A DNA stretch of 64,000 nt from Gimesia alba (GTDB taxonomy: Bacteria > Planctomycetota > Planctomycetia > Planctomycetales > Planctomycetaceae). Every line of letters begins with the position of its first letter. The first letter of the stretch is position 1. The DNA lies in the NCBI RefSeq assembly GCF_007744675.1, contig NZ_CP036269.1:806001-870000 (forward strand), read 5' to 3'. The translations under genes and the position numbers were made by a program. Shown here piece by piece: positions 1 through 64,000 of this stretch. The notes below the pieces were generated by a model. The model was not told the DNA's origin, made no database searches, and saw only the letters and a list, made by a program, of their open reading frames with translations.

Positions 1-1033
1 TGGTGGGTACGGCGATGGTGCCCTCTTTAATTTCAAACCGGTCGGTGATGATGTCGTTTTCGAGGCTATAGTAGGTGCAGTCGTTGGCGAGTGGGAAATT
101 CGGTGATGAGGCGGCCATGTGCAGCATGGTGGCGGTGCGGAGGCCGAGGTCGTGGGCGCAGTGGAAGATACAGGGGACGCCCGCTGAGGCGGCGACTTCG
201 CCCACCAGTTTGACGGCCCAGATGCCGCCGCACTGGTAAGTGTCGGGGAGCAGGTACTGCGCTGCATCGAGTTCCAGAATCTTGCGGACATTGGCCATCG
301 TGGTGACGGATTCATTGAGCGCGAGCGGAGTGCTTGTCTGCTTGCGGATGTCGGCCGATTCCTGCAGCAGGTCTTTGTGCATCGGCTGTTCGAAGTATTG
401 CAGCTCGTAGGGTTCCAGATCTTTGGCCAGTTGCAGGGCGACTTCGGGAGTGTAGCCCATGTTAGGATCGATGCGGAGATTCAAACGGTCGCCGACGGAT
501 TCGCGAATGGCGCGAACCATTGCCAGGTCTTCTTCGGGATCACGCCCGGCTTTGGTTTTAAGGGTCGAGAAGCCGAGGTCGACATAATGTCTGGCGATGG
601 CGGCGGCTTCTTCCGGGCCGCGGATGCCCATGCAGCAGGTAACTTCGACGCGGTCGCGATACAGGCCGCCCAGCAGACGATGCAGGGGGAGTTCGGCCTG
701 CTTGCCGAGGATATCCCAGCAGGCCATTTCGACCACTGACTGCAGGTACGGTTCTTCCATGCCCCAGTCGGCATACAGGGCAGCGATGTCGGTCGGGTCT
801 TTGCCGAGCAGAATCGGGCGGAAGTAGTCGGCTTCGTCGCCGGTGAAGCTGACAGCGTTCTGAAAGGAGAGCCGTTGTGGTGTTTCTCCCCAGCCGATGA
901 TGCCGGCGTCGGTTTCAAGGCGGATCAACAGGGCGCCGGTGGATGTAGAGAAAATATAGCGGGATTGATACGGGGAGACCGGGACTTGCAAAGGAACATC
1001 AACGAGAAACGTTTCGACGCCTGTGATTTTCAT
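1..1033 (-). CDS. Enolase-superfamily enzyme (mandelate racemase/muconate lactonizing type), C-terminus cut by window edge
   Basis: About 344 codons read on the minus strand from the ATG at 1033 to the window edge, starting MKITGVETFLVDVPLQVPVS. An N-terminal capping domain is followed by a barrel with the superfamily signatures: a KxK motif (TLKTKAG), metal ligands in RIDPNMGY, YFEQPM and ALNES, then PDTYQCGG and FHCAHDLGL. The last two would supply an Asp/His pair as in the mandelate racemase subgroup. Such enzymes abstract a proton alpha to a carboxylate (racemase, cycloisomerase or sugar-acid dehydratase). It is divergent from a cupin and an HpaI-type aldolase, which favours sugar-acid breakdown, but the substrate cannot be read from sequence. 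The 3' end is missing. Confidence 0.85.
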   Translation of the reverse strand, partial: MKITGVETFLVDVPLQVPVSPYQSRYIFSTSTGALLIRLETDAGIIGWGETPQRLSFQNAVSFTGDEADYFRPILLGKDPTDIAALYADWGMEEPYLQSVVEMACWDILGKQAELPLHRLLGGLYRDRVEVTCCMGIRGPEEAAAIARHYVDLGFSTLKTKAGRDPEEDLAMVRAIRESVGDRLNLRIDPNMGYTPEVALQLAKDLEPYELQYFEQPMHKDLLQESADIRKQTSTPLALNESVTTMANVRKILELDAAQYLLPDTYQCGGIWAVKLVGEVAASAGVPCIFHCAHDLGLRTATMLHMAASSPNFPLANDCTYYSLENDIITDRFEIKEGTIAVPT

Positions 1034-1223
1034 AGGAGGCTCCATCGGCAGGGAGGAATCAGTTGTCGGCGAGAAATTCATGCTACCAGTTCCCTGAAGT
1101 AGCGGCAAGCAGGTTTGCAGTTGTTAATGGATGGGGAACGGTTGTTGTGTGGTGCTTGTGCGCTTACAGTACACGCTGATCTGCTTACTCCCTAAATCAC
1201 CTGACAATTGCGAGGCAGCGACG

Positions 1224-1577
1224 ATGGTTCCTGAAATCAAGAATCTACTGACTCCCTTTTCGACACTGCCCGATGCGGAAGTGTTTGATGAGCTATTTCG
1301 GGGCCAGACTTTCCGGGTGGAGCGGATTGTTTCGACGGGGCAGGCGACGCGGGAGGGGCAGTGGTATGATCAACAGCATGCAGAATGGGTGGTTTTGCTC
1401 TCGGGCGCGGCGGTCCTGCGATTTGAGGGGGAAACCGAGGGGCGAACGCTGGTTCCCGGCGATGCGGTGAACATTCCCGCTCATTGTCGGCACCGGGTTG
1501 AGGCGACCGCCGCCGATCGGGAAAGCGTTTGGCTTGCAATCCACTATGAGCCTGTCGAGAATGGAGAAACCGCATAG
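1224..1577 (+). CDS. Small single-domain cupin protein
   Basis: 117 residues from the ATG at 1224 (MVPEIKNLLTPFSTLP). An upstream in-frame ATG at 1131 would add 31 residues unlike a cupin N-terminus, so the internal start is preferred. The cupin barrel is recognisable: QHAEWVVLLSGAAVLRFEGE is the first motif region and LVPGDAVNIPAHCRHRVEAT the second, with His residues placed to bind a metal. Small cupins of this kind are sugar isomerase-like or sensory proteins. It lies 54 bp upstream of the aldolase gene on the same strand and may be co-transcribed. The exact role is unknown. Confidence 0.8.
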   Translation: MVPEIKNLLTPFSTLPDAEVFDELFRGQTFRVERIVSTGQATREGQWYDQQHAEWVVLLSGAAVLRFEGETEGRTLVPGDAVNIPAHCRHRVEATAADRESVWLAIHYEPVENGETA

Positions 1578-1631
1578 CGGTACAGACAGACTATTTATTT
1601 CAAATCGATTACAGGAAAGAATTTCAGACTG

Positions 1632-2429
1632 ATGAAAAAGAACCCGGTCAAGGCGGCGTTAAGTGAAGGAAAACCTCAAGTAGGAACATGGCTCTCGTCG
1701 GGGGATGTGATGATGACCCGTCTGATGGCCCGCGTGGGATTTCCGTGGCTGACAGTAGATATGGAGCATTCGCCGATCGACTGGTCACAGGCAGGGCTGC
1801 TGTTCGGTGCGATTGCCGACGCGGGCTGCGTTCCTCTGTGCCGGGTTCCCCTGGGAAAATATGAATTGATCAAGCGGGCGCTGGACGCCGGCGCACACGG
1901 CATTGTTGCACCCATGATCAACACGGTCGAACAGGCCAAAGAAGTCATCGACGCGGTCAAGTATCCGCCGCTCGGGAACCGCTCTGTGGGTGGTGTGTTG
2001 CATGCGATGAACTTCGATGCGACAGCCGGCGACTATTACAAACACGCCAACGATGAGATTCTGGTGATTCTGCAGACCGAGTCTCCCGAAGGAGTTGAGA
2101 ACGCGGAAGAAATTTACAGCCTGCCCGGCGTGGATGGAATTTTTGTGGGACCCAACGACCTGACATTCCAGATGAGCAAAGCGACCGGCGTGCATCCCTC
2201 GCCTGACGAACTGGAAGCGATGCTGCAGCGCATTCTGGAAACCGGAAAGAAGACCGGCACGCCTGTTGGCCTGCATGTGCAGACGGTGGAAGCGGTCGAG
2301 CAGCGGATTGCGGAAGGCTGGCGATTTATTGCGTGTGGCTCTGAAGTCAAATTCATGGTCAACGAAGCGCAGCGGATTGTGAGCGGTTTGAATCTCAAAG
2401 CAGAAGCAGCTGACCTGGCCCGGTACTAA
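1632..2429 (+). CDS. HpcH/HpaI-family aldolase (2-keto-3-deoxy sugar-acid aldolase-like)
   Basis: 265 residues, the usual length for class II pyruvate aldolases of the HpcH/HpaI family, which split 2-keto-3-deoxy or 4-hydroxy-2-oxo acids into pyruvate and an aldehyde using a divalent metal. Visible signatures are [17 protein letters not shown] near the start, [12 protein letters not shown], the metal-binding Glu in [15 protein letters not shown] and the Asp in [12 protein letters not shown]. It follows a cupin gene and faces an enolase-superfamily gene. A dehydratase plus aldolase pair is a common sugar-acid route (for example rhamnonate), so that role is plausible but inferred. Confidence 0.88.
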
Positions 2430-2507
2430 ATCGTGGGTTGAGACTCAATCAATCGAAGAAGCCATTCGGGAACGGGTGGTTTCTTTTTTTACGCGCTGTC
2501 TGCGTTG

Positions 2508-3509
2508 TTATTCTTCGCTGATTTTGATGATGGTGCGTTCCTGGTGTGTGCGGTTCAAGAGACTTTCGACGGTCTCCTCGACCTGTTCCAGGCTGATGAC
2601 TTTCGCGCGGGATCCGAGATCGGGCAGTTTCCAGTCGGTGGCCAGTTTCTGCCAGAGAGCCGTTCGGCGTTCGATGGGATACCAAGCGGAGTCAATTCCA
2701 TCGAGGGTGACGCCCCGCAGAATGAAGGGGAAGACGGTCAGGTCCAGCTGGGCGCCTCCCGCATTGCCACAGGCGGCGACGCAGCCGTGGGGTTGAATTG
2801 AACGAATGACATGGCTGAGCAGGAAGCCGCCGACGGTATCGATGGCGGCGGGCCAATGTCCTTTGAGCAGTGGTTTGTCGGAACTGAGATCGATCTCCAG
2901 TCGGTCGATGACTTTCGTGGCGCCGAGTTCAAGCAGTCGCTGGTGCAGTGCATGCTTGCCTGAGACCGCGGTCACCTGATATCCGAGTTGACTGAGTAAC
3001 GAGACACAGAAGGAACCGACGCCTCCGGAAGCACCGGTGACGAGAATATTGCCTGCGTCAGGGGTGATATGATGATGAATGATACTGTCGACGCACATCG
3101 CCGCGGTGAGGCCGGCGGTGCCGAGGATCATGGATTCTTTGAGCGTGAGCCCTTTGGGCAGGGGGACAATCCACTCGGGCTGAACGCGGATCAACTCGGC
3201 CCAGCCTCCCCAGCGTTCGACGCCGAGTTCATAGCTGGTGACCACGACCGGATCGCCCACCTGGAATTGATCGGACTCGGATTCCACGACATAACCGGCG
3301 GCGTCGATGCCGGGAACGTGGGGGAATTTTCGCACGACGCCTGGATGCCCAGTCGCTGCGAGGGCGTCTTTATAATTCACCGAGGAGTAGACCACACGAA
3401 TGGTGACTGCGCCAGGAGGCAGGGCATCGTAGGGGACCGTTTCAATGTCGGCGGTGATTTTCTGCTGTTTGTTTTTATCGAGTTGATAGCAGCGAAACTT
3501 ATCAGTCAT
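2508..3509 (-). CDS. acuI: YhdH/AcuI-family NADPH-dependent acrylyl-CoA/quinone oxidoreductase
   Basis: 333 residues, a medium-chain dehydrogenase/reductase without zinc ligands. The N-terminal GroES-like part contains VRVVYSSVNYKDALAATGHP, VPGIDAAGYV and GDPVVVTSYELG. The Rossmann part has ILVTGASGGVGSFCVSLLSQ for NADPH binding and ends with a YPIERRTALWQKLATDWK-type motif typical of the YhdH/YhfP/AcuI group. AcuI reduces acryloyl-CoA to propionyl-CoA in 3-hydroxypropionate/DMSP metabolism; YhdH members are often listed as quinone reductases. Convergent with the aldolase gene upstream. The family call is firm, the substrate less so. Confidence 0.88.
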   Translation of the reverse strand: MTDKFRCYQLDKNKQQKITADIETVPYDALPPGAVTIRVVYSSVNYKDALAATGHPGVVRKFPHVPGIDAAGYVVESESDQFQVGDPVVVTSYELGVERWGGWAELIRVQPEWIVPLPKGLTLKESMILGTAGLTAAMCVDSIIHHHITPDAGNILVTGASGGVGSFCVSLLSQLGYQVTAVSGKHALHQRLLELGATKVIDRLEIDLSSDKPLLKGHWPAAIDTVGGFLLSHVIRSIQPHGCVAACGNAGGAQLDLTVFPFILRGVTLDGIDSAWYPIERRTALWQKLATDWKLPDLGSRAKVISLEQVEETVESLLNRTHQERTIIKISEE

Positions 3510-3550
3510 GATGTTCCCGGTTATTGGAAAGAGTCAGCGTGAGTTCGAGT

Positions 3551-4186
3551 TTACCAGGGACCGTCGGGAGTCTCCATTTCGAGGGTCCGCCAGCAGTACC
3601 AGCTGGCGACGGTACGATAGGGTTGCCAACGCTCTGCAATTTCGATGCAGGTCTGTTTGTCGGGGCGGGATTTGAGTTGATAGATCTGCTGAATGCCGTT
3701 TTGAATTCCCAGATCATCGTGAGGGAAGACATCGGGTCGACAGAGGCCGAACATCAGAAACATTTGCGCGGTCCACTGGCCGATGCCTTTGACCTGAATC
3801 AGTTCTGCAGTGACTTCTTCATCGGTCATGCGGTGCATCTGATGCAGGCGGACATTGTTTTCCAGAACCATCTCTGCCAGGTGATGCACGTAATTGGCTT
3901 TCTGGGTAGAGAGACCCACTGAGCGGAGTTGTTCGTGCGAGAGTCGCATGATTTTTTCTGCCGTGGGTTGGCCTTTTCCCGTGAGTGCATGCAGACGTTT
4001 GTAAATCGTGCGGGCCGCCGAGGTAGAAATCTGTTGTGAGACAATCGAACGCAGCAGGAGAGCAAAGCGATAGCGGTATGGTTTGAGCGGGCAGGGACCG
4101 ACGGTATCGATGACGGTTTTCAGACGCGGATCTGCTTTTCTCAGATGCTGTGACGCTTTGCGGAATGTGGCTGCGTGGTCATTCAT
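3551..4186 (-). CDS. DNA-3-methyladenine glycosylase II-like (HhH-GPD, AlkA family)
   Basis: 211 residues, a compact AlkA-type DNA glycosylase that removes alkylated purines in base excision repair. The helix-hairpin-helix is [20 protein letters not shown], followed by [13 protein letters not shown], whose Asp is the expected catalytic residue. [19 protein letters not shown] is the usual substrate-pocket helix. It lacks the long N-terminal domain of E. coli AlkA, as in many bacterial short forms. The ATG overlaps the stop of pyrF in an ATGA arrangement (4183-4186), so the two are probably translated in a coupled manner. Confidence 0.9.
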
Positions 4187-5124
4187 TGTAAATTACCCGC
4201 GGGGGTGTGCGTGGCTAAATCGGCTATCATATCATGTGTGGCGGCTTCGATCGCCTGTTCCCATTCTTCGGGGGCGAATTTTTCTGAATAGGGGGCTTTG
4301 CGGATGGCGAAGTTAATGCCGCGCGAACTGTTGATGATCGCACCCAGGCCCTGTTCATCGAAGGCGCCCGCGACATCACCGGCACCAGCGCCCTGGCTGC
4401 CATAACCGGGGACGAGCAAGGGCGTGTGTGGCATGAGCGCACGGAGCTGGTTGAGTTCTTCGGGGTAGGTGGCGCCGACCACAGCGCCGATGGAACCGTA
4501 GTTACCCGCACCTTTCGTTTTCAGCGCGAGTTCTTCGACGGCGGCGGCCACGCATTCATAGAGGTTGGTGCCCTCCGTTTTGCGATCCTGAAATGTGCCG
4601 GCGCCGGGGTTGCTGGTGCGGACGAGGACATAGATGCCCGCACCCCGTTCGACGGCGACATTCACAAACGGCTCCAGCGTGTCGCTACCCAGATACGGAT
4701 TCACGGTCAGGCAGTCGGCGGCCCAGATAGCACTGTCAGGGTTTTCGCCGGCGAGGTAGCCGCGGGCGTAGGCTTCTGCGGTGGAGCCGATGTCGCCCCG
4801 CTTGGCGTCGCAGATAACAACGAGGCCGGCGTCACGTGCTTTTTTGATGACGCGTTGCAAAGCGGCACAACCGGCGGGCCCCCATTCTTCGAAGAAGGCG
4901 GCCTGGGGTTTGACGGCGGGAACAAGGGGGGCGACGACGTCGATAATGCGAAAACAGAATTCTTCAAAGGCGGCGGCGACGATGTCGGCTTTGCTGGAAT
5001 GTTTTTCTTCAGCAGCCGAGACAATTTCTGCGGGAAGCCAGTCAAAGCGGGGATCGAGGCCGACCAGGGCGGGTGTTTTTTTGTTCTGAATGGCGGCGTG
5101 TAAACGATCGGCGAAATTGTGCAT
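4183..5124 (-). CDS. pyrF: Orotidine 5'-phosphate decarboxylase
   Basis: 313 residues from the ATG at 5124 ([17 protein letters not shown]); a longer open frame to 5226 is not supported. It catalyses the last step of UMP synthesis, OMP to UMP plus CO2. This is the longer PyrF type of about 270-310 residues. [13 protein letters not shown] is the N-terminal substrate loop, [19 protein letters not shown] carries the catalytic DxKxxD set, and [16 protein letters not shown] is the phosphate-binding region near the C-terminus. Its stop overlaps the start of the AlkA-like gene. Confidence 0.95.
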
Positions 5125-5402
5125 CGGGTAACTGCTTTCAGTATTATGAGTTAAGCATGATTCTTCTTGATGGAACAGCGGGTTTCTTTCATGAATCATA
5201 CAAAGTTGAGCCGACAATGGAATCATACCGGTTTTTGAATTGCGGATGCGTTTGAGAGTTTTCCCTTAGATCTACTCGAAAAAACATGTTGTTTTCAAAT
5301 GTATAGGCGCGGCGAATTCTCGTTGACAAAAAACGGGATGTCTGCGATCCTCGCGGCGCAAAACAGATCACTTCTCTTTGATTCATGGAAGAGTCATTCA
5401 AA

Positions 5403-6329
5403 ATGGTGGAAAAAACGCTGGAAATAGTAAGCCCTTATCACTTCTGTCAACAGCGCGCCGAATATGATGCGGGGATCGCCCGGATGCGTCATTCTCTCTA
5501 TATGGACTATCCGAAGCATGTGCATCTGGAAACGCAGGCCCGGTGTAATGCGAGCTGTAATTTCTGTCCGTATCCGAATCTCAATCGCAAGCACACCAAA
5601 ATGAGCGATGAGCTGATTGATAAGATTCTGAATGAGTTGACCGAGATCCCCCGCGAGATGAATCTGCAGATTTCGCCGTTCAAGGTGAGTGAGCCGTTTC
5701 TGGATGTCCGGTTGTTTGATGTTCTGGAAAAAATTAATGATCTGTTGCCTCAAGCCAAGATTGCACTGACTTCCAATTCAACACCGATTACAGAAGACAA
5801 ACTCGAAGCGTTGCAGGAGGTCAAGAACATTCAATATCTCTGGATCTCGTTCAACGACCACCGCGAACAGGAGTATGAGCGGGTGATGAGCCTGCCTTAC
5901 CAGCGGACGCGACAGCGTCTAGAGATGATTCACGATGCGTTTACCGAAGGGGACGTTTATTTTCCTGTGGTTCTTTCGCGCGTGGGTGATGGGACAATTG
6001 CTGACCGTGAATTTGTGGATTGGGTGGGCATCAATTATCCGTTGTTTCAGGTGAGTGTTTTTCCCCGGATGGAATGGATGGGGCAGGTCGAGGGATTGAC
6101 GGTGAATGAAGTGCCCAATATGGGGTGTGAGCGCTGGTTTGAACTTTCGATTACGGCGACCGGTGAAGTCGCTCACTGCTGTGCCGACGGTCAGGCGGAA
6201 TTCCCGATTGGCAATGTGAACGACCAACATGTGCTGGAAGTCTATAATTCGCCCGAGTATCGCAAACTCCGGGAAGCAACGGTTTCTCGCTTGAGTGTCG
6301 AACCGTGCAATAAATGTACTTTCATGTGA
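5403..6329 (+). CDS. Radical SAM protein with C-terminal SPASM-like cysteines
   Basis: 308 residues from the ATG at 5403, chosen because GGAAGAG lies 9 bases upstream; an in-frame ATG at 5385 has no ribosome site. The radical SAM cluster motif is CNASCNFC (Cys48, Cys52, Cys55), followed by a barrel. The C-terminus holds MGCERWFELSITATGEVAHC, CCADG and a final CNKCTFM, matching a SPASM-type auxiliary cluster domain, with the GNV..VYNSPEYRKLRE segment common in that group. SPASM enzymes modify peptides, proteins or sugars. No precursor peptide is visible next to it and the substrate is unknown. Confidence 0.85.
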   Translation: MVEKTLEIVSPYHFCQQRAEYDAGIARMRHSLYMDYPKHVHLETQARCNASCNFCPYPNLNRKHTKMSDELIDKILNELTEIPREMNLQISPFKVSEPFLDVRLFDVLEKINDLLPQAKIALTSNSTPITEDKLEALQEVKNIQYLWISFNDHREQEYERVMSLPYQRTRQRLEMIHDAFTEGDVYFPVVLSRVGDGTIADREFVDWVGINYPLFQVSVFPRMEWMGQVEGLTVNEVPNMGCERWFELSITATGEVAHCCADGQAEFPIGNVNDQHVLEVYNSPEYRKLREATVSRLSVEPCNKCTFM

Positions 6330-6792
6330 TGCTTAAGGGAGAACGGTTCCTGGTTCTCTCTGTGTTGCAGCTTCAATATTCGCATTTGGATGCCTTCAAG
6401 CAGGCACTGTTGGACGAGTATTTAGATCGGACAGATGGTGAGTAGCTAACCGTGTACTGCACGGTCGTTTTTCTAATACGAAAAACACGAAAAATTTTGA
6501 CTGGGTGGTCTCGGATAAAATCCGAGATTGCCGCAGGCAACAGGAGGTGGCAGGGAAATCGATCAGTTCTGATGACGATTTCCTACTTTTAAAATATGTT
6601 ATGATCGGATCACTTGAGTCAAAATCGTGCGATTGCTCTGGGACTTCCTGCTCGCTGCGCGGGGGTGAATCGCATTCGGGGCCATTTGATTTGTGTGAAA
6701 ATAAGTCGTTTGGAAACCACTTTTCGCGCACTGTTGGACAAGCCAACAGTGGCACCCCGGTGGTCTGATATTGATGAGAAATAAATGTATTT
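6330..6792. other. Gene-free stretch with a short dispersed inverted repeat
   Basis: No credible gene in either strand. The core GGCACTGTTGGAC occurs at 6403-6415 and recurs as part of a perfect hairpin at 6729-6751. The rest shows nothing I can assign. Confidence 0.6.
6729..6751. repeat. Perfect 9-bp inverted repeat
   Basis: CACTGTTGG, a 5-base loop, then CCAACAGTG. It sits about 40 bp beyond the stop of the minus-strand esterase gene, but no T-run follows on either strand, so it is more likely a dispersed repeat than an intrinsic terminator. Confidence 0.6.
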
Positions 6793-7539
6793 TCAGTTGG
6801 TAGTTGCAGATTGTTTGAGATACGGTTTCAGGTCGGGGACAGTAGTGGGGATTTCTTCCGCGACGAGGCGGGCGATTTCGCGGGCGCCTTTTCGGGAGAA
6901 GTGGGTGCGGTCGGATTTGCTGGGGCTAAAGTCGTTGCTGCCGGCGTCTCCCAGTTGGTTGAAGAGAGTCACGCTTTTCTGATGCAGGTCGATGACGGGC
7001 ACGTTCTTTTCGCGACCGACTTTGAGCATGGCTTCCGCGTAGGGGCGGAGAATGGTCATGATCTTTCCGTTTTGAAATTGTCTGCGTGTCATAGGGGTGA
7101 CCAGCACTGGTTTGATGTTGGCGGCGCGGGCTTCGTCGATGTATTGACGCAGATAGTCCTGATAGGTTGTCTTGGGATCGGTCTCACGGTCCCCTTTGCC
7201 GGGGCAGTCGTTGTGGCCAAATTGAATAAATAGATAATCGGCCTTTTCTGCAACCGCTTTTTTCCAGCGACCTTCTTTGATGAAACTTTTCGAACTGCGA
7301 CCGGAGGCGGCGCGATTGAGAACAGTCACATCATCAGTAAAGAACTCACCAAACACTTGACCCCAGCCGGTGAGATCGGGACGGTCTTTCGGAGGTTTGT
7401 GATAGGTGGCCATGGTCGAATCGCCGATCATCAGGATGCGAATTTGTGGTTCGGCGGCGTGGCTTTTTAAATGTGCGAACGTCAGGCTGAAAAACAGAAC
7501 TGCAATCGTGAGCAGGATTTGACGCGGAGCAGGTTTCAT
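6793..7539 (-). CDS. Exported SGNH hydrolase, rhamnogalacturonan acetylesterase-like
   Basis: 248 residues with an N-terminal signal peptide (ILLTIAVLFFSLTFAHLKSHAAE). The SGNH blocks are in order: IRILMIGDSTMATY (nucleophile Ser in GDS), ASGRSSKSFIKEGRW (Gly), YLFIQFGHNDCPGKGD (Asn) and SDRTHFSRKGAREIA (Asp/His). The GDSTMA, GRSSKSF and FGHND combination is that of carbohydrate esterase family 12 rhamnogalacturonan acetylesterases, which remove acetyl groups from pectin. Periplasmic or secreted location is inferred. Confidence 0.88.
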   Translation of the reverse strand: MKPAPRQILLTIAVLFFSLTFAHLKSHAAEPQIRILMIGDSTMATYHKPPKDRPDLTGWGQVFGEFFTDDVTVLNRAASGRSSKSFIKEGRWKKAVAEKADYLFIQFGHNDCPGKGDRETDPKTTYQDYLRQYIDEARAANIKPVLVTPMTRRQFQNGKIMTILRPYAEAMLKVGREKNVPVIDLHQKSVTLFNQLGDAGSNDFSPSKSDRTHFSRKGAREIARLVAEEIPTTVPDLKPYLKQSATTN

Positions 7540-7642
7540 AAGACAGCTTTCATTTGAATTGATCCATAATGAATATGGAATTGTATCTGAAAAATCTTGT
7601 TATTCCTTAGTTTAGGTCGATATGATCAGATAGAAAAGTCAG

Positions 7643-7670
7643 TTGACATCGTAAAAAAGTTGATTAAAAT
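7643..7670 (+). promoter_or_regulatory. Candidate sigma-70 type promoter
   Basis: TTGACA at 7643-7648, a 16-base spacer and TAAAAT at 7665-7670, in an AT-rich stretch about 107 bp before the CxxCH protein gene at 7777. Confidence 0.5.
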
Positions 7671-7776
7671 GGATATTAATATCCGATATAAGTTTTAGTT
7701 TCCTGCCTCACACAATTGGTTACGGTAATTTGCTGAATTGTGTGATTGATTCCCACCTTGAAAGAATGAATGTCAG

Positions 7777-9132
7777 ATGCATGCGTTTGAAGTGATTCGA
7801 TTCGCGTCTCAATCCAAAAAAGTGTTCCTGCGCGGTCTGCGGTCGATTGGTCTGTGTTTTGTCTGTTGTTGCATCCAGACGTCGGCACTGTTCGGGCAGG
7901 TCAGTTTTGAAGAGGCGCCGATCAATTATAATACGTCGAAGCCAGAGAATCTGATCACGCGTCTGCAGAAAAAACTGGATGCCGGCAAGGTGACGTTGTC
8001 TTACGATCGGAAAAGGCGAACCGGTTATTTAGCTTCGGTGCTGGAGTCGCTGGAGATTCCGGTCTCTTCCCAGGTGCTGGTCTTTTCCAAGACGAGTTTG
8101 CAGGTCAAGCACATCGATCCACAGTCGCCGCGTGCGTTGTATTTTAATGACGATCTCTATATCGGGTTTGTGCAGGGTGGTTCCGTGCTGGAAGTGTCTG
8201 CCAGTGATGCCAAACTAGGCACGGTGTTTTATACGCTTTCTCAGACCGAGTCTTCCAAGCCTGCGTTTGTGCGAAAAACGTTTGAATGCACTCAGTGCCA
8301 TGCTTCGTCGATGACGCAGGGAGTGCCGGGGCATATCATGCGGTCGGTTTATCCGGGGCCGGACGGGATGCCTGTCTTTCGTGAAGGGACGTATCGCAGC
8401 GATCATTCCAGCCCCTTCGAGGAACGCTGGGGCGGCTGGTATGTGTCGGGCACGCATGGAAAAATGCGACACATGGGAAATCTGATTTTTCGCAGCGGGG
8501 ACAGTTCGAGTAATCTGAATCGCGATCGCGGAGCGAACGCCGTCGATCTGGAGAGGTGGTTTGATACCGAGGAGTATCTGACCCCGCATAGTGATATCGT
8601 ATCGCTGATGGTGCTGGAGCATCAGACGAAGATGCATAATCTGATTACGCGGGCGCAGTTTGAAGGTCGGATTACAGAGCGGGATGCGGCGGTGATGAAC
8701 AAGATGCTGGAACGGAAGGCGACGTTTCAGAGTGACAGTACCAAACGGCGGTTTGCGAGCTCGGCGAATCGACTGGTGGATTACATGCTGTTTGTAGATG
8801 AGTTGGCGCTGGAAGACCCGGTTCGCGGCGTTTCTCGTTTTCAAACGGAATTTCCCCTGGCCGGCCCGCGGGATCAGAAAGGGCGTTCGTTGCGAGACTT
8901 TGATCTGGAGCAACGACTGTTTAAGTATCCGTGCAGTTTTCTGATCTATTCGGAATCATTCGATGCGCTGCCGCGCCCGATTCTGGATTTTGTGTATCAG
9001 CGACTATGGGATATTCTGACCGGCAAAGAGCAAGGCAAGCAGTATGCCCACTTGAGTGCCGAAGATCGGCGGGCGATTCTGGAGATTCTGATCGAAACGA
9101 AACCCGGACTGCCGAAATACTGGAAGCTGTAA
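7777..9132 (+). CDS. Exported protein with one c-type haem motif
   Basis: 451 residues. A basic N-terminus (SKKVFLRGLRSIGLCFVCCC) and SALFGQ look like a signal peptide. One CTQCH motif (Cys171, Cys174, His175) is a candidate haem c site. It is followed by a Gly/Tyr/Trp-rich stretch with FEERWGGWYVSGTHG and RHMGNLIFR. The C-terminal part is helical and ends in RRAILEILIETKPGLPKYW. I recognise this type as a planctomycete exported protein of unknown function; only the haem attachment is suggested by sequence. A good promoter lies upstream. Confidence 0.85.
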   Translation: MHAFEVIRFASQSKKVFLRGLRSIGLCFVCCCIQTSALFGQVSFEEAPINYNTSKPENLITRLQKKLDAGKVTLSYDRKRRTGYLASVLESLEIPVSSQVLVFSKTSLQVKHIDPQSPRALYFNDDLYIGFVQGGSVLEVSASDAKLGTVFYTLSQTESSKPAFVRKTFECTQCHASSMTQGVPGHIMRSVYPGPDGMPVFREGTYRSDHSSPFEERWGGWYVSGTHGKMRHMGNLIFRSGDSSSNLNRDRGANAVDLERWFDTEEYLTPHSDIVSLMVLEHQTKMHNLITRAQFEGRITERDAAVMNKMLERKATFQSDSTKRRFASSANRLVDYMLFVDELALEDPVRGVSRFQTEFPLAGPRDQKGRSLRDFDLEQRLFKYPCSFLIYSESFDALPRPILDFVYQRLWDILTGKEQGKQYAHLSAEDRRAILEILIETKPGLPKYWKL

Positions 9133-9415
9133 AGCGGCTCTGATTGTCTGGTTTTCCTGAGTGATGAGGGTTTGCATCAGCGTGCTGGTTTCCCTTGAAA
9201 ATCGGACATATACCCCTACATCTGCTTTGATAATGGTTGTTTCAGTGAATTGGCCCGCATAGAATGACGGGATCACTGAGACTGGCTTTGAGGGGTTCCC
9301 ATCTGTCGGGCGTCCGTTTTAGGAATGCTGTTCCTGCAAGGCTCTCAAGCAGTCTTTGCTTTTCTGAACGAACGAAATCAATCACTGAGCTTAACCATAC
9401 GAGGAGCTAACGGGA

Positions 9416-10216
9416 ATGTTGCCCCGCCGCGAAGTTTTTCCACACGTTATCGAAATCAACTATCAGGCCAGACAGCGTTTGGGATGTTGTGTTTACCTCG
9501 TATTCAATGATCAGAATGAATGGTTGTTGATTGATATCGGGTACGAAGATACGGTTTCCGAAATCATCGAGATGATCCGCCAGATGGATTTTCCGCTGGC
9601 GAATTGTAAATATCTGATTGCCACGCACGCTGATGTGGATCACATTCAGGGGTTGAGCCGTGCCAAAGAGTTATTGCCTGCAGCAGAAGTCATAGCGCAC
9701 CCAAGTGCGGCTCGCTTGCTTGAAGTCGGAGATCGGATCAGTACTTATGCCGAGATCAGTGCGCAGGGAATTTCGATCGATATGCCTGCCTGCAAGGTGG
9801 ATCGGGAAGTCAATGAAGGTGATGTGATTGAGCTGGGGAAGGACATCCAGCTGGAAGTCTGGCATACCCCCGGTCATACCGACGGTCAGCTGGCCTTTCG
9901 TTTCGGCGATTTGCTGTTTTCCGGTGATAACATCTATCGTGACGGCTGTGTGGGACACATTGATGCCCATCACGGGTCCGATATTCCTGATTTCATCAAG
10001 TCCCTGGAGCGCATCCGCGACTGCGATGCCAAATGGCTGCTACCCAGCCATGGTCCCATTTTTCGGAACAAAAAAGAACTGCTGCAGGCGACTATTGATC
10101 GTTTGAATACATACCTGCATATGGCCGATTTTGGGACGTGTGCCATCGATTGGCCGTTGCAGGACGAGTGGGATGAAGAACTGCTGAAGGGATTTGATCC
10201 CGAGACCGCCGAATAA
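9416..10216 (+). CDS. MBL-fold metallo-hydrolase
   Basis: 266 residues. The metallo-beta-lactamase fold is shown by [12 protein letters not shown] (HxDxDH variant of the metal motif, with Asp in the second position), [21 protein letters not shown] and [10 protein letters not shown] near the end. Such proteins are binuclear metal hydrolases such as glyoxalase II-like enzymes. It appears monocistronic, with a 283-bp gap before it and 535 bp after. The substrate is unknown. Confidence 0.88.
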
Positions 10217-10751
10217 TCGCCGCTGTATTGTGGTGTTATGTTCATATTTCATGCCGTTTCGAGGCCCGTTTTCTGCCTGCTGCGCTGAACAGGAAGTCCC
10301 ATCACGAGGGAGAAGGCCTGTTTTTTTCTGTTTTTTGCTGGTAAGCAGGGCCTCTAAGAGGGAATTCCTGCTGCTATAATCCGCAAAATTGGTATCATTA
10401 TCAGAATCTTCATCACAAACACAAATGTTGTTTGTGTTGCGACAAGTTCAACCCGATACGACGACGAAAAATACCGATGCGGGGCGATCGTAAAAAGTGA
10501 TATCAGAACGGAATCAGCAGAGAGCTTTTCCGTTTTTTTGTACATTCGAGATTGATTCAGATTGTGAAAGAGTGACAATTCAGGGGAGCTGATTTGAAAA
10601 AGCTCTGGTATTCTCTGGAATTAAACTCAAGTCAGATGTATGAGATGAGCATTTCAGGATCAAACAATTTTCAATTTGAATTTCGCCTTCATTGTGGAAC
10701 GGCTGAGATTCATTGATTTGATAAAGCCTCTTGGGGCAATTGGAATAGTTA
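10217..10751. other. Gene-free leader region upstream of the MMPL transporter
   Basis: 535 bp without a credible gene. It contains a short perfect palindrome at 10418-10438 (AACACAAA, 5-base loop, TTTGTGTT), a possible regulator site for the transporter gene. Nothing else stands out. Confidence 0.5.
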
Positions 10752-13670
10752 ATGGCTTCGTTTTTTCAAAAGCGCGATCCGTGGGGACATAGTCTCTCGT
10801 TATGGGTTGTGGTTTTCATGATCTTCATTACCCCTGTGTTGTTCGGGGTTTTGCGTGAGATCCGACAGGAAAACAACGTTGAGAACTGGTTGCCTCCCAA
10901 CGATCCCCAATCAAAAGTTCTCTCCTGGCACCGTCACAGTTTTGGCATTGAAGACCGGGTCCTGCTCTCGTGGGAAGGGAGTTCGCTGACGGACTTGCGG
11001 GCCAGTCGCCTGAAAACCCTGCTGTTGGGGACTCCTGACGAAGACGGGATTTATCGCGGCGGTTCGCCTTATATTCAGAATGTTGTCACGCCTCAGGATG
11101 CCATCCAGAAGATGGTGGAAAACAAGATTGAGCCGGCCGAAGCGCAAGAGCGGATGAAAGGCGTGTTGCTGGGGACCGGAGCTCTGAAAATTCAGCTCAC
11201 CGCAGCCGGCCGTAAAAGGCAGGATCAGACGATTCAAGAACTGATCACCAAAGCGAAGAGCGAATTAGGCATCGTGCTGACCGTGAAGCCTGCTTTTAAA
11301 GAGTGGGTGGAGATCGTCGATGAATCAAATCCGCAGGCGGAAGTCGTCGAGACCCCTGCCAATGATGACGAAGAGCAGGTCGATTTCAAAGCGCTGGTTG
11401 CTGCGATTCCGTCGCATGATTTTCAAGTGACCTGGCCGCGGATGCAGCCCGATTCCAAACTGACTGACCAGATCAAGCAATTGGCCCTGTCTCTGAAGCG
11501 GCCGACGATTCTGCCTGACTCTCAGTCTGAGAAATCAGAACAGAATAGTAAATCTGCGACCACGCACCCCGCTCTGGTGGAAGATTGCTTTTTTGCTGTG
11601 GGGACGCCGATTGCCGTTGCGATCGAATTGTCCGATACGGGAGACGCCGACCATGCAGCTGCGGTTGCTGCCGTCAAATCTGCCGCGTTTAAAGCGGGCA
11701 TCCCGGAAGCGGGCCTGCATATGGGGGGCCGCCCTGTCGCGGGAGCCGCCCTGAATCGAATGGTCAAAGAGTCTTCCTGGAATACGGCCTATCCTGCCTG
11801 GCAGTTTCATAAGCGGTCTGTGACACTGTTTTCCGGGTTGATTGGAATTGCTTTGGCATTTCTGATGTTACGCAGCGTACGGCTTTCCTGCCTGGTCCTG
11901 TTGGTCTCTTATTATACTACGTTTGTGGCTGTGTCTGTGGTGCCTTTGACGGGGGGAACCATGAATATGGTTCTGGTCGTGATGCCGACCCTGTTGACGG
12001 TGCTGACGCTGTCCGGTTCGATTCATGTGGCCAATTACTGGAAACATGCCGCGCATGTCGACATGAAAAACGCGGTGGCACAAGCCGTGGAAATGGCGCG
12101 GGCTCCCTGCATGATGGCCAGCCTGACAACCGCCATTGGTTTGGCTTCGTTAATGACCAGCCCGCTCGCACCCGTGCGTGATTTCGGTCTGTACGCATCA
12201 ATTGGCTGTCTAATTTCGCTGTTGATGGTCTTGTACGGCTTGCCTTCATTGTTACAGTTGTGGCCGGCCAAGCCTCCCAAAGAATCTGAGGTTGATACCA
12301 GACACTGGCAGAAGTTCGGGCGTGTGTTATCCCGGCATCAGGTTATGGTGTCGATGGGTTGCCTGGTGATTTTTGCTGCCTCCTGTTACGGCTTCAAATG
12401 GTTTCGGACAGAAACGAAGGTCATCAAATATTTTCCGGACTCCTCCCGCGTGATTCAGGATTATTTATTCCTGGAAGAAAACCTGTCGGGGATTACGCCC
12501 GTCGATACGGTGATTTGCTTCGATGAAACCGCTCAGAAAAACATGAATTTTGTTGAGCGGGTCGAGTTGGTTCGCAAGATTCAACAGAAAATCGCTGAGC
12601 ATCCGGAAATCAGCGGTTCCGTATCGCTGGCTGATTTTAGTCCGGTCACAGAACCGCCGCCCGAAGATGCAAGCACCGCGAAAAAGTTAATGTATAACAG
12701 ACGGGCTCTGATCACGAAAAAACGAGTTTTCAAAAGCCTGACACCCGATTCTGAGGACTCAGAAACAGAAACGAATACCCCGCATTCGGCGACCGCCAAA
12801 TCGTTTGTGCATATCGCTGATGACTCAATCGATTTGGAACAGGAATCGGCCAACGGCCCCCGTGAAGTGACGGTGAAAAAAGGAGACGAAATGTGGCGGA
12901 TTACCGCCCAGGTCGCGATTATGACCGACCTGAATTACGGTCATCTGACGCGAGATCTGAACCAGGTAACGCAGTCGGTATTGCGTGATCACGCGGGCAC
13001 GACGCATCTGGTAACGGGGACGATTCCGCTGTTCCTGCGAACTCAGCAGGCGGTGCTCGAAAGTTTGATTAAGAGTTTCGGCTTGGCCTTTGCCGTGATT
13101 GCGGTGGTGATGATGATTCTGCTCCGCAGTCCGACAGCCGGCTTGATTACCATGTTGCCGAACCTGATGCCGATCGGCGTGGTCTTCGGGTTGATCTCCT
13201 GGATGAAAATGCCCGTTGATATCGGCACGATGATTACCGCCTCGGTGGCGCTGGGGATTGCCGTGGATGGGACCCTGCATTTGCTGACCTGGTTCAAGAT
13301 CGGCATTGAAGAAGGCAAGACCAAGAGCGAAGCCGTCGCTGCAGCCTTGGGACATTGTGGCCCGGCGATGTGGCAGACCAGTGCTGCGGTGGGAATCAGT
13401 CTGGCAATGTTGTACCCGGCAGAATTGCTGCTGGTGAGCCGCTTTGGGATCTTGATGTGTGCTCTGATCGCGGCGGCCTTATTGGCGGACATTATTTTCT
13501 TGCCGGCGTTGCTGGCGGGACCGCTGGGTTCGCTGATTGTGACTTCGCTGAGAAAAGAGCAGGAGGCAGCAGCGGCAAAAGCCCCTTTGTTGCAGGAAGG
13601 TAAAGCGACAAAACCGCATCTCCCGCAGGCAATTAAGCGGACGCAGTCTGAAAAGACTCTGGAAACCTGA
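10752..13670 (+). CDS. MMPL-family RND transporter
   Basis: 972 residues. Two repeated RND halves are visible. Each has a large periplasmic loop and a block of membrane helices: SVTLFSGLIGIALAFLMLRS through LPSLLQLW in the first half, and SFGLAFAVIAVVMMILLRSP through IIFLPALLAG in the second. An N-terminal helix (LWVVVFMIFITPVLFGVL) precedes ENNVENWLPPNDP, a typical MMPL opening. These proton-driven exporters move lipids or hydrophobic compounds across the inner membrane. No partner gene is adjacent. Its stop abuts the stop of the converging esterase gene with no base between. Confidence 0.9.
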   Translation: MASFFQKRDPWGHSLSLWVVVFMIFITPVLFGVLREIRQENNVENWLPPNDPQSKVLSWHRHSFGIEDRVLLSWEGSSLTDLRASRLKTLLLGTPDEDGIYRGGSPYIQNVVTPQDAIQKMVENKIEPAEAQERMKGVLLGTGALKIQLTAAGRKRQDQTIQELITKAKSELGIVLTVKPAFKEWVEIVDESNPQAEVVETPANDDEEQVDFKALVAAIPSHDFQVTWPRMQPDSKLTDQIKQLALSLKRPTILPDSQSEKSEQNSKSATTHPALVEDCFFAVGTPIAVAIELSDTGDADHAAAVAAVKSAAFKAGIPEAGLHMGGRPVAGAALNRMVKESSWNTAYPAWQFHKRSVTLFSGLIGIALAFLMLRSVRLSCLVLLVSYYTTFVAVSVVPLTGGTMNMVLVVMPTLLTVLTLSGSIHVANYWKHAAHVDMKNAVAQAVEMARAPCMMASLTTAIGLASLMTSPLAPVRDFGLYASIGCLISLLMVLYGLPSLLQLWPAKPPKESEVDTRHWQKFGRVLSRHQVMVSMGCLVIFAASCYGFKWFRTETKVIKYFPDSSRVIQDYLFLEENLSGITPVDTVICFDETAQKNMNFVERVELVRKIQQKIAEHPEISGSVSLADFSPVTEPPPEDASTAKKLMYNRRALITKKRVFKSLTPDSEDSETETNTPHSATAKSFVHIADDSIDLEQESANGPREVTVKKGDEMWRITAQVAIMTDLNYGHLTRDLNQVTQSVLRDHAGTTHLVTGTIPLFLRTQQAVLESLIKSFGLAFAVIAVVMMILLRSPTAGLITMLPNLMPIGVVFGLISWMKMPVDIGTMITASVALGIAVDGTLHLLTWFKIGIEEGKTKSEAVAAALGHCGPAMWQTSAAVGISLAMLYPAELLLVSRFGILMCALIAAALLADIIFLPALLAGPLGSLIVTSLRKEQEAAAAKAPLLQEGKATKPHLPQAIKRTQSEKTLET

Positions 13671-14597
13671 TCAGTGCGTTTTCCGGCCTTTTGATGCTCC
13701 CGTAATGTGGTTGAGGAACGCAAATAGTTTCTGAGTAGGCATATCATTGGCAAGACCAATTTCTTGATTGATCGTCATATGAGTTTTGCCCGGCGCAGGA
13801 ATGACACTGACGTCGATCCGATTCGCTTTGAGTTTTTTGGCCAGGCTTTCCGATTGTCGTTTGGAGTCGGCCCGGTCGGCGACATGCAGAATCAAAAACG
13901 GGGGGATGGATCGATTCCTGCGGACATACGTCAGCGGCGAGGCTGCTTTCCAGGTTTTCTCGTCCTCGCCGAATACGCTGGTGTAAATTTTTTTGCCCGT
14001 CCTGCCCGCGGTCTTGATGCGATCGGTGATATCATAGCCGGCGCCATCCAGTAAAATCGTGCCCTTGATGGTTTTCAGCGAGAGGGACTGCTGTTTGAGA
14101 TAAGTCGGGTTGAGCGACACCAACGCAACCAGGTGTGCGCCGGCCGAATGCCCCATCAGAAAGATTTGATCGGGATTCCCGCCGTATTCCCGGGCATGAT
14201 CACGAACCCAGTGAATGGCCTGTGCGACGTCCTGTGCCTGTTGATCATAAGTGGCACCAGGGTGGAGTCGATAGTTGATGCTGACGAGCAGGTAACCGTG
14301 TTGCGTGAAAGCCAGCGGTTTATTATCGACGCCGCGCTTATCACCAATTTTCCAGCCGCCGCCGTGCACCCAGATCACGATGGGGTGATTCTTGCCTGAT
14401 TCAGGAGCGTAGATGTCGAGGCTTTTGAAATGCTTGCCGAAGCGGATTGAGGAATCATAGGGGACGTGGAGCACCGTTTTGAATTTCGCCGGGGGCGTCT
14501 CATTTTCCGAACGGGCAATCTGGTTGGAGAAGGCTACCAGCAGGAGTGTGGCGATCAATTTCCAGGAACAGGATCGGAAAACAGAGCGATGTTTCAT
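13671..14597 (-). CDS. Exported alpha/beta hydrolase (esterase/lipase)
   Basis: 308 residues with signal peptide (LIATLLLVAFSNQIARSENE). The oxyanion motif HGGGW (VIWVHGGGWKIGDKRG) and nucleophile elbow FLMGHSAGAHLVALV are those of the HSL/BD-FAE-like carboxylesterases. A late Asp (LILHVADRADSKRQ) and a His (GKTHMTINQEIG) could complete the triad. The ATG overlaps the stop of rsmD as ATGA (14594-14597), so it is probably translated with it. Substrate unknown. Confidence 0.9.
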   Translation of the reverse strand: MKHRSVFRSCSWKLIATLLLVAFSNQIARSENETPPAKFKTVLHVPYDSSIRFGKHFKSLDIYAPESGKNHPIVIWVHGGGWKIGDKRGVDNKPLAFTQHGYLLVSINYRLHPGATYDQQAQDVAQAIHWVRDHAREYGGNPDQIFLMGHSAGAHLVALVSLNPTYLKQQSLSLKTIKGTILLDGAGYDITDRIKTAGRTGKKIYTSVFGEDEKTWKAASPLTYVRRNRSIPPFLILHVADRADSKRQSESLAKKLKANRIDVSVIPAPGKTHMTINQEIGLANDMPTQKLFAFLNHITGASKGRKTH

Positions 14598-15184
14598 GGG
14601 GTCTGGCCTTGTCGTTTTTTCATGAAGTGCAGATCCATGCTCGATTTTTGCAGTAGATCATATTCTTCCCAAATTGGCGGACATTCGAATTCGGCGTCTC
14701 GCGGTGCGCGGAGGATCAGATGGCAGTCGTCTGAGGAAACAGTTTCCCGCGCGAGCCGTTCCATCGATTCGTAGAGTCTGGATCCGGGTTTCAGATCGTC
14801 GAGCATCTTATAAGGGGGATCGAAAAAGATCAGATCGAAGGGAACAAAATCCGGGACGTTTTTCGGGCGGAACGAGGAGAGCAGGGCATTGGTTCTCCAG
14901 CAGAGTGTTTCTTCATCCGCGCCAATGGTTTCCACGTTGCGTTTGAGGAGCTCGTGTGCCTTGCGGTCCTGCTCGATAAATACAACGCTGCGAGCGCCTC
15001 TGCTGAGTGCTTCCAGGCCGAGTGAGCCTGTGCCGGCATAGATATCGGCCACACGTCTTTCCTTGACGGTATCTCCCAGCCATTCAAAGAGGACTTCTTT
15101 CACAAAGTCGGTAATGGGACGCGTGGTCTGACCGGGATTCACGTGTAATTTTCGGCGACGGTATTTTCCTGCAATAATACGCAC
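14594..15184 (-). CDS. rsmD: 16S rRNA (guanine(966)-N2)-methyltransferase RsmD
   Basis: 196 residues. It opens with MRIIAGKYRRRKLHV and TRPITDFVKEVLFEWLGD, the standard RsmD start. VADIYAGTGSLGLEALSRGA binds S-adenosylmethionine and LIFFDPPYKML is the N6/N2-methyltransferase (D/N)PPY motif. The enzyme methylates G966 of 16S rRNA in the small subunit. The usual partner coaD is not adjacent; an esterase gene overlaps its 3' end instead. Confidence 0.94.
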   Translation of the reverse strand: MRIIAGKYRRRKLHVNPGQTTRPITDFVKEVLFEWLGDTVKERRVADIYAGTGSLGLEALSRGARSVVFIEQDRKAHELLKRNVETIGADEETLCWRTNALLSSFRPKNVPDFVPFDLIFFDPPYKMLDDLKPGSRLYESMERLARETVSSDDCHLILRAPRDAEFECPPIWEEYDLLQKSSMDLHFMKKRQGQTP

Positions 15185-15288
15185 AGCGATGTCATTTCAA
15201 TAAAAATGGGTGTGGCCCCATGGCTCACACGGATGGTAAATCGACTTTAAATCGTGATTGTAGAAAGACTTGTTGGCAATGAGAAGTA

Positions 15289-15858
15289 TTACTCACTTTC
15301 CCGTTTCTGTTGTGCCACGCGTTCCCAGTGCTGTTTGATAATGTCAGCGGCTTCCTCGGCGACCGAGTGATATTCCTTTTTTTTCGGGCTTTTGGGTGCG
15401 GGGTTCGAATCAGCGGGCGGCATATTTGAAGTAGGAATCACCGTGGTGTCACCGGCAGTAGACGTTTCGGTCTCAGTCACTTCTTCCGAGAGCCAGCTCG
15501 AAATATCATCGTCTGACAGCGGCGCCGCTTGATCTGGTTCCAGATTCGTCGGCTTTTTGATCTTGGTTTTCGTGCCGGCTAATTCGAAGACCATCGGCCC
15601 GATTCTCAATAGATCTCCCGCCTGAAGAGGCGTTTCTGTCTGGATGGCGATGTCGTTGATGAACGTTCCGTTGCGGCTTTCCAGGTCATCCACGAACAGT
15701 TTCCCGTCGCGGATTTTGATCTGGCAGTGCATACGGCTGACGTCAGAATCAGAAACACGGATATCGCATTCCAAGTCTCGCCCGACCGTGATATCTCTGT
15801 CGGGAAGTTTTAGTTTTTTTCCCTGATATTTGCCTGTCTTGATGATGAATTTTGGCAT
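15289..15858 (-). CDS. FHA-domain protein
   Basis: 189 residues. The N-terminal half is a forkhead-associated domain, which binds phosphothreonine peptides: ITVGRDLECDIRVSDSDVSR carries the conserved Gly-Arg and Ser, then RMHCQIKI and LESRNGTFINDIAI. The C-terminal half is low-complexity, acidic and Pro/Thr-rich, ending in a Lys-rich tail. FHA proteins act as readers of Ser/Thr kinase signalling; a Ser/Thr kinase is encoded at 44242 in this window but no link is shown. Confidence 0.9.
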   Translation of the reverse strand: MPKFIIKTGKYQGKKLKLPDRDITVGRDLECDIRVSDSDVSRMHCQIKIRDGKLFVDDLESRNGTFINDIAIQTETPLQAGDLLRIGPMVFELAGTKTKIKKPTNLEPDQAAPLSDDDISSWLSEEVTETETSTAGDTTVIPTSNMPPADSNPAPKSPKKKEYHSVAEEAADIIKQHWERVAQQKRESE

Positions 15859-16059
15859 GGGGCTCTCAAATCAAATGATGAATTCTGTTTTCTGAAATCA
15901 GTGGATCTCAGGTTGTTTGTATGGGTTTTATTCGTAGAAGTATGCTGGATTGTTTTTATTCAATCTCACCAGGGTGAGTAAAGGAGTCGGTTGAATCCCG
16001 GGATGGCTATTGTGTATTCAAAATCAGGAAATCCGAATTCGGGACTGAGTTAGGTTTGA

Positions 16060-16623
16060 TTAATCATGCAGCGGAACCATCAGTGCTTCATTACAGGAGG
16101 GACAGGTCATTGTGCGTCCCCGGTGTTTGCTGCGCACTTTTAGTTTTTTACCACAGGGGCAGAAGAAATGAATCCGTTCTTCGGAATTCACTTTCGCAGC
16201 AGGCAAGTGTTCCTGTTCCCAGAGATCGTGGGAGATTTCTTTAATCAATTCGAGCAGTTCATCGGGGTTACAGGGTTTGAGTAGATAGCCGTCCGCACCG
16301 ACGCGTGTGGCCAGTTGGCGCGATTCCGGAGAATCGATTGCCGTCAGAATGAGTATGGGAACATGGCTTTCTTTTTGTTTCATATGTTCGCAGATTTCGA
16401 ATCCACTTTCGTGAGGCAGAATCAGATCCAGGATAACAAAATCAGGTTTGTGCATACTGAAAGCGGAGTGAGCCTGCCCTCCATCTTTGGCAAGCGAGAC
16501 ATGATAGCCGTGTTCTTCGAGCAGTGTTTTCAGAAACAAAGCAGTGTCTTGTTCGTCTTCAACCACAAGAATATGATTCACAATTGATTGCGTCATATCC
16601 AGGCGAATGTCATGCGTAGCCAT
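16060..16623 (-). CDS. Response regulator receiver domain fused to a zinc ribbon
   Basis: 187 residues. Residues about 17-130 form a receiver domain: NHILVVEDEQDTALFL (acidic pair), PDFVILDLILPHESGFEIC (phospho-acceptor Asp), PILILTAIDSPES (Thr) and GYLLKPCNPDEL (Lys). There is no DNA-binding domain. Instead the C-terminus has FFCPCGKKLKVRSKHRG and MTCPSCNEALMVP, four Cys in a CxC...CxxC zinc ribbon. This fusion is probably a signalling adaptor. No histidine kinase is adjacent. Confidence 0.9.
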   Translation of the reverse strand: MATHDIRLDMTQSIVNHILVVEDEQDTALFLKTLLEEHGYHVSLAKDGGQAHSAFSMHKPDFVILDLILPHESGFEICEHMKQKESHVPILILTAIDSPESRQLATRVGADGYLLKPCNPDELLELIKEISHDLWEQEHLPAAKVNSEERIHFFCPCGKKLKVRSKHRGRTMTCPSCNEALMVPLHD

Positions 16624-17031
16624 AGTGGAGACTCCCTGTTTTCAGTGTCCCCGATTCCGTCGGGCTTCATTAATTTTTAACTGGTTGGCAGGTCAGAGTT
16701 TGTACTGTTTGCAAAATGGGTTGGTATGGAAAACGGTAATCCGTCAATAGTAGTTCGCCGTCAAATTGTAAGTTCTTAAATAAAAGCCCTCTTTTTATTA
16801 TCCCAAAGCGACAAATAAATGACACGCTAAAAGAATTTTTTTCGGCGGAAATGCCAAAAAGTCCTGAAAAACAGGGGCAAACACATTGACTTTTGGAATT
16901 AAGATTACTTTACTTACGCTTGGCTTGGGGAGACTTCAGTCTTGAAACCAGGCATGACACAATTTCGCAACTCATTATGACGAAGTGGAAATCACTTCTT
17001 TCATTTTCAATTCCAGTATCAGGAGTTCACG
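16624..17031. other. Divergent intergenic region with HU promoter
   Basis: 408 bp between the response regulator (minus) and the HU-like gene (plus). It holds the promoter candidate at 16886-16914. I see no gene. Confidence 0.5.
16886..16914 (+). promoter_or_regulatory. Candidate promoter of the HU-like gene
   Basis: TTGACT at 16886-16891, a 17-base spacer and TTTACT at 16909-16914, about 118 bp before the ATG at 17032. Confidence 0.45.
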
Positions 17032-17361
17032 ATGGCAGCAAAGGCTACGACTAAAGATAAGCCACTTACCAAAACAGAGATCCTCAATGCACTGGCTGAA
17101 GGTTCTGGACTCACCAAGAAAGAAGTGACTGCTGTTCTTGATGAATTAAGCACACTGATTTCCAAGAATCTTGGAAAGCGTGGTCCTGGCGTCTTTAACA
17201 TTCCTGGGCTCCTGAAAATTCAAGTTCAGCGGAAACCAGCTACCAAAGCCACAACCCGCCCCAACCCATTCAAGCCAGGCGAAATGATGCAGGTTGCAGC
17301 CAAGCCAGCCCGCAACGTCGTCAAGGTACGACCTCTCAAAGCACTGAAAGAGATGGTTTAA
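17032..17361 (+). CDS. HU/IHF-family DNA-binding protein
   Basis: 109 residues. PLTKTEILNALAEGSGLTKK matches the first two helices of HU, KEVTAVLDELSTLISKNL the dimer helix and GVFNIPGLLKIQVQRKPA the strand pair. The DNA-intercalating arm reads RPNPFKPGEMM where HU has GRNPxTGE, keeping the Pro that inserts between base pairs, and VKVRPLKALKEMV is the C-terminal helix. It is a nucleoid-associated protein of the planctomycete HU type. Its codon use and own promoter fit high expression. A GC-rich hairpin lies 40 bp after the stop. Confidence 0.9.
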   Translation: MAAKATTKDKPLTKTEILNALAEGSGLTKKEVTAVLDELSTLISKNLGKRGPGVFNIPGLLKIQVQRKPATKATTRPNPFKPGEMMQVAAKPARNVVKVRPLKALKEMV

Positions 17362-17742
17362 TCACCCTGTCTGCTTGAATTTAAAACACGATCATGGAAG
17401 GTGCAGTTTCCACTCTTGGAGGCTGCACCAGACATGGGTCGGTTTCTGGATTCAAGAAGATAAAGGGGTCTAACATCTGTTGTCGTGCTTCACTTTAATT
17501 TACCGAAGTTTTCTCATGCATAAGAGAACTTTCAGGTCAAAAACTCTGAAAAACCAAAATTTCTTTGAAATTTAGGCGTTTTTTGTGAAGCCGGATGCCG
17601 ATGAGTCCTTTCAGACAAATGTTTTCGTAAGTGTAGATTTGACTATAGCTTACGTCTGCAGTGTAAACCCTCAGCTTCAGGTGCGTTTCTTCTCTTGATC
17701 CCACTTTGCAGTCGCACTGCGCGCCTGCCCTGCGCTAGCCTC

Positions 17743-17771
17743 TTGACGGTATAAATGTGGGCATGTAAAAT
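17743..17771 (+). promoter_or_regulatory. Candidate csrA promoter
   Basis: TTGACG at 17743-17748, exactly 17 bases, then TAAAAT at 17766-17771. It would give a leader of about 115 bases. Confidence 0.6.
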
Positions 17772-17844
17772 CTGAACGTTAATGATTGATTGGTATTATT
17801 ACTGATTAATGACAGTAGCGCTAAGCCTTCCAGAGAGCGCTAGA

Positions 17845-17878
17845 TCAGGATTTACGTAGGATGCATCAGGTATCCTGA
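17845..17878 (+). promoter_or_regulatory. csrA leader hairpin with GGA motifs
   Basis: TCAGGAT at 17845-17851 pairs with ATCCTGA at 17872-17878. The 20-base loop carries AGGATG. GGA in a loop close to the start codon is the usual binding mode of CsrA, so autoregulation is possible. Confidence 0.4.
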
Positions 17879-17891
17879 AAGAGAAGACGGC

Positions 17892-18104
17892 ATGTTAGTA
17901 TTATCTCGTAAGAAGAATGAGAAAATTGTAATCGACGAAAATATCGTCATTACGATTGTCGAGATCCGTGGTGACAAAGTTCGCTTGGGAATTGAAGCCC
18001 CTCGTGAAGTTCCCATTCACCGTAGTGAAGTTTATGAAGCAATTCAAAACGAGCAGAATTCGGTTTCAGAGACAGAAAACGATACGACTGAGCTAATGCA
18101 GTGA
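17892..18104 (+). CDS. csrA: Carbon storage regulator CsrA
   Basis: 70 residues beginning [20 protein letters not shown], the invariant CsrA opening, with [20 protein letters not shown] in the second half, which contains the RNA-binding GIEAPxxVxVxRxE stretch. CsrA is a homodimeric RNA-binding protein that blocks or stabilises mRNAs at GGA sites. The flagellar fliW gene, often its neighbour, is not present. A strong promoter and a hairpin terminator make it a single-gene unit. Confidence 0.96.
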
Positions 18105-18130
18105 TTTCGAATTGTGCCATTATGAATACT

Positions 18131-18159
18131 AAAAAAGCCGCCAGTGGGTGGCTTTTTTT
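18131..18159 (+). terminator. Intrinsic terminator after csrA
   Basis: AGCCGCC, loop AGTG, GGTGGCT, flanked by A6 and followed by T7. Confidence 0.8.
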
Positions 18160-18245
18160 ATTGATCGATTTCCAGGTTTCTTGTCGCTCGGTTTGCGGAA
18201 TTCAAAGTTTTTTCAGAGAAGATGAATTCTATTAACGCCGTCCGC

Positions 18246-18273
18246 TTGACTTATCCGATGGAAACCTTAGATT
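18246..18273 (+). promoter_or_regulatory. Candidate tRNA-Glu promoter
   Basis: TTGACT at 18246-18251, 16 bases, TAGATT at 18268-18273, ending 13 bp before the tRNA. Confidence 0.45.
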
Positions 18274-18286
18274 ACTATTTCGCTTC

Positions 18287-18361
18287 GGCCCCATCGTCTA
18301 GTTAGGCCCAGGACATCGGGTTTTCATCCCGAAAACAGGGGTTCAAATCCCCTTGGGGTCA
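18287..18361 (+). tRNA. trnE: tRNA-Glu (anticodon TTC)
   Basis: Cloverleaf seen directly. Acceptor arms are GGCCCCA and TGGGGTC. The anticodon stem TCGGG/CCCGA encloses loop TTTTCAT, so the anticodon is TTC. The T arm is CAGGGGTTCAAATCCCCT. CCA is not encoded; the discriminator base is A. Confidence 0.93.
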
Positions 18362-18367
18362 GTCGAC

Positions 18368-18405
18368 AGCGAGGATCATTCAAATGAAAGGTCCTCGCTT
18401 TTTTT
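18368..18405. terminator. Intrinsic terminator after tRNA-Glu
   Basis: AGCGAGGA pairs with TCCTCGCT and a T7 run follows on the plus strand. The stop codon of the converging aminotransferase gene lies inside the loop. Confidence 0.75.
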
Positions 18406-19605
18406 ACGGCTGGTGTCAAGTTGGCCGCTGGTGGACATCTGAATGATTTCTTCAGCGTGCTGATGAATCCGGGCGACAGCCGTGGCAATCAGATCCATGT
18501 TGTTTTGATCGGTCAGTAAAATCGGATGATGCAGGACCACGAGATTCTGATCGCAGGCGGTGGCGACGGGGAGTTCATCCATTTGTCTGAAGCGTCGCTT
18601 GCTGTGAATTGTGTGCAAAGCTCTGAAGCCCGGATAGAAGGCAATCCCTTCAGATTGCATTGACGTACAGAACAGCTCTCTAGTGAGGCCTGCGAAGTGC
18701 TCTGGATCATACTTGAAGCCCAGTTTGTAATACCCGGGGCAGGAGTCCGCTTCATTAGTGGAGTTGGCTTGAGAGAGGCTGGTGAGCCCGGCGTGATCGG
18801 CGAGCTGTTGCAGCAGACGTGTGACATTCTCCTGACGTTTTTGATTCTGATGCGGCAGTGTTTTCAGTTGGGGGATCAGCAATGCTGCCTGTAATTCTGT
18901 CAGGGGGTAGGCATCATTGCCCCGAAATGAGTAGAGTCGGATGCGTTGTGCGATCTGGGGTGAAGATGTCATAACCGCACCGCCGCGGCCTGCTGTCAGC
19001 AGTTTGCTGCCACCAAAACTAAGAACGCCAATGTCTCCAGTACTGCCGGCGGTACGTCCTTCAACTTTGGCGCCCGGAATCTGGCAGGCATCCTCTACTA
19101 CGGGAATTCCCCACTTTTTGGCGAGGTTCATCACAGCTGACATGGGAACCAGGCCTCCGTGTAGGTGTGATACCAGAATACATTTTGTCGAGTTAGTGAT
19201 AGCCTGCTTTATCAGGTTAAGATCCAGATTACAATTTCGACTGTCGACATCAACGAGTACCGGCGTGGCACCGGTGGTCAAAATATTCTTGAAGTTTCCT
19301 TCGAAGTCATACGCCGCGAGGATGACTTCATCGCCCGGGCCGATGCCCAGGCCGCGCAGGGCCAGCTCGATGGCAACGGTTCCGCTCGAACACAGAATCA
19401 CTTCATCGGTTTCGTGGAAGGCCGCCAGTTCCTGTTGTAACTCCTGAGAGCAGGGGCCATGGTATTTTCCCCATAACCCTGTTTCCTGTGCCTGCTGTAA
19501 GGCCTGGTTGATGTCAGGAGAGGCAAAAGGCCACTCGGGAGGGCCTTCCGGAAAGTAGGGAGCTCCCCCCAGAATGGCCGGCTTTTCTCGTGTTGAACTG
19601 TTCAT
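18376..19605 (-). CDS. DegT/DnrJ/EryC1/StrS-family PLP aminotransferase
   Basis: 409 residues from the ATG at 19605 (MNSSTREKPAILGGAPYFPE); a longer frame to 19662 is less likely. The fold-type I features are VILCSSGTVAIELALRGLGI (PLP phosphate region), VVEDACQIPGAKVEGRTAGS (Asp to pyridine N) and VLSFGGSKLLTAGRGGAVMT with the Schiff-base Lys. Family members transaminate sugar nucleotides for surface polysaccharides or antibiotics. No sugar genes are adjacent, so the substrate is open. It converges on tRNA-Glu. Confidence 0.9.
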   Translation of the reverse strand: MNSSTREKPAILGGAPYFPEGPPEWPFASPDINQALQQAQETGLWGKYHGPCSQELQQELAAFHETDEVILCSSGTVAIELALRGLGIGPGDEVILAAYDFEGNFKNILTTGATPVLVDVDSRNCNLDLNLIKQAITNSTKCILVSHLHGGLVPMSAVMNLAKKWGIPVVEDACQIPGAKVEGRTAGSTGDIGVLSFGGSKLLTAGRGGAVMTSSPQIAQRIRLYSFRGNDAYPLTELQAALLIPQLKTLPHQNQKRQENVTRLLQQLADHAGLTSLSQANSTNEADSCPGYYKLGFKYDPEHFAGLTRELFCTSMQSEGIAFYPGFRALHTIHSKRRFRQMDELPVATACDQNLVVLHHPILLTDQNNMDLIATAVARIHQHAEEIIQMSTSGQLDTSRKKSEDLSFE

Positions 19606-19800
19606 AAGCTTCGTTGTCAGGGTCCGTATTTTGATTGCCAAATGGGAATTCTGAAACAACATCCTATCGTACTTAAGAATGTTTGATTAAACTAAATGTA
19701 GACGAAATACAGGAATTTTTGTTACTAACGACCGTTTGTGAGAGCAGCCGGTGTTAATATTGAGTATTCGAAAATCAATTTTATCGTGAATGGGTGCAGC

Positions 19801-20907
19801 ATGTCACATCAGATTAAATTTATTATGGTTGGTGGTTTCCTGGGGGCGGGGAAAACCACGACATTAGGTCGGCTGGCAAAGTATTATGCGGATCAGGGCT
19901 TGAATGTAGGGGTTGTGACCAACGATCAGGCAGCAGATCTGGTAGATACCAATGCGCTACGTTCCCAGGGGCTGCATGTCGGCGAAGTGGCCGGTGCCTG
20001 TTTCTGCTGTCATTTTAACGCACTGATGGAAACGATTGAAGAACTGGGATCAAAATCGAAGCCGGACGTGATTCTGGCAGAGCCGGTGGGAAGCTGTACT
20101 GACTTGGTGGCAACGGTGATTCAGCCCATTAAGCGCTTGTTTGATGCTGAGTTTACGATTCACCCTTATGCGGTTCTGATGAAGCCCAGTCATGGCCGAA
20201 AGATTTTGAAAAATGAGACGGGCTCTGGTTTCTCCCCGAAGGCTGCTTACATTTTGAGGAAGCAGATGGAAGAAGCGGATCTGATTCTGATTAATCGAAT
20301 TGACGAACTCACGACCGAAGAAGTCGACGAACTCACCGGTCTGATTGACGAGAATTTTCCCGGGACTCCCGTTTTGAGAACATCCGCACTCACGGGCGAA
20401 GGCTTTGAAGGACTGGTTGAGTTTCTGGAGCAAGAGGGCGATTTCGGGAGTAAGGTTCTGGATATCGATTATGATATCTACGCCGAGGGAGAAGCAGAGT
20501 TGGGCTGGTTAAACAGCAGCGTGCGGCTTACTTCCGAGACATCCTTTTCTCTGGATCAGTTGTTGCTGGATGTGATTACCCAGTTGCAGGCTTCGTTTAA
20601 AGAGCAGGGGGTTGAGACGGCACATCTCAAGACCATCGGACTTTGGGAAGGCTTTTTCGGCGTGGCCAATCTGGTGAGCAACGACAGTGAGCCCAAGTTG
20701 TCTCTGGCTTCTGACTGCACAGTGAATGAAGTGGATCTGATCGTGAATGCCCGTGTCGCCTGTGATCCGGAATCGTTAACGGAGCAGGTAACGCAAGTCT
20801 TGCAGAACTGTGCGAAGGCATTGAATGCGAAGCTGGAGATTCGTCAGACGCAGAGTTTCCGTCCCGGCCGTCCTGTACCCACGCATCGCTACGCCGCGCC
20901 TCAGTAA
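19801..20907 (+). CDS. CobW/COG0523-family GTP-binding metal chaperone
   Basis: 368 residues from the ATG at 19801 ([20 protein letters not shown]); the GTG-started extension to 19738 adds an atypical N-terminus. Walker A is [11 protein letters not shown], the metal-binding CxCC is GACFCCHF, Walker B-like is [10 protein letters not shown] and the base-specificity motif is [11 protein letters not shown]0523 GTPases deliver Zn, Co or other metals to enzymes. The C-terminal domain differs from the CobW C-terminal form. It sits 55 bp before mutY on the same strand. Confidence 0.88.
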
Positions 20908-20962
20908 AGTTTGATGTCAGGCTTGTCACTTTTCGGATGTCTGCTACAGTAGCGAAAGAGCC

Positions 20963-22171
20963 ATGTCTGATCTGAATACTTTATTTGAAACGAAGCGGCG
21001 GCAGCGATTTCGCCGGCAATTAATTGCGTGGTATGCGGCGCATCAGCGTGATTTACCCTGGCGGCGGCTGGCTGAACCGTATGCGGTCTGGATCAGTGAG
21101 ATCATGCTGCAGCAAACGGTCGTGGCAGCCGTGATTCCCTACTTTGAAAAGTTTCAGGATCGCTTTCCCGATGTGCATGCGCTGGCATCTGCTGACGAGA
21201 GCGAAGTACTGCAGCATTGGGAAGGGCTCGGATACTACAGCCGGGCGCGGAATATTCATAAGGCGGCCAAGATCGTCTCAAATGAGCTGCAGGGAGAATT
21301 TCCGCAGAGTGTCGAGGGCCTGCAAAAATTGCCGGGAATCGGTCGCTATACGGCAGGGGCGATTTGCTCGTTTGCGTATGACGAGCGGGCACCAATTGTT
21401 GAGGCGAATACGTTGCGGCTGTATTCGCGGTTGATCGGGCTGGAAGAAGATCCCCGATCCAAGGCTGGGCAAAATCAGCTGTGGGAATTTGCCGAGTTGA
21501 TCCTGCCGCGGAAGTCACCCGGCGATTTCAATCAGGCGTTGATGGATTTGGGGAGTCTGGTTTGTACGCCTCAAAATCCCGATTGCGGTGCATGCCCGGT
21601 GAGTGCCGGGTGCGAAGCCTTTTTGAACCAGCGGCAGCATCTGATTCCCCGTCCCAAGGCACGTCCGGAGATCACGCCGTTGACCGATGCCAGCATTGCC
21701 GTTTTCAGGGAGGACGCCGTCTTGATCCGACAGCGGGAGTCAGACGAGCGCTGGGCCGGCCTGTGGGACTTTCCCCGGTTCACGCTGGAGGATTTAAATG
21801 GTGTGTCGCATCCCGCTGCCACTCGCAAGAAAAACAGTGGGCAGAAGCTGCTGTTTGAAGAGACACCGCGTCAAACGGCACGAGGCGTTGAGATGCCCGC
21901 CGGCTTGCCCCGCGATGTGCTGGGGCAACTGGAAGCATATGTACGAGATCACGCGGGCGTGGAGGCGGCCGTTCAACAGTTCGTATCCGAGATCCGTCAC
22001 AGCGTGACCCGATATAAAATCCGGTTGCTTTGTTTTATCGCGCAGGCGGAGCCTGCTGATGCAGGAGATTCCGCAGGCAGCTATCAATGGGTCAGGGTAA
22101 GCGATCTGGAATCGTATCCGTTGTCAGTGACGGGGCGCAAATTTGCGAAACTGCTGGCGGAACTGGTGTAA
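20963..22171 (+). CDS. mutY: A/G-specific adenine glycosylase MutY, with Glu at the catalytic Asp position
   Basis: 402 residues. MutY removes adenine mispaired with 8-oxoguanine. WISEIMLQQT contains the catalytic Glu46; LQKLPGIGRYTAGAI is the helix-hairpin-helix; the 4Fe-4S cysteines are Cys201, Cys208, Cys211 and Cys217 (C-X6-C-X2-C-X5-C). The C-terminal NUDIX-like domain that reads 8-oxoG begins near residue 245 (ASIAVFREDAVLIRQRESDE) and includes WAGLWDFPRF. The second catalytic residue, Asp in the usual DGNV motif, is Glu147 here (PIVEANTLRLYSRL). Confidence 0.93.
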   Translation: MSDLNTLFETKRRQRFRRQLIAWYAAHQRDLPWRRLAEPYAVWISEIMLQQTVVAAVIPYFEKFQDRFPDVHALASADESEVLQHWEGLGYYSRARNIHKAAKIVSNELQGEFPQSVEGLQKLPGIGRYTAGAICSFAYDERAPIVEANTLRLYSRLIGLEEDPRSKAGQNQLWEFAELILPRKSPGDFNQALMDLGSLVCTPQNPDCGACPVSAGCEAFLNQRQHLIPRPKARPEITPLTDASIAVFREDAVLIRQRESDERWAGLWDFPRFTLEDLNGVSHPAATRKKNSGQKLLFEETPRQTARGVEMPAGLPRDVLGQLEAYVRDHAGVEAAVQQFVSEIRHSVTRYKIRLLCFIAQAEPADAGDSAGSYQWVRVSDLESYPLSVTGRKFAKLLAELV

Positions 22172-22184
22172 CCGTTCGCAGAGC

Positions 22185-22200
22185 CGAAATAGAATAGGCG
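22185..22200 (+). repeat. Left 16-bp direct repeat bracketing the RAYT island
   Basis: CGAAATAGAATAGGCG; the partner at 26601-26616 differs at one base. Confidence 0.55.
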
Positions 22201-22210
22201 TTAGCCCCGG
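22199..22210 (-). repeat. Dispersed GTTAGCCCCGG repeat, copy A
   Basis: Core CGTTAGCCCCGG. On the minus strand it supplies the last codons (Arg-Gly) and TAA stop of the hypothetical gene at 22201-22719. Copies in the other orientation are at 26622 and 27784. Confidence 0.6.
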
Positions 22211-22719
22211 CTAGACTCGTTATCACCGGAGTTAATCTTACTGACGAGTGCCCTTAGCTTTTCGAGCTGATTCCGAATATCGAAAAGTGCTTTGGAATCC
22301 ACCTCGCATACCAGCTGCAATCGGAGGCAGTTGACGCTCCAGCCTGGTGAGGGAGAGTGACACACGATTTTCAGGCCACCGTCGCGTTTTTGCTGAAAGC
22401 GGAGGTCTAGGTAACCATCGAGTCCCAGGAGCTGCATTTCGTTTTCGGAATTTGTCGGTTCTGTGAGGACCGTTTCGAGCTCCTGCAAGGACTCGGGCTC
22501 AACGAAATCACAAATGTCATATTGGAGTCTACGTTTCTCTTCTTCATATCGTGCCGTCAGGTAAAGGCCATAAATGCAGTTCCGATGAGCAGGGGCGAGG
22601 TTTCCGTTGGTGTCCTTCTCGTAACCGGTGGGAATAATCCGCAATCGTGCCGGCCCGAAGTGTTCAGAGATGATGGGAAAACACAATTCATATTGTGGTA
22701 ACCACTCCGGAAAGGGCAT
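22201..22719 (-). CDS. Hypothetical protein, possibly a WapI-like immunity protein
   Basis: 172 residues starting MPFPEWLPQYELCFPIISEH. It is a soluble alpha/beta protein without signal or membrane segment. The C-terminal pattern VNCLRLQLVCEVDSKALFDI followed by RNQLEKLRALV resembles, from memory, the end of WapI-type contact-inhibition immunity proteins, but this is a weak match. Its stop codon is formed by a dispersed genomic repeat. It is the first gene inside the block bracketed by the 16-bp direct repeats. Function unknown. Confidence 0.7.
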   Translation of the reverse strand: MPFPEWLPQYELCFPIISEHFGPARLRIIPTGYEKDTNGNLAPAHRNCIYGLYLTARYEEEKRRLQYDICDFVEPESLQELETVLTEPTNSENEMQLLGLDGYLDLRFQQKRDGGLKIVCHSPSPGWSVNCLRLQLVCEVDSKALFDIRNQLEKLRALVSKINSGDNESSRG

Positions 22720-22764
22720 GCAGGAACTCCTGAAGAGGTGAGTCTTGAGAAAGGCCAGATAGAA

Positions 22765-22803
22765 AAAGGGGGCAGGACTCTATCAAAGATACCTGACCCC
22801 TTT
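22765..22803. repeat. Solo REP-like hairpin 1 of the RAYT repeat family
   Basis: AAAGGGGGCAGG pairs with CCTGACCCCTTT (one G/A mismatch). An inner TATC/GATA stem closes an AAA loop, with ACTC bulged on one side. The outer arms match the ends of the two RAYT units nearby. Confidence 0.8.
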
Positions 22804-22830
22804 ATGCTTTTCTTCTATAAGTAAATTATT

Positions 22831-23250
22831 TTATTCAAAAAAATAACTAAAATCTCGCTGTTCGGTCTCCCATTCACTTAAATGCCATGCACCCTTATTA
22901 CCTTTAATAAATGTAGCAAATATGTAGGGATTTGCTACATTTTCAATTTTAAACACAAAGTGCTTTCTTCGCACACTGAAACCAATTATACGTTCTCTAA
23001 TCGGTTTGACTATCTGATCAAATTGTTCTTTCGAAATTCCCTCCCTCAAACTCTCATTAACAGTTTGATTCTGAGTCAATTCTGTTTTCATATCAACTGA
23101 TGATTGTATTTTGGGAGAGGCTGGAATAGATACGAGATACTCCTTATTTGACATGTGATATTTGTTATGTGTTAACTGATATGTTAATAAAAACACAATA
23201 CTAATCATTAAGGTTGCTAAGAACAAAATCCGAGTTACCCTACTTTTCAT
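22831..23250 (-). CDS. Hypothetical membrane-anchored protein, AT-rich
   Basis: 139 residues. One N-terminal membrane segment (ILFLATLMISIVFLLTYQLT) after a basic start suggests a signal anchor with the rest outside the cytoplasm. The remainder includes QFDQIVKPIRERIIGFSV and a C-terminal WHLSEWETEQRDFSYFFE. I do not recognise the family. The base composition is far more AT-rich than mutY next door, which suggests acquisition from elsewhere. It lies exactly between solo hairpins 1 and 2. Confidence 0.7.
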   Translation of the reverse strand: MKSRVTRILFLATLMISIVFLLTYQLTHNKYHMSNKEYLVSIPASPKIQSSVDMKTELTQNQTVNESLREGISKEQFDQIVKPIRERIIGFSVRRKHFVFKIENVANPYIFATFIKGNKGAWHLSEWETEQRDFSYFFE

Positions 23251-23266
23251 CCAATTTACCTTAACT

Positions 23267-23306
23267 AAAAAGGGGGCAGGACTCTTAGATTATACTGACC
23301 CTTTTT
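23267..23306. repeat. Solo REP-like hairpin 2 of the RAYT repeat family
   Basis: AAAAAGGGGGCAG and CTGACCCTTTTT form an imperfect stem with a loop beginning GACTCTTAG, the same sequence family as the RAYT ends. Confidence 0.75.
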
Positions 23307-23336
23307 ATATCCTAATTTCTTTTAAGCTTCGTATTC

Positions 23337-24044
23337 ATGAAAAGCAGTAACATAATAAAAAAAATATTCGGTCTCGAGAAAATTATTTTATTTGTTTTTG
23401 TATCTCTGTGCTTTGTTGGACCATGTATATGGTGGGATTCGAATAGCTATGTGAGTTCAGATGAATTATGGGATGCCATTCAAAGAAGTAAAATTAGCTC
23501 GAGTGATAGATTACTGTTACACCATCTAGTTTATGATGATAAAGCATGGAGTTCAGGACTTATTGGCACATATCTTTCTCCTGGTCTAGAAAAACGGATT
23601 GTCTGGCAATCAAAGTACCAGAATAATTCGGGAGGTTTTAATCATATTTTTCTTTTGAATCAGTATCTAGAACCTGGAGTAAAGCCTTTGTTTCCTGTCA
23701 CCTGTATCATTACCGACAAAGATTTTAAACTTCAGGCATGGGAAACGTTTATTCTTTCATCTTCAGGAATAAATTCGGTCGAGATTTCTCAAGATACTGA
23801 AAATCTATTAATTGTTACAGCAGTATGTGGTTGGACTTACGGAAAGGGTATTCACAAATATGCTTTGTATTCAAATAAAATAACTGATTTAGGAAATGTC
23901 CAATTCAAACAGTTTAATCGGGGAGAAACGCCTGAGACGTTATTGGTTCCTTTCATGTCTGAAAGTGAATTTCGATCACTGAATTTGAATTTCTCTAACC
24001 GGATTAGAAGAATGCTTACTGAGAATAGGAAACTTGCAAGATAA
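23337..24044 (+). CDS. Hypothetical membrane-anchored protein, AT-rich
   Basis: 235 residues. A basic N-terminus and a hydrophobic segment (IILFVFVSLCFVGPCIWW) suggest membrane anchoring or export. The rest shows Trp- and Tyr-containing strands (TAVCGWTYGKGIHKYALYSN) and a basic C-terminus. No family recognised. It is AT-rich like the 139-residue gene. Its TAA stop touches the left end of RAYT unit 1, and hairpin 2 ends 30 bp before its start, so it fits tightly between two repeat copies. Confidence 0.7.
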   Translation: MKSSNIIKKIFGLEKIILFVFVSLCFVGPCIWWDSNSYVSSDELWDAIQRSKISSSDRLLLHHLVYDDKAWSSGLIGTYLSPGLEKRIVWQSKYQNNSGGFNHIFLLNQYLEPGVKPLFPVTCIITDKDFKLQAWETFILSSSGINSVEISQDTENLLIVTAVCGWTYGKGIHKYALYSNKITDLGNVQFKQFNRGETPETLLVPFMSESEFRSLNLNFSNRIRRMLTENRKLAR

Positions 24045-24045
24045 A

Positions 24046-24784
24046 AAAGGGGTCAGGACTCTTTTCTGGTGCGAGGCCTGCCGCGGGGGCGGGTGGTGCT
24101 TTCTAATGAGAGCCTTTTGGCTGTGTTGCTGGTCCATTTTTCGTTGCCGAACGGGGTGCCGCGGACGTTGCATTTTCGGAGAGCGGCCAGCTCGGCATCG
24201 GTCTGGGGTTTGTTGACCAGGGCGCGCCAGTTTCGTGGCAGCGGTGGATTCTTTGGCGTCGCCAGCCATTCCGGCGTATCCTGTTTCTGCTGTCGGGCCC
24301 AGGCGGAGCCGTATTCCCACTCCTCTGCCTTCTGGACCAGATTTGCCCGCAACGGGTTGCGTTCGACGTAACGCATCACGGTCAGTAAATGGTCGTCAGA
24401 CTGAATCGGAAACGACTTGAAACGTCCCTGGTACAGGTGGCCGGTGCCGCCGGTTGCGTAGTGAGCGTGCCAGCGCATTGTGTGGGTGACGGTGAGCAGT
24501 CGAAAGAAGTCCGTCAGCTGGGTATCCGTCGTGGGCCGTACGACAAAGTGCCAGTGATTGGGCATCACTGACATCGCGAAGATCGGCAGAGGATTTTTCT
24601 GCCACGTTTCCTCCACCACCCGCATAAACGCAGCATAATCGTCCGGCTTCTCGAACAGAGTCAGCCGCGCAACAGACCGGTTCATCACATGAAACACCTC
24701 ACCGGCAGGACAGATTCGTTTGGCTCTAGGCATGCCCCAAGTCTAGCAGAAACCAGAGAGAATGAAAAGAGTCCTGACCCCTTT
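24046..24784 (-). mobile_element. RAYT unit 1 (739 bp) with 21-bp perfect inverted ends
   Basis: The ends are 24046-24066 and 24764-24784, perfect inverted copies of a 21-mer with core GAGTCCTGACCCC. The single gene inside is the RAYT. Nearly identical to unit 2. Confidence 0.85.
24053..24733 (-). CDS. REP-associated tyrosine transposase (RAYT, Y1/IS200-like), copy 1
   Basis: 226 residues, MPRAKRICPAGEVFHVMNRS. The HUH motif is MPNHWHFVVRP (His60 and His62) and the nucleophile Tyr is Tyr122 in MRYVERNPLRANLV; GHLYQGRFKSFPI between them is typical of RAYTs. These single-strand transposases act on REP hairpins and usually do not move as classic insertion sequences. The last residues (KES) and TGA stop are encoded by the terminal repeat. 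A basic Arg-rich C-terminus may bind DNA. It differs from copy 2 at six residues (positions 4, 17, 33, 37, 82 and 189). Confidence 0.93.
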   Translation of the reverse strand: MPRAKRICPAGEVFHVMNRSVARLTLFEKPDDYAAFMRVVEETWQKNPLPIFAMSVMPNHWHFVVRPTTDTQLTDFFRLLTVTHTMRWHAHYATGGTGHLYQGRFKSFPIQSDDHLLTVMRYVERNPLRANLVQKAEEWEYGSAWARQQKQDTPEWLATPKNPPLPRNWRALVNKPQTDAELAALRKCNVRGTPFGNEKWTSNTAKRLSLESTTRPRGRPRTRKES

Positions 24785-24864
24785 ATCTGTCCACATTTCA
24801 ATTCACCACACAAATTGCTCGTTATGTTATTGCGAGTCATATGAAATCTCATAGATTGCAGAGA

Positions 24865-25653
24865 TTATGGGCGACTATTTTTCCACGCAAGGCACTTTTT
24901 AAGATACAAGTTCAAATGCTTAGCAGCTTCAGGGCAGTCTTTCCAGATTCTTTGAAATTCAGAAAATCGCTGTCCCAGAATCGGGGATCGTTTCTGTGCT
25001 TGTGGAGAATTTGGAGTGAATAACAGGAAAGTCTGATTTATTAGTGCTTTACTCTCAGTTTCTACATTAGCGATATCAGCAGCCAGTCGTTCTGCTGATT
25101 TTAAATCTACAACCTTGGACACTAGCTCAAGATAATGCTCTTCACAATCAATACTTTTATTAATCAATTCCTGATCTTCTGGAGAAATTGTTTCTGGTGG
25201 TCCTCCTCCTCGTTCGCCAGCCCCTGCCCAATTTAAAGCCTTTCTTCGATGCGTTAAAATGCTAAAGCCGTGTTCGTAATCCAATGAAGTTCTGAAATCA
25301 AATGCGATATATGAAACCTTGTTTTTATGATCCGCCAGAATCGTAACGGTATTTGGTTCTACTAATTCGTAAAATCCATCTAAAGTATTCAGTCGTTTGC
25401 GAATGTCACGTTTTTCACCATTTAACGAGCTTAGTTCAGGAAGCGACTCTGAATAGTACGCTGATTTACATTGCTGAAAGGCATATTTTAAAGTGGCTTT
25501 TGCAATAGGATTTGCATTTGCACATAAATATTCAAATGCAGCTTCTTGTTCAGATGTGGGCGGTTTACCATCTTGTGACTCAATTTGGAGCTCTAGCAAC
25601 ACCGGTCCATTATTCGGTTCACTTTTTTCTGATGCTTCGGAGAGATAATCCAC
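24865..25653 (-). CDS. DUF6985-like hypothetical protein, probably frameshifted near its 5' end
   Basis: 262 residues from a GTG at 25653. Segments KPPTSEQEAAFEYLCANANP and VSYIAFDFRTSLDYEHGFSI recall, from memory, DUF6985-type proteins; the function of that family is unknown. The N-terminus looks incomplete. An ATG at 25748 opens a second frame (MSIIDKMNYAPEYEAWLGNV) that runs into this one around 25660-25668 if one base is added, giving a protein of about 294 residues. So this is either a pseudogene, a recoded gene or a sequence error. It lies between the two RAYT units. Confidence 0.6.
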   Translation of the reverse strand: MDYLSEASEKSEPNNGPVLLELQIESQDGKPPTSEQEAAFEYLCANANPIAKATLKYAFQQCKSAYYSESLPELSSLNGEKRDIRKRLNTLDGFYELVEPNTVTILADHKNKVSYIAFDFRTSLDYEHGFSILTHRRKALNWAGAGERGGGPPETISPEDQELINKSIDCEEHYLELVSKVVDLKSAERLAADIANVETESKALINQTFLLFTPNSPQAQKRSPILGQRFSEFQRIWKDCPEAAKHLNLYLKKCLAWKNSRP

Positions 25654-25785
25654 ATCACAATCCCACAGGATTCAAACCCCGATAATTCCACATTTCCAAG
25701 CCAAGCTTCATACTCAGGTGCGTAATTCATTTTGTCAATAATGCTCATGGCAACAACCTATTATCAAGATATTAAGGAAATGGAA

Positions 25786-26531
25786 AAAGGGGTCAGGACT
25801 CTTTTCTGGTGCGTGGCCTGCCGCGGGGACGGGTGGTGCTCTCCAATGAGAGCCTTTTGGCTGTGTTGCTGGTCCATTTTTCGTTGCCGAACGGGGTGCC
25901 GCGGACGATGCATTTTCGGAGAGCGGCCAGCTCGGCATCGGTCTGGGGTTTGTTGACCAGGGCGCGCCAGTTTCGTGGCAGCGGTGGATTCTTTGGCGTC
26001 GCCAGCCATTCCGGCGTATCCTGTTTCTGCTGTCGGGCCCAGGCGGAGCCGTATTCCCACTCCTCTGCCTTCTGGACCAGATTTGCCCGCAACGGGTTGC
26101 GTTCGACGTAACGCATCACGGTCAGTAAATGGTCGTCAGACTGAATCGGAAACGACTTGAAGCGGCCCTGGTACAAGTGCCCGGTGCCGCCGGTCGCATA
26201 GTGGGCGTGCCAGCGCATGGTATGGGTCAGGGTAAGCAGTCGGAAGAAGTCCGTTAGCTGGGTATCCGTCGTGGGCCGTACGACAAAGTGCCAGTGGTTG
26301 GGCATCACTGACATCGCGAAGATTGGCAGCGGATTTTTCTGCCACGTTTCCTCGACCACCCGCAAGAACGCAGCACAATCGTCCGGCTTCTCAAACAGAG
26401 TCAGCCGCGCAACAGACCGGTTCAGCACATGAAACACCTCACCGGCAGGACAAATTCGCTTCGATCTAGGCATGCCCAAAGTCTAGCAGAAACCAGTGAG
26501 AATGAAAAGGAAAAAGAGTCCTGACCCCTTT
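25786..26531 (-). mobile_element. RAYT unit 2 (746 bp)
   Basis: Left end 25786-25806, right end 26512-26531, inverted. Compared with unit 1 it carries a 7-bp GAAAAG-like slip duplication just inside the right end. Partial tandem copies of the end (CCCCTTTTCTGACCCG) follow to about 26560. Confidence 0.85.
25793..26473 (-). CDS. REP-associated tyrosine transposase (RAYT), copy 2
   Basis: 226 residues from the ATG at 26473; a TTG two codons upstream is not shared with copy 1. It has the same catalytic set as copy 1: His60-Trp-His62 and Tyr122. The six differences from copy 1 avoid the active site, so both look functional. It has the same orientation as copy 1, 1740 bp away. Recombination between the two could delete the DUF6985-like gene. 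Its stop codon also lies in the terminal repeat. Confidence 0.93.
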   Translation of the reverse strand: MPRSKRICPAGEVFHVLNRSVARLTLFEKPDDCAAFLRVVEETWQKNPLPIFAMSVMPNHWHFVVRPTTDTQLTDFFRLLTLTHTMRWHAHYATGGTGHLYQGRFKSFPIQSDDHLLTVMRYVERNPLRANLVQKAEEWEYGSAWARQQKQDTPEWLATPKNPPLPRNWRALVNKPQTDAELAALRKCIVRGTPFGNEKWTSNTAKRLSLESTTRPRGRPRTRKES

Positions 26532-26600
26532 TCTGACCCGCCCCTTTTCTGACCCGGACCAAGTCGTGAAGGGGCAGAAGGAAGCGTTTTCTATTGGTGA

Positions 26601-26616
26601 CGAAATAGAATTGGCG
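26601..26616 (+). repeat. Right 16-bp direct repeat bracketing the RAYT island
   Basis: CGAAATAGAATTGGCG, 15 of 16 identical to 22185-22200. Confidence 0.55.
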
Positions 26617-26621
26617 AGAAA

Positions 26622-26645
26622 CCGGGGCTAACGCCCTGCGGCTAA
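26622..26645 (+). repeat. Dispersed GTTAGCCCCGG repeat, copy B
   Basis: CCGGGGCTAACGCCCTGCGG and following CTAA; the reverse complement of the copy A core. Confidence 0.65.
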
Positions 26646-26709
26646 TGGTTAAAACAAATTCAGCGGCGGTGAGACGATTTTACTGCGCTTTACACAGTGC
26701 ATAAAAAAT

Positions 26710-26745
26710 CCCCATTCTCAAAATTGCCTGAGATTGAGAATGGGG
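26710..26745 (-). terminator. Intrinsic terminator of the MraZ-like gene
   Basis: CCCCATTCTCAA pairs perfectly with TTGAGAATGGGG (12 bp); on the minus strand ATTTTTT follows. Confidence 0.75.
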
Positions 26746-26929
26746 AAAACGTATTTGACTCAAGAGAAGAAAGCGGCATCCGTGCCAAAAAGACCTTCCA
26801 TGGAATTAAGCCTTTAGGGTGAATCGGATGTGATGGGGATACTGAATGAGTCGCCCGCTTCTCCTGTCGTCAAAGACGCTAAAGAACAATGTGTATTGTT
26901 TTTTGATTGTAGGTATCGCCAGGCAAAGG

Positions 26930-27412
26930 CTAGCTGGACAGGTCTTTAAAGAGTGTCCCGAATTCAGGCATGTCCTGTTCCAGAAGGTTTTGCCAGGCTT
27001 CCAGATTCCAGATTTCAACACAGATCACTGCGCCGACAATCATGACTTCCTGGTTGGGTTGCACTCCCAGAAATTCTCGAAATCCTTCGGGTATTGTGCA
27101 GCGAGAGCGATTTGCCAACTGGATGGTCCGATTTCTGGTCGACAGTAATCGTCCCAGGCGTTGCACTTCCTCCCAGCGGTTTTCCAGTCGGTGTGCCTGA
27201 ATTTTTTGTTTAATCAGATCCACACCCTGCTGGTGTCTGGCTTGCCAGTCTGCGGCTTTCCAGAGGCTGAGACATCCGGCTCGTTCCTTGGTCAACAGCG
27301 TTTCCCCGGATTCGTCAGTAATCGCCTGGGCCATTTCTACGGGAAGAGAAATACGAAAGCGGTCGTCGACCGTTCGTTTTGTTTCTCCCGAAATAAATGT
27401 TTCGCCGTTCAT
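26930..27412 (-). CDS. Orphan MraZ-like regulator (double AbrB/SpoVT fold)
   Basis: 160 residues. Two swapped-hairpin repeats are seen: [20 protein letters not shown] near the start and [20 protein letters not shown] in the second half, then [20 protein letters not shown] with WQNLLEQ, closely matching the MraZ C-terminus. The DxxGR signatures of true MraZ are altered to DDRFR and ANRSR. MraZ normally heads the division/cell-wall cluster and represses it by binding GTGGG repeats. Here no rsmH or fts gene follows. The promoter carries palindromic GGG-N7-CCC sites, so autoregulation is likely. Confidence 0.82.
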
Positions 27413-27473
27413 GGCCAGCCTGCGAAAGGGGGAATGCGTGTATCAACTCTCCACAATATTGAGTGATCTCAGT

Positions 27474-27502
27474 ATTGTACTGGGCGGATAACCCACAATC
27501 AA
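27474..27502 (-). promoter_or_regulatory. Promoter of the MraZ-like gene with operator in the spacer
   Basis: Minus strand: TTGATT (27502-27497), a 17-base spacer, TACAAT (27479-27474). The spacer contains GGG-N7-CCC (27482-27494). Confidence 0.65.
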
Positions 27503-27522
27503 CTAGTTATTAAAGATCAATT

Positions 27523-27538
27523 GGGTAAGAAACCCACA
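27523..27538 (-). promoter_or_regulatory. Second GGG-N7-CCC site upstream of the MraZ-like promoter
   Basis: Plus strand GGGTAAGAAACCCACA; the spacer site reads GGGCGGATAACCCACA. The two are offset by 41 bp, near four helical turns. Confidence 0.55.
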
Positions 27539-27783
27539 TAAACAGAATTTACAGTTCGTCGATCAAAAAGGCAATCATCGATTGTCCAATTCTCCTGATT
27601 TTATCAATTTTTCTATCTGGCTTTGATTCAGGTGAAAATCTGTCACAAGCGATGGATCACGAGTACGGCGTGATTTTCAGCTACCTTCGCTGGTGGCGAT
27701 CCGTAGAATGTGCCGCCTGGGTTTCGTTTTCGCGACGCCAGATCGTGTTTCTGAATTCGAAATCGTCTTTGCAAAAAAGAGAA

Positions 27784-27808
27784 CCGGGGCTAACGCGCTT
27801 CGGCTAAT
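27784..27808 (+). repeat. Dispersed GTTAGCCCCGG repeat, copy C
   Basis: CCGGGGCTAACGCGCTTCGG then CTAAT, parallel to copy B. Confidence 0.65.
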
Positions 27809-27866
27809 AGCGAACACTTGACTGCATTGTTCGCAGACAGGTGTTTTTCAGACAAGGAGATGAGTC

Positions 27867-28205
27867 ATGTTGTGCTTCCTGCATTTCGTATTGAAATCTG
27901 TTTTCTGTTGTTTCGGGAAGAGTACGAATCATGAGGGAGGCCAGGAAAGTCCCCAGTTCCGAAGTGGTGCTGAAGACCGTTCAACTGGTTCCGAACGTGT
28001 ACCATTGCGTGTTGAAAGCGCGCCGAAGTGTGTCGAACGTCATAAAAAAAATGCTGAGCAGACGGCAGCAGGTCAGATTCTGCAGGTGATGATCAGCGAA
28101 ACATCACCGCTGAACCCGCTGCGGAATGATCAGTTTGTGCCGCTGGTTCAGGTGAAGAAACCGGTTTTCTCGCGCGCGACGCATAACGGGGAAACAGGTG
28201 CTTAA
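27867..28205 (+). CDS. Small hypothetical protein
   Basis: 112 residues, MLCFLHFVLKSVFCCFGKST. A good ribosome site (AAGGAG 8 bases before the ATG) supports translation. It has a short hydrophobic Cys-rich N-terminus, a basic and polar middle, and no recognised domain. A hairpin follows 10 bp after the stop, though its T-run favours the opposite strand. Could be a lineage-specific gene; evidence is limited to the ribosome site and frame length. Confidence 0.45.
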   Translation: MLCFLHFVLKSVFCCFGKSTNHEGGQESPQFRSGAEDRSTGSERVPLRVESAPKCVERHKKNAEQTAAGQILQVMISETSPLNPLRNDQFVPLVQVKKPVFSRATHNGETGA

Positions 28206-28218
28206 ACGGAACGAAAAA

Positions 28219-28249
28219 AGCGAACTCCGAAATGATTTCGAAGTTCGCT
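28219..28249 (-). terminator. Intrinsic terminator of the Gfo/Idh/MocA gene
   Basis: GCGAACTCCGAAA and TTTCGAAGTTCGC form the stem; the minus strand continues with T6. Confidence 0.7.
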
Positions 28250-28305
28250 TGTCGTTACATTTTTAGAACATTTTATTCAGAGACAAACGGAGTCGTTAGT
28301 GAATC

Positions 28306-29679
28306 TTAATACTCACGACGTTTCAGGATACCCGGCAGTGGAACAGGGTAGGAGCCATCGGCGCGAGCGAGAACCGGCGCGGGTGAGTCCAGTGTCAGTT
28401 TGTCGACATCCGGAGCGAATTCCTGTTCGCAGTTGAGCATTTCGTCGAAGGTGACAACCTGCCCGGTGTGAGCGGCCATGCGCCCCATCGAAGTGACCAG
28501 GCTGGCTTCAGCACCGCGCCGGACTTCGTTGTAGGGCTGATCGTTTCGAATCGCGCTGATCAGGTCATCCCATTCCACCTGATACGGATTCGGTTCCGGT
28601 TGCGGGTAAGCCCAGAGGAGGTTGTCTTTATCTTCGTTATAGCCTTTATAGATTCGCGACTTGGCGGGATGATGAGCCGACGTGGAAATCACGGCGAGCC
28701 CTTTTGTGCCATGTGCAAAGCTGGCAAATTTCTGTCGGCAGCCAGGAATGGTACGGCCGCGGAGGAACATTTTGGTTCCGTCGGCGAACGTGTATTCGAC
28801 GCTGTAGCTGTCGAAGTTCTGGTCGACATTATCGCCGCGGTAGTGACGTCCGCCGGATCCATCGGCACGAACAGGCCAAGCATTTTTCATCCAGCAGCTT
28901 TCGTCGATGTTATGAATCAGGAAGTCACTGAAACCGCCACCACTGGCCCAGAGGAACCCGTGGAAGCGAGAGATTTGATACATCAACTCGCTCATGTCAG
29001 TCGTATTGGGGCCGGTGGCTGCCGATCCGGTGGGACCCGCCATACGGTAGGCGCGGAGTTCGAGGATGTCGCCGATCTGTCCATCCTGGATGCGGTCGTA
29101 CAATTCCTGTCGTGCTTTACAGTGACGGCACATCAGGCCGACGCCGACTTTGAGGTTTTTCTCTTCCGATTTTTTCGCCAATTCGAGCATCTTCCGAGTA
29201 CTGGGGCCGTCCACGGTAATCGGTTTTTCCATGAAGACGTTGATGCCTTTTTCGATGGCATAACCGAATTGGACCCAGCGAAATGCAGGTGGAGTGACGA
29301 GCAGCACGACGTCGCCGGGGCTGAGGCAGCTGATTGCTTTTTCGTATCCGTCAAAGCCGATGAATTTCTGATCGTCGGGAACATCGACTTTGTCGCCGAA
29401 TTGTTTTTTGAGACTTTTGTAGCTGGTGTCAAGACGGTGGTCGAAGACGTCTGCCATGGCGACCAGTTTGATGGGGCCGCTGCTTGTGGAGAGTGCGTTG
29501 GCGGCTGCTCCGGTTCCACGTCCGCCACATCCGACGAGGGCAATTTTGATGGTGCTTTCATCGGCGGCGTAGACGTGTGGAATTGCCGTTCCGGCTAACA
29601 CAGAAGCCCCCGCTGCGAGTTTACTTGAATTCTTTAAAAAGTCGCGGCGTGATGAGACATTCTTGGGCGCTTCACTCAT
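28306..29679 (-). CDS. TAT-exported Gfo/Idh/MocA-family oxidoreductase
   Basis: 457 residues. The twin-arginine signal is SSRRDFLKNSSKLAAGASVL followed by AIPHVYA. The Rossmann domain starts IKIALVGCGGRGTGAAANAL, and NVFMEKPITVDGPSTRKM holds the conserved EKP Lys. The C-terminal substrate domain includes GGGFSDFLIHNIDESCWM. Planctomycetes carry many exported members that oxidise or modify sugars in the periplasm with pre-loaded NAD(P). No sugar genes are beside it, so the substrate is unknown. Confidence 0.9.
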   Translation of the reverse strand: MSEAPKNVSSRRDFLKNSSKLAAGASVLAGTAIPHVYAADESTIKIALVGCGGRGTGAAANALSTSSGPIKLVAMADVFDHRLDTSYKSLKKQFGDKVDVPDDQKFIGFDGYEKAISCLSPGDVVLLVTPPAFRWVQFGYAIEKGINVFMEKPITVDGPSTRKMLELAKKSEEKNLKVGVGLMCRHCKARQELYDRIQDGQIGDILELRAYRMAGPTGSAATGPNTTDMSELMYQISRFHGFLWASGGGFSDFLIHNIDESCWMKNAWPVRADGSGGRHYRGDNVDQNFDSYSVEYTFADGTKMFLRGRTIPGCRQKFASFAHGTKGLAVISTSAHHPAKSRIYKGYNEDKDNLLWAYPQPEPNPYQVEWDDLISAIRNDQPYNEVRRGAEASLVTSMGRMAAHTGQVVTFDEMLNCEQEFAPDVDKLTLDSPAPVLARADGSYPVPLPGILKRREY

Positions 29680-30103
29680 ATTGGGGCTCCTTGGTAGTTG
29701 ATAAAAAGTAGATCAAAGCAGGTTGTAATTTCATCTGATCGGCTGCTTGCAACAGGACCCTGAAACAAGGCCGTTTTTTCTTTGTCTATATAAGAGTACG
29801 AAAATAAATCAGATAAAGACAAAAGGACATATGATAATATTTGATTATATCAATGCGAAAGAGCCACTTGCAACTTGATAGTGTGCCTGACTCATGGGAA
29901 AGAGAAGAGTGCCGGGGGTGTGGAAGGCGGCAGAGGAAGGTAAAACAGCCGAAGGTCAAGGACTCACCTTCGGCTGTTGATTTATTAGAGAAGTTAATTT
30001 ATGTAGCAGGCTTAGACTGTGTCCAGTTTTACTGTAGCGTCTCCAAGGCTATTTGAACCGAGTATATTAGATTGAGGCACGCTATGGTAAAACGTGATGC
30101 GCT
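29680..30103. other. Gene-free region upstream of the oxidoreductase gene
   Basis: 424 bp between two minus-strand genes. It contains a terminator hairpin at 29944-29978; a 71-codon open frame across it is not credible. Confidence 0.6.
29944..29978 (-). terminator. Intrinsic terminator of the DUF1571 gene
   Basis: AACAGCCGAAGGT and ACCTTCGGCTGTT form a perfect 13-bp stem, with a short T-run on the minus strand. Confidence 0.65.
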
Positions 30104-30931
30104 CTAGAAATTATAAGCCGGATTCTTGGGATCGAAGTCAGCATCACTTAATCCGACGTTGGTGCGGATGTTTGTGTATGTGTATTCTTCGACTAGTTCT
30201 GGAGTGGCATTTCTTCTGGTTGGCCAGTCGTATTGTTCGACTCGGACAGGAAGATTGGTTGCTTTATCGATGTACAATCTTGTCATCTGGAAGCGAAGTC
30301 CTGGTTTTTGTTGTGGGTAGCTGGTCTGCAGAACTTTGCACTGCAGGTTGCCGAGTTTGGCATCCGGGAAATATTTGACAGAGACGCCGCCTTCAACTTG
30401 ACGTTCTTCTTTCCATTGTTTCAGAATCTGAAACAGCATTTTTCGGATGCCGATGGTTGTGATCGGGTAACGACTTTCATCCATTGCCTGAGGGCTGTTT
30501 GGCTGAAGAGAGACGGTTCCGACCAGACCTTTGATTCCGGTTTCGTGGGCCAGGATCTGGTTCCCGTTTCGGCCGTGGAAGTAAATGACTTCTCGACCGG
30601 TGTGTGGTTTTTGGAAGTTGAGATAAACGCTCAATGGTTTTTCGCGAAACTTAATTTGCATGGTGTGTGTGGCCTGCATTTTTCGGCCCACTTTTTCCCG
30701 CTTGATGAAGGTCGCCTGAAAATCTTTGATCTGCGCCGTTGTTTCATAGCTCTGCATAGCGAGCCGAATGGCGGGATCAAGTTTATGTTCATTGGGGGCT
30801 GCCGCCATCAGCGTGCCGACTTGTGACAGACAGGCAGTCGCTGCGAGGGTTAAGACTCCTGCGACGGTAGCCACCTTTTTTGCCTGGCGTACCAGTACGT
30901 TGCTTGGTTGGTAATTGTTTTGTTTTACCAT
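30104..30931 (-). CDS. Exported DUF1571-family protein
   Basis: 275 residues with signal peptide (VATVAGVLTLAATACLSQVG). The mature part matches the DUF1571 outline: LAMQSYETTAQIKDFQATFI then KREKVG, KPLSVYLNFQKPHTGREVIY, a stretch of strands, and LYIDKATNLPVRVEQYDWP near the end. The architecture resembles LolA-like beta folds that bind lipid, but no function is established. Found mainly in planctomycetes. Confidence 0.85.
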   Translation of the reverse strand: MVKQNNYQPSNVLVRQAKKVATVAGVLTLAATACLSQVGTLMAAAPNEHKLDPAIRLAMQSYETTAQIKDFQATFIKREKVGRKMQATHTMQIKFREKPLSVYLNFQKPHTGREVIYFHGRNGNQILAHETGIKGLVGTVSLQPNSPQAMDESRYPITTIGIRKMLFQILKQWKEERQVEGGVSVKYFPDAKLGNLQCKVLQTSYPQQKPGLRFQMTRLYIDKATNLPVRVEQYDWPTRRNATPELVEEYTYTNIRTNVGLSDADFDPKNPAYNF

Positions 30932-31639
30932 TGAATTCCGTGACTCCCTTTGTCGAAATCCACTTGTTTTAAGTTATTCCCGAGTGAGCACTTTTGCCCG
31001 AGCAAATCTCTCAAAACCAGTAAGAAATATAGACCACACTGCTGTATGAAAACTGCTGACTGAGTTTCCGCTTATTGAAATGATAGGGTCCGATCAAGTA
31101 TTGTCGAGAACAGATCCAATCTGTTTTTGGCTCGAATCTATAATATTAATCGAACTATTTGACAAACCGTAATTACTTAGATCACGTGTTCTCCTTGTTT
31201 TTTCGTAAATTGTCAAGACAGATTCTTCAGTTTATCTGTTTAGGTGTTTGGCTTGCGTGCTGTTTATTTTTTCCATGGCCGCCTGTTGCTCTATTTTAAC
31301 AGCTGGGTTCTTGAGGGAAAAAAGAGAAATGAGCGAGATTTTCTTAAATCAGGAGAAATTTCGAAACTTCAATTGTCCATTTAGAGGCGATTCTGTATGA
31401 TCCGCCCCCTTGAGGCAGGCATGGGGAGCGATTTTCGCTTCGTCTGTTTTTTCCTCAGGGGCCGATTGGTCAGCGATTTGCCATGCCAGATGAATCATGT
31501 CAGGCAGTTTCTGATCTCATAAGTATGTGGTTGACCACGATGGTTTCTGGTAACCAGACATTGAGAACAAGGAGTGTTCCCATTGTTCAAATCGGATAGT
31601 TTCCGATAGCGTGATTGCGAACATGGAGGAGAAACGCAA
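30932..31639. other. Long gene-free divergent region
   Basis: 708 bp between the DUF1571 gene and the ATT-started gene. AT-rich, with scattered T-runs. I found no convincing promoter pair, RNA or gene. Confidence 0.5.
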
Positions 31640-32503
31640 ATTCGCTCCAAATCAAATGACTTTTTTTCGACCTTGCTAGTGCTGATACCTTTGGTTGCAG
31701 TTCCGATGCTGGCCATTTTTGGTATTCCGGAAATCGCTCCCGTTAAAAAGTCGTCTTTCAATGAAAATGATCACTTCGAAGGCGAAGGATCGTCCCACTC
31801 CCAATTTGAAGAAATTTCGTTTGATGCTTCATCACACGAGATTGATCTGGGGGGTGAAGGTAATCTTGGTGAGAGGACTCGGGGAAATCGGCATCGCTCT
31901 GATCAACGGAGCCCTTTCGCGAAAACAACCTCATCACGAAATGATTCGATCAATGGCGAAGAATGGTTGCCGCCCGCTGATGCGATGGAAGGTTGGGAAT
32001 TAGATCCGGTACCTTCTCAACTGGAACCAGACCACAAAATGGCTGAGCTTCGATCAGCGGAACAGCAGCCCGAACGTGGTTTTGAGAAAAATCGGATTGA
32101 ACAAGCAGGCTTTGAAGAGGGGCAATTCTCATCCAATGCCGGCAGTTCATTCGGCCAGGAAATTCGTCAAATCGAGAATGAAACGAACCCGTTTGAAAAA
32201 ACGAATTCTGTTCAGCAAGCAGCGGTAAAAGAAGTCGATCCCCAGTTTCGCTTACGTGCAGAAACCATGCTGCGCCGAGATCCGGCAACGTGGAGTGCAG
32301 CCGTCCAAAAGTTGAATGAGTTGGGTATCAGGGATTATCGTCTCGAACCGGGAGTTCGGCCGAACGAGTTTTTATTCAGTTGTACGTATTCGCCCCCTCA
32401 TAATCCACGGATCTCCCGCCGGTTTGAAGCAGAAGCTCTTGACCCGTTGAAGGCCGTGATTAAAGTCTTACAGCAGGTCGACGAGTGGAATCAAACGAAG
32501 TGA
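31640..32503 (+). CDS. Membrane-anchored protein of unknown function, probable ATT start
   Basis: 287 residues if read from the ATT at 31640; the first standard start (TTG 31673) would begin inside the membrane helix. GGAGGAG at 31625-31631 lies 8 bases before the ATT. The extended start gives RSKSNDFFSTLLVLIPLVAV, a basic tip followed by a full hydrophobic segment up to AIFGIPEIAPV. A long acidic, polar and probably disordered stretch follows. A small C-terminal domain comes last (FRLRAETMLRRDPATWSAAV to AVIKVLQQVDEWN). Function unknown. Confidence 0.7.
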   Translation: MRSKSNDFFSTLLVLIPLVAVPMLAIFGIPEIAPVKKSSFNENDHFEGEGSSHSQFEEISFDASSHEIDLGGEGNLGERTRGNRHRSDQRSPFAKTTSSRNDSINGEEWLPPADAMEGWELDPVPSQLEPDHKMAELRSAEQQPERGFEKNRIEQAGFEEGQFSSNAGSSFGQEIRQIENETNPFEKTNSVQQAAVKEVDPQFRLRAETMLRRDPATWSAAVQKLNELGIRDYRLEPGVRPNEFLFSCTYSPPHNPRISRRFEAEALDPLKAVIKVLQQVDEWNQTK

Positions 32504-32522
32504 GCTAAACCGATCAAATAAT

Positions 32523-32562
32523 AAAGCCCTCTTTGGAGTTTCATTCAAAGAGGGCTTTTTTA
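32523..32562. terminator. Bidirectional intrinsic terminator
   Basis: AAAGCCCTCTTTG and CAAAGAGGGCTTT (13 bp) with T-runs on both strands, between converging genes. Confidence 0.85.
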
Positions 32563-32596
32563 TTTGTGGTCTGGTATTGCTTAGCAGCGAAATGAA

Positions 32597-33013
32597 TCAG
32601 GCTTCATTTTTCTTGTTCTGCTTTTGTTTGGCCTTTTGCTTTTTGGCTTTCAACTTCTTTCGCAACTCTTTTGATTTCGGAGGTGCTTTGCGTTTGATCA
32701 CGGTTTCTTTCTCAGCAGCCTGTTCTGCCTTTTCGATTTGGCCACAGAGGTCGGCGAGGGAAACAGCCACATCCTGCTGGCGGTAAGAAGAGCCCGCGGT
32801 CCATGCACGACAGCTTTTATGACCTTCAATGTGGTAACTTTGATCCAGACTTCGAATGGCGTGGCTGAATTCCACCATTTCATCGTTGATCGCGGTGGAA
32901 GCAGCACTGAGCCCCACGGTGGCACCGATGACACCCACGGTTCCCAACATGACCAGCTCGGCAGACATGACGAAACCAGCTTCATCACTCCAGAATGTTT
33001 TTAACAGATTCAT
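32597..33013 (-). CDS. Flp/TadE-like pilin-type small membrane protein
   Basis: 138 residues. The N-terminus MNLLKTFWSDEAGFVMSAEL followed by VMLGTVGVIGATVGL has the Glu-then-hydrophobic layout of type IVb (Flp) pilins, where a prepilin peptidase cuts before the hydrophobic helix. The middle is polar with a Cys pair and the C-terminus is strongly Lys-rich (KSKELRKKLKAKKQKAKQKQ). Tad secretion genes are not adjacent. Pilin-like is a structural guess; anchoring in the membrane is firmer. Confidence 0.7.
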   Translation of the reverse strand: MNLLKTFWSDEAGFVMSAELVMLGTVGVIGATVGLSAASTAINDEMVEFSHAIRSLDQSYHIEGHKSCRAWTAGSSYRQQDVAVSLADLCGQIEKAEQAAEKETVIKRKAPPKSKELRKKLKAKKQKAKQKQNKKNEA

Positions 33014-33606
33014 GATCAGACCTCTCAGAAAGCGGTGACAATTTTATTGAGAGTGAGATGAGAGTGAGTTCCGCCTGTGCCGATTGTAACGATTGTTCGG
33101 ATTAAGCGGATTGTAACGGATATCCGCTGAATGTAAATATGGGTACAATGAAAAGAATGGATAAAAAATGGATGTATTTGATCGAGTGGCCTTAAGTGAT
33201 TTCTATAAAAAGAGATACGATATTCTCGCTTTTGACGGCGAGCATAAGATAATTAGGAGATGTTGGCTTTATATGAGTATTGTGAGGTGGTTGCGGTCTC
33301 TGAAACCGGCCATTTTACGGCGGAATATGGACTGTTTGATGCTCTCTCTATGGGAACGAGGCTGAAATTGGGACTGTTGCAGCCGACCATTCAAGAGAAT
33401 TTCGTGGGAGTGGATCTCTTTATACTTGCCTGATTTGTGAATTCGGGACATGATCGTAACGATCAAAATCCGAAAGGCTCCGTACTCAGCCCGATTTCGG
33501 GTTCTTAGTAGCGTCTCGACGGCTCATGCAGCCAGGATGTATTTCCAAGTCGCTACGGTTTCATTGAACGAGATACAACACAGATCAGGAGAAGGGCCCG
33601 CCCAAT
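33014..33606. other. Gene-free divergent region
   Basis: 593 bp between the pilin-like gene and the transporter. A 65-codon open frame at 33168 lacks a ribosome site. AGGAGAAGG lies before the transporter ATG. Nothing else assigned. Confidence 0.5.
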
Positions 33607-34890
33607 ATGTCATCACAGCAATCGCCATTATCAATTGGTATTCGACTTTCCATCATGATGTTCCTGGAGTTCTTCGTGTGGGGGGCCTGGTATGTTACCG
33701 TGGGTAACTACATGGGGGCCAACGGGATGGGGGATGCCATCTATTGGGCTTATACTGTGGGGCCCATCGCCGCGATTGTTTCCCCGTTCGTGCTGGGTAT
33801 GATCGCTGACCGTTTCTTTTCCTCGGAACGAGTGCTGGCAGTGCTGATGATTATCGGAGGCGCGGTGCTTTATATGGCACCGAGTGTTGTCGGCGAAAAC
33901 GGTGAAGGCAGTACGACGTTCATCTTATTGCTGTTGTTACACATGTTATGTTACATGCCCACATTAGGGCTGACGAATACGATTGCCTTTTCTCACCTCA
34001 AGAATCAGGAAGTCTGGTTTCCTTTAGTACGTGTATTTGGAACATTGGGGTGGATTGTGGCTAACATCCTCGTCAGTAAGGTGATGGGGGCAGACATGAC
34101 ATCGAAGCCATTGCTCGTTGCGGGAGGCGCTGGTGTTTTGATGGGACTTTACAGTTTAACGCTGCCTCATACGCCCCCACCTTCGAAGGGAAAGGCGATT
34201 TCAGTACGCGACATTTTGGGCTTAGACTCGCTGGCTTTATTGAAGGACCGTTCTTTCCTCGTGTTTATGGCGAGTTCCTTGCTCATCTGCATTCCCTTAG
34301 CCGCTTATTATGCTTACGCACCCGTCTTTGTGGCTGATGCGGGAATCACGTACCCGGCGTTCAAAATGTCGTTTGGGCAGATGTCCGAGGTTCTGTTTAT
34401 GGTGTTGATGCCACTCTTCTTTAAACTTCTGGGTGTCAAACGGATGCTGCTGTTCGGCATGTTTGCCTGGGTCGTCCGTTATGCGTTGTTTGCAGCAGGT
34501 GCTTCTGATGGAGTTGCCTGGATGATTATTTGTGGGATTTTGCTACATGGGATTTGTTACGACTTCTTCTTTGTGACAGGACAAATCTATGTTGATCAGA
34601 AGGCAGGTCCTGCGATTCGAGCTCAGGCACAAGGGTTTCTTGTGCTGGCAACGCAAGGGGTGGGGATGCTGGTTGGTGCCTTGATTAGTGGAAACTTAAT
34701 CAATGCAATCGTGACCGGTGAAGGAGCCGCCAAGCTTCAAACCTGGAAAGAGTTCTGGATTATTCCTACAGCCGCCGCTTTTGTGATCATGGTCATCTTT
34801 TTGATTCTGTTCAAAGACGATCCCAAGGGATCAGGTGAAGTCAGCGAAGAGGATGTCGCGAAAGCCGCTGGTACGGAAGAGATGGTATAA
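33607..34890 (+). CDS. Nucleoside:H+ symporter-family MFS transporter
   Basis: 427 residues, about 12 membrane helices. It opens with SIMMFLEFFVWGAWYVTVGN, the signature of the NupG/XapB nucleoside:proton symporter family, followed by YTVGPIAAIVSPFVLGMIAD with RFF and FPLVRVFGTLGWIVANIL. The C-terminal half holds ICGILLHGICYDFFFVTGQI, also characteristic. It likely imports nucleosides or related compounds. Separate from other metabolic genes, with its own terminator. Confidence 0.88.
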   Translation: MSSQQSPLSIGIRLSIMMFLEFFVWGAWYVTVGNYMGANGMGDAIYWAYTVGPIAAIVSPFVLGMIADRFFSSERVLAVLMIIGGAVLYMAPSVVGENGEGSTTFILLLLLHMLCYMPTLGLTNTIAFSHLKNQEVWFPLVRVFGTLGWIVANILVSKVMGADMTSKPLLVAGGAGVLMGLYSLTLPHTPPPSKGKAISVRDILGLDSLALLKDRSFLVFMASSLLICIPLAAYYAYAPVFVADAGITYPAFKMSFGQMSEVLFMVLMPLFFKLLGVKRMLLFGMFAWVVRYALFAAGASDGVAWMIICGILLHGICYDFFFVTGQIYVDQKAGPAIRAQAQGFLVLATQGVGMLVGALISGNLINAIVTGEGAAKLQTWKEFWIIPTAAAFVIMVIFLILFKDDPKGSGEVSEEDVAKAAGTEEMV

Positions 34891-34916
34891 CTTTCTCTTT
34901 CATTTTTAAAATAACG

Positions 34917-34953
34917 AAAGCCCTCTGTTCATTGAGAGCAGAGGGCTTTTTTA
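34917..34953. terminator. Bidirectional intrinsic terminator
   Basis: AAAGCCCTCTG and CAGAGGGCTTT with T-runs, between converging genes. Confidence 0.85.
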
Positions 34954-34977
34954 TGCGTTTTGATTTTGAATGTTTGC

Positions 34978-36399
34978 TTATCGTCCAGGGACGGGAGCGG
35001 CTTGCAGGCGGACCGGCATCATCGATTCGACCAATATATAGTCGCCGCGTAAGTCAGAGCGGAACCAGCGTTTGCCGGTGACGCCGATGGGTCGTCCCAC
35101 TGCGGCATCCAGATTGATTTGTGGTGAGACCGGCTGTAAATAAGCGAGGAACTGACCATTGGGAGCAACTAACGCGTGGGTTGGCATTCCTTGTCGCACG
35201 TTTCTTAATCGGCGGACGATGCCTGCTCCAGAGAACTGTGGTTGTGCTGGCTGCGTTGGTTGTGGCGTTGTCTGTGGTTGAGGAATCGTTGGTGTCGGAG
35301 CGCTGGGTTGAGGCAGTGGAGTGACTGGTTGTGCTGGAGTCGCTGGTTGAGCGGACGGTTCAGGAGTCGGGGGAATCAGGGATTCTGATCCTGGTGTCGT
35401 CATTTCCGGAGCAGGATAGCGACTGGTTTTGTTCTGATCGGGAGCCATCGAGACGAGCTCGGCGTCGCGCTTGCTGGTCTCTTCAGCCAGCTTCAGGAAA
35501 TCTTGATATTCTGCCTGCACTTTTCGATAGCGATTAACGGCATCCAGTCTCAAGTCAATTTTACTGGCGATCGCAGGGTGTTTGATTTCCTGCTGTAGCG
35601 TTTTGTAGTCTTGTTCTAAGGCATTTAAATCCCAGGCTGTTGGTTCGGCTTCGATCATGGCTCGGAATTGTGTATCTATGGTTTTGATGGCCTGCTTGGC
35701 GGCGGCAATCTGTTCTTCTTCTGGAACACTACGACGTGCAGAGCCATCGGTGGGGGTCTTAATCATTTCCTGGTGCGGTGCAGGAGAATCGCTTTTTGTA
35801 ATGTTTTGAGTAAAGGGATCTTTTTCGTTATTAGCCAGCGGTGAATCAACGGGTGTGGGGGGAGTTTGTCCGGGTTGATATTGATTCGTGGGAACCAGCA
35901 GATGCCCTTCCACCCAGCGCCATTCGCCCGTTGGGGGCTTGATCTGATACATCTGGACATTGCCGAATTCGGTCTGGACATTTTTACTTCCCAAAACAGT
36001 GACTTCATCGTTTTTGGAGAGCCGAATTTGCTCGACATCACGCGAATCACCAAAGGCACTTCCAACTCGTACCACGACGCCGTTTTCTGTGACTCGACCA
36101 CGGTTGCCGGCTGTTTTTTGAACGTATTCAGCGCGAATCCAGCTGAAGCTTCCTTGGGGAGGCGTAATCATAAACCAGCCGCCCGGATCATGCCGATGCA
36201 CGGTGACGCGGCTGCCTCTTTTGAGTTTGAGCGTGGGATAATAGCGACGTCCATTGCCGCTTCTTACCAGGGCTTCTTCCGCGTTGACGACCGCTTCGTA
36301 AGGAAATGTTCGTTTTTTGGCATCAACGTCATCGGCCAGGCAGAGTAGCAGCCCTGTTATTAATAAAGGTGTCAGGATCCAGCGGTCTAGCGAACACAT
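34978..36399 (-). CDS. Exported protein with two bacterial SH3 domains
   Basis: 473 residues with signal peptide (ILTPLLITGLLLCLADDVDA). Two SH3b domains: EALVRSGNGRRYYPTLKLKR with GGWFMITPPQGSFSWIRAEY, and VVVRVGSAFGDSRDVEQIRL with YQIKPPTGEWRWVEGHLLVP. A helical region and then a Pro/Gln/Thr-rich linker (QPQTTPQPTQPAQP) follow. A short C-terminal domain ends in RGDYILVESMMPVRLQ. SH3b domains usually bind cell-wall peptides. A role in the envelope is likely; nothing more specific can be said. Confidence 0.83.
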   Translation of the reverse strand: MCSLDRWILTPLLITGLLLCLADDVDAKKRTFPYEAVVNAEEALVRSGNGRRYYPTLKLKRGSRVTVHRHDPGGWFMITPPQGSFSWIRAEYVQKTAGNRGRVTENGVVVRVGSAFGDSRDVEQIRLSKNDEVTVLGSKNVQTEFGNVQMYQIKPPTGEWRWVEGHLLVPTNQYQPGQTPPTPVDSPLANNEKDPFTQNITKSDSPAPHQEMIKTPTDGSARRSVPEEEQIAAAKQAIKTIDTQFRAMIEAEPTAWDLNALEQDYKTLQQEIKHPAIASKIDLRLDAVNRYRKVQAEYQDFLKLAEETSKRDAELVSMAPDQNKTSRYPAPEMTTPGSESLIPPTPEPSAQPATPAQPVTPLPQPSAPTPTIPQPQTTPQPTQPAQPQFSGAGIVRRLRNVRQGMPTHALVAPNGQFLAYLQPVSPQINLDAAVGRPIGVTGKRWFRSDLRGDYILVESMMPVRLQAAPVPGR

Positions 36400-36946
36400 G
36401 GAATAAGCCTCCGTGCTGACTTTAAACAGCCCATTTGTAAGGTATTAATTGTGGAGTCGAAGGTGATTGAATAAAACAGAATTGTTTTTGAATCACGAGT
36501 CGAAATGGATTCGAATGAGGGGACAGGTAGCGATAGAGATTATGAAAGAGGGGCGTTTAATAATAGAATTGGAAAATTAAGGCAAGCCCAAAAAATCGCT
36601 TTGAAACCGAAAGTTTCGTTCGTGACTTGTTGAATTGATCTAAAAACGTAGCAATTTATTTTTGATCTCTCAATTCCTCTGAAAATAGATAGTCAAAGCC
36701 TGGTTTTTCGTATTGACGTAAAATCCAAACTATGCAAAATTATCGCTCTCTCAGTATGGTCACCAGGTTTCATATGACATGATTTCCAGTGCGCCATCAA
36801 GTTAAAGCAACATTTCCAAGAGATTTTGATCAAGAATTTGTTTATCAGAGGCTGGGGTCAAATTCGTCACCAAATCAAGAAAAATTCTAATTTCGTTTGA
36901 TTGCCACTACGGAGAGTGGTCCATTCTGCAAAGGAGTGCTTCGGTC
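36400..36946. other. Gene-free region upstream of the OmpH/lpx cluster
   Basis: 547 bp. A possible promoter (TTGACG 36713-36718, 17 bases, AAAATT) is weak. AAGGAG precedes the GTG start at 36947. No gene seen. Confidence 0.45.
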
Positions 36947-37615
36947 GTGAAAAAATTTATTACATCAGCTATGGTTATTGCTATCGCCGGTTGTTTTGGC
37001 TGTTTGACTGAAACAGCGTCAGCACAAAACACCGCACCGGCTAATGCAAAATCAGTGGAACACAAAGTCGGTCTGATTGATATGGCCCACGTGTTCAAAA
37101 ACTACACAAAATTCACCGCGCTGCGTGAAGAGTTGAAAGCAGAGATCCAGCAAAGCGATGCGAAAGCCAAAGCAATGGCTGAGCAAATTCAGGCTGTCCA
37201 GAAAGAAATGCAGGATTTCAAACAGGGAAGCCCTGAGTATCTGGCACGCGAAAAACAGCTGGCACAGGCCGCTTCTGATTTTGAAGCATTTCGCAAAGTG
37301 GCACAACGCGACTTTCTGCGAAAAGAGTCACGCATCTATCACACCATTTACATGGAAGTGACAGACACCGTCAAGAAGTATGCCAAGATCTACAACTACA
37401 CTTTGATCATGCGGTTTAATCGTGAAAACCTGGATACCGATGATCCAAAGAAATTGATTCAAGGCATGAATCGTCAAGTTGTTTATCACCGTGCCGATGA
37501 TGACATTACGCTGTCAGTTCTGGATTATCTGAACCGCAGCTATAAGCCAAGTTCAGCTGGTGCCGCTCCGACTCGTTCGACGACGCGTCCGACACCGGGT
37601 ACGAAAACTCGCTAA
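36947..37615 (+). CDS. OmpH/Skp-family periplasmic chaperone
   Basis: 222 residues from a GTG with AAGGAG 10 bases upstream. The signal peptide is KKFITSAMVIAIAGCFGCLT with a cut near SAQN. HKVGLIDMAHVFKNYTKFTA is the strand and first helix of OmpH. Then comes a long coiled coil (residues about 60-130), with IYNYTLIMRFNRENLD closing the body. Skp holds outer-membrane proteins unfolded in the periplasm. It lies 117 bp before lpxC, matching the frequent linkage of skp to lipid A genes. Confidence 0.85.
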   Translation: MKKFITSAMVIAIAGCFGCLTETASAQNTAPANAKSVEHKVGLIDMAHVFKNYTKFTALREELKAEIQQSDAKAKAMAEQIQAVQKEMQDFKQGSPEYLAREKQLAQAASDFEAFRKVAQRDFLRKESRIYHTIYMEVTDTVKKYAKIYNYTLIMRFNRENLDTDDPKKLIQGMNRQVVYHRADDDITLSVLDYLNRSYKPSSAGAAPTRSTTRPTPGTKTR

Positions 37616-37732
37616 ACCGAATGCTTGGTTATCACTCTCATTGGATGTAGTGCAGGTGTTCTGACCTGCCTGCATCCTTTTTGCGATTGTTTCAGCGAAG
37701 CAGCTAGTATCCCGCCATCGAAGGAGTAGGCA

Positions 37733-38614
37733 ATGCGAACTCGGAATCAGAGAACGCTGGCCAGATCATTAGAATGTACTGGAGTTGGGATTTTCACCAA
37801 CTCAGACGTCAAAATTCGTTTCTGTCCGGCTCCGGAGAATCATGGAATTCAATTTGTCCGTACGGATCTGGCTGGTTCAAAACCAATTCCCGCTTTGATC
37901 GAATATGCCGTTTTCAAACAGAGGCGAACGGCGATTGAACACCAGGGTGCGTCGGTCGAAATGATCGAGCACGTCATGGCTGCTTTAGCTGGATTGCAGA
38001 TCGATAACTGCCGTATCGAAATCAATGCTCCCGAAGCGCCTTGTTTTGACGGTTCATCACAGGATTTGTCTCTGGCATTGCTGGATGCGGGCATCGTTGA
38101 GCAACCGTTTAAGCGAGAATTGATTTGTATCGAACAGGCTCTGACTGTTGAAGACGAATCGGGAAGTTTCATTCAGGCCAAGCCGTTGAATCGGTCGGTT
38201 CTGGCGATTGGTTATTATCTGAATTACGGTGAAGATTCCCCTGTAACTCCACAGTGCCTGACCCTGGAGATCAATCCCGAGACGTGGATGAATCAACTGG
38301 CTTTTTCACGAACCTTTGTTCTGGAAGAAGAAGTTGAAGCGATGCGTGCCTTGGGATATGGGCAGCGTCTTTCTGCGGAAGATTTACTGGTTCTGGGACA
38401 AGAGGGACCGGTAGGAAATGAATTACGGACACTCGATGAATGTGTTCGTCACAAAATATTAGATTGTCTGGGTGACTTTGCCTTGATTGGCTGTGATCTG
38501 CACGGATATTTCAGTGCGCATCAATCGGGGCATGCTTTAAATCGTGAGTTAATCAAAAAAATTAAATCGACGCATCGTTCCACGCTGACTGAAACAGTAT
38601 GGAAGGCTGCCTGA
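37733..38614 (+). CDS. lpxC: UDP-3-O-acyl-N-acetylglucosamine deacetylase LpxC
   Basis: 293 residues. LpxC is the zinc deacetylase that commits UDP-GlcNAc to lipid A. The zinc ligands are visible: His in SVEMIEHVMAALAGL, and the His and Asp of RHKILDCLGDFAL. INAPEAPCFDGSSQD is the substrate loop and AHQSGHALNREL contains the general-acid His. It has the normal single-domain length and is not fused to FabZ. Start: ATG 37733 after a weak AGG site. It lies between the OmpH-like gene and lpxA. Confidence 0.94.
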   Translation: MRTRNQRTLARSLECTGVGIFTNSDVKIRFCPAPENHGIQFVRTDLAGSKPIPALIEYAVFKQRRTAIEHQGASVEMIEHVMAALAGLQIDNCRIEINAPEAPCFDGSSQDLSLALLDAGIVEQPFKRELICIEQALTVEDESGSFIQAKPLNRSVLAIGYYLNYGEDSPVTPQCLTLEINPETWMNQLAFSRTFVLEEEVEAMRALGYGQRLSAEDLLVLGQEGPVGNELRTLDECVRHKILDCLGDFALIGCDLHGYFSAHQSGHALNRELIKKIKSTHRSTLTETVWKAA

Positions 38615-38698
38615 TATTGCACTTTTCGACTGCTGTGCTGCAGTCATTTATTCACACTCTGGTACGTCATTGACTGCAGACTTTTTAGGATGTCGAAC

Positions 38699-39565
38699 AT
38701 GCCGACAAATATATCAAATCTTTCCTACGTCGATCCTAAAGCGGAGATAGGGGAAGATGTTACAATCGGACCATTTTGCCATGTTGGTCCTCATGTAACG
38801 ATCGGAAGTGGGACGGTACTGCAAAGTCATGTTTCCATTACCGGGCACACCACAATTGGGGAACGAAATCGATTTTTTCCAACATCGGTGATTGGTACTG
38901 AGCCGCAGGATGCAGGCTATTCAGATGCCCCCACCAGATTAGAGATCGGCGATGATAATCTGTTTCGGGAAGGTTGCACCGTTCATCGCGGCGCTGAAAA
39001 AGAGGATCATCGTACTCGCATTGGAAACCGGAATACATTTCTTTGTAATTCTCACGTGGCTCATAATTGTCGAATTTTTGATGACGTCACTCTGGTCAAT
39101 GGTGTCTTACTCGGCGGCCATGTACACGTTCATGATCGGGCGATTGTTTCCGGAAATACGGTCGTGCATCAGTTTTGTACTGTAGGGACGTTGGCCTTTG
39201 TCAGTGGTTCCGCACGTGCGACTGTGGATGTGCCTCCATTTATGATTTGCACCGGCGCGGATGATTTTCGAGTTCGGACCGTGAACATTGTCGGCATGCA
39301 ACGTGCGGGTATCTCTGAAAGTTGTGTTGCCGTCATTCGCCGGGCACACCGATTGTTTTATCGAAAACACAAGAAACTGGAAGAAGTAAGAGATATTTTC
39401 AGCCAGGAACTGGACGGGGTGATGCCGATGGCATTGCAAACTCTGTTCAACCATTTTGAAGCCATTCAAGGTAGTAAAGCCGGTCGAGGCCGCGAAGAAG
39501 CAGCGCGCAATGCGAAATATGTTCCTCAAGAAAGCGAACAAATTACAACACGGAGAGCAGCATGA
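38699..39565 (+). CDS. lpxA: UDP-N-acetylglucosamine acyltransferase LpxA
   Basis: 288 residues from the ATG at 38699, which has AGGA 8 bases upstream; an in-frame ATG at 38690 overlaps that site. Left-handed beta-helix hexapeptides fill residues about 5-190. The catalytic His lies in NSHVAHNCRIFDD, and VVHQFCTVGTLAFVSGSARA and ATVDVPPFMICTGAD match the LpxA pocket. A helical C-terminal part follows (GMQRAGISESCVAVIRRAHR). It transfers the first acyl chain of lipid A. The last four bases overlap the next gene (ATGA). Confidence 0.93.
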   Translation: MPTNISNLSYVDPKAEIGEDVTIGPFCHVGPHVTIGSGTVLQSHVSITGHTTIGERNRFFPTSVIGTEPQDAGYSDAPTRLEIGDDNLFREGCTVHRGAEKEDHRTRIGNRNTFLCNSHVAHNCRIFDDVTLVNGVLLGGHVHVHDRAIVSGNTVVHQFCTVGTLAFVSGSARATVDVPPFMICTGADDFRVRTVNIVGMQRAGISESCVAVIRRAHRLFYRKHKKLEEVRDIFSQELDGVMPMALQTLFNHFEAIQGSKAGRGREEAARNAKYVPQESEQITTRRAA

Positions 39566-40638
39566 GTTTAATGAATGTGGCTGTAGTCGGAGTCGGGGCA
39601 TTAGGGCGTCATCACGCTAGAATCTTAGCTGGACTGGAAGGTGTGAATCTGTCAGCTGTGGCAGATACGAATCCGGAGCAGGGTCAGGCTATTGCGGAAC
39701 AGCATGGCAGTCGCTGGGTTGCCGATTATCGTGATTTATTCGAGGGGATCGATGCGGTTTCACTGGCCGTTCCCACGCACGTCCATCTGGCGATTGCCAG
39801 TGAATTTTTATCCCGCAAAATTCCGGTTCTGGTGGAAAAACCGATTGCCTGCAATCTTGAGGAAGCGGAAGCACTGGTGCGGATCGCCGAAGCACATAAC
39901 ACTTTGCTTCAGGTAGGGCACGTAGAGCGGTTTAATCCTGCGACACAAGCGGCATTTGCGCGTTGTTCGAATCCACGATTTATTCGCAGTGAACGCGTCA
40001 GTCCTTACACATTTCGATCAACTGATATTGGCGTGATTCACGACTTGCTGATTCACGATATTGACCTGGTGCTGTCTCTTGTCGACTCAGAAGTAAAAAG
40101 TGTAGAAGCTTTTGGTGTTTCAGTGATGGGAGAGCATGAAGATGTCGTTCAGGCCCGTTTACGCTTTCAGAATGGATGTATTGCCGATCTGACAGCCAGC
40201 CGGATTTGTCCCACAGCGAAGCGGGACATGCAGATCTGGGGCGCCTCGGGCTGTGTGACCGTTGATTTCACCAGCCGCGAAGTCACCTCATATCAACCAT
40301 CAGAAACGCTGCTCTATGGAACGCCTCCACTGGAACGGGCACGAAAAGCAGGCGCGAACATTGAAGCATTAAAGCAGGATGTGTTTGGGACATTTCTGAA
40401 AGTTGATTCGCCGGATGTCTCATCAGCAGATGCGTTAACAGCTGAATTGAACAGTTTCGTTGAAGCCATTCGAACCCAGTCCGAACCATTGGTCGGAGGC
40501 CCGCAGGCGCTCAAGGCGATGCAGGTTGCAGAACGGGTGCTGGAAGCGGTGAACTGCCACGAGTGGGATGGAAGCCAACAGGGAGCAGTGGGGCCGTTTC
40601 TCCAGTTTCCTGCAGAACAACGCCGAATGGCTGGTTAA
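39562..40638 (+). CDS. Gfo/Idh/MocA-family dehydrogenase in the lpx cluster (GnnA-like candidate)
   Basis: 358 residues, cytoplasmic. Rossmann motif VAVVGVGALGRHHARILAGL, then VPVLVEKP-type IPVLVEKPIACNLEEA and LQVGHVERFNPATQAAF. The start overlaps lpxA, so the two are translated together. In Leptospira and Acidithiobacillus a related dehydrogenase (GnnA) beside lpxA oxidises UDP-GlcNAc at C3 as the first step to a 3-amino sugar for amide-linked lipid A. That role is inferred from position. No partner aminotransferase (gnnB) follows; the nearest DegT-type enzyme is at 18376. Confidence 0.85.
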   Translation: MSLMNVAVVGVGALGRHHARILAGLEGVNLSAVADTNPEQGQAIAEQHGSRWVADYRDLFEGIDAVSLAVPTHVHLAIASEFLSRKIPVLVEKPIACNLEEAEALVRIAEAHNTLLQVGHVERFNPATQAAFARCSNPRFIRSERVSPYTFRSTDIGVIHDLLIHDIDLVLSLVDSEVKSVEAFGVSVMGEHEDVVQARLRFQNGCIADLTASRICPTAKRDMQIWGASGCVTVDFTSREVTSYQPSETLLYGTPPLERARKAGANIEALKQDVFGTFLKVDSPDVSSADALTAELNSFVEAIRTQSEPLVGGPQALKAMQVAERVLEAVNCHEWDGSQQGAVGPFLQFPAEQRRMAG

Positions 40639-40681
40639 TCCAGCCATTCGGAGTCAGCATTTCTGCGAGTCAAAAGCGAAT

Positions 40682-41167
40682 TCAGTCTAGTTCTTTCAGA
40701 GCTTCTGCGACTTCTTCAGCGTGACCATTGACTTTGACCTTCGGCCAGGCAGCAGCAATTTTTCCCGCCTTATCAATCAGAAAGGTGGATCGCTGAATGC
40801 CCATGTATTTTTTGCCGTAGTTCATCTTCTCGACCCATACGCCGTACTTTTCGGCAATCTCATGGTTTTCATCGGACAGTAGAATGAAGGGGAGATCGAA
40901 TTTGGTTGCGAATTTTTCGTGTGATGCAACCGAATCCGGGCTGATCCCCATAATCACAGTGTCCTTACGTTTAAAGGTGGCGACTCGATCCCGAAAATCG
41001 CAGGATTCGGTAGTGCAACCTGGTGTGTTGTCTTTAGGATAGAAGTAAAGCAGTACATTTTTCTCACCCTTAAATTGGCTCAGGCGAATTTTTCCTTCAG
41101 GGTAAGCGGGAAGATAAAAAGCAGGAGCACGTTTGCCAACTTCAGGCACTTTGCTTTCAGTAGCCAT
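40682..41167 (-). CDS. bcp: Thiol peroxidase of the Bcp/PrxQ type
   Basis: 161 residues from the ATG at 41167 (MATESKVPEVGKRAPAFYLP). The peroxidatic and resolving Cys are in YFYPKDNTPGCTTESCDFRD, five residues apart as in atypical 2-Cys PrxQ. Later blocks VIMGISPDSVASHEKFATKF and MGIQRSTFLIDKAGKI are typical. The enzyme reduces peroxides using thioredoxin. Cytoplasmic, single gene. Confidence 0.93.
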   Translation of the reverse strand: MATESKVPEVGKRAPAFYLPAYPEGKIRLSQFKGEKNVLLYFYPKDNTPGCTTESCDFRDRVATFKRKDTVIMGISPDSVASHEKFATKFDLPFILLSDENHEIAEKYGVWVEKMNYGKKYMGIQRSTFLIDKAGKIAAAWPKVKVNGHAEEVAEALKELD

Positions 41168-41348
41168 TTCAGAATCCTTCAAGTAGTGGAGTAAGACGGA
41201 ACAGAAGCCGTCGGAATTTGCGTGGTGAAAACATCCTGAAGACGATCAGGATTTCGTTTCTACAATGCCTCACGCGACTCCATACTAGCAGGCAGCCGGC
41301 TAACTTTCGACTGAGAGCGGCTTTGACAGGATCGGGAAAGCCCGAAAT

Positions 41349-42854
41349 TCAGGACCGCCAGTATTGCTGGTGATATTTGGTGATCGTTTTCAAGGCTGGT
41401 TTGGCCTTGCCTTCGAGATTGATCAGGCCAGAGTGGGGAAAACGACGTGCATCCTGATCTCGGAATCGGGACCAGTACACACCCGTCACAGCAGGTTTAG
41501 CCAAGAGCAGGGGAAGGTATAAATCAATCCATTCCGCCTGTGCGGCTTCGCTCCAGTCTGTTTTCCACTGGCTTGCCTGGACCTTGGAGATAGAAGAATT
41601 TTTCTCATCAATGACACTGTCATCACTGGGGAATGCCAGCGTAATATGTAAAGGCAGATTGAGAATACTCCATTTATCAATCAGTTTGGAGATATCCAGC
41701 AAATCATGGTGATGGGAACCATTGGGGTAGTAACCGATGCTGAATTCAAGATCGATTCCGGAAAGGCCGACGCCGAGCCGATCAATGGCATCCACAAATT
41801 GCATGGGGGATAACTGATGCTGGCCTTTAGATAGATAGTCGCCCCACGGTTGTTCCACCCGAATAAAGCATTGAATGGAATCGTCGGTCTGTTTGGCAAC
41901 TTCGATTGCCCGTGCGGTTAATGTTAAGCGTGTTTCTTCGTTGAGACCAAACACTCCACCGGTATTTATGGCGGAAACCAGAGTCCAGGTCCGGATACTG
42001 CCGGTATACCGCGTGATGGCGGTTTCGATGAAATGTGAAATGATGCTCTGAAAGTTGACCATATCCAGCTTCCAGGATTCAAGCCAGTCGGGCAGACCTT
42101 GTGGAGCAAAGTCGAGCAGACATCCGCCACGAATCAGCAGATGGTTCTTTTCGCACCAGTCAACCTGCTGGTCGCATAAATCCCAGTTCTGATCTCCTTC
42201 AAACTGTTCGATCAGTTTCCAGTTAATCAGATCAGTATTCGCGGCATCGAAGGCCTGGCAGATTTGCCGGGTTTCCTGTGAATTGGGGATAAACTCACCC
42301 AGGTTGCAGCCCAGTGATACAGGCAGTTTCAGTGATTGTGCTCGTTGATGTAGAATCATCAATCGCTGGCGCGCATAAAGTTGCACCAGCATTTCGGCTG
42401 CAGCATGCGCTTTCTGTAGAGCGACTCCCGCCAGCTCGGAGCATTCTTCCAGTTTGTCCTGGTTAACCGCTGCTTTCGAGAACGCGGAGAACGCTTCATC
42501 GTGCAGTTTCCAGAGTTCATCAGGAATGTTCAGACCGGCAATTTGCCAGACACTGAGTTGATCTTTCAGTGTCGAAATTTTTCCACGAGCTAATTCGAGG
42601 AGCAGAACATAAGGTTCTTCCCGTTCGGAGAGGGAAGCTGTTCTGATGACAGGACGGCCAAAGTCAGTGATTTTCCAGACAATGTTCAGCTTGCAGCTTT
42701 GTGAAGTCTGACGACGAAACGTCAGCAGGTTCCCATCGACTTCAACGCGCGTGGGGAAGACACGACCATCAACAGCGTTCAGATAAGCACGATGAAGATC
42801 AGACCAGTCTTCAGGTACCTGGGAGGGTGCTATTAAAAAACGCAAGTTGCCCAT
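41349..42854 (-). CDS. GH10-like TIM-barrel protein lacking the usual acid/base Glu
   Basis: 501 residues, no signal peptide. Residues about 170-490 look like a GH10 (xylanase) barrel, with VSLGCNLGEFIPNSQETRQI, WCEKNHLLIRGGCLLDFAPQ, LSGIDLEFSIGYYPNGSHHH, and VTGVYWSRFRDQDARRFPHS followed by GLINLEGKAKPALK as at the xylanase C-terminus. Where GH10 has W-D-V-x-N-E, this reads WTLVSAINTGG near residue 296, so the acid/base Glu is absent; a Glu near residue 371 could be the nucleophile. An N-terminal beta-rich domain precedes it. Activity is uncertain. Confidence 0.7.
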   Translation of the reverse strand: MGNLRFLIAPSQVPEDWSDLHRAYLNAVDGRVFPTRVEVDGNLLTFRRQTSQSCKLNIVWKITDFGRPVIRTASLSEREEPYVLLLELARGKISTLKDQLSVWQIAGLNIPDELWKLHDEAFSAFSKAAVNQDKLEECSELAGVALQKAHAAAEMLVQLYARQRLMILHQRAQSLKLPVSLGCNLGEFIPNSQETRQICQAFDAANTDLINWKLIEQFEGDQNWDLCDQQVDWCEKNHLLIRGGCLLDFAPQGLPDWLESWKLDMVNFQSIISHFIETAITRYTGSIRTWTLVSAINTGGVFGLNEETRLTLTARAIEVAKQTDDSIQCFIRVEQPWGDYLSKGQHQLSPMQFVDAIDRLGVGLSGIDLEFSIGYYPNGSHHHDLLDISKLIDKWSILNLPLHITLAFPSDDSVIDEKNSSISKVQASQWKTDWSEAAQAEWIDLYLPLLLAKPAVTGVYWSRFRDQDARRFPHSGLINLEGKAKPALKTITKYHQQYWRS

Positions 42855-43129
42855 AAAACGGGTCGCAATCGTTATCTGATTTTTTCGAAAAAGTTGTTAA
42901 CTTCAAGCCTTATCATCCATTATCGCGTTTAAGTTACTGCAGGCAAGTGTAGACTCGTATGTATGTACATTGAAACGAGATACGTGACTGAGTAATCAGG
43001 AACCTGACGATCACTCATTTTGTACGGGATTTATCGGTTATGATTTATCGTCAATTGTTTAGCCGGCAGCTTCCCGCTAAACTTCCAGTGTTCAAATTCA
43101 TTGGATTTTAATCATGGTGGTCTTAGTTT

Positions 43130-44020
43130 ATGGCTTCTACAGCTCTTATTGAAAGTTCGCTTTCCGGAATTCCCGTCAGACGGGGTAAAGTTCGAGACGT
43201 GTATGATTTTGAGGACCGATTACTGTTTGTCGCCACAGACCGTATCAGTGCGTTTGACTGGATTCTATCACCCGGCATTCCAGATAAGGGGCGGGTATTA
43301 ACTCAGATCAGTCGGTTCTGGTTTGAACGATTTGAGTCGGTTTCCAATCATTTACTGAGCATGAATCCGGCTGATTTACCACTTCCCGATGATGCTGATC
43401 TCGAGGCGCTGAGCGGTCGCTGTATGGTCGTTCGAAAAACAGAAGTAGTTCCCTTTGAATGTGTTGTTCGCGGTTATCTTTCCGGTTCCGGCTGGAAGGA
43501 TTATCTGGCGACGGGCGCCGTCTGTGGAATCGATCTGCCGGAAGGCTTACAGCAAAGTGATCAGCTTCCGGAACCACTGTTTACGCCGGCAACCAAAGCG
43601 GAAACAGGCCACGATGAAAATGTTTCTTTTCAAACCATGAGTGATGCCATCGGTCAGGAACTGGCAGACAAATTGCGAAATCTGAGCATTCAGATTTATC
43701 AGCAGGGATCCGAATACGCACAGCAGCGAGGCATCATTCTGGCAGATACGAAATTTGAATTTGGGATTTTGGACGGCGAACCGATTCTGATTGACGAGGT
43801 GCTCACACCTGACAGCTCCCGTTTCTGGCCCGCCGAATATTATCAACCGGGAGGGCCTCAACGGTCACTGGACAAACAGTTTGTACGTGACTGGCTGGAG
43901 ACGACTACTTGGGATAAAAACAGCCCGCCACCCACACTACCTGAAGAAATCGTGTCCAAAACGCGCGAGAAATACTTTGAAGCATACAAGATGCTGACTG
44001 GGGAAGAATGTACCTGGTAG
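43130..44020 (+). CDS. purC: Phosphoribosylaminoimidazole-succinocarboxamide synthase PurC
   Basis: 296 residues, the longer SAICAR synthase form. GKVRDVYDFEDRLLFVATDR followed by ISAFDWIL is the ATP-binding opening, EVVPFECVVRGYLSGSGWKD and ILADTKFEFGILDGEPILID the substrate and catalytic regions, and DEVLTPDSSRFWPAEYY is the PurC signature. It joins CAIR and aspartate in purine synthesis. It stands 222 bp before a Ser/Thr kinase gene, without other pur genes. Confidence 0.95.
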   Translation: MASTALIESSLSGIPVRRGKVRDVYDFEDRLLFVATDRISAFDWILSPGIPDKGRVLTQISRFWFERFESVSNHLLSMNPADLPLPDDADLEALSGRCMVVRKTEVVPFECVVRGYLSGSGWKDYLATGAVCGIDLPEGLQQSDQLPEPLFTPATKAETGHDENVSFQTMSDAIGQELADKLRNLSIQIYQQGSEYAQQRGIILADTKFEFGILDGEPILIDEVLTPDSSRFWPAEYYQPGGPQRSLDKQFVRDWLETTTWDKNSPPPTLPEEIVSKTREKYFEAYKMLTGEECTW

Positions 44021-44241
44021 ACCGGTGCATTTCTTCGCTGGTTTTACAGGAAATTATGGCTATTCTAGAGGCTTTTGTTTATACTGGGCGATGCAGGTTA
44101 TTCCGAATCCGGGGCAGTGTTTCCGTAGTCCCCGGTTCATTATTTCATTTCTACTACCTCCTGCAAGCTATAGTGAGTTCTGCACTTATATTCTTTTTTA
44201 TACCTGATTTTTCTCTGCGGGCTTAACAGGAGAATGGAACA

Positions 44242-45711
44242 ATGTCTTCATCAGAAGCCTCACCTCAAAAAGGGGCATCATCCGCGAATAAGATTACTCA
44301 TCTGGGAGAGTTTCGACTGAAACGCAAGCTGGGCGCCGGTGGTATGGGCGATGTCTATCTGGCCGAGCAGGAAAGTCTGGATCGTAAAGTGGCGATCAAG
44401 ACTCTGAAGAAAAAGTTTGCTAACGACCCGAAATTTGTAGAGCGTTTTTATCGTGAAGCGAAAGCAATGGCCAAGCTTGACCATCCCAATGTGGTCCGCT
44501 GTTATGCTGTCGGGGAGGATCACGGATTTCATTATGTTGCCATTGAATATATCGATGGCAAGAGCATGCAGGATTGGATGGATAAGCTCAAACAGCTCTC
44601 CATTGGCGATGCCACATTGATTATTCTGGCCTGTCTGGATGCGCTTTCGCATGCACATGAGTCAAAACTGATTCATCGCGATATCAAACCCGACAATATT
44701 CTGGTGACCAGTAAAGGCGTCGTGAAGGTCGCTGATCTGGGGCTTGCCAAAGCCGTTGATGAAGATAACTCAATGACCCAAAGTGGCACGGGACTGGGCA
44801 CGCCTCTTTATATGCCTCCCGAGCAGGCAAGGAATGCCAAGCACGTCGATCATCGGACGGACATTTATGCCTTAGGGGGAACTTTTTATAACTTCCTGAC
44901 GGGCAAGTTTCCGTTCAGTGGCGATACGGCTCTGGAACTGATCATGGCTAAGGAGTCTGGGAAGTTTGAGTCCGTACGCAAGCTCAATCCTGAAGTACCC
45001 GAGAAACTGGATCTGTTAATTGAAAAGATGATGGCCAAAAACCCGGATCATCGATTTAAGAATTGTGCCGAGATTATGACGTTGCTGGAAGACATGGAGC
45101 TCGAGTCTCCATCTTTGAGCTTTATCGATGGTGAAGCCGCGTCTGGTGTCTCACGAGTTCGTCGCAAAGGCAAAAGCAAAGTATCATCCGCAGCAGCTCC
45201 CAAGCGGAATAGCGGGGGTGAAGTTTCATCTGCGAAAGACGCAGAACGATCGGTCAGCAAAAACAAGAAAGAGGTTGTGGAGCAACGCGTCTGGTTCATT
45301 CAACATCAGAACGCAGCCGGCAAAACAATCGTCAGTAAAATGACGGTTGCCCAGATCAAGCAAGGGGTGAAAGCCGGAGTCATTAATACGACTGCTAAGG
45401 TCAAACGCACAGCCGAGGGAGAGTTTATTGCGCTGGCACAGTGCCCGGAATTTGATTCGGTCATGCAGGTCCGCACAATCAAAGACAAAGCTGATGCGCG
45501 TGCGATGAATATGCAGGATAAAATCAACGAAATCAGCCGTGATTATGACCGCAGGAATCGCCGTCGGTTTTTCAAAAATCTGGCTGAAGGGACCTGGGGT
45601 TGGATTACCCTGATCATTTATCTGGGGATCATAGCCGCAATATGTTTCTTTGCTTACCGTTATATTCCGGAATTATGGCGCTGGATTGCCGTAAAATTGA
45701 ATTTATCCTGA
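44242..45711 (+). CDS. Membrane-anchored Ser/Thr protein kinase with GYF-like domain
   Basis: 489 residues. The kinase domain spans about 24-290: KLGAGGMGDVYLAEQ (P-loop), Lys53 in VAIKTL, Asp147 in IHRDIKPDNIL, Asp165 in ADLGLAKAV (DLG in place of DFG) and LGTPLYMPPEQAR. A Lys/Ser-rich linker follows. Residues about 350-410 (QRVWFIQHQNAAGKTIVSKM then TVAQIKQGVKAGVI) resemble a GYF_2 domain. One membrane helix lies near the C-terminus (GWITLIIYLGIIAAICFFAY). It is a Hanks-type signalling kinase with the catalytic domain in the cytoplasm. Confidence 0.9.
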   Translation: MSSSEASPQKGASSANKITHLGEFRLKRKLGAGGMGDVYLAEQESLDRKVAIKTLKKKFANDPKFVERFYREAKAMAKLDHPNVVRCYAVGEDHGFHYVAIEYIDGKSMQDWMDKLKQLSIGDATLIILACLDALSHAHESKLIHRDIKPDNILVTSKGVVKVADLGLAKAVDEDNSMTQSGTGLGTPLYMPPEQARNAKHVDHRTDIYALGGTFYNFLTGKFPFSGDTALELIMAKESGKFESVRKLNPEVPEKLDLLIEKMMAKNPDHRFKNCAEIMTLLEDMELESPSLSFIDGEAASGVSRVRRKGKSKVSSAAAPKRNSGGEVSSAKDAERSVSKNKKEVVEQRVWFIQHQNAAGKTIVSKMTVAQIKQGVKAGVINTTAKVKRTAEGEFIALAQCPEFDSVMQVRTIKDKADARAMNMQDKINEISRDYDRRNRRRFFKNLAEGTWGWITLIIYLGIIAAICFFAYRYIPELWRWIAVKLNLS

Positions 45712-45805
45712 TTTTTTACCATTGAATGGATTCCGGATACGTAGGTAAAGGGAAGGGGTTTACTATTTCTCAAATTCTGACAGTCGGTATGTCGATGAAC
45801 TGTGT

Positions 45806-48217
45806 ATGACTGTACGATTATTTCCTGAATCCGTTTTCCGCTGTTGTAGTGCCACTTTGAGTCTGAAAAGAGCAAGTCTCGCCGCACTGGTGTTCCTGCT
45901 CTTGATCGGGCCAGGATTCGCACCCGTGGGGGCAGTCCAGGCCGGGGAGGTGGAGCTGGAACATGGCACTATTATCCGCGGTGATCTGGCACCAATTCTT
46001 GGCCTCACGGATAAGTTAGCTGCCCGGATTGAGGGTGACATTGTTGATCCGCGCGCGTCATCGCGGACGTTTACAGGCGCACCGATTATCCTGGTCGATG
46101 ATGGGATGGTTCGCTATTTCGTATCTCGTCGGAATGTAAAACGCTACAACCTTGACCAGGAATTTTTATCGGAACAGGAACTCTTCCCTCTCAAACAGCA
46201 GGTGACCGGTCGCGGGCAGATGTTAAAAACAGTGGGTTCGTTCAAAGATGTCACCGATTTTGACAAGTTCGGTCGACGAACGGTAACACTCAGTACGAAT
46301 AAAGGCGATCTGGCATTGCTGCAGGGAGTCACCGAGATTACTCCAAAGTATCTGAAAGTGACTGGGCTGAAGCACCAGTGGGATTTGGGAATTCGAACGA
46401 CTTCTGTGAAAGAAGAAGTTCTGGCGGCGATGTTGAAACAAGTCATTGATCCGCTGGACCCCAACGAACGGATCGCTGTCGCCCGGTTTTATATTCAGGC
46501 GGGGCTGTATCTTCCCGCAGCCCAGGCATTTGCGGATATCGAACAGGATTTTCCCGAGTACAAAGATAAAATCGCTGTGTTTGTGAAAGACTTACGCACG
46601 CTGCATAGCCAGCAACTGTTGAACGAACTTCAACAACGGCGCAAAGCCGGGCAGCATCGACTGGCACAGGAAGCGATTGCCAAATTTCCGACCAATAATG
46701 TCAGCCAGTCCATCCTCAGACAGATTCGTGAAATCGAAGAAGATTATCACAAACGTCAAGAACAGATCGAAAAAGCCCAGTTCCGTCTAGGGGAACTCGA
46801 AGCTGAGATTAAGGATGAGGCAAACAAAAATCTGTTACAGGCCTACCGTCGCGAGGTGATCACACAGCTCAATTTTGATTCCATTGATCGCTTATCCGCT
46901 TTTTTGAATCTGGAAAGCGATGATTCATTAACTGTTCAGGAAAAGTTGGCGATTGCCTATTCGGGTTGGATTATCGGATCCGCGCACGTGATGACCGACC
47001 TGGATACGGCGCTCAACTTGTGGACCGCACGGGCGCAAGTACTGGAGTACTTACGTAACGAAGATGAGCATGAACGCGATTTCATGATTGAAACGCTCCA
47101 GAAGCTGGAAGGTGTTTCGACGGAAGTCGTCAAACAGATGATACCTCTGCTGCCACCGATTCTGGATGCTCCGGTACGTAAGAACGATGACGCATTTACC
47201 ATCCAGGTGACTGATCCCGATGCAGAAGTTCCTGTCTCTTATTCGGTTTTGTTGCCGATCGAATATAATCCTCATCATACTTATCCGATGATTGTGGCGT
47301 TGCGTCCTTCACATAAGACGGTTCAATTTGAGTTGGGTTGGTGGGGTAAGTACAAAAACGGTCCCGGACAGTCCCAGCGCCGTGGTTATATCGTGATCTC
47401 TCCCGAGTATCTGCAGAAAGATCAGGAAGAATATGAAGACAATATCACGGCACATTATGCCGTCATTCAGTCCATCCGCGATGCCCGAAAGCGATTCAAT
47501 GTCGATTCCGACCGCGTGTTTCTTGCAGGACATGGGACAGGGGCGGATGCGGCTTTTGATATCGGCATGTCACATCCGGGGCTGTTTGCCGGTGTGATTC
47601 CGATTGCCGGCAAGACCAACGCGTTTAATCTGCACTATTGGCAGAACGCCAAAGATTTACCCTGGTATATTGTGGGAGGCGAACTCGACCGCGATACGCT
47701 GGATCATAATTCTCTGGTCGTCAACCGAATGATGCGATACGGACACGACGTGATTTACGCCGAGTATATAGGGCGTGGTTATGAATATTATTACGAAGAA
47801 ATTCATAACCTGTTTAACTGGATGGAGCTGCAGAAGCGACTGAAGTATCCGAAAGAGATCGAGGAAAAGATTCTGCGTCCGATTGATAATCGTTTTTACT
47901 GGGTTCGGACCGAAGATCTTCCACCGCAGGTCACGCGGCCCGTTGTCGTCAACAATCAGCGCATTCGAGTCAGGCCCGTCACACTCAATGTCAGTGTGAA
48001 AGAGGGGAATGTGATCTATGTCAAATCCGGAGGCAAAGTCAACACACTCTGGCTTACTCCTGATATCGTAGACTATGAAAAACGCCTCGTCGTACGTGTT
48101 GGGGGCAAGCAGAAGTTTAACGACTTCCTGCGACCGGATATGAAAGCGATGCTGGATGATTTCCGCAATCGGGGGGATCGGCAGAAACTGTTTGATGTCC
48201 GTCTGGATTTCTTTTAG
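45806..48217 (+). CDS. Large exported alpha/beta-hydrolase-like protein with Gly at the nucleophile position
   Basis: 803 residues. The signal region is SLAALVFLLLIGPGFAPVGA. Residues about 60-450 are helical with TPR-like character and coiled coil (EDYHKRQEQIEKAQFRLGEL). Residues about 470-700 are an alpha/beta-hydrolase fold of the PHB depolymerase/dienelactone hydrolase kind: PVSYSVLLPIEYNPHHTYPM, FNVDSDRVFLAGHGTGADAA, and a late EEIHNLFNW. The elbow reads GHGTG (575-579), so the Ser nucleophile is replaced by Gly577. Probably not a serine hydrolase in the normal sense. Confidence 0.8.
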   Translation: MTVRLFPESVFRCCSATLSLKRASLAALVFLLLIGPGFAPVGAVQAGEVELEHGTIIRGDLAPILGLTDKLAARIEGDIVDPRASSRTFTGAPIILVDDGMVRYFVSRRNVKRYNLDQEFLSEQELFPLKQQVTGRGQMLKTVGSFKDVTDFDKFGRRTVTLSTNKGDLALLQGVTEITPKYLKVTGLKHQWDLGIRTTSVKEEVLAAMLKQVIDPLDPNERIAVARFYIQAGLYLPAAQAFADIEQDFPEYKDKIAVFVKDLRTLHSQQLLNELQQRRKAGQHRLAQEAIAKFPTNNVSQSILRQIREIEEDYHKRQEQIEKAQFRLGELEAEIKDEANKNLLQAYRREVITQLNFDSIDRLSAFLNLESDDSLTVQEKLAIAYSGWIIGSAHVMTDLDTALNLWTARAQVLEYLRNEDEHERDFMIETLQKLEGVSTEVVKQMIPLLPPILDAPVRKNDDAFTIQVTDPDAEVPVSYSVLLPIEYNPHHTYPMIVALRPSHKTVQFELGWWGKYKNGPGQSQRRGYIVISPEYLQKDQEEYEDNITAHYAVIQSIRDARKRFNVDSDRVFLAGHGTGADAAFDIGMSHPGLFAGVIPIAGKTNAFNLHYWQNAKDLPWYIVGGELDRDTLDHNSLVVNRMMRYGHDVIYAEYIGRGYEYYYEEIHNLFNWMELQKRLKYPKEIEEKILRPIDNRFYWVRTEDLPPQVTRPVVVNNQRIRVRPVTLNVSVKEGNVIYVKSGGKVNTLWLTPDIVDYEKRLVVRVGGKQKFNDFLRPDMKAMLDDFRNRGDRQKLFDVRLDFF

Positions 48218-48234
48218 GTCGAACTGTGTTGCCC

Positions 48235-49449
48235 TCAGTTACCTGCGAAATACATAATTCGCGCGGCATGCCCTTTACTTGATGATTTCTCGCTCATGCG
48301 GATTTTGGCATGGTGCTTGCCTGGCTTTAACTCGCTGTTAAAGACGACAGAACGCGGATAGTGCAGGCCTTTGCTGTATTTGTGATACAGATCGAAGGTT
48401 TGAAACGGGCCTCCATCAATGCTTACTTCCAAGGTCCCGGCGTCGGGGCCAGCCACGGTAAACACGCCTAACGCGGTTCCTTCAAAATCGAGTTCCAGCT
48501 CCGCGCCGGCTTGAGTGGCACACAACATGGGAATGCTAGTGAAACGGCTGCGTTTACTTCCGGGAATGGAATCCCAATCGGGGACTTCGATTGTCCAGCC
48601 TGGATGAAGTTTCGCGTCTTTGATATCGATCAGTCGCCCGTTGCGAAAGCTGAAGGGGTCGAGGGGTTTTTCGGGAGTCGCGTGTTTGCTGCGCGATCCC
48701 TTTTCCTGCCAGGCGTTGGTGAGCAGTTTTTCCACCATCGCAGCGCAGATGGCATTTCCGAATGGAGCCGGGTGTGTGCCTCCGAATTGTTTCCAGGTCA
48801 GTTGATCGGCTTGTATGAGCCGCGCGACTTCACTGGCGAGATCGACGGTTGAAATTTGATAGTGTTCGGCGACGCGATCGTGGCTGGAACTGGAGAGCGG
48901 CTTCTTGTTCTGTTGAATCGTTTCCAGCATGGAAGGATTGACGAAGTGAACCATTACAATATCAGCATACGGGTTGTGTTTGCGAATTTGTGCAATCACG
49001 CCTTCCATGCCTCGAATGGCGGCTGTTTCAGAATGTCCGGCGTCCTGATCATCGTTGACAGCGAATTCGACGAAAAACAGATCAACGGGACCCTGGCTTA
49101 ACACATCGCGTTTTGTACGAAATGCACCGGTATTCGAGCAGGTAGAAGAAATCCCGGCATTCGTGAACTGGAATTTGGTTTCCGGAAACGTTTTCTCCAG
49201 GAATTGGCAGACCATGGGACGGTAGCCATTCATTTCGGTAATCGAACCACCCAGAAACGCGACATGCCCGGTCTTATCTGTTTCAAATTTCTGCCTGCTG
49301 TTCTGGTAGCTGCCTCGCAGATGGATATTTTTGTCTGAAACGGCGGGGATTTTCAGGGCGGGGTCGGCATTTAGATTTGTCTTAAGCGAGAGTATCGCCA
49401 ATAGCAGGAAACCGGTAATCAAGCATGTCTTAAATGTATCATTCTTCAT
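48235..49449 (-). CDS. Exported SGNH/GDSL hydrolase-family protein
   Basis: 404 residues from the ATG at 49449 (MKNDTFKTCLITGFLLLAIL, a signal peptide). SGNH blocks: VAFLGGSITEMNGYRPMVCQ (Ser in GGS), NAGISSTCSNTGAFR (Gly), FVEFAVNDDQ (Asn) and GGTHPAPFGNAICA (His). The C-terminal 130 residues form a beta-rich module (AELDFEGTALGVFTVAGPDA-like region, GTLEVSIDGGPFQTFDL). Likely a periplasmic or secreted esterase acting on polysaccharide acyl groups. Confidence 0.85.
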   Translation of the reverse strand: MKNDTFKTCLITGFLLLAILSLKTNLNADPALKIPAVSDKNIHLRGSYQNSRQKFETDKTGHVAFLGGSITEMNGYRPMVCQFLEKTFPETKFQFTNAGISSTCSNTGAFRTKRDVLSQGPVDLFFVEFAVNDDQDAGHSETAAIRGMEGVIAQIRKHNPYADIVMVHFVNPSMLETIQQNKKPLSSSSHDRVAEHYQISTVDLASEVARLIQADQLTWKQFGGTHPAPFGNAICAAMVEKLLTNAWQEKGSRSKHATPEKPLDPFSFRNGRLIDIKDAKLHPGWTIEVPDWDSIPGSKRSRFTSIPMLCATQAGAELELDFEGTALGVFTVAGPDAGTLEVSIDGGPFQTFDLYHKYSKGLHYPRSVVFNSELKPGKHHAKIRMSEKSSSKGHAARIMYFAGN

Positions 49450-49668
49450 GTTGCTGCGAAACTCGATAAAAGGAGCCAAAATGGAAGGTGTTTTGAACTT
49501 TGACAGATTTTGGATAATTCCAGCATGCCTAATCTACAGGGCAAGGTCAAGAGTTCTCCCGTTCAACAATTGAATTCGGGTCCCCTGTTCAGATACGATA
49601 GAGGTGGAATCGAAGTTAAACGTCATACTTCACATATAGAAAAGTCCTCAGCGTTGGCAGGAGTATTC

Positions 49669-50646
49669 ATGAAATCGTTGTCTTATCTCTTGATCTGTTT
49701 TTCCTTATTGTTATTGGGGTCCGCATTTGTGACAGAAACGCAGGCTGGTGAGAAGCCACACATCGTATTTGTGACAGGCGATGATGAATACCGTTCCGAA
49801 GAATCGATGCCAATGCTGGCAAAAATATTGAAGCGGGATTATGGATTCGATGTGACGATCTGTTATTCATTGGATGAAGACGGCAATATTTCTCCAGGGA
49901 ACCAAAAATCGATCAGTGGTCTGGAAGCACTTGATGATGCAGACCTGATGGTGTTGTTCACTCGTTTCCGGGATTTACCACCTGAGCAGTTCCAGCATTT
50001 TTTAAAGTATGTCAAATTAGGAAAGCCTGTTGTTGGCTTTCGAACAGCTACGCATGCCTTCCTGTTCCGTGATCCGAAAAGCCCGTACAAGGATTGGAAT
50101 AATGAAAAGATTGCCGAACTTGTTGGCCAGAGATGGATCACACACCATGGTCACTTTGGTGACGGTCACGAATTTTTGACCGAAGTCAGCATTGATGACG
50201 ACGCCCAAGATCACCCGATTTTGCGAGGCGTAAAGCCGTATAAAGCTTACTCTTGGTTGTATCATGTAGATGGTGGTAGTGAAGGCCATAAGCTGGCGGG
50301 GGACAGTAAGCCTTTACTCACGGGACATTCGTTGAAGTCAAACCATCAGATGAAAGGTAACCTGGAGAAATTTCCGATGACCAATCCCGTTGCCTGGACT
50401 AAAACCTACAAAGGGCAAGACGGTACGAAGGGGCGAGTCTTCTTTACGACCACCGCACACCCCTTTGATTTCAAAGATCCCAATGTGCGAAAATTGTCTC
50501 TGAACGGTATTTTGTGGGCATTGGGGATGGAAGATAAAATTCCAGACCAGGGAGCCAAGACGGATTTCGTCGGAGACTATGAACCAAATAATTCCGGCAC
50601 AGGTCCCAAGAAGTATAAAACGGGGCAAAAACCCGAGAAAATTTGA
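49669..50646 (+). CDS. Exported ThuA-domain protein
   Basis: 325 residues from the ATG at 49669, preceded by GGCAGGAG; the long upstream extension to 49510 is rejected. Signal peptide [20 protein letters not shown]. The mature part is the trehalose-utilisation (ThuA) glutamine-amidotransferase-like fold: [55 protein letters not shown] and [20 protein letters not shown] near the end. Common in planctomycetes beside sugar oxidoreductases; reaction unknown. Confidence 0.88.
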
Positions 50647-50677
50647 TAAAACAAACTGCATCAAAGACGATGGAGAG

Positions 50678-50710
50678 AGCACGGGTCTGGAATCGACTCG
50701 TGCTTTTTTT
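50678..50710. terminator. Intrinsic terminator after the ThuA gene
   Basis: AGCACGGGTC and GACTCGTGCT stem with T7, between converging genes. Confidence 0.75.
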
Positions 50711-50713
50711 ATA

Positions 50714-52273
50714 TCAGTAGTTTTTCCAGAAGGACGGAACAAACAAAACGAGAATCGCAAACAGTTCCAGTCTGCCCAGCAACATCAGGACTGTCAAAAT
50801 CACTTTTCCAGTCAGGGTGAAATCGGCATAGTTTTCTGTGGGCCCCAGCTCGCCAACACCCGGGCCGATATTATTCAGGGTCGCGACCACGGCGCTGGTA
50901 CAGTCAATCAGTTTTTCTGGTTTATTCTTTTGCCATTCCGTATTTGGCTCAATGGCCGTCAGTAACAGGCTGCTGAAGATGAAAATCACCAGGACCAGGC
51001 TGAAATAAACGGTGACATCGTTTCGTATGCTCTGCTCGATATTGGTCTCGCCGAGTCGAACAGGGCGAACCACATTCGGGCGGAATGATTTTTCAATTTC
51101 GAGCCAGATGATCTTCGCAAAGAGGACGAATCGAATGACTTTGATACCACCTGCTGTCGAGCCGGCACAGCCGCCGACAAACATCAACAGCAGCAATAAC
51201 ATTTTGGAAGATTCGTTCCAGGTATCGAAGTCGCCGGTTCCATAACCGGTAGTGGTCATGATCGAGACGGCTTGAAAGCCGGCATAGCGCAGTGCGTCAG
51301 GCAGGTTATCGTAAATCTGATTTCGCATCAGGTTGTAGGTCAGAAACAGAATCGCGGATCCTAGAATGATCAGGTAGGTACGAAACTCAATGTCGTTTCT
51401 TAGCGGAGCGATGAAGTGTTTCCAGGAACGGTCCTGCGAGCGAATATTTTTGAGTGAAAGAAAATAAAGAGAGAAGTTGGTGCCGGCAGCAACCATAAAG
51501 GCGGCGATCGTAAATTCAATCAGCGAACTGTTGAAGTAGCCGACACTGGCATTGTGCGTGCTGAATCCACCGGTTGCCATTGAACCAAAGCTATGACAGA
51601 ACGCGTCGAACACACTCATGCCTTCCAGCCAGAGAATCAATGCCAGGATGAGTGTAAAAGAGACGTAGATGGTCCACATGACAATCGCCGATTCGCGAAC
51701 GCGCGGCCGCACGGCTTCACTCGTAGGCCCCGGGACTTCGCGTTTCATGAGCGCCTTTCCACCCGCACCCAGATGGCTCAGAATTGCGACGAACAAAACG
51801 ATGATTCCCATGCCCCCCAGGCAATGGGTAAAACTGCGCCAGAACAGAACCGAGCGGGGAACCAGTGCCGGGTCTTCCAGTTCACGCAGCACGGACGCCC
51901 CTGTGGTAGTGAATCCCGAGATCGATTCAAACAGGGCATCGGGAATGGTCATCGGAACTTCGGGTGTGACCATGGTTCCGGAAAAAAGAAAAGGCAGGCA
52001 GCCGAGGATTCCGGAATAGATCCAGCTCAAACCTACAATTGCCAGGGCTTCTTTTCGCAGGATTGTGCCATGTTCATTGCGTCCCACGAGATACAGAATA
52101 GAACCTGAGATAAGACTACAGGCGATGGCACCACAAATGCCCCAAAAGCCCGCAAATTCGAATTCGGCGGTTTCACCAAAGATCGGAAATGCCCAAGGGA
52201 GACTGAAGACCATTGAGGCTCCGACCAGCATCCCCACAAGCCCCAATAAACGACAAAGAAGCAACCAATTCAT
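50714..52273 (-). CDS. trkH: TrkH-family potassium uptake protein
   Basis: 519 residues with many membrane helices. The four selectivity-filter repeats are recognisable: [60 protein letters not shown] and [38 protein letters not shown] is the conserved loop before the last helices. It forms the ion channel of the Trk system and is normally gated by TrkA; no trkA is adjacent. Confidence 0.92.
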
Positions 52274-52424
52274 TATATTTCAACTTATTGAATCTGTACG
52301 GAATTGAACGACTAGACTCTTCCAGAGTATTCGAGTTAAATATAGGAAGTCATAAATTTTTGAGATTATAGCACGTCTGTTCTTTTTGAACGATACTACT
52401 CATTCCGTTTTAGGAAATTCTATT

Positions 52425-54371
52425 ATGGTCGCTCATCGTCTATTTCGAACTGGTTTTCAACTCTGTTTCGCTATCTTGTTTTTTTCAATGGCGGTCTCGC
52501 TGCCCGCGGAAGAGTTAGAGCAATTAACCTACCATAATTCAGGGCTTGAAGTTGATCTGGGAGTCGGGTTATGGGCATGGCCACTACCCATGGATTATGA
52601 TGGCGATGGTGATCTGGATTTGCTAGTTTCCTGTCCGGATAAGCCTTCGAATGGAACCTATTTCTTCGAAAATCGATCAGATGGTAAACAGAAGCTGCCT
52701 GTTTTTGAGCCGGGGGTTCGCCTGGGGAAAGGCTATCACAATACCTGTCTCTCATCGATCAATGGAACACCTCGTGTCCTGGTTTCCGGGCGGGAAGTGG
52801 TTGATTTCAAAAACAAGGGCTTTGATAAACTGACTGCGTTACCCGTTGACCGAAATGTGCATGGGAAAAAAGTGCGTGCGAATCAATGGTACTATGTGGA
52901 TTACGATGGCGATCAGGATCATGATTTGATCGTAGGAGTCGGCGACTGGGGTGACTATGGCTGGGATGACGCCTATAACGAACAGGGGCAGTGGACCAAC
53001 GGACCGCTGCATGGTCTGGTGTATGTGCTGAAAAATTCTGGTACCGATGAAAAACCCAAATATGAAAAACCGGTCAAGATTAAGGTCGGAGATCAGCCTC
53101 TGGAAGTGTTTGGCTGGCCTTCACCTAACTTTGCTGATTTTGATCATGATGGTGATCTGGATTTGCTGTGTGGAGAATTTCTGGATCAATTAACGTACTT
53201 CGAGAATACAGGAACGCGAACCGAACCCCGTTATGTGTCTGGTCGCCGTCTGGCGAATAATGGGCAGCCCTTACAGATGGATCTGCAGATGATCGTGCCG
53301 ACTGCGATTGACTGGGATCAGGATGGCGATACCGATCTGGTGATAGGGGATGAAGATGGACGTGTTGCGTTCATGGAGAATACGGGAGAACTGTTGGGCG
53401 GGTTGCCTCAGTTTCTCCCGCCTCGTTATTTCCGGCAAAAGGCAGCGGGAGTCAAGTTTGGTGCACTGGCGACGCCTTACGCTTATGACTGGGATGGTGA
53501 CGGCGATGAAGATCTGATCTGTGGGAATACCGCAGGCTATATTGGTTTCATAGAAAATCTGGATGGAAACGCGAATTCTCCTAAACTGGCTGCCCCCCGT
53601 TATCTGGAAGCAGGCGGCCGACCGATTCGAATTCAGGCAGGCCCCAACGGCTCGATTCAAGGTCCCTGTGAAGCCAAGTGGGGTTATACAACCCAGACGG
53701 TCGCAGACTGGAATCAGGATGGATTGCCCGATTTATTGGTGAATTCGATCTGGGGTGAAATTCTCTGGTACGAAAATATTGGGACACGGAAAGCCCCCAA
53801 ACTGGCTCCTGCACAGACGCTGGACGTGGAATGGAAGGGCGATGTTCCCAAGCCAGCCTGGAACTGGTGGAATCCACGTGGCAATCAACTGGTGACTCAG
53901 TGGAGAACAACTCCGGTTGCCGTCGATTTCAATCAGGATGGCCTTACCGATTTGGTGATGCTGGATCATGAAGGTTATATTGCCTTTTTTGAGCGGGTTC
54001 GTGATGGCAAAGAACTCAAGTTACTGCCGGGCCAGCGAATTTTTGTGGATGAATCTCTCAAGCCGATTCAACTGAATCCCAAACGGGCCGGCGGTAGTGG
54101 GCGGTATAAACTGCATATCGTCGACTGGGATGGCGACGGACGCTTGGATCTACTCGTGAACAGCATGAATGCTGACTTCTATCGCAATGAAAAAACCGTT
54201 GATGGAAAAATCGCCTTGAAAAATCAAGGCCCCCTCAGTTCACGAAAGCTGGCCGGTCATACCAGCAGCCCTTGTACGGTGGATTGGGACAAGGACGGCG
54301 TTCGTGATTTAATCGTGGGTGCCGAAGACGGTTATCTGTATTGGATGCAGAATCCGCGTTCAAAGAAATAA
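52425..54371 (+). CDS. Exported FG-GAP/VCBS repeat protein (beta-propeller)
   Basis: 648 residues from the ATG at 52425; a TTG-started extension is rejected. Signal peptide FRTGFQLCFAILFFSMAVSL. At least nine calcium-binding DxDxDGxxD blades are seen, for example DYDGDGDLDLLVS, DFDHDGDLDLLCG, DWDQDGDTDLVIG, DWNQDGLPDLLVN and DWDKDGVRDLIVG, each followed by a YxENxGT-type strand. The whole protein is a propeller with no added catalytic domain. Likely extracellular binding or a structural role. Confidence 0.88.
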   Translation: MVAHRLFRTGFQLCFAILFFSMAVSLPAEELEQLTYHNSGLEVDLGVGLWAWPLPMDYDGDGDLDLLVSCPDKPSNGTYFFENRSDGKQKLPVFEPGVRLGKGYHNTCLSSINGTPRVLVSGREVVDFKNKGFDKLTALPVDRNVHGKKVRANQWYYVDYDGDQDHDLIVGVGDWGDYGWDDAYNEQGQWTNGPLHGLVYVLKNSGTDEKPKYEKPVKIKVGDQPLEVFGWPSPNFADFDHDGDLDLLCGEFLDQLTYFENTGTRTEPRYVSGRRLANNGQPLQMDLQMIVPTAIDWDQDGDTDLVIGDEDGRVAFMENTGELLGGLPQFLPPRYFRQKAAGVKFGALATPYAYDWDGDGDEDLICGNTAGYIGFIENLDGNANSPKLAAPRYLEAGGRPIRIQAGPNGSIQGPCEAKWGYTTQTVADWNQDGLPDLLVNSIWGEILWYENIGTRKAPKLAPAQTLDVEWKGDVPKPAWNWWNPRGNQLVTQWRTTPVAVDFNQDGLTDLVMLDHEGYIAFFERVRDGKELKLLPGQRIFVDESLKPIQLNPKRAGGSGRYKLHIVDWDGDGRLDLLVNSMNADFYRNEKTVDGKIALKNQGPLSSRKLAGHTSSPCTVDWDKDGVRDLIVGAEDGYLYWMQNPRSKK

Positions 54372-54404
54372 TGACACAACAGTTTTCAATTGTCTGGTAG
54401 AAAT

Positions 54405-54959
54405 ATGCTGGCACAGAATCGAATCGCATTTAAAGAATGGGGGGCTGTCTGCGCTGCATTAGGGCAGGGCAGACAGACAGTCATTATTCGCAAAGGGGGC
54501 ATTCACGAAGGACAACAGGGTTTCCGCGTTGACCATCGTGAATTCTGGCTTTTTCCGACGCGTTTTCATCAGGGGGCTGAGCAGTTGCAGCCGGAATGTA
54601 GCGATTTGCTCCAGGCACCGATTGCGATTGAGCCCGCTTCAGGAAAGATCATGCTGGCCTTGTATGCAGTAGTAGAACAGGTCGTGGAAATTAAAGATGC
54701 GGCAGTGCTTTCCCGGTTGGATTCGCTTCAGGTATTGAATCAGGAAACGATCCAGCAGCGGTTTGAATATAAAAACCCGGGCTTATTTGTGTTGCTGGTC
54801 CGCGCTTATCAACTGTCTCAACCATTTGAAGTTGAAAATGAAACGCGTTATGCCGGTTGCCGAAGTTGGGTTGAATTGACTCAAGAATATTCAACCAGCA
54901 ATCTGATGCCTATCTTGACCGACGAGCAGTTTGCGCAGCAGCAACAAGCTTTGCAATAG
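54405..54959 (+). CDS. DUF1802-family protein
   Basis: 184 residues from the ATG at 54405 (MLAQNRIAFKEWGAVCAALG). QTVIIRKGGIHEGQQGFRVD and FWLFPTRFHQ are the family hallmarks, with LPVLDxxQF-like LMPILTDEQFAQQQQAL at the end. Cytoplasmic, function unknown. It follows the FG-GAP gene by 33 bp and could be co-transcribed. Confidence 0.83.
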   Translation: MLAQNRIAFKEWGAVCAALGQGRQTVIIRKGGIHEGQQGFRVDHREFWLFPTRFHQGAEQLQPECSDLLQAPIAIEPASGKIMLALYAVVEQVVEIKDAAVLSRLDSLQVLNQETIQQRFEYKNPGLFVLLVRAYQLSQPFEVENETRYAGCRSWVELTQEYSTSNLMPILTDEQFAQQQQALQ

Positions 54960-54997
54960 ATTATTGCTTGAGTCGAGGAATGTGTCGGCCAAACAAA

Positions 54998-55028
54998 AAC
55001 AGCCCGGTTGGTTATCAACCGGGCTGTT
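54998..55028. terminator. Bidirectional intrinsic terminator
   Basis: AACAGCCCGGTTG and CAACCGGGCTGTT, a perfect 13-bp stem between converging genes. Confidence 0.75.
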
Positions 55029-55044
55029 GTGATTCAGACTCTGT

Positions 55045-56364
55045 CTATGCTTTATAGATTTTCTCGCGACTTTCAGTCACATTCTTTGTGGCGTTACGTG
55101 TATCCAGAATCATGCCTGAATGTTTGACGATAAAGTCATAGTCATAGGCACTGTGATCTGTGGCGATGAGCACACAGTCCTGGGCTGCTAGAAATTCAGG
55201 CGTTAATTCCTGACTTTCCATAGCCGGTACATTGTGATGACGCATCTTGGGCAGGCTTGGAATATGTGGATCATTATAAGTAAAGTCCACACCACGTTCG
55301 AGCAGCAGGTCTAACAGGTGGAACGATGGACTTTCGCGGGGGTCGTCGACATCTTTTTTGTAGGCAACGCCCAGCATGCAGATTTTGCTTCCTTTGAGAG
55401 GCTTTCCCTGCTGATTGAGAAACTCGGCCAACCGGTCAATCACATAACGCGGCATACGGGTATTGACTTCCCCCGCTAACTCGATGAATCGCGTGGTGAG
55501 GCCTTCTTTGCGTGCCAGCCAGCTCAGGTAGAACGGGTCGATGGGAATACAGTGCCCCCCCAGTCCCGGGCCAGGGTAGAAGGCCTGAAAACCGAAGGGC
55601 TTGGTTTTCGCTGCATCGATGACTTCCCAGACATCAATGCCCATGCGATCAAATAATGTTTTGAGTTCATTGACCATCGCGATATTGACCGCGCGGTACG
55701 TATTCTCCAGAATCTTACAGGCTTCAGCCACTTCCGGTGAAGAAACCGGAATCACATTCACCACGGCATGTTCATACAAGGCAGCGGCGATTCGCAGGCT
55801 GTTTTCTTCCATCCCGCCGACGACTTTGGGAATCCCTGCTGCAGAAAAATCCGGGTTACCGGGATCTTCACGTTCCGGGCTGTAGGCGAGATAATAGTCC
55901 TCACCGATCTTAAGGCCTTTGGCATCGAGAATCGGCAACAGGACATCGCGTGTTGTTGTCGGATAAGTTGTGCTCTCTAATACGATGAGTTGACCGGGAC
56001 GTAATGATTCGGCAATCGCTTTCGCTGTATTTTCGACATAGGCGAGGTCAGGGTCGCGGCTCGTTGTCAGCGGCGTCGGTACGCAGATCAGCAGAGCATC
56101 TGCTTCGCTCATGCGTGATAAATCGGTTGTCGATTCAAACTGTTTCTTTTCCAGCCAGTCGGAAACTGTTTTGGAAGGGATATGTTGGATATAGCTTTTG
56201 CCGGCCTGAAGTTGATCGACCTTCTTTTGATCAACATCGAATCCCATCGTTTTGAAGCCGCTGTTCACAAAGGCATCGATCAGGGGGAGTCCTACATATC
56301 CCAAGCCGATAATACCAATGATTGCAGTTTTATCTTTAATCGCCTGCTCAAGCTGATTTGCCAT
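55045..56364 (-). CDS. UDP-N-acetylhexosamine 6-dehydrogenase (WbpA/WecC type)
   Basis: 439 residues. NAD-binding IGIIGLGYVGLPLIDAFVNS, then DADLLICVPTPL-like ADALLICVPTPLTTSRDPDL, VLESTTYPTTTRDVLLPIL, and the catalytic Cys in FYPGPGLGGHCIPIDPFYLS. CMLGVAYKKDVDDPRESPSF begins the C-terminal domain. It oxidises UDP-GlcNAc or UDP-ManNAc to the uronic acid for surface polysaccharide. Length and motifs fit the 430-residue WbpA class. No glycosyltransferase genes are beside it. Confidence 0.9.
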   Translation of the reverse strand: MANQLEQAIKDKTAIIGIIGLGYVGLPLIDAFVNSGFKTMGFDVDQKKVDQLQAGKSYIQHIPSKTVSDWLEKKQFESTTDLSRMSEADALLICVPTPLTTSRDPDLAYVENTAKAIAESLRPGQLIVLESTTYPTTTRDVLLPILDAKGLKIGEDYYLAYSPEREDPGNPDFSAAGIPKVVGGMEENSLRIAAALYEHAVVNVIPVSSPEVAEACKILENTYRAVNIAMVNELKTLFDRMGIDVWEVIDAAKTKPFGFQAFYPGPGLGGHCIPIDPFYLSWLARKEGLTTRFIELAGEVNTRMPRYVIDRLAEFLNQQGKPLKGSKICMLGVAYKKDVDDPRESPSFHLLDLLLERGVDFTYNDPHIPSLPKMRHHNVPAMESQELTPEFLAAQDCVLIATDHSAYDYDFIVKHSGMILDTRNATKNVTESREKIYKA

Positions 56365-56675
56365 CTAAGTGCCGTCCTTGTTTAAGTCATTAATGCAGGT
56401 ATACGATGCTGCTGAGTCGGCCGGATCATATCAGTCGAACTTATTTCCTGCAAGCATTTTAGCGGATGCTCTTCAACCGGGGATTTCGCTCAGTGAATCG
56501 GCTGACTCGGTTTCGAATTCCGTGGCTATTACGGTAAATCCAGCCCGAACATCTGGATACACTTGCGGGGGCTTGAATCTGAAGTTTGCAGCGCATGGAG
56601 TTCGCCTGCGCCATTTCCGGAATGAGGAAAAGGGCGCAGGAGAGCCAGCTTTAAAACTTAAGAATCAGGCTGTTT
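56365..56675. other. Gene-free region between the dehydrogenase and peptidase genes
   Basis: 311 bp. A plus-strand frame starting at 56369 lacks protein-like character and runs into the peptidase gene. Nothing else seen. Confidence 0.5.
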
Positions 56676-58766
56676 TTAGAGCAGTCCTGTATGCCGTAAC
56701 AGTGGTTCAGGACTGGGTTCACGGCCGCGGAACTCTTTGAAGAGATCCATTGGATGGCAACTGCCACCCTTGGCCAGAATGGTATCACGGAAACGTCTGC
56801 CTGTTTCTGCCACAGCCTGTTCATTATCGAGGCCCGCTTCTTCAAAAGCGCTGAAGGCATCGGCGCTGAGAACTTCTGCCCATTTATAGCTGAAGTAGCC
56901 AGCTGCATATCCTCCGGCAAAAATGTGCTGGAAGGAACACAGAAAACGATCTTCCGGTAGCATTGGCAGGATTGATGTTGTCTGGCTCACTTCGCGCTGG
57001 ATATCGAAGACGGTTTGAGAACCATTGGGATCAAACTCACTATGCAGTTTCAAATCGACGACACCGAATTGGATCTGACGCAGCATTTGTGTGCCAGCCT
57101 GGTAGTTGCGTGCTGATTTAATTTTTTCAAATAAGTCGTCCGGCAATGTTTCACCGGTTTCGTAATGTTTGGCCATACCCAGGAGCGTGGGCTTATGGTA
57201 ACACCAGTTTTCCATAAACTGGCTGGCCAATTCGACGGCATCCCACTCCACACCATTAATGCCGGCAGCATCTGCTTCATTGATCGTCGTCAGCATGTGC
57301 TGCAGGCCATGCCCGAATTCGTGAAACAGCGTTTCAACCTCGCGGAAGGTCATCAACGACGGCTTGTCTCCTACGGGAGGTGTCGAATTACAGACCAGAT
57401 GAGCAACGGGAATTTGCACATTCCCTGCAACGATTTTGCGGCCGAGGCAATCATCCATCCAGGCGCCACCGCGTTTATCGGCGGGACGTGCATAAGGATC
57501 GAGATAAAATCCGGCTATTGTTTCGCCCGTTTCACTGGCGATATTGAAATAGCGGACATCTTTATTCCAGACAGGGACTTCTTCCGCTACAGCGGTGACC
57601 GTAATTCCAAAGATTCGATTTACTAACTCGAATAAGCCGTCCAGAACTTTTTCCAGTGAGAAATAGGGACGTAATTCTTCATCGGTATAACTGAAACGCT
57701 GCTCGCGCAATCGTTCAGACCAGAATGCGAAATCCCATTGGATGATCGGTTCCGTTTCTCCCTGTTCCGCAGCAAATTCTTGCAGTTCTTTTAAATCCTG
57801 CTGGCCTGCATCCCATGATGCCGTGCGCAGTCGTTCTTCCATTTCCAGAACCGCATCGATGCTGGGAGCCATTTTCTCTGCCAGGCTCACTTCGGCAAAA
57901 TTTTGATAACCGAGGAGTTGTGCTTTTTCTTTACGCAGTTTCAGGATCTGTGGGATTAAGGGTGTATTGTCGACGTCTCCGTCCGAGGCGCGTGTGATAA
58001 AAGCCCGATATACTTTTTCGCGCAGGTCGCGTTTTCGACAGTGCTGCATGAATGGACCGAAGCAGGGGAAATCCAGACTGATTCTCCAAGGCCCCTGTTC
58101 AGGAGTTGCTTCGGTGTCGGCTTCTTTGTCATCCCAGCTGTTATAGGATTGGGCCGTCAGTTGTTTGAGACTGTCAGGAAATCCGTTTACAACATCGGAG
58201 TCAGTGATAATCAGCGAGAAGGCTTTTGTGGCGTCCAGAACGTTGTTTGAGAACTTGGTTGCCAGACGAGACAGTTCTGTTGCGATTTCATTGAACCGCG
58301 TGAGTTGCTCGCCCTCAAGGCCTATACCAGCGAGTTCCGCTGACAGAATCCGTTTATCAATAATTCGGCGTTGCGCGTCATTGAGTTCATTCCACTTGCT
58401 GCTGTCGCGCAAACTTTTCAAGGCTTCGTAGATGGGCTTGCTTTGTTTCACTCTCAGTGAGAAAGCAACCACTTCCGGAAGCACACCTTCATAGGCTTCG
58501 CGCAGTTCAGGAGTATTTTTCACTCCCAGCAAATGTCCGATCGACCCCCATGATCGTTCCCAGGGATAGTCTAATTCTTCCAGAGGCTGCATCAGACCTT
58601 CCCAGGACGGTTCTGCCTGTTCTTCAATTTTTTCCAGTCCGGCAGTTGATTGTTCCAGCAATGACTTAACAGCGGGTTCAATGTGCTGAGGTTCAATCTG
58701 ATCAAAGCGGGGAAGGCCCTCTAAAACCAGTAAGGGGTTGTCGGCTAACGTATTTTGCTGATCCAT
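56676..58766 (-). CDS. M3-family oligopeptidase (oligopeptidase A-like)
   Basis: 696 residues from the ATG at 58766, which has AAGGA upstream; an extension to 58805 is rejected. The zinc motif HEFGH is in [20 protein letters not shown] (about residue 480) with the third ligand Glu in [28 protein letters not shown] and [20 protein letters not shown] are the conserved C-terminal blocks. It degrades short cytoplasmic peptides, including signal peptides. Confidence 0.93.
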
Positions 58767-59063
58767 ACTAAAAACGATCCTTCTTGCGGAATTTCTGGTA
58801 TTCAAAGTGATGGGCGTCCCTCTGCCGGATCATAGTTCATCATTGATCGGCGGGGTCATCATAAAAAAATAGAAGACTTCTTTAAAAGGCATTCTATATA
58901 TTCGATGAATCGATACAATGCCCTGTAGGATTTTACTTGATAAGAGTCCCCTGCCGATACCTTGGAAGGTGTGAAATCAGTCGCGTTTTTGCTCGTAATC
59001 ACTTTTTATCGTGTTTCCAAGACCTGTTGGATTGAGCATATTTCGATGTAGGACCGCTTTGTT

Positions 59064-60083
59064 ATGGTTGGACGTGTTCTGACAATCTGGACGGGAATCA
59101 TTTTGTCGAGCTTGTTCTCTGTGCCATGTGAGGCAGAAGAGGCGGTAGAATCGGCTGCTAAGAGGAAAATCGAGGAAGTTCAAAGGAAAATACTTACTAT
59201 GAAAACATTGGGCGGTCGTCAGTTTTGGGGTGATGTGCAGTTTTTTCAAGGCTGGAAAATTCAACAGAATGTGATCAGCAAGCATTATCGCCTGCTGGAT
59301 ACAGAAGACCAGCGTCATGCGAGTGGAACGCTCGAAGAATGTCAGGCACGATTGGAAGAAATTAAAGAAGCCAATCAACTCAAGCCGATGCAGGGAAGAG
59401 CCGTCATATTAATTCACGGCATCATTCGTTCGTCCAAATCATTTGAGAAGTTGAAAGCAGCCTGCAGCCAATCAGGGCGGATGGTGGTTCCCTTTGATTA
59501 TCCCAGTACGCAGCTCACAATTCCTGAGAACGCCAAATATCTGGCACAGGTGATCGATTCCCTGGAAGGCGTCGAAGAGATCGATCTGGTGGTACACAGT
59601 ATGGGAGGTCTGGTGGTTCGTTCCTGGCTGTCACAGCAAACAGCTGTTGATTCGCGAGTCAAGCGAATGGTCATGCTGGGAGTGCCGAACCGAGGTGCAG
59701 ACATGGCAGACCGGTTCCGCTCGAATCTGTTGTTTAAAGTCATCTTCGGCCCTGCCGGTCAGCAACTGGTGACCGAAGCCAATAGTGATTTTATTGCCAA
59801 GCTGCCAACGCCTCCCTTTCCTTTCGGAATTGTGGCGGGTGGGCGGAATGCCTTAAAGGGATATAATCCGCTGATTCGTGGTGATAATGATGGAACTGTA
59901 GGCGTGAACAGTACGCGTCTACCGGGGGCAGCTGACTATATTTTATTGCCGGTGTTACATTCTTTTATGATGAGTGATTCTGAGACGATTGTATGTACGA
60001 TGCGATTTTTGGAGACGGGTGCATTCCGCGAAACGGGTGAAGTACAGCCGATTCCCGTTGTTGAAACTGAAACCGTTCCCTGA
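59064..60083 (+). CDS. Exported alpha/beta hydrolase (lipase-like)
   Basis: 339 residues. The N-terminus has a short hydrophobic segment (LTIWTGIILSSLFSVPCEAE) that looks like a signal peptide. RAVILIHGIIRSSKSFEKLK is the HG oxyanion strand and DLVVHSMGGLVVRSWLSQQ holds the nucleophile Ser179. RGDNDGTVGVNSTRLPGAAD and VLHSFMMSD could supply the acid and His. The pattern is that of triacylglycerol lipases and PGAP1-like esterases. A small membrane protein gene follows 59 bp later. Confidence 0.85.
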   Translation: MVGRVLTIWTGIILSSLFSVPCEAEEAVESAAKRKIEEVQRKILTMKTLGGRQFWGDVQFFQGWKIQQNVISKHYRLLDTEDQRHASGTLEECQARLEEIKEANQLKPMQGRAVILIHGIIRSSKSFEKLKAACSQSGRMVVPFDYPSTQLTIPENAKYLAQVIDSLEGVEEIDLVVHSMGGLVVRSWLSQQTAVDSRVKRMVMLGVPNRGADMADRFRSNLLFKVIFGPAGQQLVTEANSDFIAKLPTPPFPFGIVAGGRNALKGYNPLIRGDNDGTVGVNSTRLPGAADYILLPVLHSFMMSDSETIVCTMRFLETGAFRETGEVQPIPVVETETVP

Positions 60084-60142
60084 ACTCGAACGAACTAAAT
60101 TATTGAGTTTCAAATCAATTAGCAGAATGCAGCGAATAGGTT

Positions 60143-60562
60143 ATGGGTATGGAACGCGACAAACGACACTTGCAGATACTTTCAAAGCTGCAAATTATTT
60201 ATGGAATTTTCAATCTGTTTGTTTCCGTCTATTTTTATGAAGTCATAACAGAATTAGTTGCTGACTATCGAAAAAAGCTTGAGGAATCAAACCCTGAAGT
60301 TCAAGTGGCTTTATTAATAGGCTTCGGTGTGGTCCTGTGCTTGATTGGCGTCGTGATTTTGTTCTGTATTATTTTGACAGGACAGTCTCTGGCGCGATAT
60401 GAAAATTATCAGTATTGCCTCATTGTAGCGACACTGGAATGTCTGATTATTCCCTTCGGAACATTCCTGGGTATTGCGACGATTCTGGTTTTGCGACGCA
60501 AATCGGTCAGAGAATTATTTTCCAAAGTTCAAGAGGAAGCAGAGAAAAGTAGTGTCAGCTAG
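60143..60562 (+). CDS. Small multi-pass membrane protein, unknown function
   Basis: 139 residues with three likely membrane helices: LQIIYGIFNLFVSVYFY, ALLIGFGVVLCLIGVVILFC and ATLECLIIPFGTFLGIATIL. Charged ends follow (VRELFSKVQEEAEKS). No family recognised. The start could be the ATG at 60143 or two codons later. It lies between the lipase gene and the flippase-like gene, 56 bp before the latter. Confidence 0.75.
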   Translation: MGMERDKRHLQILSKLQIIYGIFNLFVSVYFYEVITELVADYRKKLEESNPEVQVALLIGFGVVLCLIGVVILFCIILTGQSLARYENYQYCLIVATLECLIIPFGTFLGIATILVLRRKSVRELFSKVQEEAEKSSVS

Positions 60563-61576
60563 CTACTTTACTTAATCGTATTTCAGTCGCATTTTTCCTT
60601 ACGAAACAAATTCTGTTTATGTCTGACACACAAGCCATCCCCGCTTCGAAATCTGCCTCGGCTCGAGTCTGGAAATTGATCAAATGGGGGTTGCTGGCTT
60701 TGGTCCTCTATTTTGTTGGCCGGCAGGGCTATCAGCTCTACCAGGAGCAGAGTGATTCACTGGCTGAAATTCAAATCAAGCCAGTCTGGCTGGTTCTGGC
60801 GGGGGGCTGCAATTTCATTGCCTGGATGCCGTCGGTTTGGTTCTGGCAACGATTGATGATTACCTCCGGCGAACAAGCCGGTTTCTGGCCTACCGCCCGC
60901 GCCTATTATGGCGGGCACCTGGGAAAGTACATTCCCGGTAAAGTGTCCGTGCTTTTGATTCGGGCAACCCTGTTAAAAGAGTTTGGCGTGCGCGTTTCCG
61001 TATCAGCGTTGACAGCCGCCTACGAGACATTGGCGGTCATGGGTGTGGGGTTAGTCGTGTTTCTGGCGTTAGTGCCTTATGTTTTCAATGCCGAACAAAT
61101 CGCCGAGTGGCCGGCCTGGATTCAGTCGATTCAAGCCCGGCCACTGCTGGTTCCGATATTGTTTGTGTTTGCCTTGTTTGTCTCTTTACCGTTGGTGTCG
61201 CGGTTACTGAATCTGGTTTCGAATAAAATTACGAAGTCCGAAGTCGAAGCGTCTGCTGCAGAACCACGGCCTGCGATTTCGATTCGTTTACTTTACGTGG
61301 GCGTGTTTGTGTTTTTGATCAGCTGGATTTTGCACGGTTTAAGTTTAGGGCTTGTGCTTGCTTCTCTGGGAGATTCCAGACTGAACTGGCAGGAGTGGCC
61401 TCTCTGGACGGCTGCGATTTCGGCCGCCTTCTCGTTAGGTTTTGCCGCGTTGTTTGCACCCGCTGGACTGGGGGTGCGAGAAGGGTTGATTGCGGCAATT
61501 CTTGCCGGCTCACCCGCAATTGGGCCGGTGAATGCCTTTGTTGCTGCGTTATTGATCCGAATCGTTTCGTTTGCTA

Positions 61577-62512
61577 GAGGTTGTCTCATAACGTCAAAAA
61601 AAGTGAACGGTTTGGCGCGTCTTTTGCATGAAGTGTTCTCCTGAAAGGAGAATTTCTTATGTATATGACGCTGGTCTGGTGGCCCAAACGAAAACGGGTT
61701 TCCACAAAAACAGCGTCCAGGACGGAACGCCCGGTCGTTTTGACCGATAAACAATGGTCTTTAGTCGCAAAACTGTTTCCCTGGACTCCCCCTTCCAAAA
61801 AGGGAGGACGTCCAAAAGCCCATCCACGAGATTGCCTGGAAGGCATTCTCTGGATTTTGGTGACAGGAGCACGATGGAAAGATTTACCAAGAGAGTATCC
61901 CTCAAAAGCGACGTGCCATCGACGTTTCCAGCAATGGACGATCGAAGGGCGGCTCTTATCTGCCTGGCAAATCATCTTGGAACGAATGGATGATGCTGGC
62001 CAGATTGATTTCTCGGAAACCTTTGCTGATGGCACTTTTGCCTCGGCAAAAAAAGGGGTAGAAGAGTTGGCCCGACTCGTCGTGGCAAAGGCACAAAGGT
62101 CATGATTTTTGTCGATCGTCACGGGACACCTGTGGCGATCGACACAGAATCGGCCCGTCGTAGCGAAGTCAAGCTGATCGAACCGCTGCTTGAAAAAATC
62201 ACATTGCAAAATCGACAACCCGAGCGACTTGTTTATGACAAAGCCGCCGATTCGGACTCGTTGCGCAAACGGCTGATGGAAAAGAATATCGATCTGATCT
62301 GCCCGCATCGAAAATCGAGAGTCAAACCGCCGACGCAAGATGGTCGAAAGCTTCCACGCTTCAAACGACGTTGGATTGTGGAACGCAGTATTGCCTGGCT
62401 CCACAACTATCGTCGCATTGTCACGCGCTGGGAATATCACGATTACCTCTACGAAAGCTTTGTAATTCTTGGGTGTTTATTTACACTATTAAAAAGGTTT
62501 TGAGATGCCCTC
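61577..62512 (+). mobile_element. IS5-family (IS427-like) insertion sequence, 936 bp
   Basis: Left end GAGGTTGTCTCATAA, right end TTTTGAGATGCCCTC; as inverted repeats they share GAGG and TCTCA. A TA lies on both sides (61575-61576 and 62513-62514); since CTAG reads across both junctions the duplication could be 2-4 bp. It holds one frameshifted transposase. Confidence 0.92.
61659..62503 (+). CDS. IS5-family DDE transposase made by -1 frameshifting
   Basis: Two overlapping frames: 61659-62105 (148 codons) and 62102-62503 (133 codons). The first carries the helix-turn-helix ([20 protein letters not shown]) and the first Asp in [12 protein letters not shown]. The second carries Asp in [12 protein letters not shown] and Glu in [18 protein letters not shown] slippery A-AAA-AAA run at 62048-62054 would move ribosomes back one base, joining FASAKK to [20 protein letters not shown], the conserved transposase core that neither frame gives alone. 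Confidence 0.9.
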
Positions 62513-62655
62513 TAGTGAAATTCTGGCGGCCTTTGTTTTATACTATGGTATCAGGAGCCGGACGAACGTGGATTCCACTTCGACTCAAGAAACAACGCCT
62601 TCTGATACAAATTGAATTAGCTATTGTTTTTTCCGCTGCGAGAAAGGTCTTCGCC

Positions 62656-63633
62656 GTGCTTTCTATCATGATTCCTGTTTTAAATGAATCCGAAAGTTTG
62701 CCACAACTGTATCAGGAAATCTGTGATACAAGTCAGGCTCATAATATCGATCTGGAAGTGATCTTTATCGACGATGGTTCGACCGACACTTCCTGGGAGA
62801 TTATTTCTGGACTGGCTGCAAAGGATGAGCGGGTTTCGGGAATTCGTTTTCGCCGAAATTTTGCCAAAGCAGCTGCACTGACGGCCGGCATGCGGGCGGC
62901 ACGGGGATCTGTGATTATGATGATGGATGCAGACCTGCAGGATGACCCCAAAGAAATTCCCCGCTTTCTGGAAAAACTGAACGAAGGATATGACGTTGTC
63001 AACGGTTGGAAAGAACGCCGGCTTGATCCCTGGCACAAGGTTTATCCGAGTAAGGTATTCAACTGGATGATCGCCAAACTGACCGGGCTGAAACTGCACG
63101 ATCATAACTGCGGCTTGAAATTATTCCGTAAAGATGTTGCCGCTGAGATTCGCATTTATGGCGAATTACATCGTTTTATACCGGTGCTCGCAGACGCGCG
63201 TGGCTTCAAAGTGACAGAAATTCCCATTCATCACCGGGAACGCCAGCACGGTTATTCCAAATATGGCGTCCGTCGGTTTTTGAGAGGATTTCTCGACCTG
63301 TTAACGGTTCGTTTTTTAACCGGTTATGGACAGCGTCCTCAACATATGCTGGGAGCGATTGGACTGTCCTGTCTCTTATTAGGCTTCTTAGGTTTAGGCT
63401 ATCTCGGATTCCTCTGGATTTTGACCAATGCTTTTGGTTTGGAACTGGGGCCGATTGGAAATCGTCCCTTGCTGGCCTATTCTGTGGCAGCGACGATTCT
63501 GGGGGGGCAAGCAATCAGTCTCGGTTTACTGGCTGAGCTCATCGTTGCCTATACCGGCCGACATCAGGATTCCTACAGCATCTCCGAACGGACGGGCACC
63601 ACCTCCCAGAATGAGCAGGAAATCATCGTTTAA
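62656..63633 (+). CDS. GT2 glycosyltransferase, polyprenyl-phosphate sugar synthase-like (DPM1/GtrB)
   Basis: 325 residues from the GTG at 62656 with GAAAGG upstream; the open frame continues into the IS but that part is not native. [40 protein letters not shown] and [20 protein letters not shown] (metal-binding DxD) are the GT-A motifs. [11 protein letters not shown] and [20 protein letters not shown] are typical of DPM1-like enzymes. Two C-terminal membrane helices follow ([20 protein letters not shown] and [17 protein letters not shown]). It starts 41 bp after the interrupted flippase-like gene. Confidence 0.9.
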
Positions 63634-63730
63634 TCAACTTCTTCAAACTGATGCCTGCTCAGGCAGTGCGCGATTACCATTTCTATAAGAGTTCTCCTGT
63701 TTCTTTTTATGTCTGGAAATGAAACTTTAG

Positions 63731-64000
63731 ATGAAAATATCTTTTCTCGGAGCCGCTGGCGAAGTAACCGGTAGCCAGCATTTGATTGAGACTGATTCGC
63801 GACGGATTTTGCTGGACTGTGGATTATTTCAGGGGCATCGCCAAGAATCGTATTTAAAAAACAGCTGGTTTGCTTATCCGCCGGATTCGATCGATGCGGT
63901 CTTTTTATCGCATGGGCACATGGATCATTGTGGCAACCTGCCACGACTTTTTAGCAAAGGCTTTCGCGGACCGATCTTTTGTACGTCTGCGACGGCGGAT
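63731..64000 (+). CDS. RNA-processing-type MBL-fold protein (beta-CASP), 3' end beyond window
   Basis: First 90 codons only. MKISFLGAAGEVTGSQHLIE and RRILLDCGLFQGHRQESYLK, then AVFLSHGHMDHCGNLPRLFS with the HxHxDH zinc motif and GFRGPIFCTSATAD, match the YSH1/CPSF-type metallo-beta-lactamase exonucleases found in bacteria. Such proteins cut or trim RNA. The beta-CASP part would lie outside the window, so it is inferred. Confidence 0.88.
   Translation, partial: MKISFLGAAGEVTGSQHLIETDSRRILLDCGLFQGHRQESYLKNSWFAYPPDSIDAVFLSHGHMDHCGNLPRLFSKGFRGPIFCTSATAD

Follow-up and report, generated by a model that had tools for sequence, protein, structure and literature searches.

TIRtrons consist of a Y1 transposase gene placed between terminal inverted repeats (TIRs), many of them of the GGGGWSAS type, and members of the TIR families are scattered, occurring as dimers and in clusters; R. 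baltica is named as rich in the corresponding TIRYT genes (available part of Di Nocera et al. 2013, PMC3733652). In Pseudomonas, REP-like repeats are taken to mark older, stable DNA, and many strain-specific genes lie in REP deserts (available part of PMC3390384). The orphan immunity arrays termed rAID carry conserved intergenic motifs (available part of PMC12247911). The locus described here lies in a 64-kb window of Gimesia alba, the window being the whole stretch of DNA that was analysed. Gimesia is a marine genus of planctomycetes, R. baltica is likewise a planctomycete, and REP-like repeats are commonly regarded as passive.

The island in this window is bounded by mutY on one side and an MraZ-like gene on the other, and consists of several parts: two solo hairpins, two Y1-transposase units, and AT-rich genes filling the gaps. 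It is apparently bracketed by an unstranded 15-bp direct repeat, GAAATAGAATNGGCG (left copy 22186..22200, right copy 26602..26616), as read from the sequence. From the left copy onward the order is a 172-aa ORF (22201..22719, minus strand, GC 50.9%, without a Pfam match), solo TIR hairpin 1 (22762..22807), a 139-aa AT-rich gene (22831..23250, minus strand, without an accepted Pfam family), solo TIR hairpin 2 (23265..23309), a 235-aa AT-rich gene (23337..24044, plus strand, without a Pfam family above the cut-off), TIRYT unit 1 (24043..24787, minus strand, transposase gene at 24053-24733), a DUF2262 gene of which just the initial 59 bases (19 codons) are left (24794..24852, minus strand), a DUF6985 gene (24865..25653, minus strand) and TIRYT unit 2 (25783..26534, minus strand, transposase gene at 25793-26473), whose right tail is duplicated. 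Both hairpins, which are unstranded, carry the same GGGGGCAGGACTC variant, and both units have inverted GGGGTCAGGACTC ends. The genes are of mixed orientation, and three of the four have a GC content below 41%: 32.6% in the 139-aa gene, 34.5% in the 235-aa gene and 39.7% in the DUF6985 gene, against 56.7% in mutY. An earlier note on this DNA, which had described these three genes as unlike mutY in composition and the last as DUF6985-like, was right on both points (Pfam E 4.7e-11). Its count of one gene per gap stands in part: single genes do lie between copies, and the repeat occurs in four of the five gene gaps, but the 172-aa ORF had gone uncounted and no hairpin separates it from mutY.

The two transposase proteins are 97% identical, match Pfam Y1_Tnp with E values of 2.5e-12 and 1.1e-11, and contain NHWH and YVERNP motifs as read by eye. 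GGGGTCAG, which is of the GGGGWSAS type, stands at both ends of both units, and two features of a TIRtron with its TIRYT are present: a Y1 (IS200-like) transposase gene and flanking GGGGWSAS terminal inverted repeats. A consensus drawn from 26 hairpins and their 8-nt flanks has no GTAG foot. By these sequence features the enzyme, previously taken for a RAYT, resembles the TIRYT/TIRtron description more closely than that of a GTAG-REP RAYT; it is not assigned to TIRYT subclass 2.1, because a C-terminal HTH domain has no Pfam match at E<=1 in the transposases. The idea that the array is maintained by this enzyme is not supported: transposase hits and hairpin hits, the latter counted on both strands, show no significant correlation (Spearman 0.44, p 0.079, n=17), for which reason transposase number was dropped as a predictor of hairpin number, and genome G005 has a hairpin array with no transposase match at E<=1e-30 and only a TIRYT remnant.

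With up to two mismatches, GGGGTCAGGACTC has 7 matches in the window (shuffled mean 1.17, maximum 4, none of 100 shuffles reaching 7), which bears out the two solo hairpins and two pairs of inverted unit ends originally reported. The exact matches number four and are all inverted ends of the transposase units, the solo hairpins being one mismatch away. As single-stranded DNA, the latter fold at -12.8 and -7.7 kcal/mol, values that none of 200 shuffles equals for either. Across the genome of G. alba, the search gives 67 hits counting both strands; the matches listed give 36 hairpin places that include 10 neighbouring pairs no more than 1.5 kb apart, whereas 10,000 random placements gave 0.25 pairs on average and never more than 3. 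Between successive hairpins 150-2500 bp apart in fetched loci (n=37, without a control, intervals holding transposases and loci L086, L131 and L142 being excluded), there is one ORF of at least 90 aa in 23 intervals, two in 9, three in 2 and none in 3; the genes behind these interval counts, behind those of clustering, breakpoints and segment ends, and behind the descriptions below of the second-site arrays and of solo hairpins among ordinary genes, came from a simple ORF picker and may in part be spurious. Neighbouring hairpins are more alike than distant ones (28 pairs, 0.540 vs 0.412, a difference reached in none of 5000 resamplings), a set in which one G001 pair is entered twice; the same 15 kb stands at both ends of the G001 contig, and this also inflates the hairpin count of that genome. 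In the genome of G. alba alone the similarity of neighbours is weak (0.435 vs 0.394).

At the same site, 15 of the 16 congeners have mutY followed by the MraZ-like gene without an island. The closest congener carries a 4.2-kb insert of other content, and the sole segment that it shares with the window is 24794-25717, 85% identical, around DUF6985; the 139-aa gene, the 235-aa gene and both TIRYT units were not found at its site. The DUF6985 gene probably already occupied the site when the two lineages parted. TIRYT unit 1 cuts the DUF2262 gene, which is whole in G016, indicating that the transposon arrived after the genes in the window and that DUF6985, by this order of events, predates the left transposase unit there. 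Elsewhere in the 16 congeners the 235-aa gene has relatives in two (60% and 41% identity), and the best match of the 139-aa gene is no better than E 0.004. The earlier note had named two observations that would speak against its cassette idea, the same three genes kept in the same order and an even spread of the repeats. Neither is cleanly seen: 15 congeners have no island at all, and the repeats are clustered, yet several solo hairpins sit between genes of ordinary composition.

Two other Gimesia sites show a comparable organization. At the second (339-aa and 490-aa genes), hairpin arrays with different, reordered genes occur in four species, and two segments common to G013 and G005 stand in opposite order, so that non-homologous single genes between copies, which the earlier note had expected in related genomes, are indeed seen at one site, with the order changed. 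At the third, DUF6985 in G005 and two other genes in G001 each lie beside GGTGTCAGGAACC hairpins or arms. Two loci, both in Gimesia sp. SAT87, were found in a search of genome contigs for DUF6985. Among the short accessory genes are SUKH genes, identified by Pfam, and likewise ankyrin, DUF2262 and DUF6985 genes, whose link to immunity is presumed. Insertion sequences are also found at the hairpins. Each of the four full IS4-like copies in the fetched loci has a hairpin arm no more than 200 bp away, three of them on both sides, and in G008 an IS110 interrupts hairpins; a 1.26-kb unit of that genome, present in three 99-100% identical copies that end at hairpins, was considered as a mobile cassette and is an IS110. 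The earlier proposal that the repeats may be entry points for foreign DNA holds in one clear sense, that of these IS110 and IS4-like elements in or beside hairpins.

The repeats seem, from sequence comparison, to mark places where DNA is swapped. The explanation that we favour, with roughly even confidence, is that TIRYT-related hairpins are recombination joints, as well as insertion targets of IS110 and IS4-like elements, in a variable gene compartment. TIRYT-type units, two of them here, have GGGGTCAGGACTC at their ends in inverted orientation; the solo hairpins consist of one left and one right end joined directly, with the gene missing, and would derive from such units. Hairpins of GGGGTCAGGACTC and sister families are dispersed on the chromosome and pile up locally among short accessory genes, and similar hairpins of 45-60 bp flanking neighbouring segments would allow recombination at or next to them, by a RecA-type route or by template switching at the palindrome. 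Such events may delete, swap and re-join the intervening DNA, producing the appearance of one gene per gap, while the TIRYT would provide the hairpins and be dispensable at each later exchange.

Several observations favour recombination at the hairpins: the absence of the island from 15 of 16 congeners and the single DUF6985 segment shared with the closest, the different or reordered genes between like hairpins at the second and third sites, the greater likeness of neighbouring hairpins, and the G005 array with only a TIRYT remnant. Genes are cut at joints, namely DUF2262 in the window, one gene in L064 and a 325-aa gene in L077. In the hairpin pair L068 8024 and L077 7757, the left flank and left arm are common (127 bp) and the right halves and the DNA beyond them differ, as expected of exchange inside a hairpin. 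Of 290 breakpoints, from blocks of at least 85% identity and after removal of 27 of 317 near transposases, 27 are no more than 5 bp from a repeat, where 1000 null draws gave 11.7 on average and 23 at most. Shared segments end close to hairpins about two times more often than random intergenic points in the same loci do: of 94 ends, 45 are no more than 30 bp from a repeat arm, where 500 null draws gave 24.5 on average and 40 at most. These ends come from 47 segments classed by script as non-syntenic, including array-site flank genes whose offset differs by more than 5 kb; mutY loci fetched from the 15 island-less congeners were excluded. The pairs are not independent, the loci were chosen for holding hairpins, and the genomes compared are of different species. 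The case is weakened by the 249 of 290 breakpoints more than 20 bp from hairpins, by the 10-bp segment-end count, which at 26 of 94 stays inside the range of the null draws (15.2 on average, 28 at most), by the weak neighbour similarity in the genome of G. alba, and by several joints 11-13 nt 3' of the hairpin CCCC, which would also suit transposase cleavage.

That most breakpoints lie away from hairpins also suits passive accumulation, in which hairpins land where selection is weak, islands turn over by other means and the overlap is coincidental. The solo hairpins between ordinary-composition genes agree with it, as does DUF6985, which borders different hairpin families in different genomes and stands in two G012 loci with no hairpin detected (in one of them a hairpin/IS-end remnant stands roughly 1 kb off). 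The roughly twofold proximity of segment ends and the different genes at sites with like hairpins argue against coincidence, and we consider it unlikely. Also unlikely is that a TIRYT acts in trans on hairpin pairs and transfers the intervening DNA in the form of single-strand circles, which would make these real RAYT-type cassettes, the moved DNA being composite or non-autonomous elements with cargo. The hairpin-gene-hairpin arrangement of the window is built like a non-autonomous element, G005 and G001 share a 98%-identical hairpin-271aa gene-hairpin block but differ on one side of it, a 171-aa gene between two TIRYT units in G013 is present at 99.5% in G009, and the 11-13 nt joints fit as well. 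However, no hairpin-ended gene unit occurs in several separate copies per genome among the loci compared, the sole repeated unit inspected is the G008 IS110, the G005 array has no more than its remnant, and hairpins bound gene fragments too. More doubtful still is a gene-cassette array of an HUH transposase (TIRYT), with single immunity-type genes that bear a TIR hairpin at one end excised single-stranded and re-inserted beside resident hairpins, which, if true, would give each species its own defence repertoire at fixed places on the chromosome with no integrase involved. The cassette idea of the earlier note is partly supported: different genes do lie between like hairpins, but the units are not gene-precise, include gene fragments and are of mixed orientation. 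It is very improbable that decayed or cargo-bearing copies of IS110 or IS4-like elements, with hairpins as their targets, account for the single genes, a reading to which the IS copies at hairpins and a G000 SUKH gene (L058 9197-9736) with ends resembling a hairpin plus IS lend themselves, since a by-eye reading noticed no IS ends beside the window solo hairpins.

If recombination at the hairpins is true, tiny selfish palindromes would let bacteria shuffle single genes, perhaps immunity genes, without a dedicated integrase, and the Gimesia sites named here make the idea testable. Among the matches listed in the literature, as far as their available parts go, no description of genes shuffled between REP or TIR repeats is present. 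TIRtrons share with Gimesia the Y1 gene, GGGGWSAS-type TIRs and dispersed or clustered TIR families, and the available part of their account says nothing of TIR dimers between which genes are acquired or rearranged (PMC3733652); in Gimesia, by contrast, a genome contains several units, and hairpins stand at the joints of variable islands. The REPIN-RAYT system (available part of Bertels and Rainey 2011, PMC3116915) is similar in its dispersed hairpin of two inverted repeats and its link to a Y1 transposase, whereas the Gimesia consensus is without the GTAG foot. The rAID arrays of Bacteroidales likewise hold short AT-rich genes including SUKH, with conserved motifs between them, but there the genes, of under 41% GC, all point the same way and the predicted enzyme is a tyrosine recombinase, in place of mixed orientation and a Y1 transposase (available part of PMC12247911); none of the nine window proteins scanned with Pfam is a tyrosine recombinase. 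A strict integron-like cassette array was rejected on account of the mixed orientation and the gene-fragment segments. ISPpu9 of Pseudomonas putida is, as in Gimesia, an IS inserted into palindromic repeats (available part of PMC8450116), whereas in Gimesia two kinds of IS use TIR hairpins and none of the window's single genes is itself an IS. Compared with the REP deserts of Pseudomonas (available part of PMC3390384), the pattern is the reverse: the TIR hairpins of Gimesia stand at the joints of highly variable DNA, and sister species have different genes between like hairpins.

Between mutY (20963-22171) and the MraZ-like gene (26930-27412) of the window (G000:C1:806001-870000; genome 7.77 Mb), the island comprises, in order, a 172-aa ORF, solo hairpin 1, a 139-aa gene, solo hairpin 2, a 235-aa gene, TIRYT unit 1, a DUF6985 gene and TIRYT unit 2. 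The repeat family is real: it is above chance in the window and clustered in the genome among the matches listed, and the window hairpins fold better than shuffled sequences. Both transposase genes are Y1_Tnp (Pfam), with proteins 97% identical to each other, and transposase matches at E<=1e-30, full or partial, occur in 13 of the 17 genus genomes, with seven in G. alba itself. Each unit is bounded by inverted repeats that begin with GGGGTCAG and fit GGGGWSAS, a motif which an excerpt of PMC3733652 gives for many TIRYT genes and TIRtrons, and which appears with TIRYT in a section of the account of subclass 2.1 (PMC6006769). The earlier label of RAYT with REPs is not exact, because the GTAG foot is absent from the hairpin consensus. 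Subclass 2.1 is not claimed, since the Pfam scan found no HTH domain in the window transposases.

Further repeats bracket the island (22186-22211 and 26602-26634; also about 27783). By eye, a 15-bp direct repeat, GAAATAGAATNGGCG, stands on both sides; it is not seen at the left edge of the insert in G016, the closest congener. Inverted copies of a second family, CCGGGGCTAACGCC, flank it as well, and the matches listed show this family at very high copy number in the genus. Several hairpins are followed immediately by one extra copy of their right tail, for instance CCCCTTTTCTGACCCG twice (window 26516-26560; loci L057 6651-6690 and 17744-17790, L061 11453-11490, L065 9327-9370, L083 7789-7825), a tandem duplication.

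MutY is matched in all 40 genomes searched (G. alba, 16 congeners, 23 others). Comparison of empty and filled sites finds the island absent from this site in 15 of the 16 congeners, in which the DNA beyond mutY reaches the MraZ-like gene no more than about 0.5 kb past the end of the mutY alignment, and other content in G016 (MutY identity 96%), the only congener with an insert. This 4.2-kb insert contains a 127-aa ORF, a DUF2262 gene (E 1.9e-10), DUF6985 (85% nucleotide identity to the window copy over 937 aligned columns) and a DDE_Tnp_1 element, labelled IS4-like by us, with its ends inside a GGGGTCAGGAC hairpin; no TIRYT-unit match was found in it. In the window, the segment in common with G016 starts 12 bases past the CCCC of TIRYT unit 1, and its first 59 bases match the start of the G016 DUF2262 gene (57 identical), the remainder of which is missing from the window. 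DUF6985 therefore occupied the mutY site before the divergence of the two lineages, and TIRYT unit 1 lies on the remains of the gene that adjoined DUF6985.

Different single genes between hairpins, the pattern to be sought in related genomes, recur at further Gimesia sites. Site (a) lies between a 339-aa gene, strongly matched in 6 of 17 genomes (one of these six matches is partial), and a 490-aa gene. Hairpin arrays occupy it in four of the six (G000, the G. alba genome, and G013, G005 and G009), and no hairpin was detected in the extracted stretches of G010 and a short G007 contig. By blast, none of the inner genes of the G000 array is common to the other three; two segments are common to G013 and G005 in opposite order, and segment A is found in G009 too. 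Within the G000 array, about 62 bases of the 339-aa gene end are repeated beside a hairpin (L061 7122-7183). Site (b), with the same flanks in G005 contig 6 and G001, holds DUF6985 in one genome and two other genes in the other, with GGTGTCAGGAACC hairpins or arms alongside. Single segments are also common to unrelated places (L063/L064, L127/L129, L127/L108, L127/L102, L102/L101, L077/L126). The neighbours of DUF6985 differ: in G000 it adjoins GGGGTCAGGACTC ends, in G005 GGTGTCAGGAACC ends; no hairpin was detected at its two G012 loci, one of which has a hairpin/IS-end remnant at a distance of about 1 kb.

GC is lower in the genes that lie between hairpins than in others of the same loci (45.9 vs 50.2; n=47 and 406, p 2e-4). 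Five of 30 ORFs from shared-segment and array loci exceed a cut-off in the Pfam scan: SUKH (L058), DUF2262 (L039) and ankyrin (L060, L061, L064). The SUKH gene stands between two ends resembling a hairpin arm plus an IS4-like end, without a transposase, and the whole (L058 9186-9793; G000 4729k) is possibly a mobile insertion cassette. In G001, a relative of the 235-aa gene lies between GGGGGCAAGGTCAG-type inverted repeats (L098 7280-8560), a further repeat family found flanking this gene, and adjoins transposase pieces that are IS3-like by eye. Both G001 contig ends (L131, L132) contain one shared stretch of 15 kb (99.8% identity), probably an overlap from assembly.

Among 290 breakpoints, those near transposases removed, a repeat is found no more than 5 bp off for 27 (null mean 11.7, maximum 23 in 1000) and no more than 20 bp off for 41 (18.4, maximum 33 in 1000). 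Short shared segments were script-classed as non-syntenic (47; 94 ends), a class that takes in flank genes of site (a), or syntenic (31; 62 ends). Non-syntenic ends lie within 10 bp of an arm in 26 cases (null mean 15.2, maximum 28 in 500), within 30 bp in 45 (24.5, maximum 40) and within 60 bp in 56 (33.7, maximum 47); 26 syntenic ends lie within 30 bp (15.5, maximum 25). The excess near hairpins is therefore roughly twofold, with most breakpoints elsewhere. Several joints fall 11-13 nt beyond the hairpin CCCC, and one pair is broken inside the hairpin, the left flank and left arm being common and the right halves different.

We take the hairpins to serve, in a variable gene compartment, both as joints for recombination and as IS targets; TIRYT units would have seeded them there. 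Hairpin joints with different genes at one site are observed directly; recombination as the mechanism, and any immunity role, we infer. The hairpins are longer than the RecA threshold of about 30 bp in E. coli, as cited in PMC2884548. Possibly TIRYT itself moves the DNA directly, a rival kept in play by a TnpA-REP enzyme that, in vitro, cuts on the 5' or the 3' side of its REP, according to an extract of PMC8266576. Maintenance of the array by the transposase, as the earlier note had it, is not supported: across genomes, the counts of hairpin and TIRYT matches are weakly correlated (Spearman 0.44, p 0.079, n=17; 0.36, p 0.18 minus G006 and G015), and G005 has an array and 14 hairpin matches (both strands counted) with no TIRYT match at E<=1e-30. 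A TIRYT remnant in its contig 20 suggests that G005 may have lost the enzyme.

The idea of repeats as entry points for foreign DNA survives for IS elements and is not supported for TIRYT-driven cassette entry. IS elements are demonstrably what the hairpins attract: IS4-like elements are located within hairpins or next to them in G008, G014 and G016, and IS110 elements occupy the same insertion point of TIR hairpin arms in G008 (L081 7817-9078, L082 9327-10568, L103 9644-10905). IS110 is an RNA-guided family, and its guide may therefore read the TIR. Among known systems, the Pseudomonas REPs contrast with the Gimesia hairpins, since many strain-specific genes there lie in REP deserts, as described in part of PMC3390384, and the closest functional picture to the Gimesia arrays is that of the rAID arrays, as outlined in an excerpt of PMC12247911.
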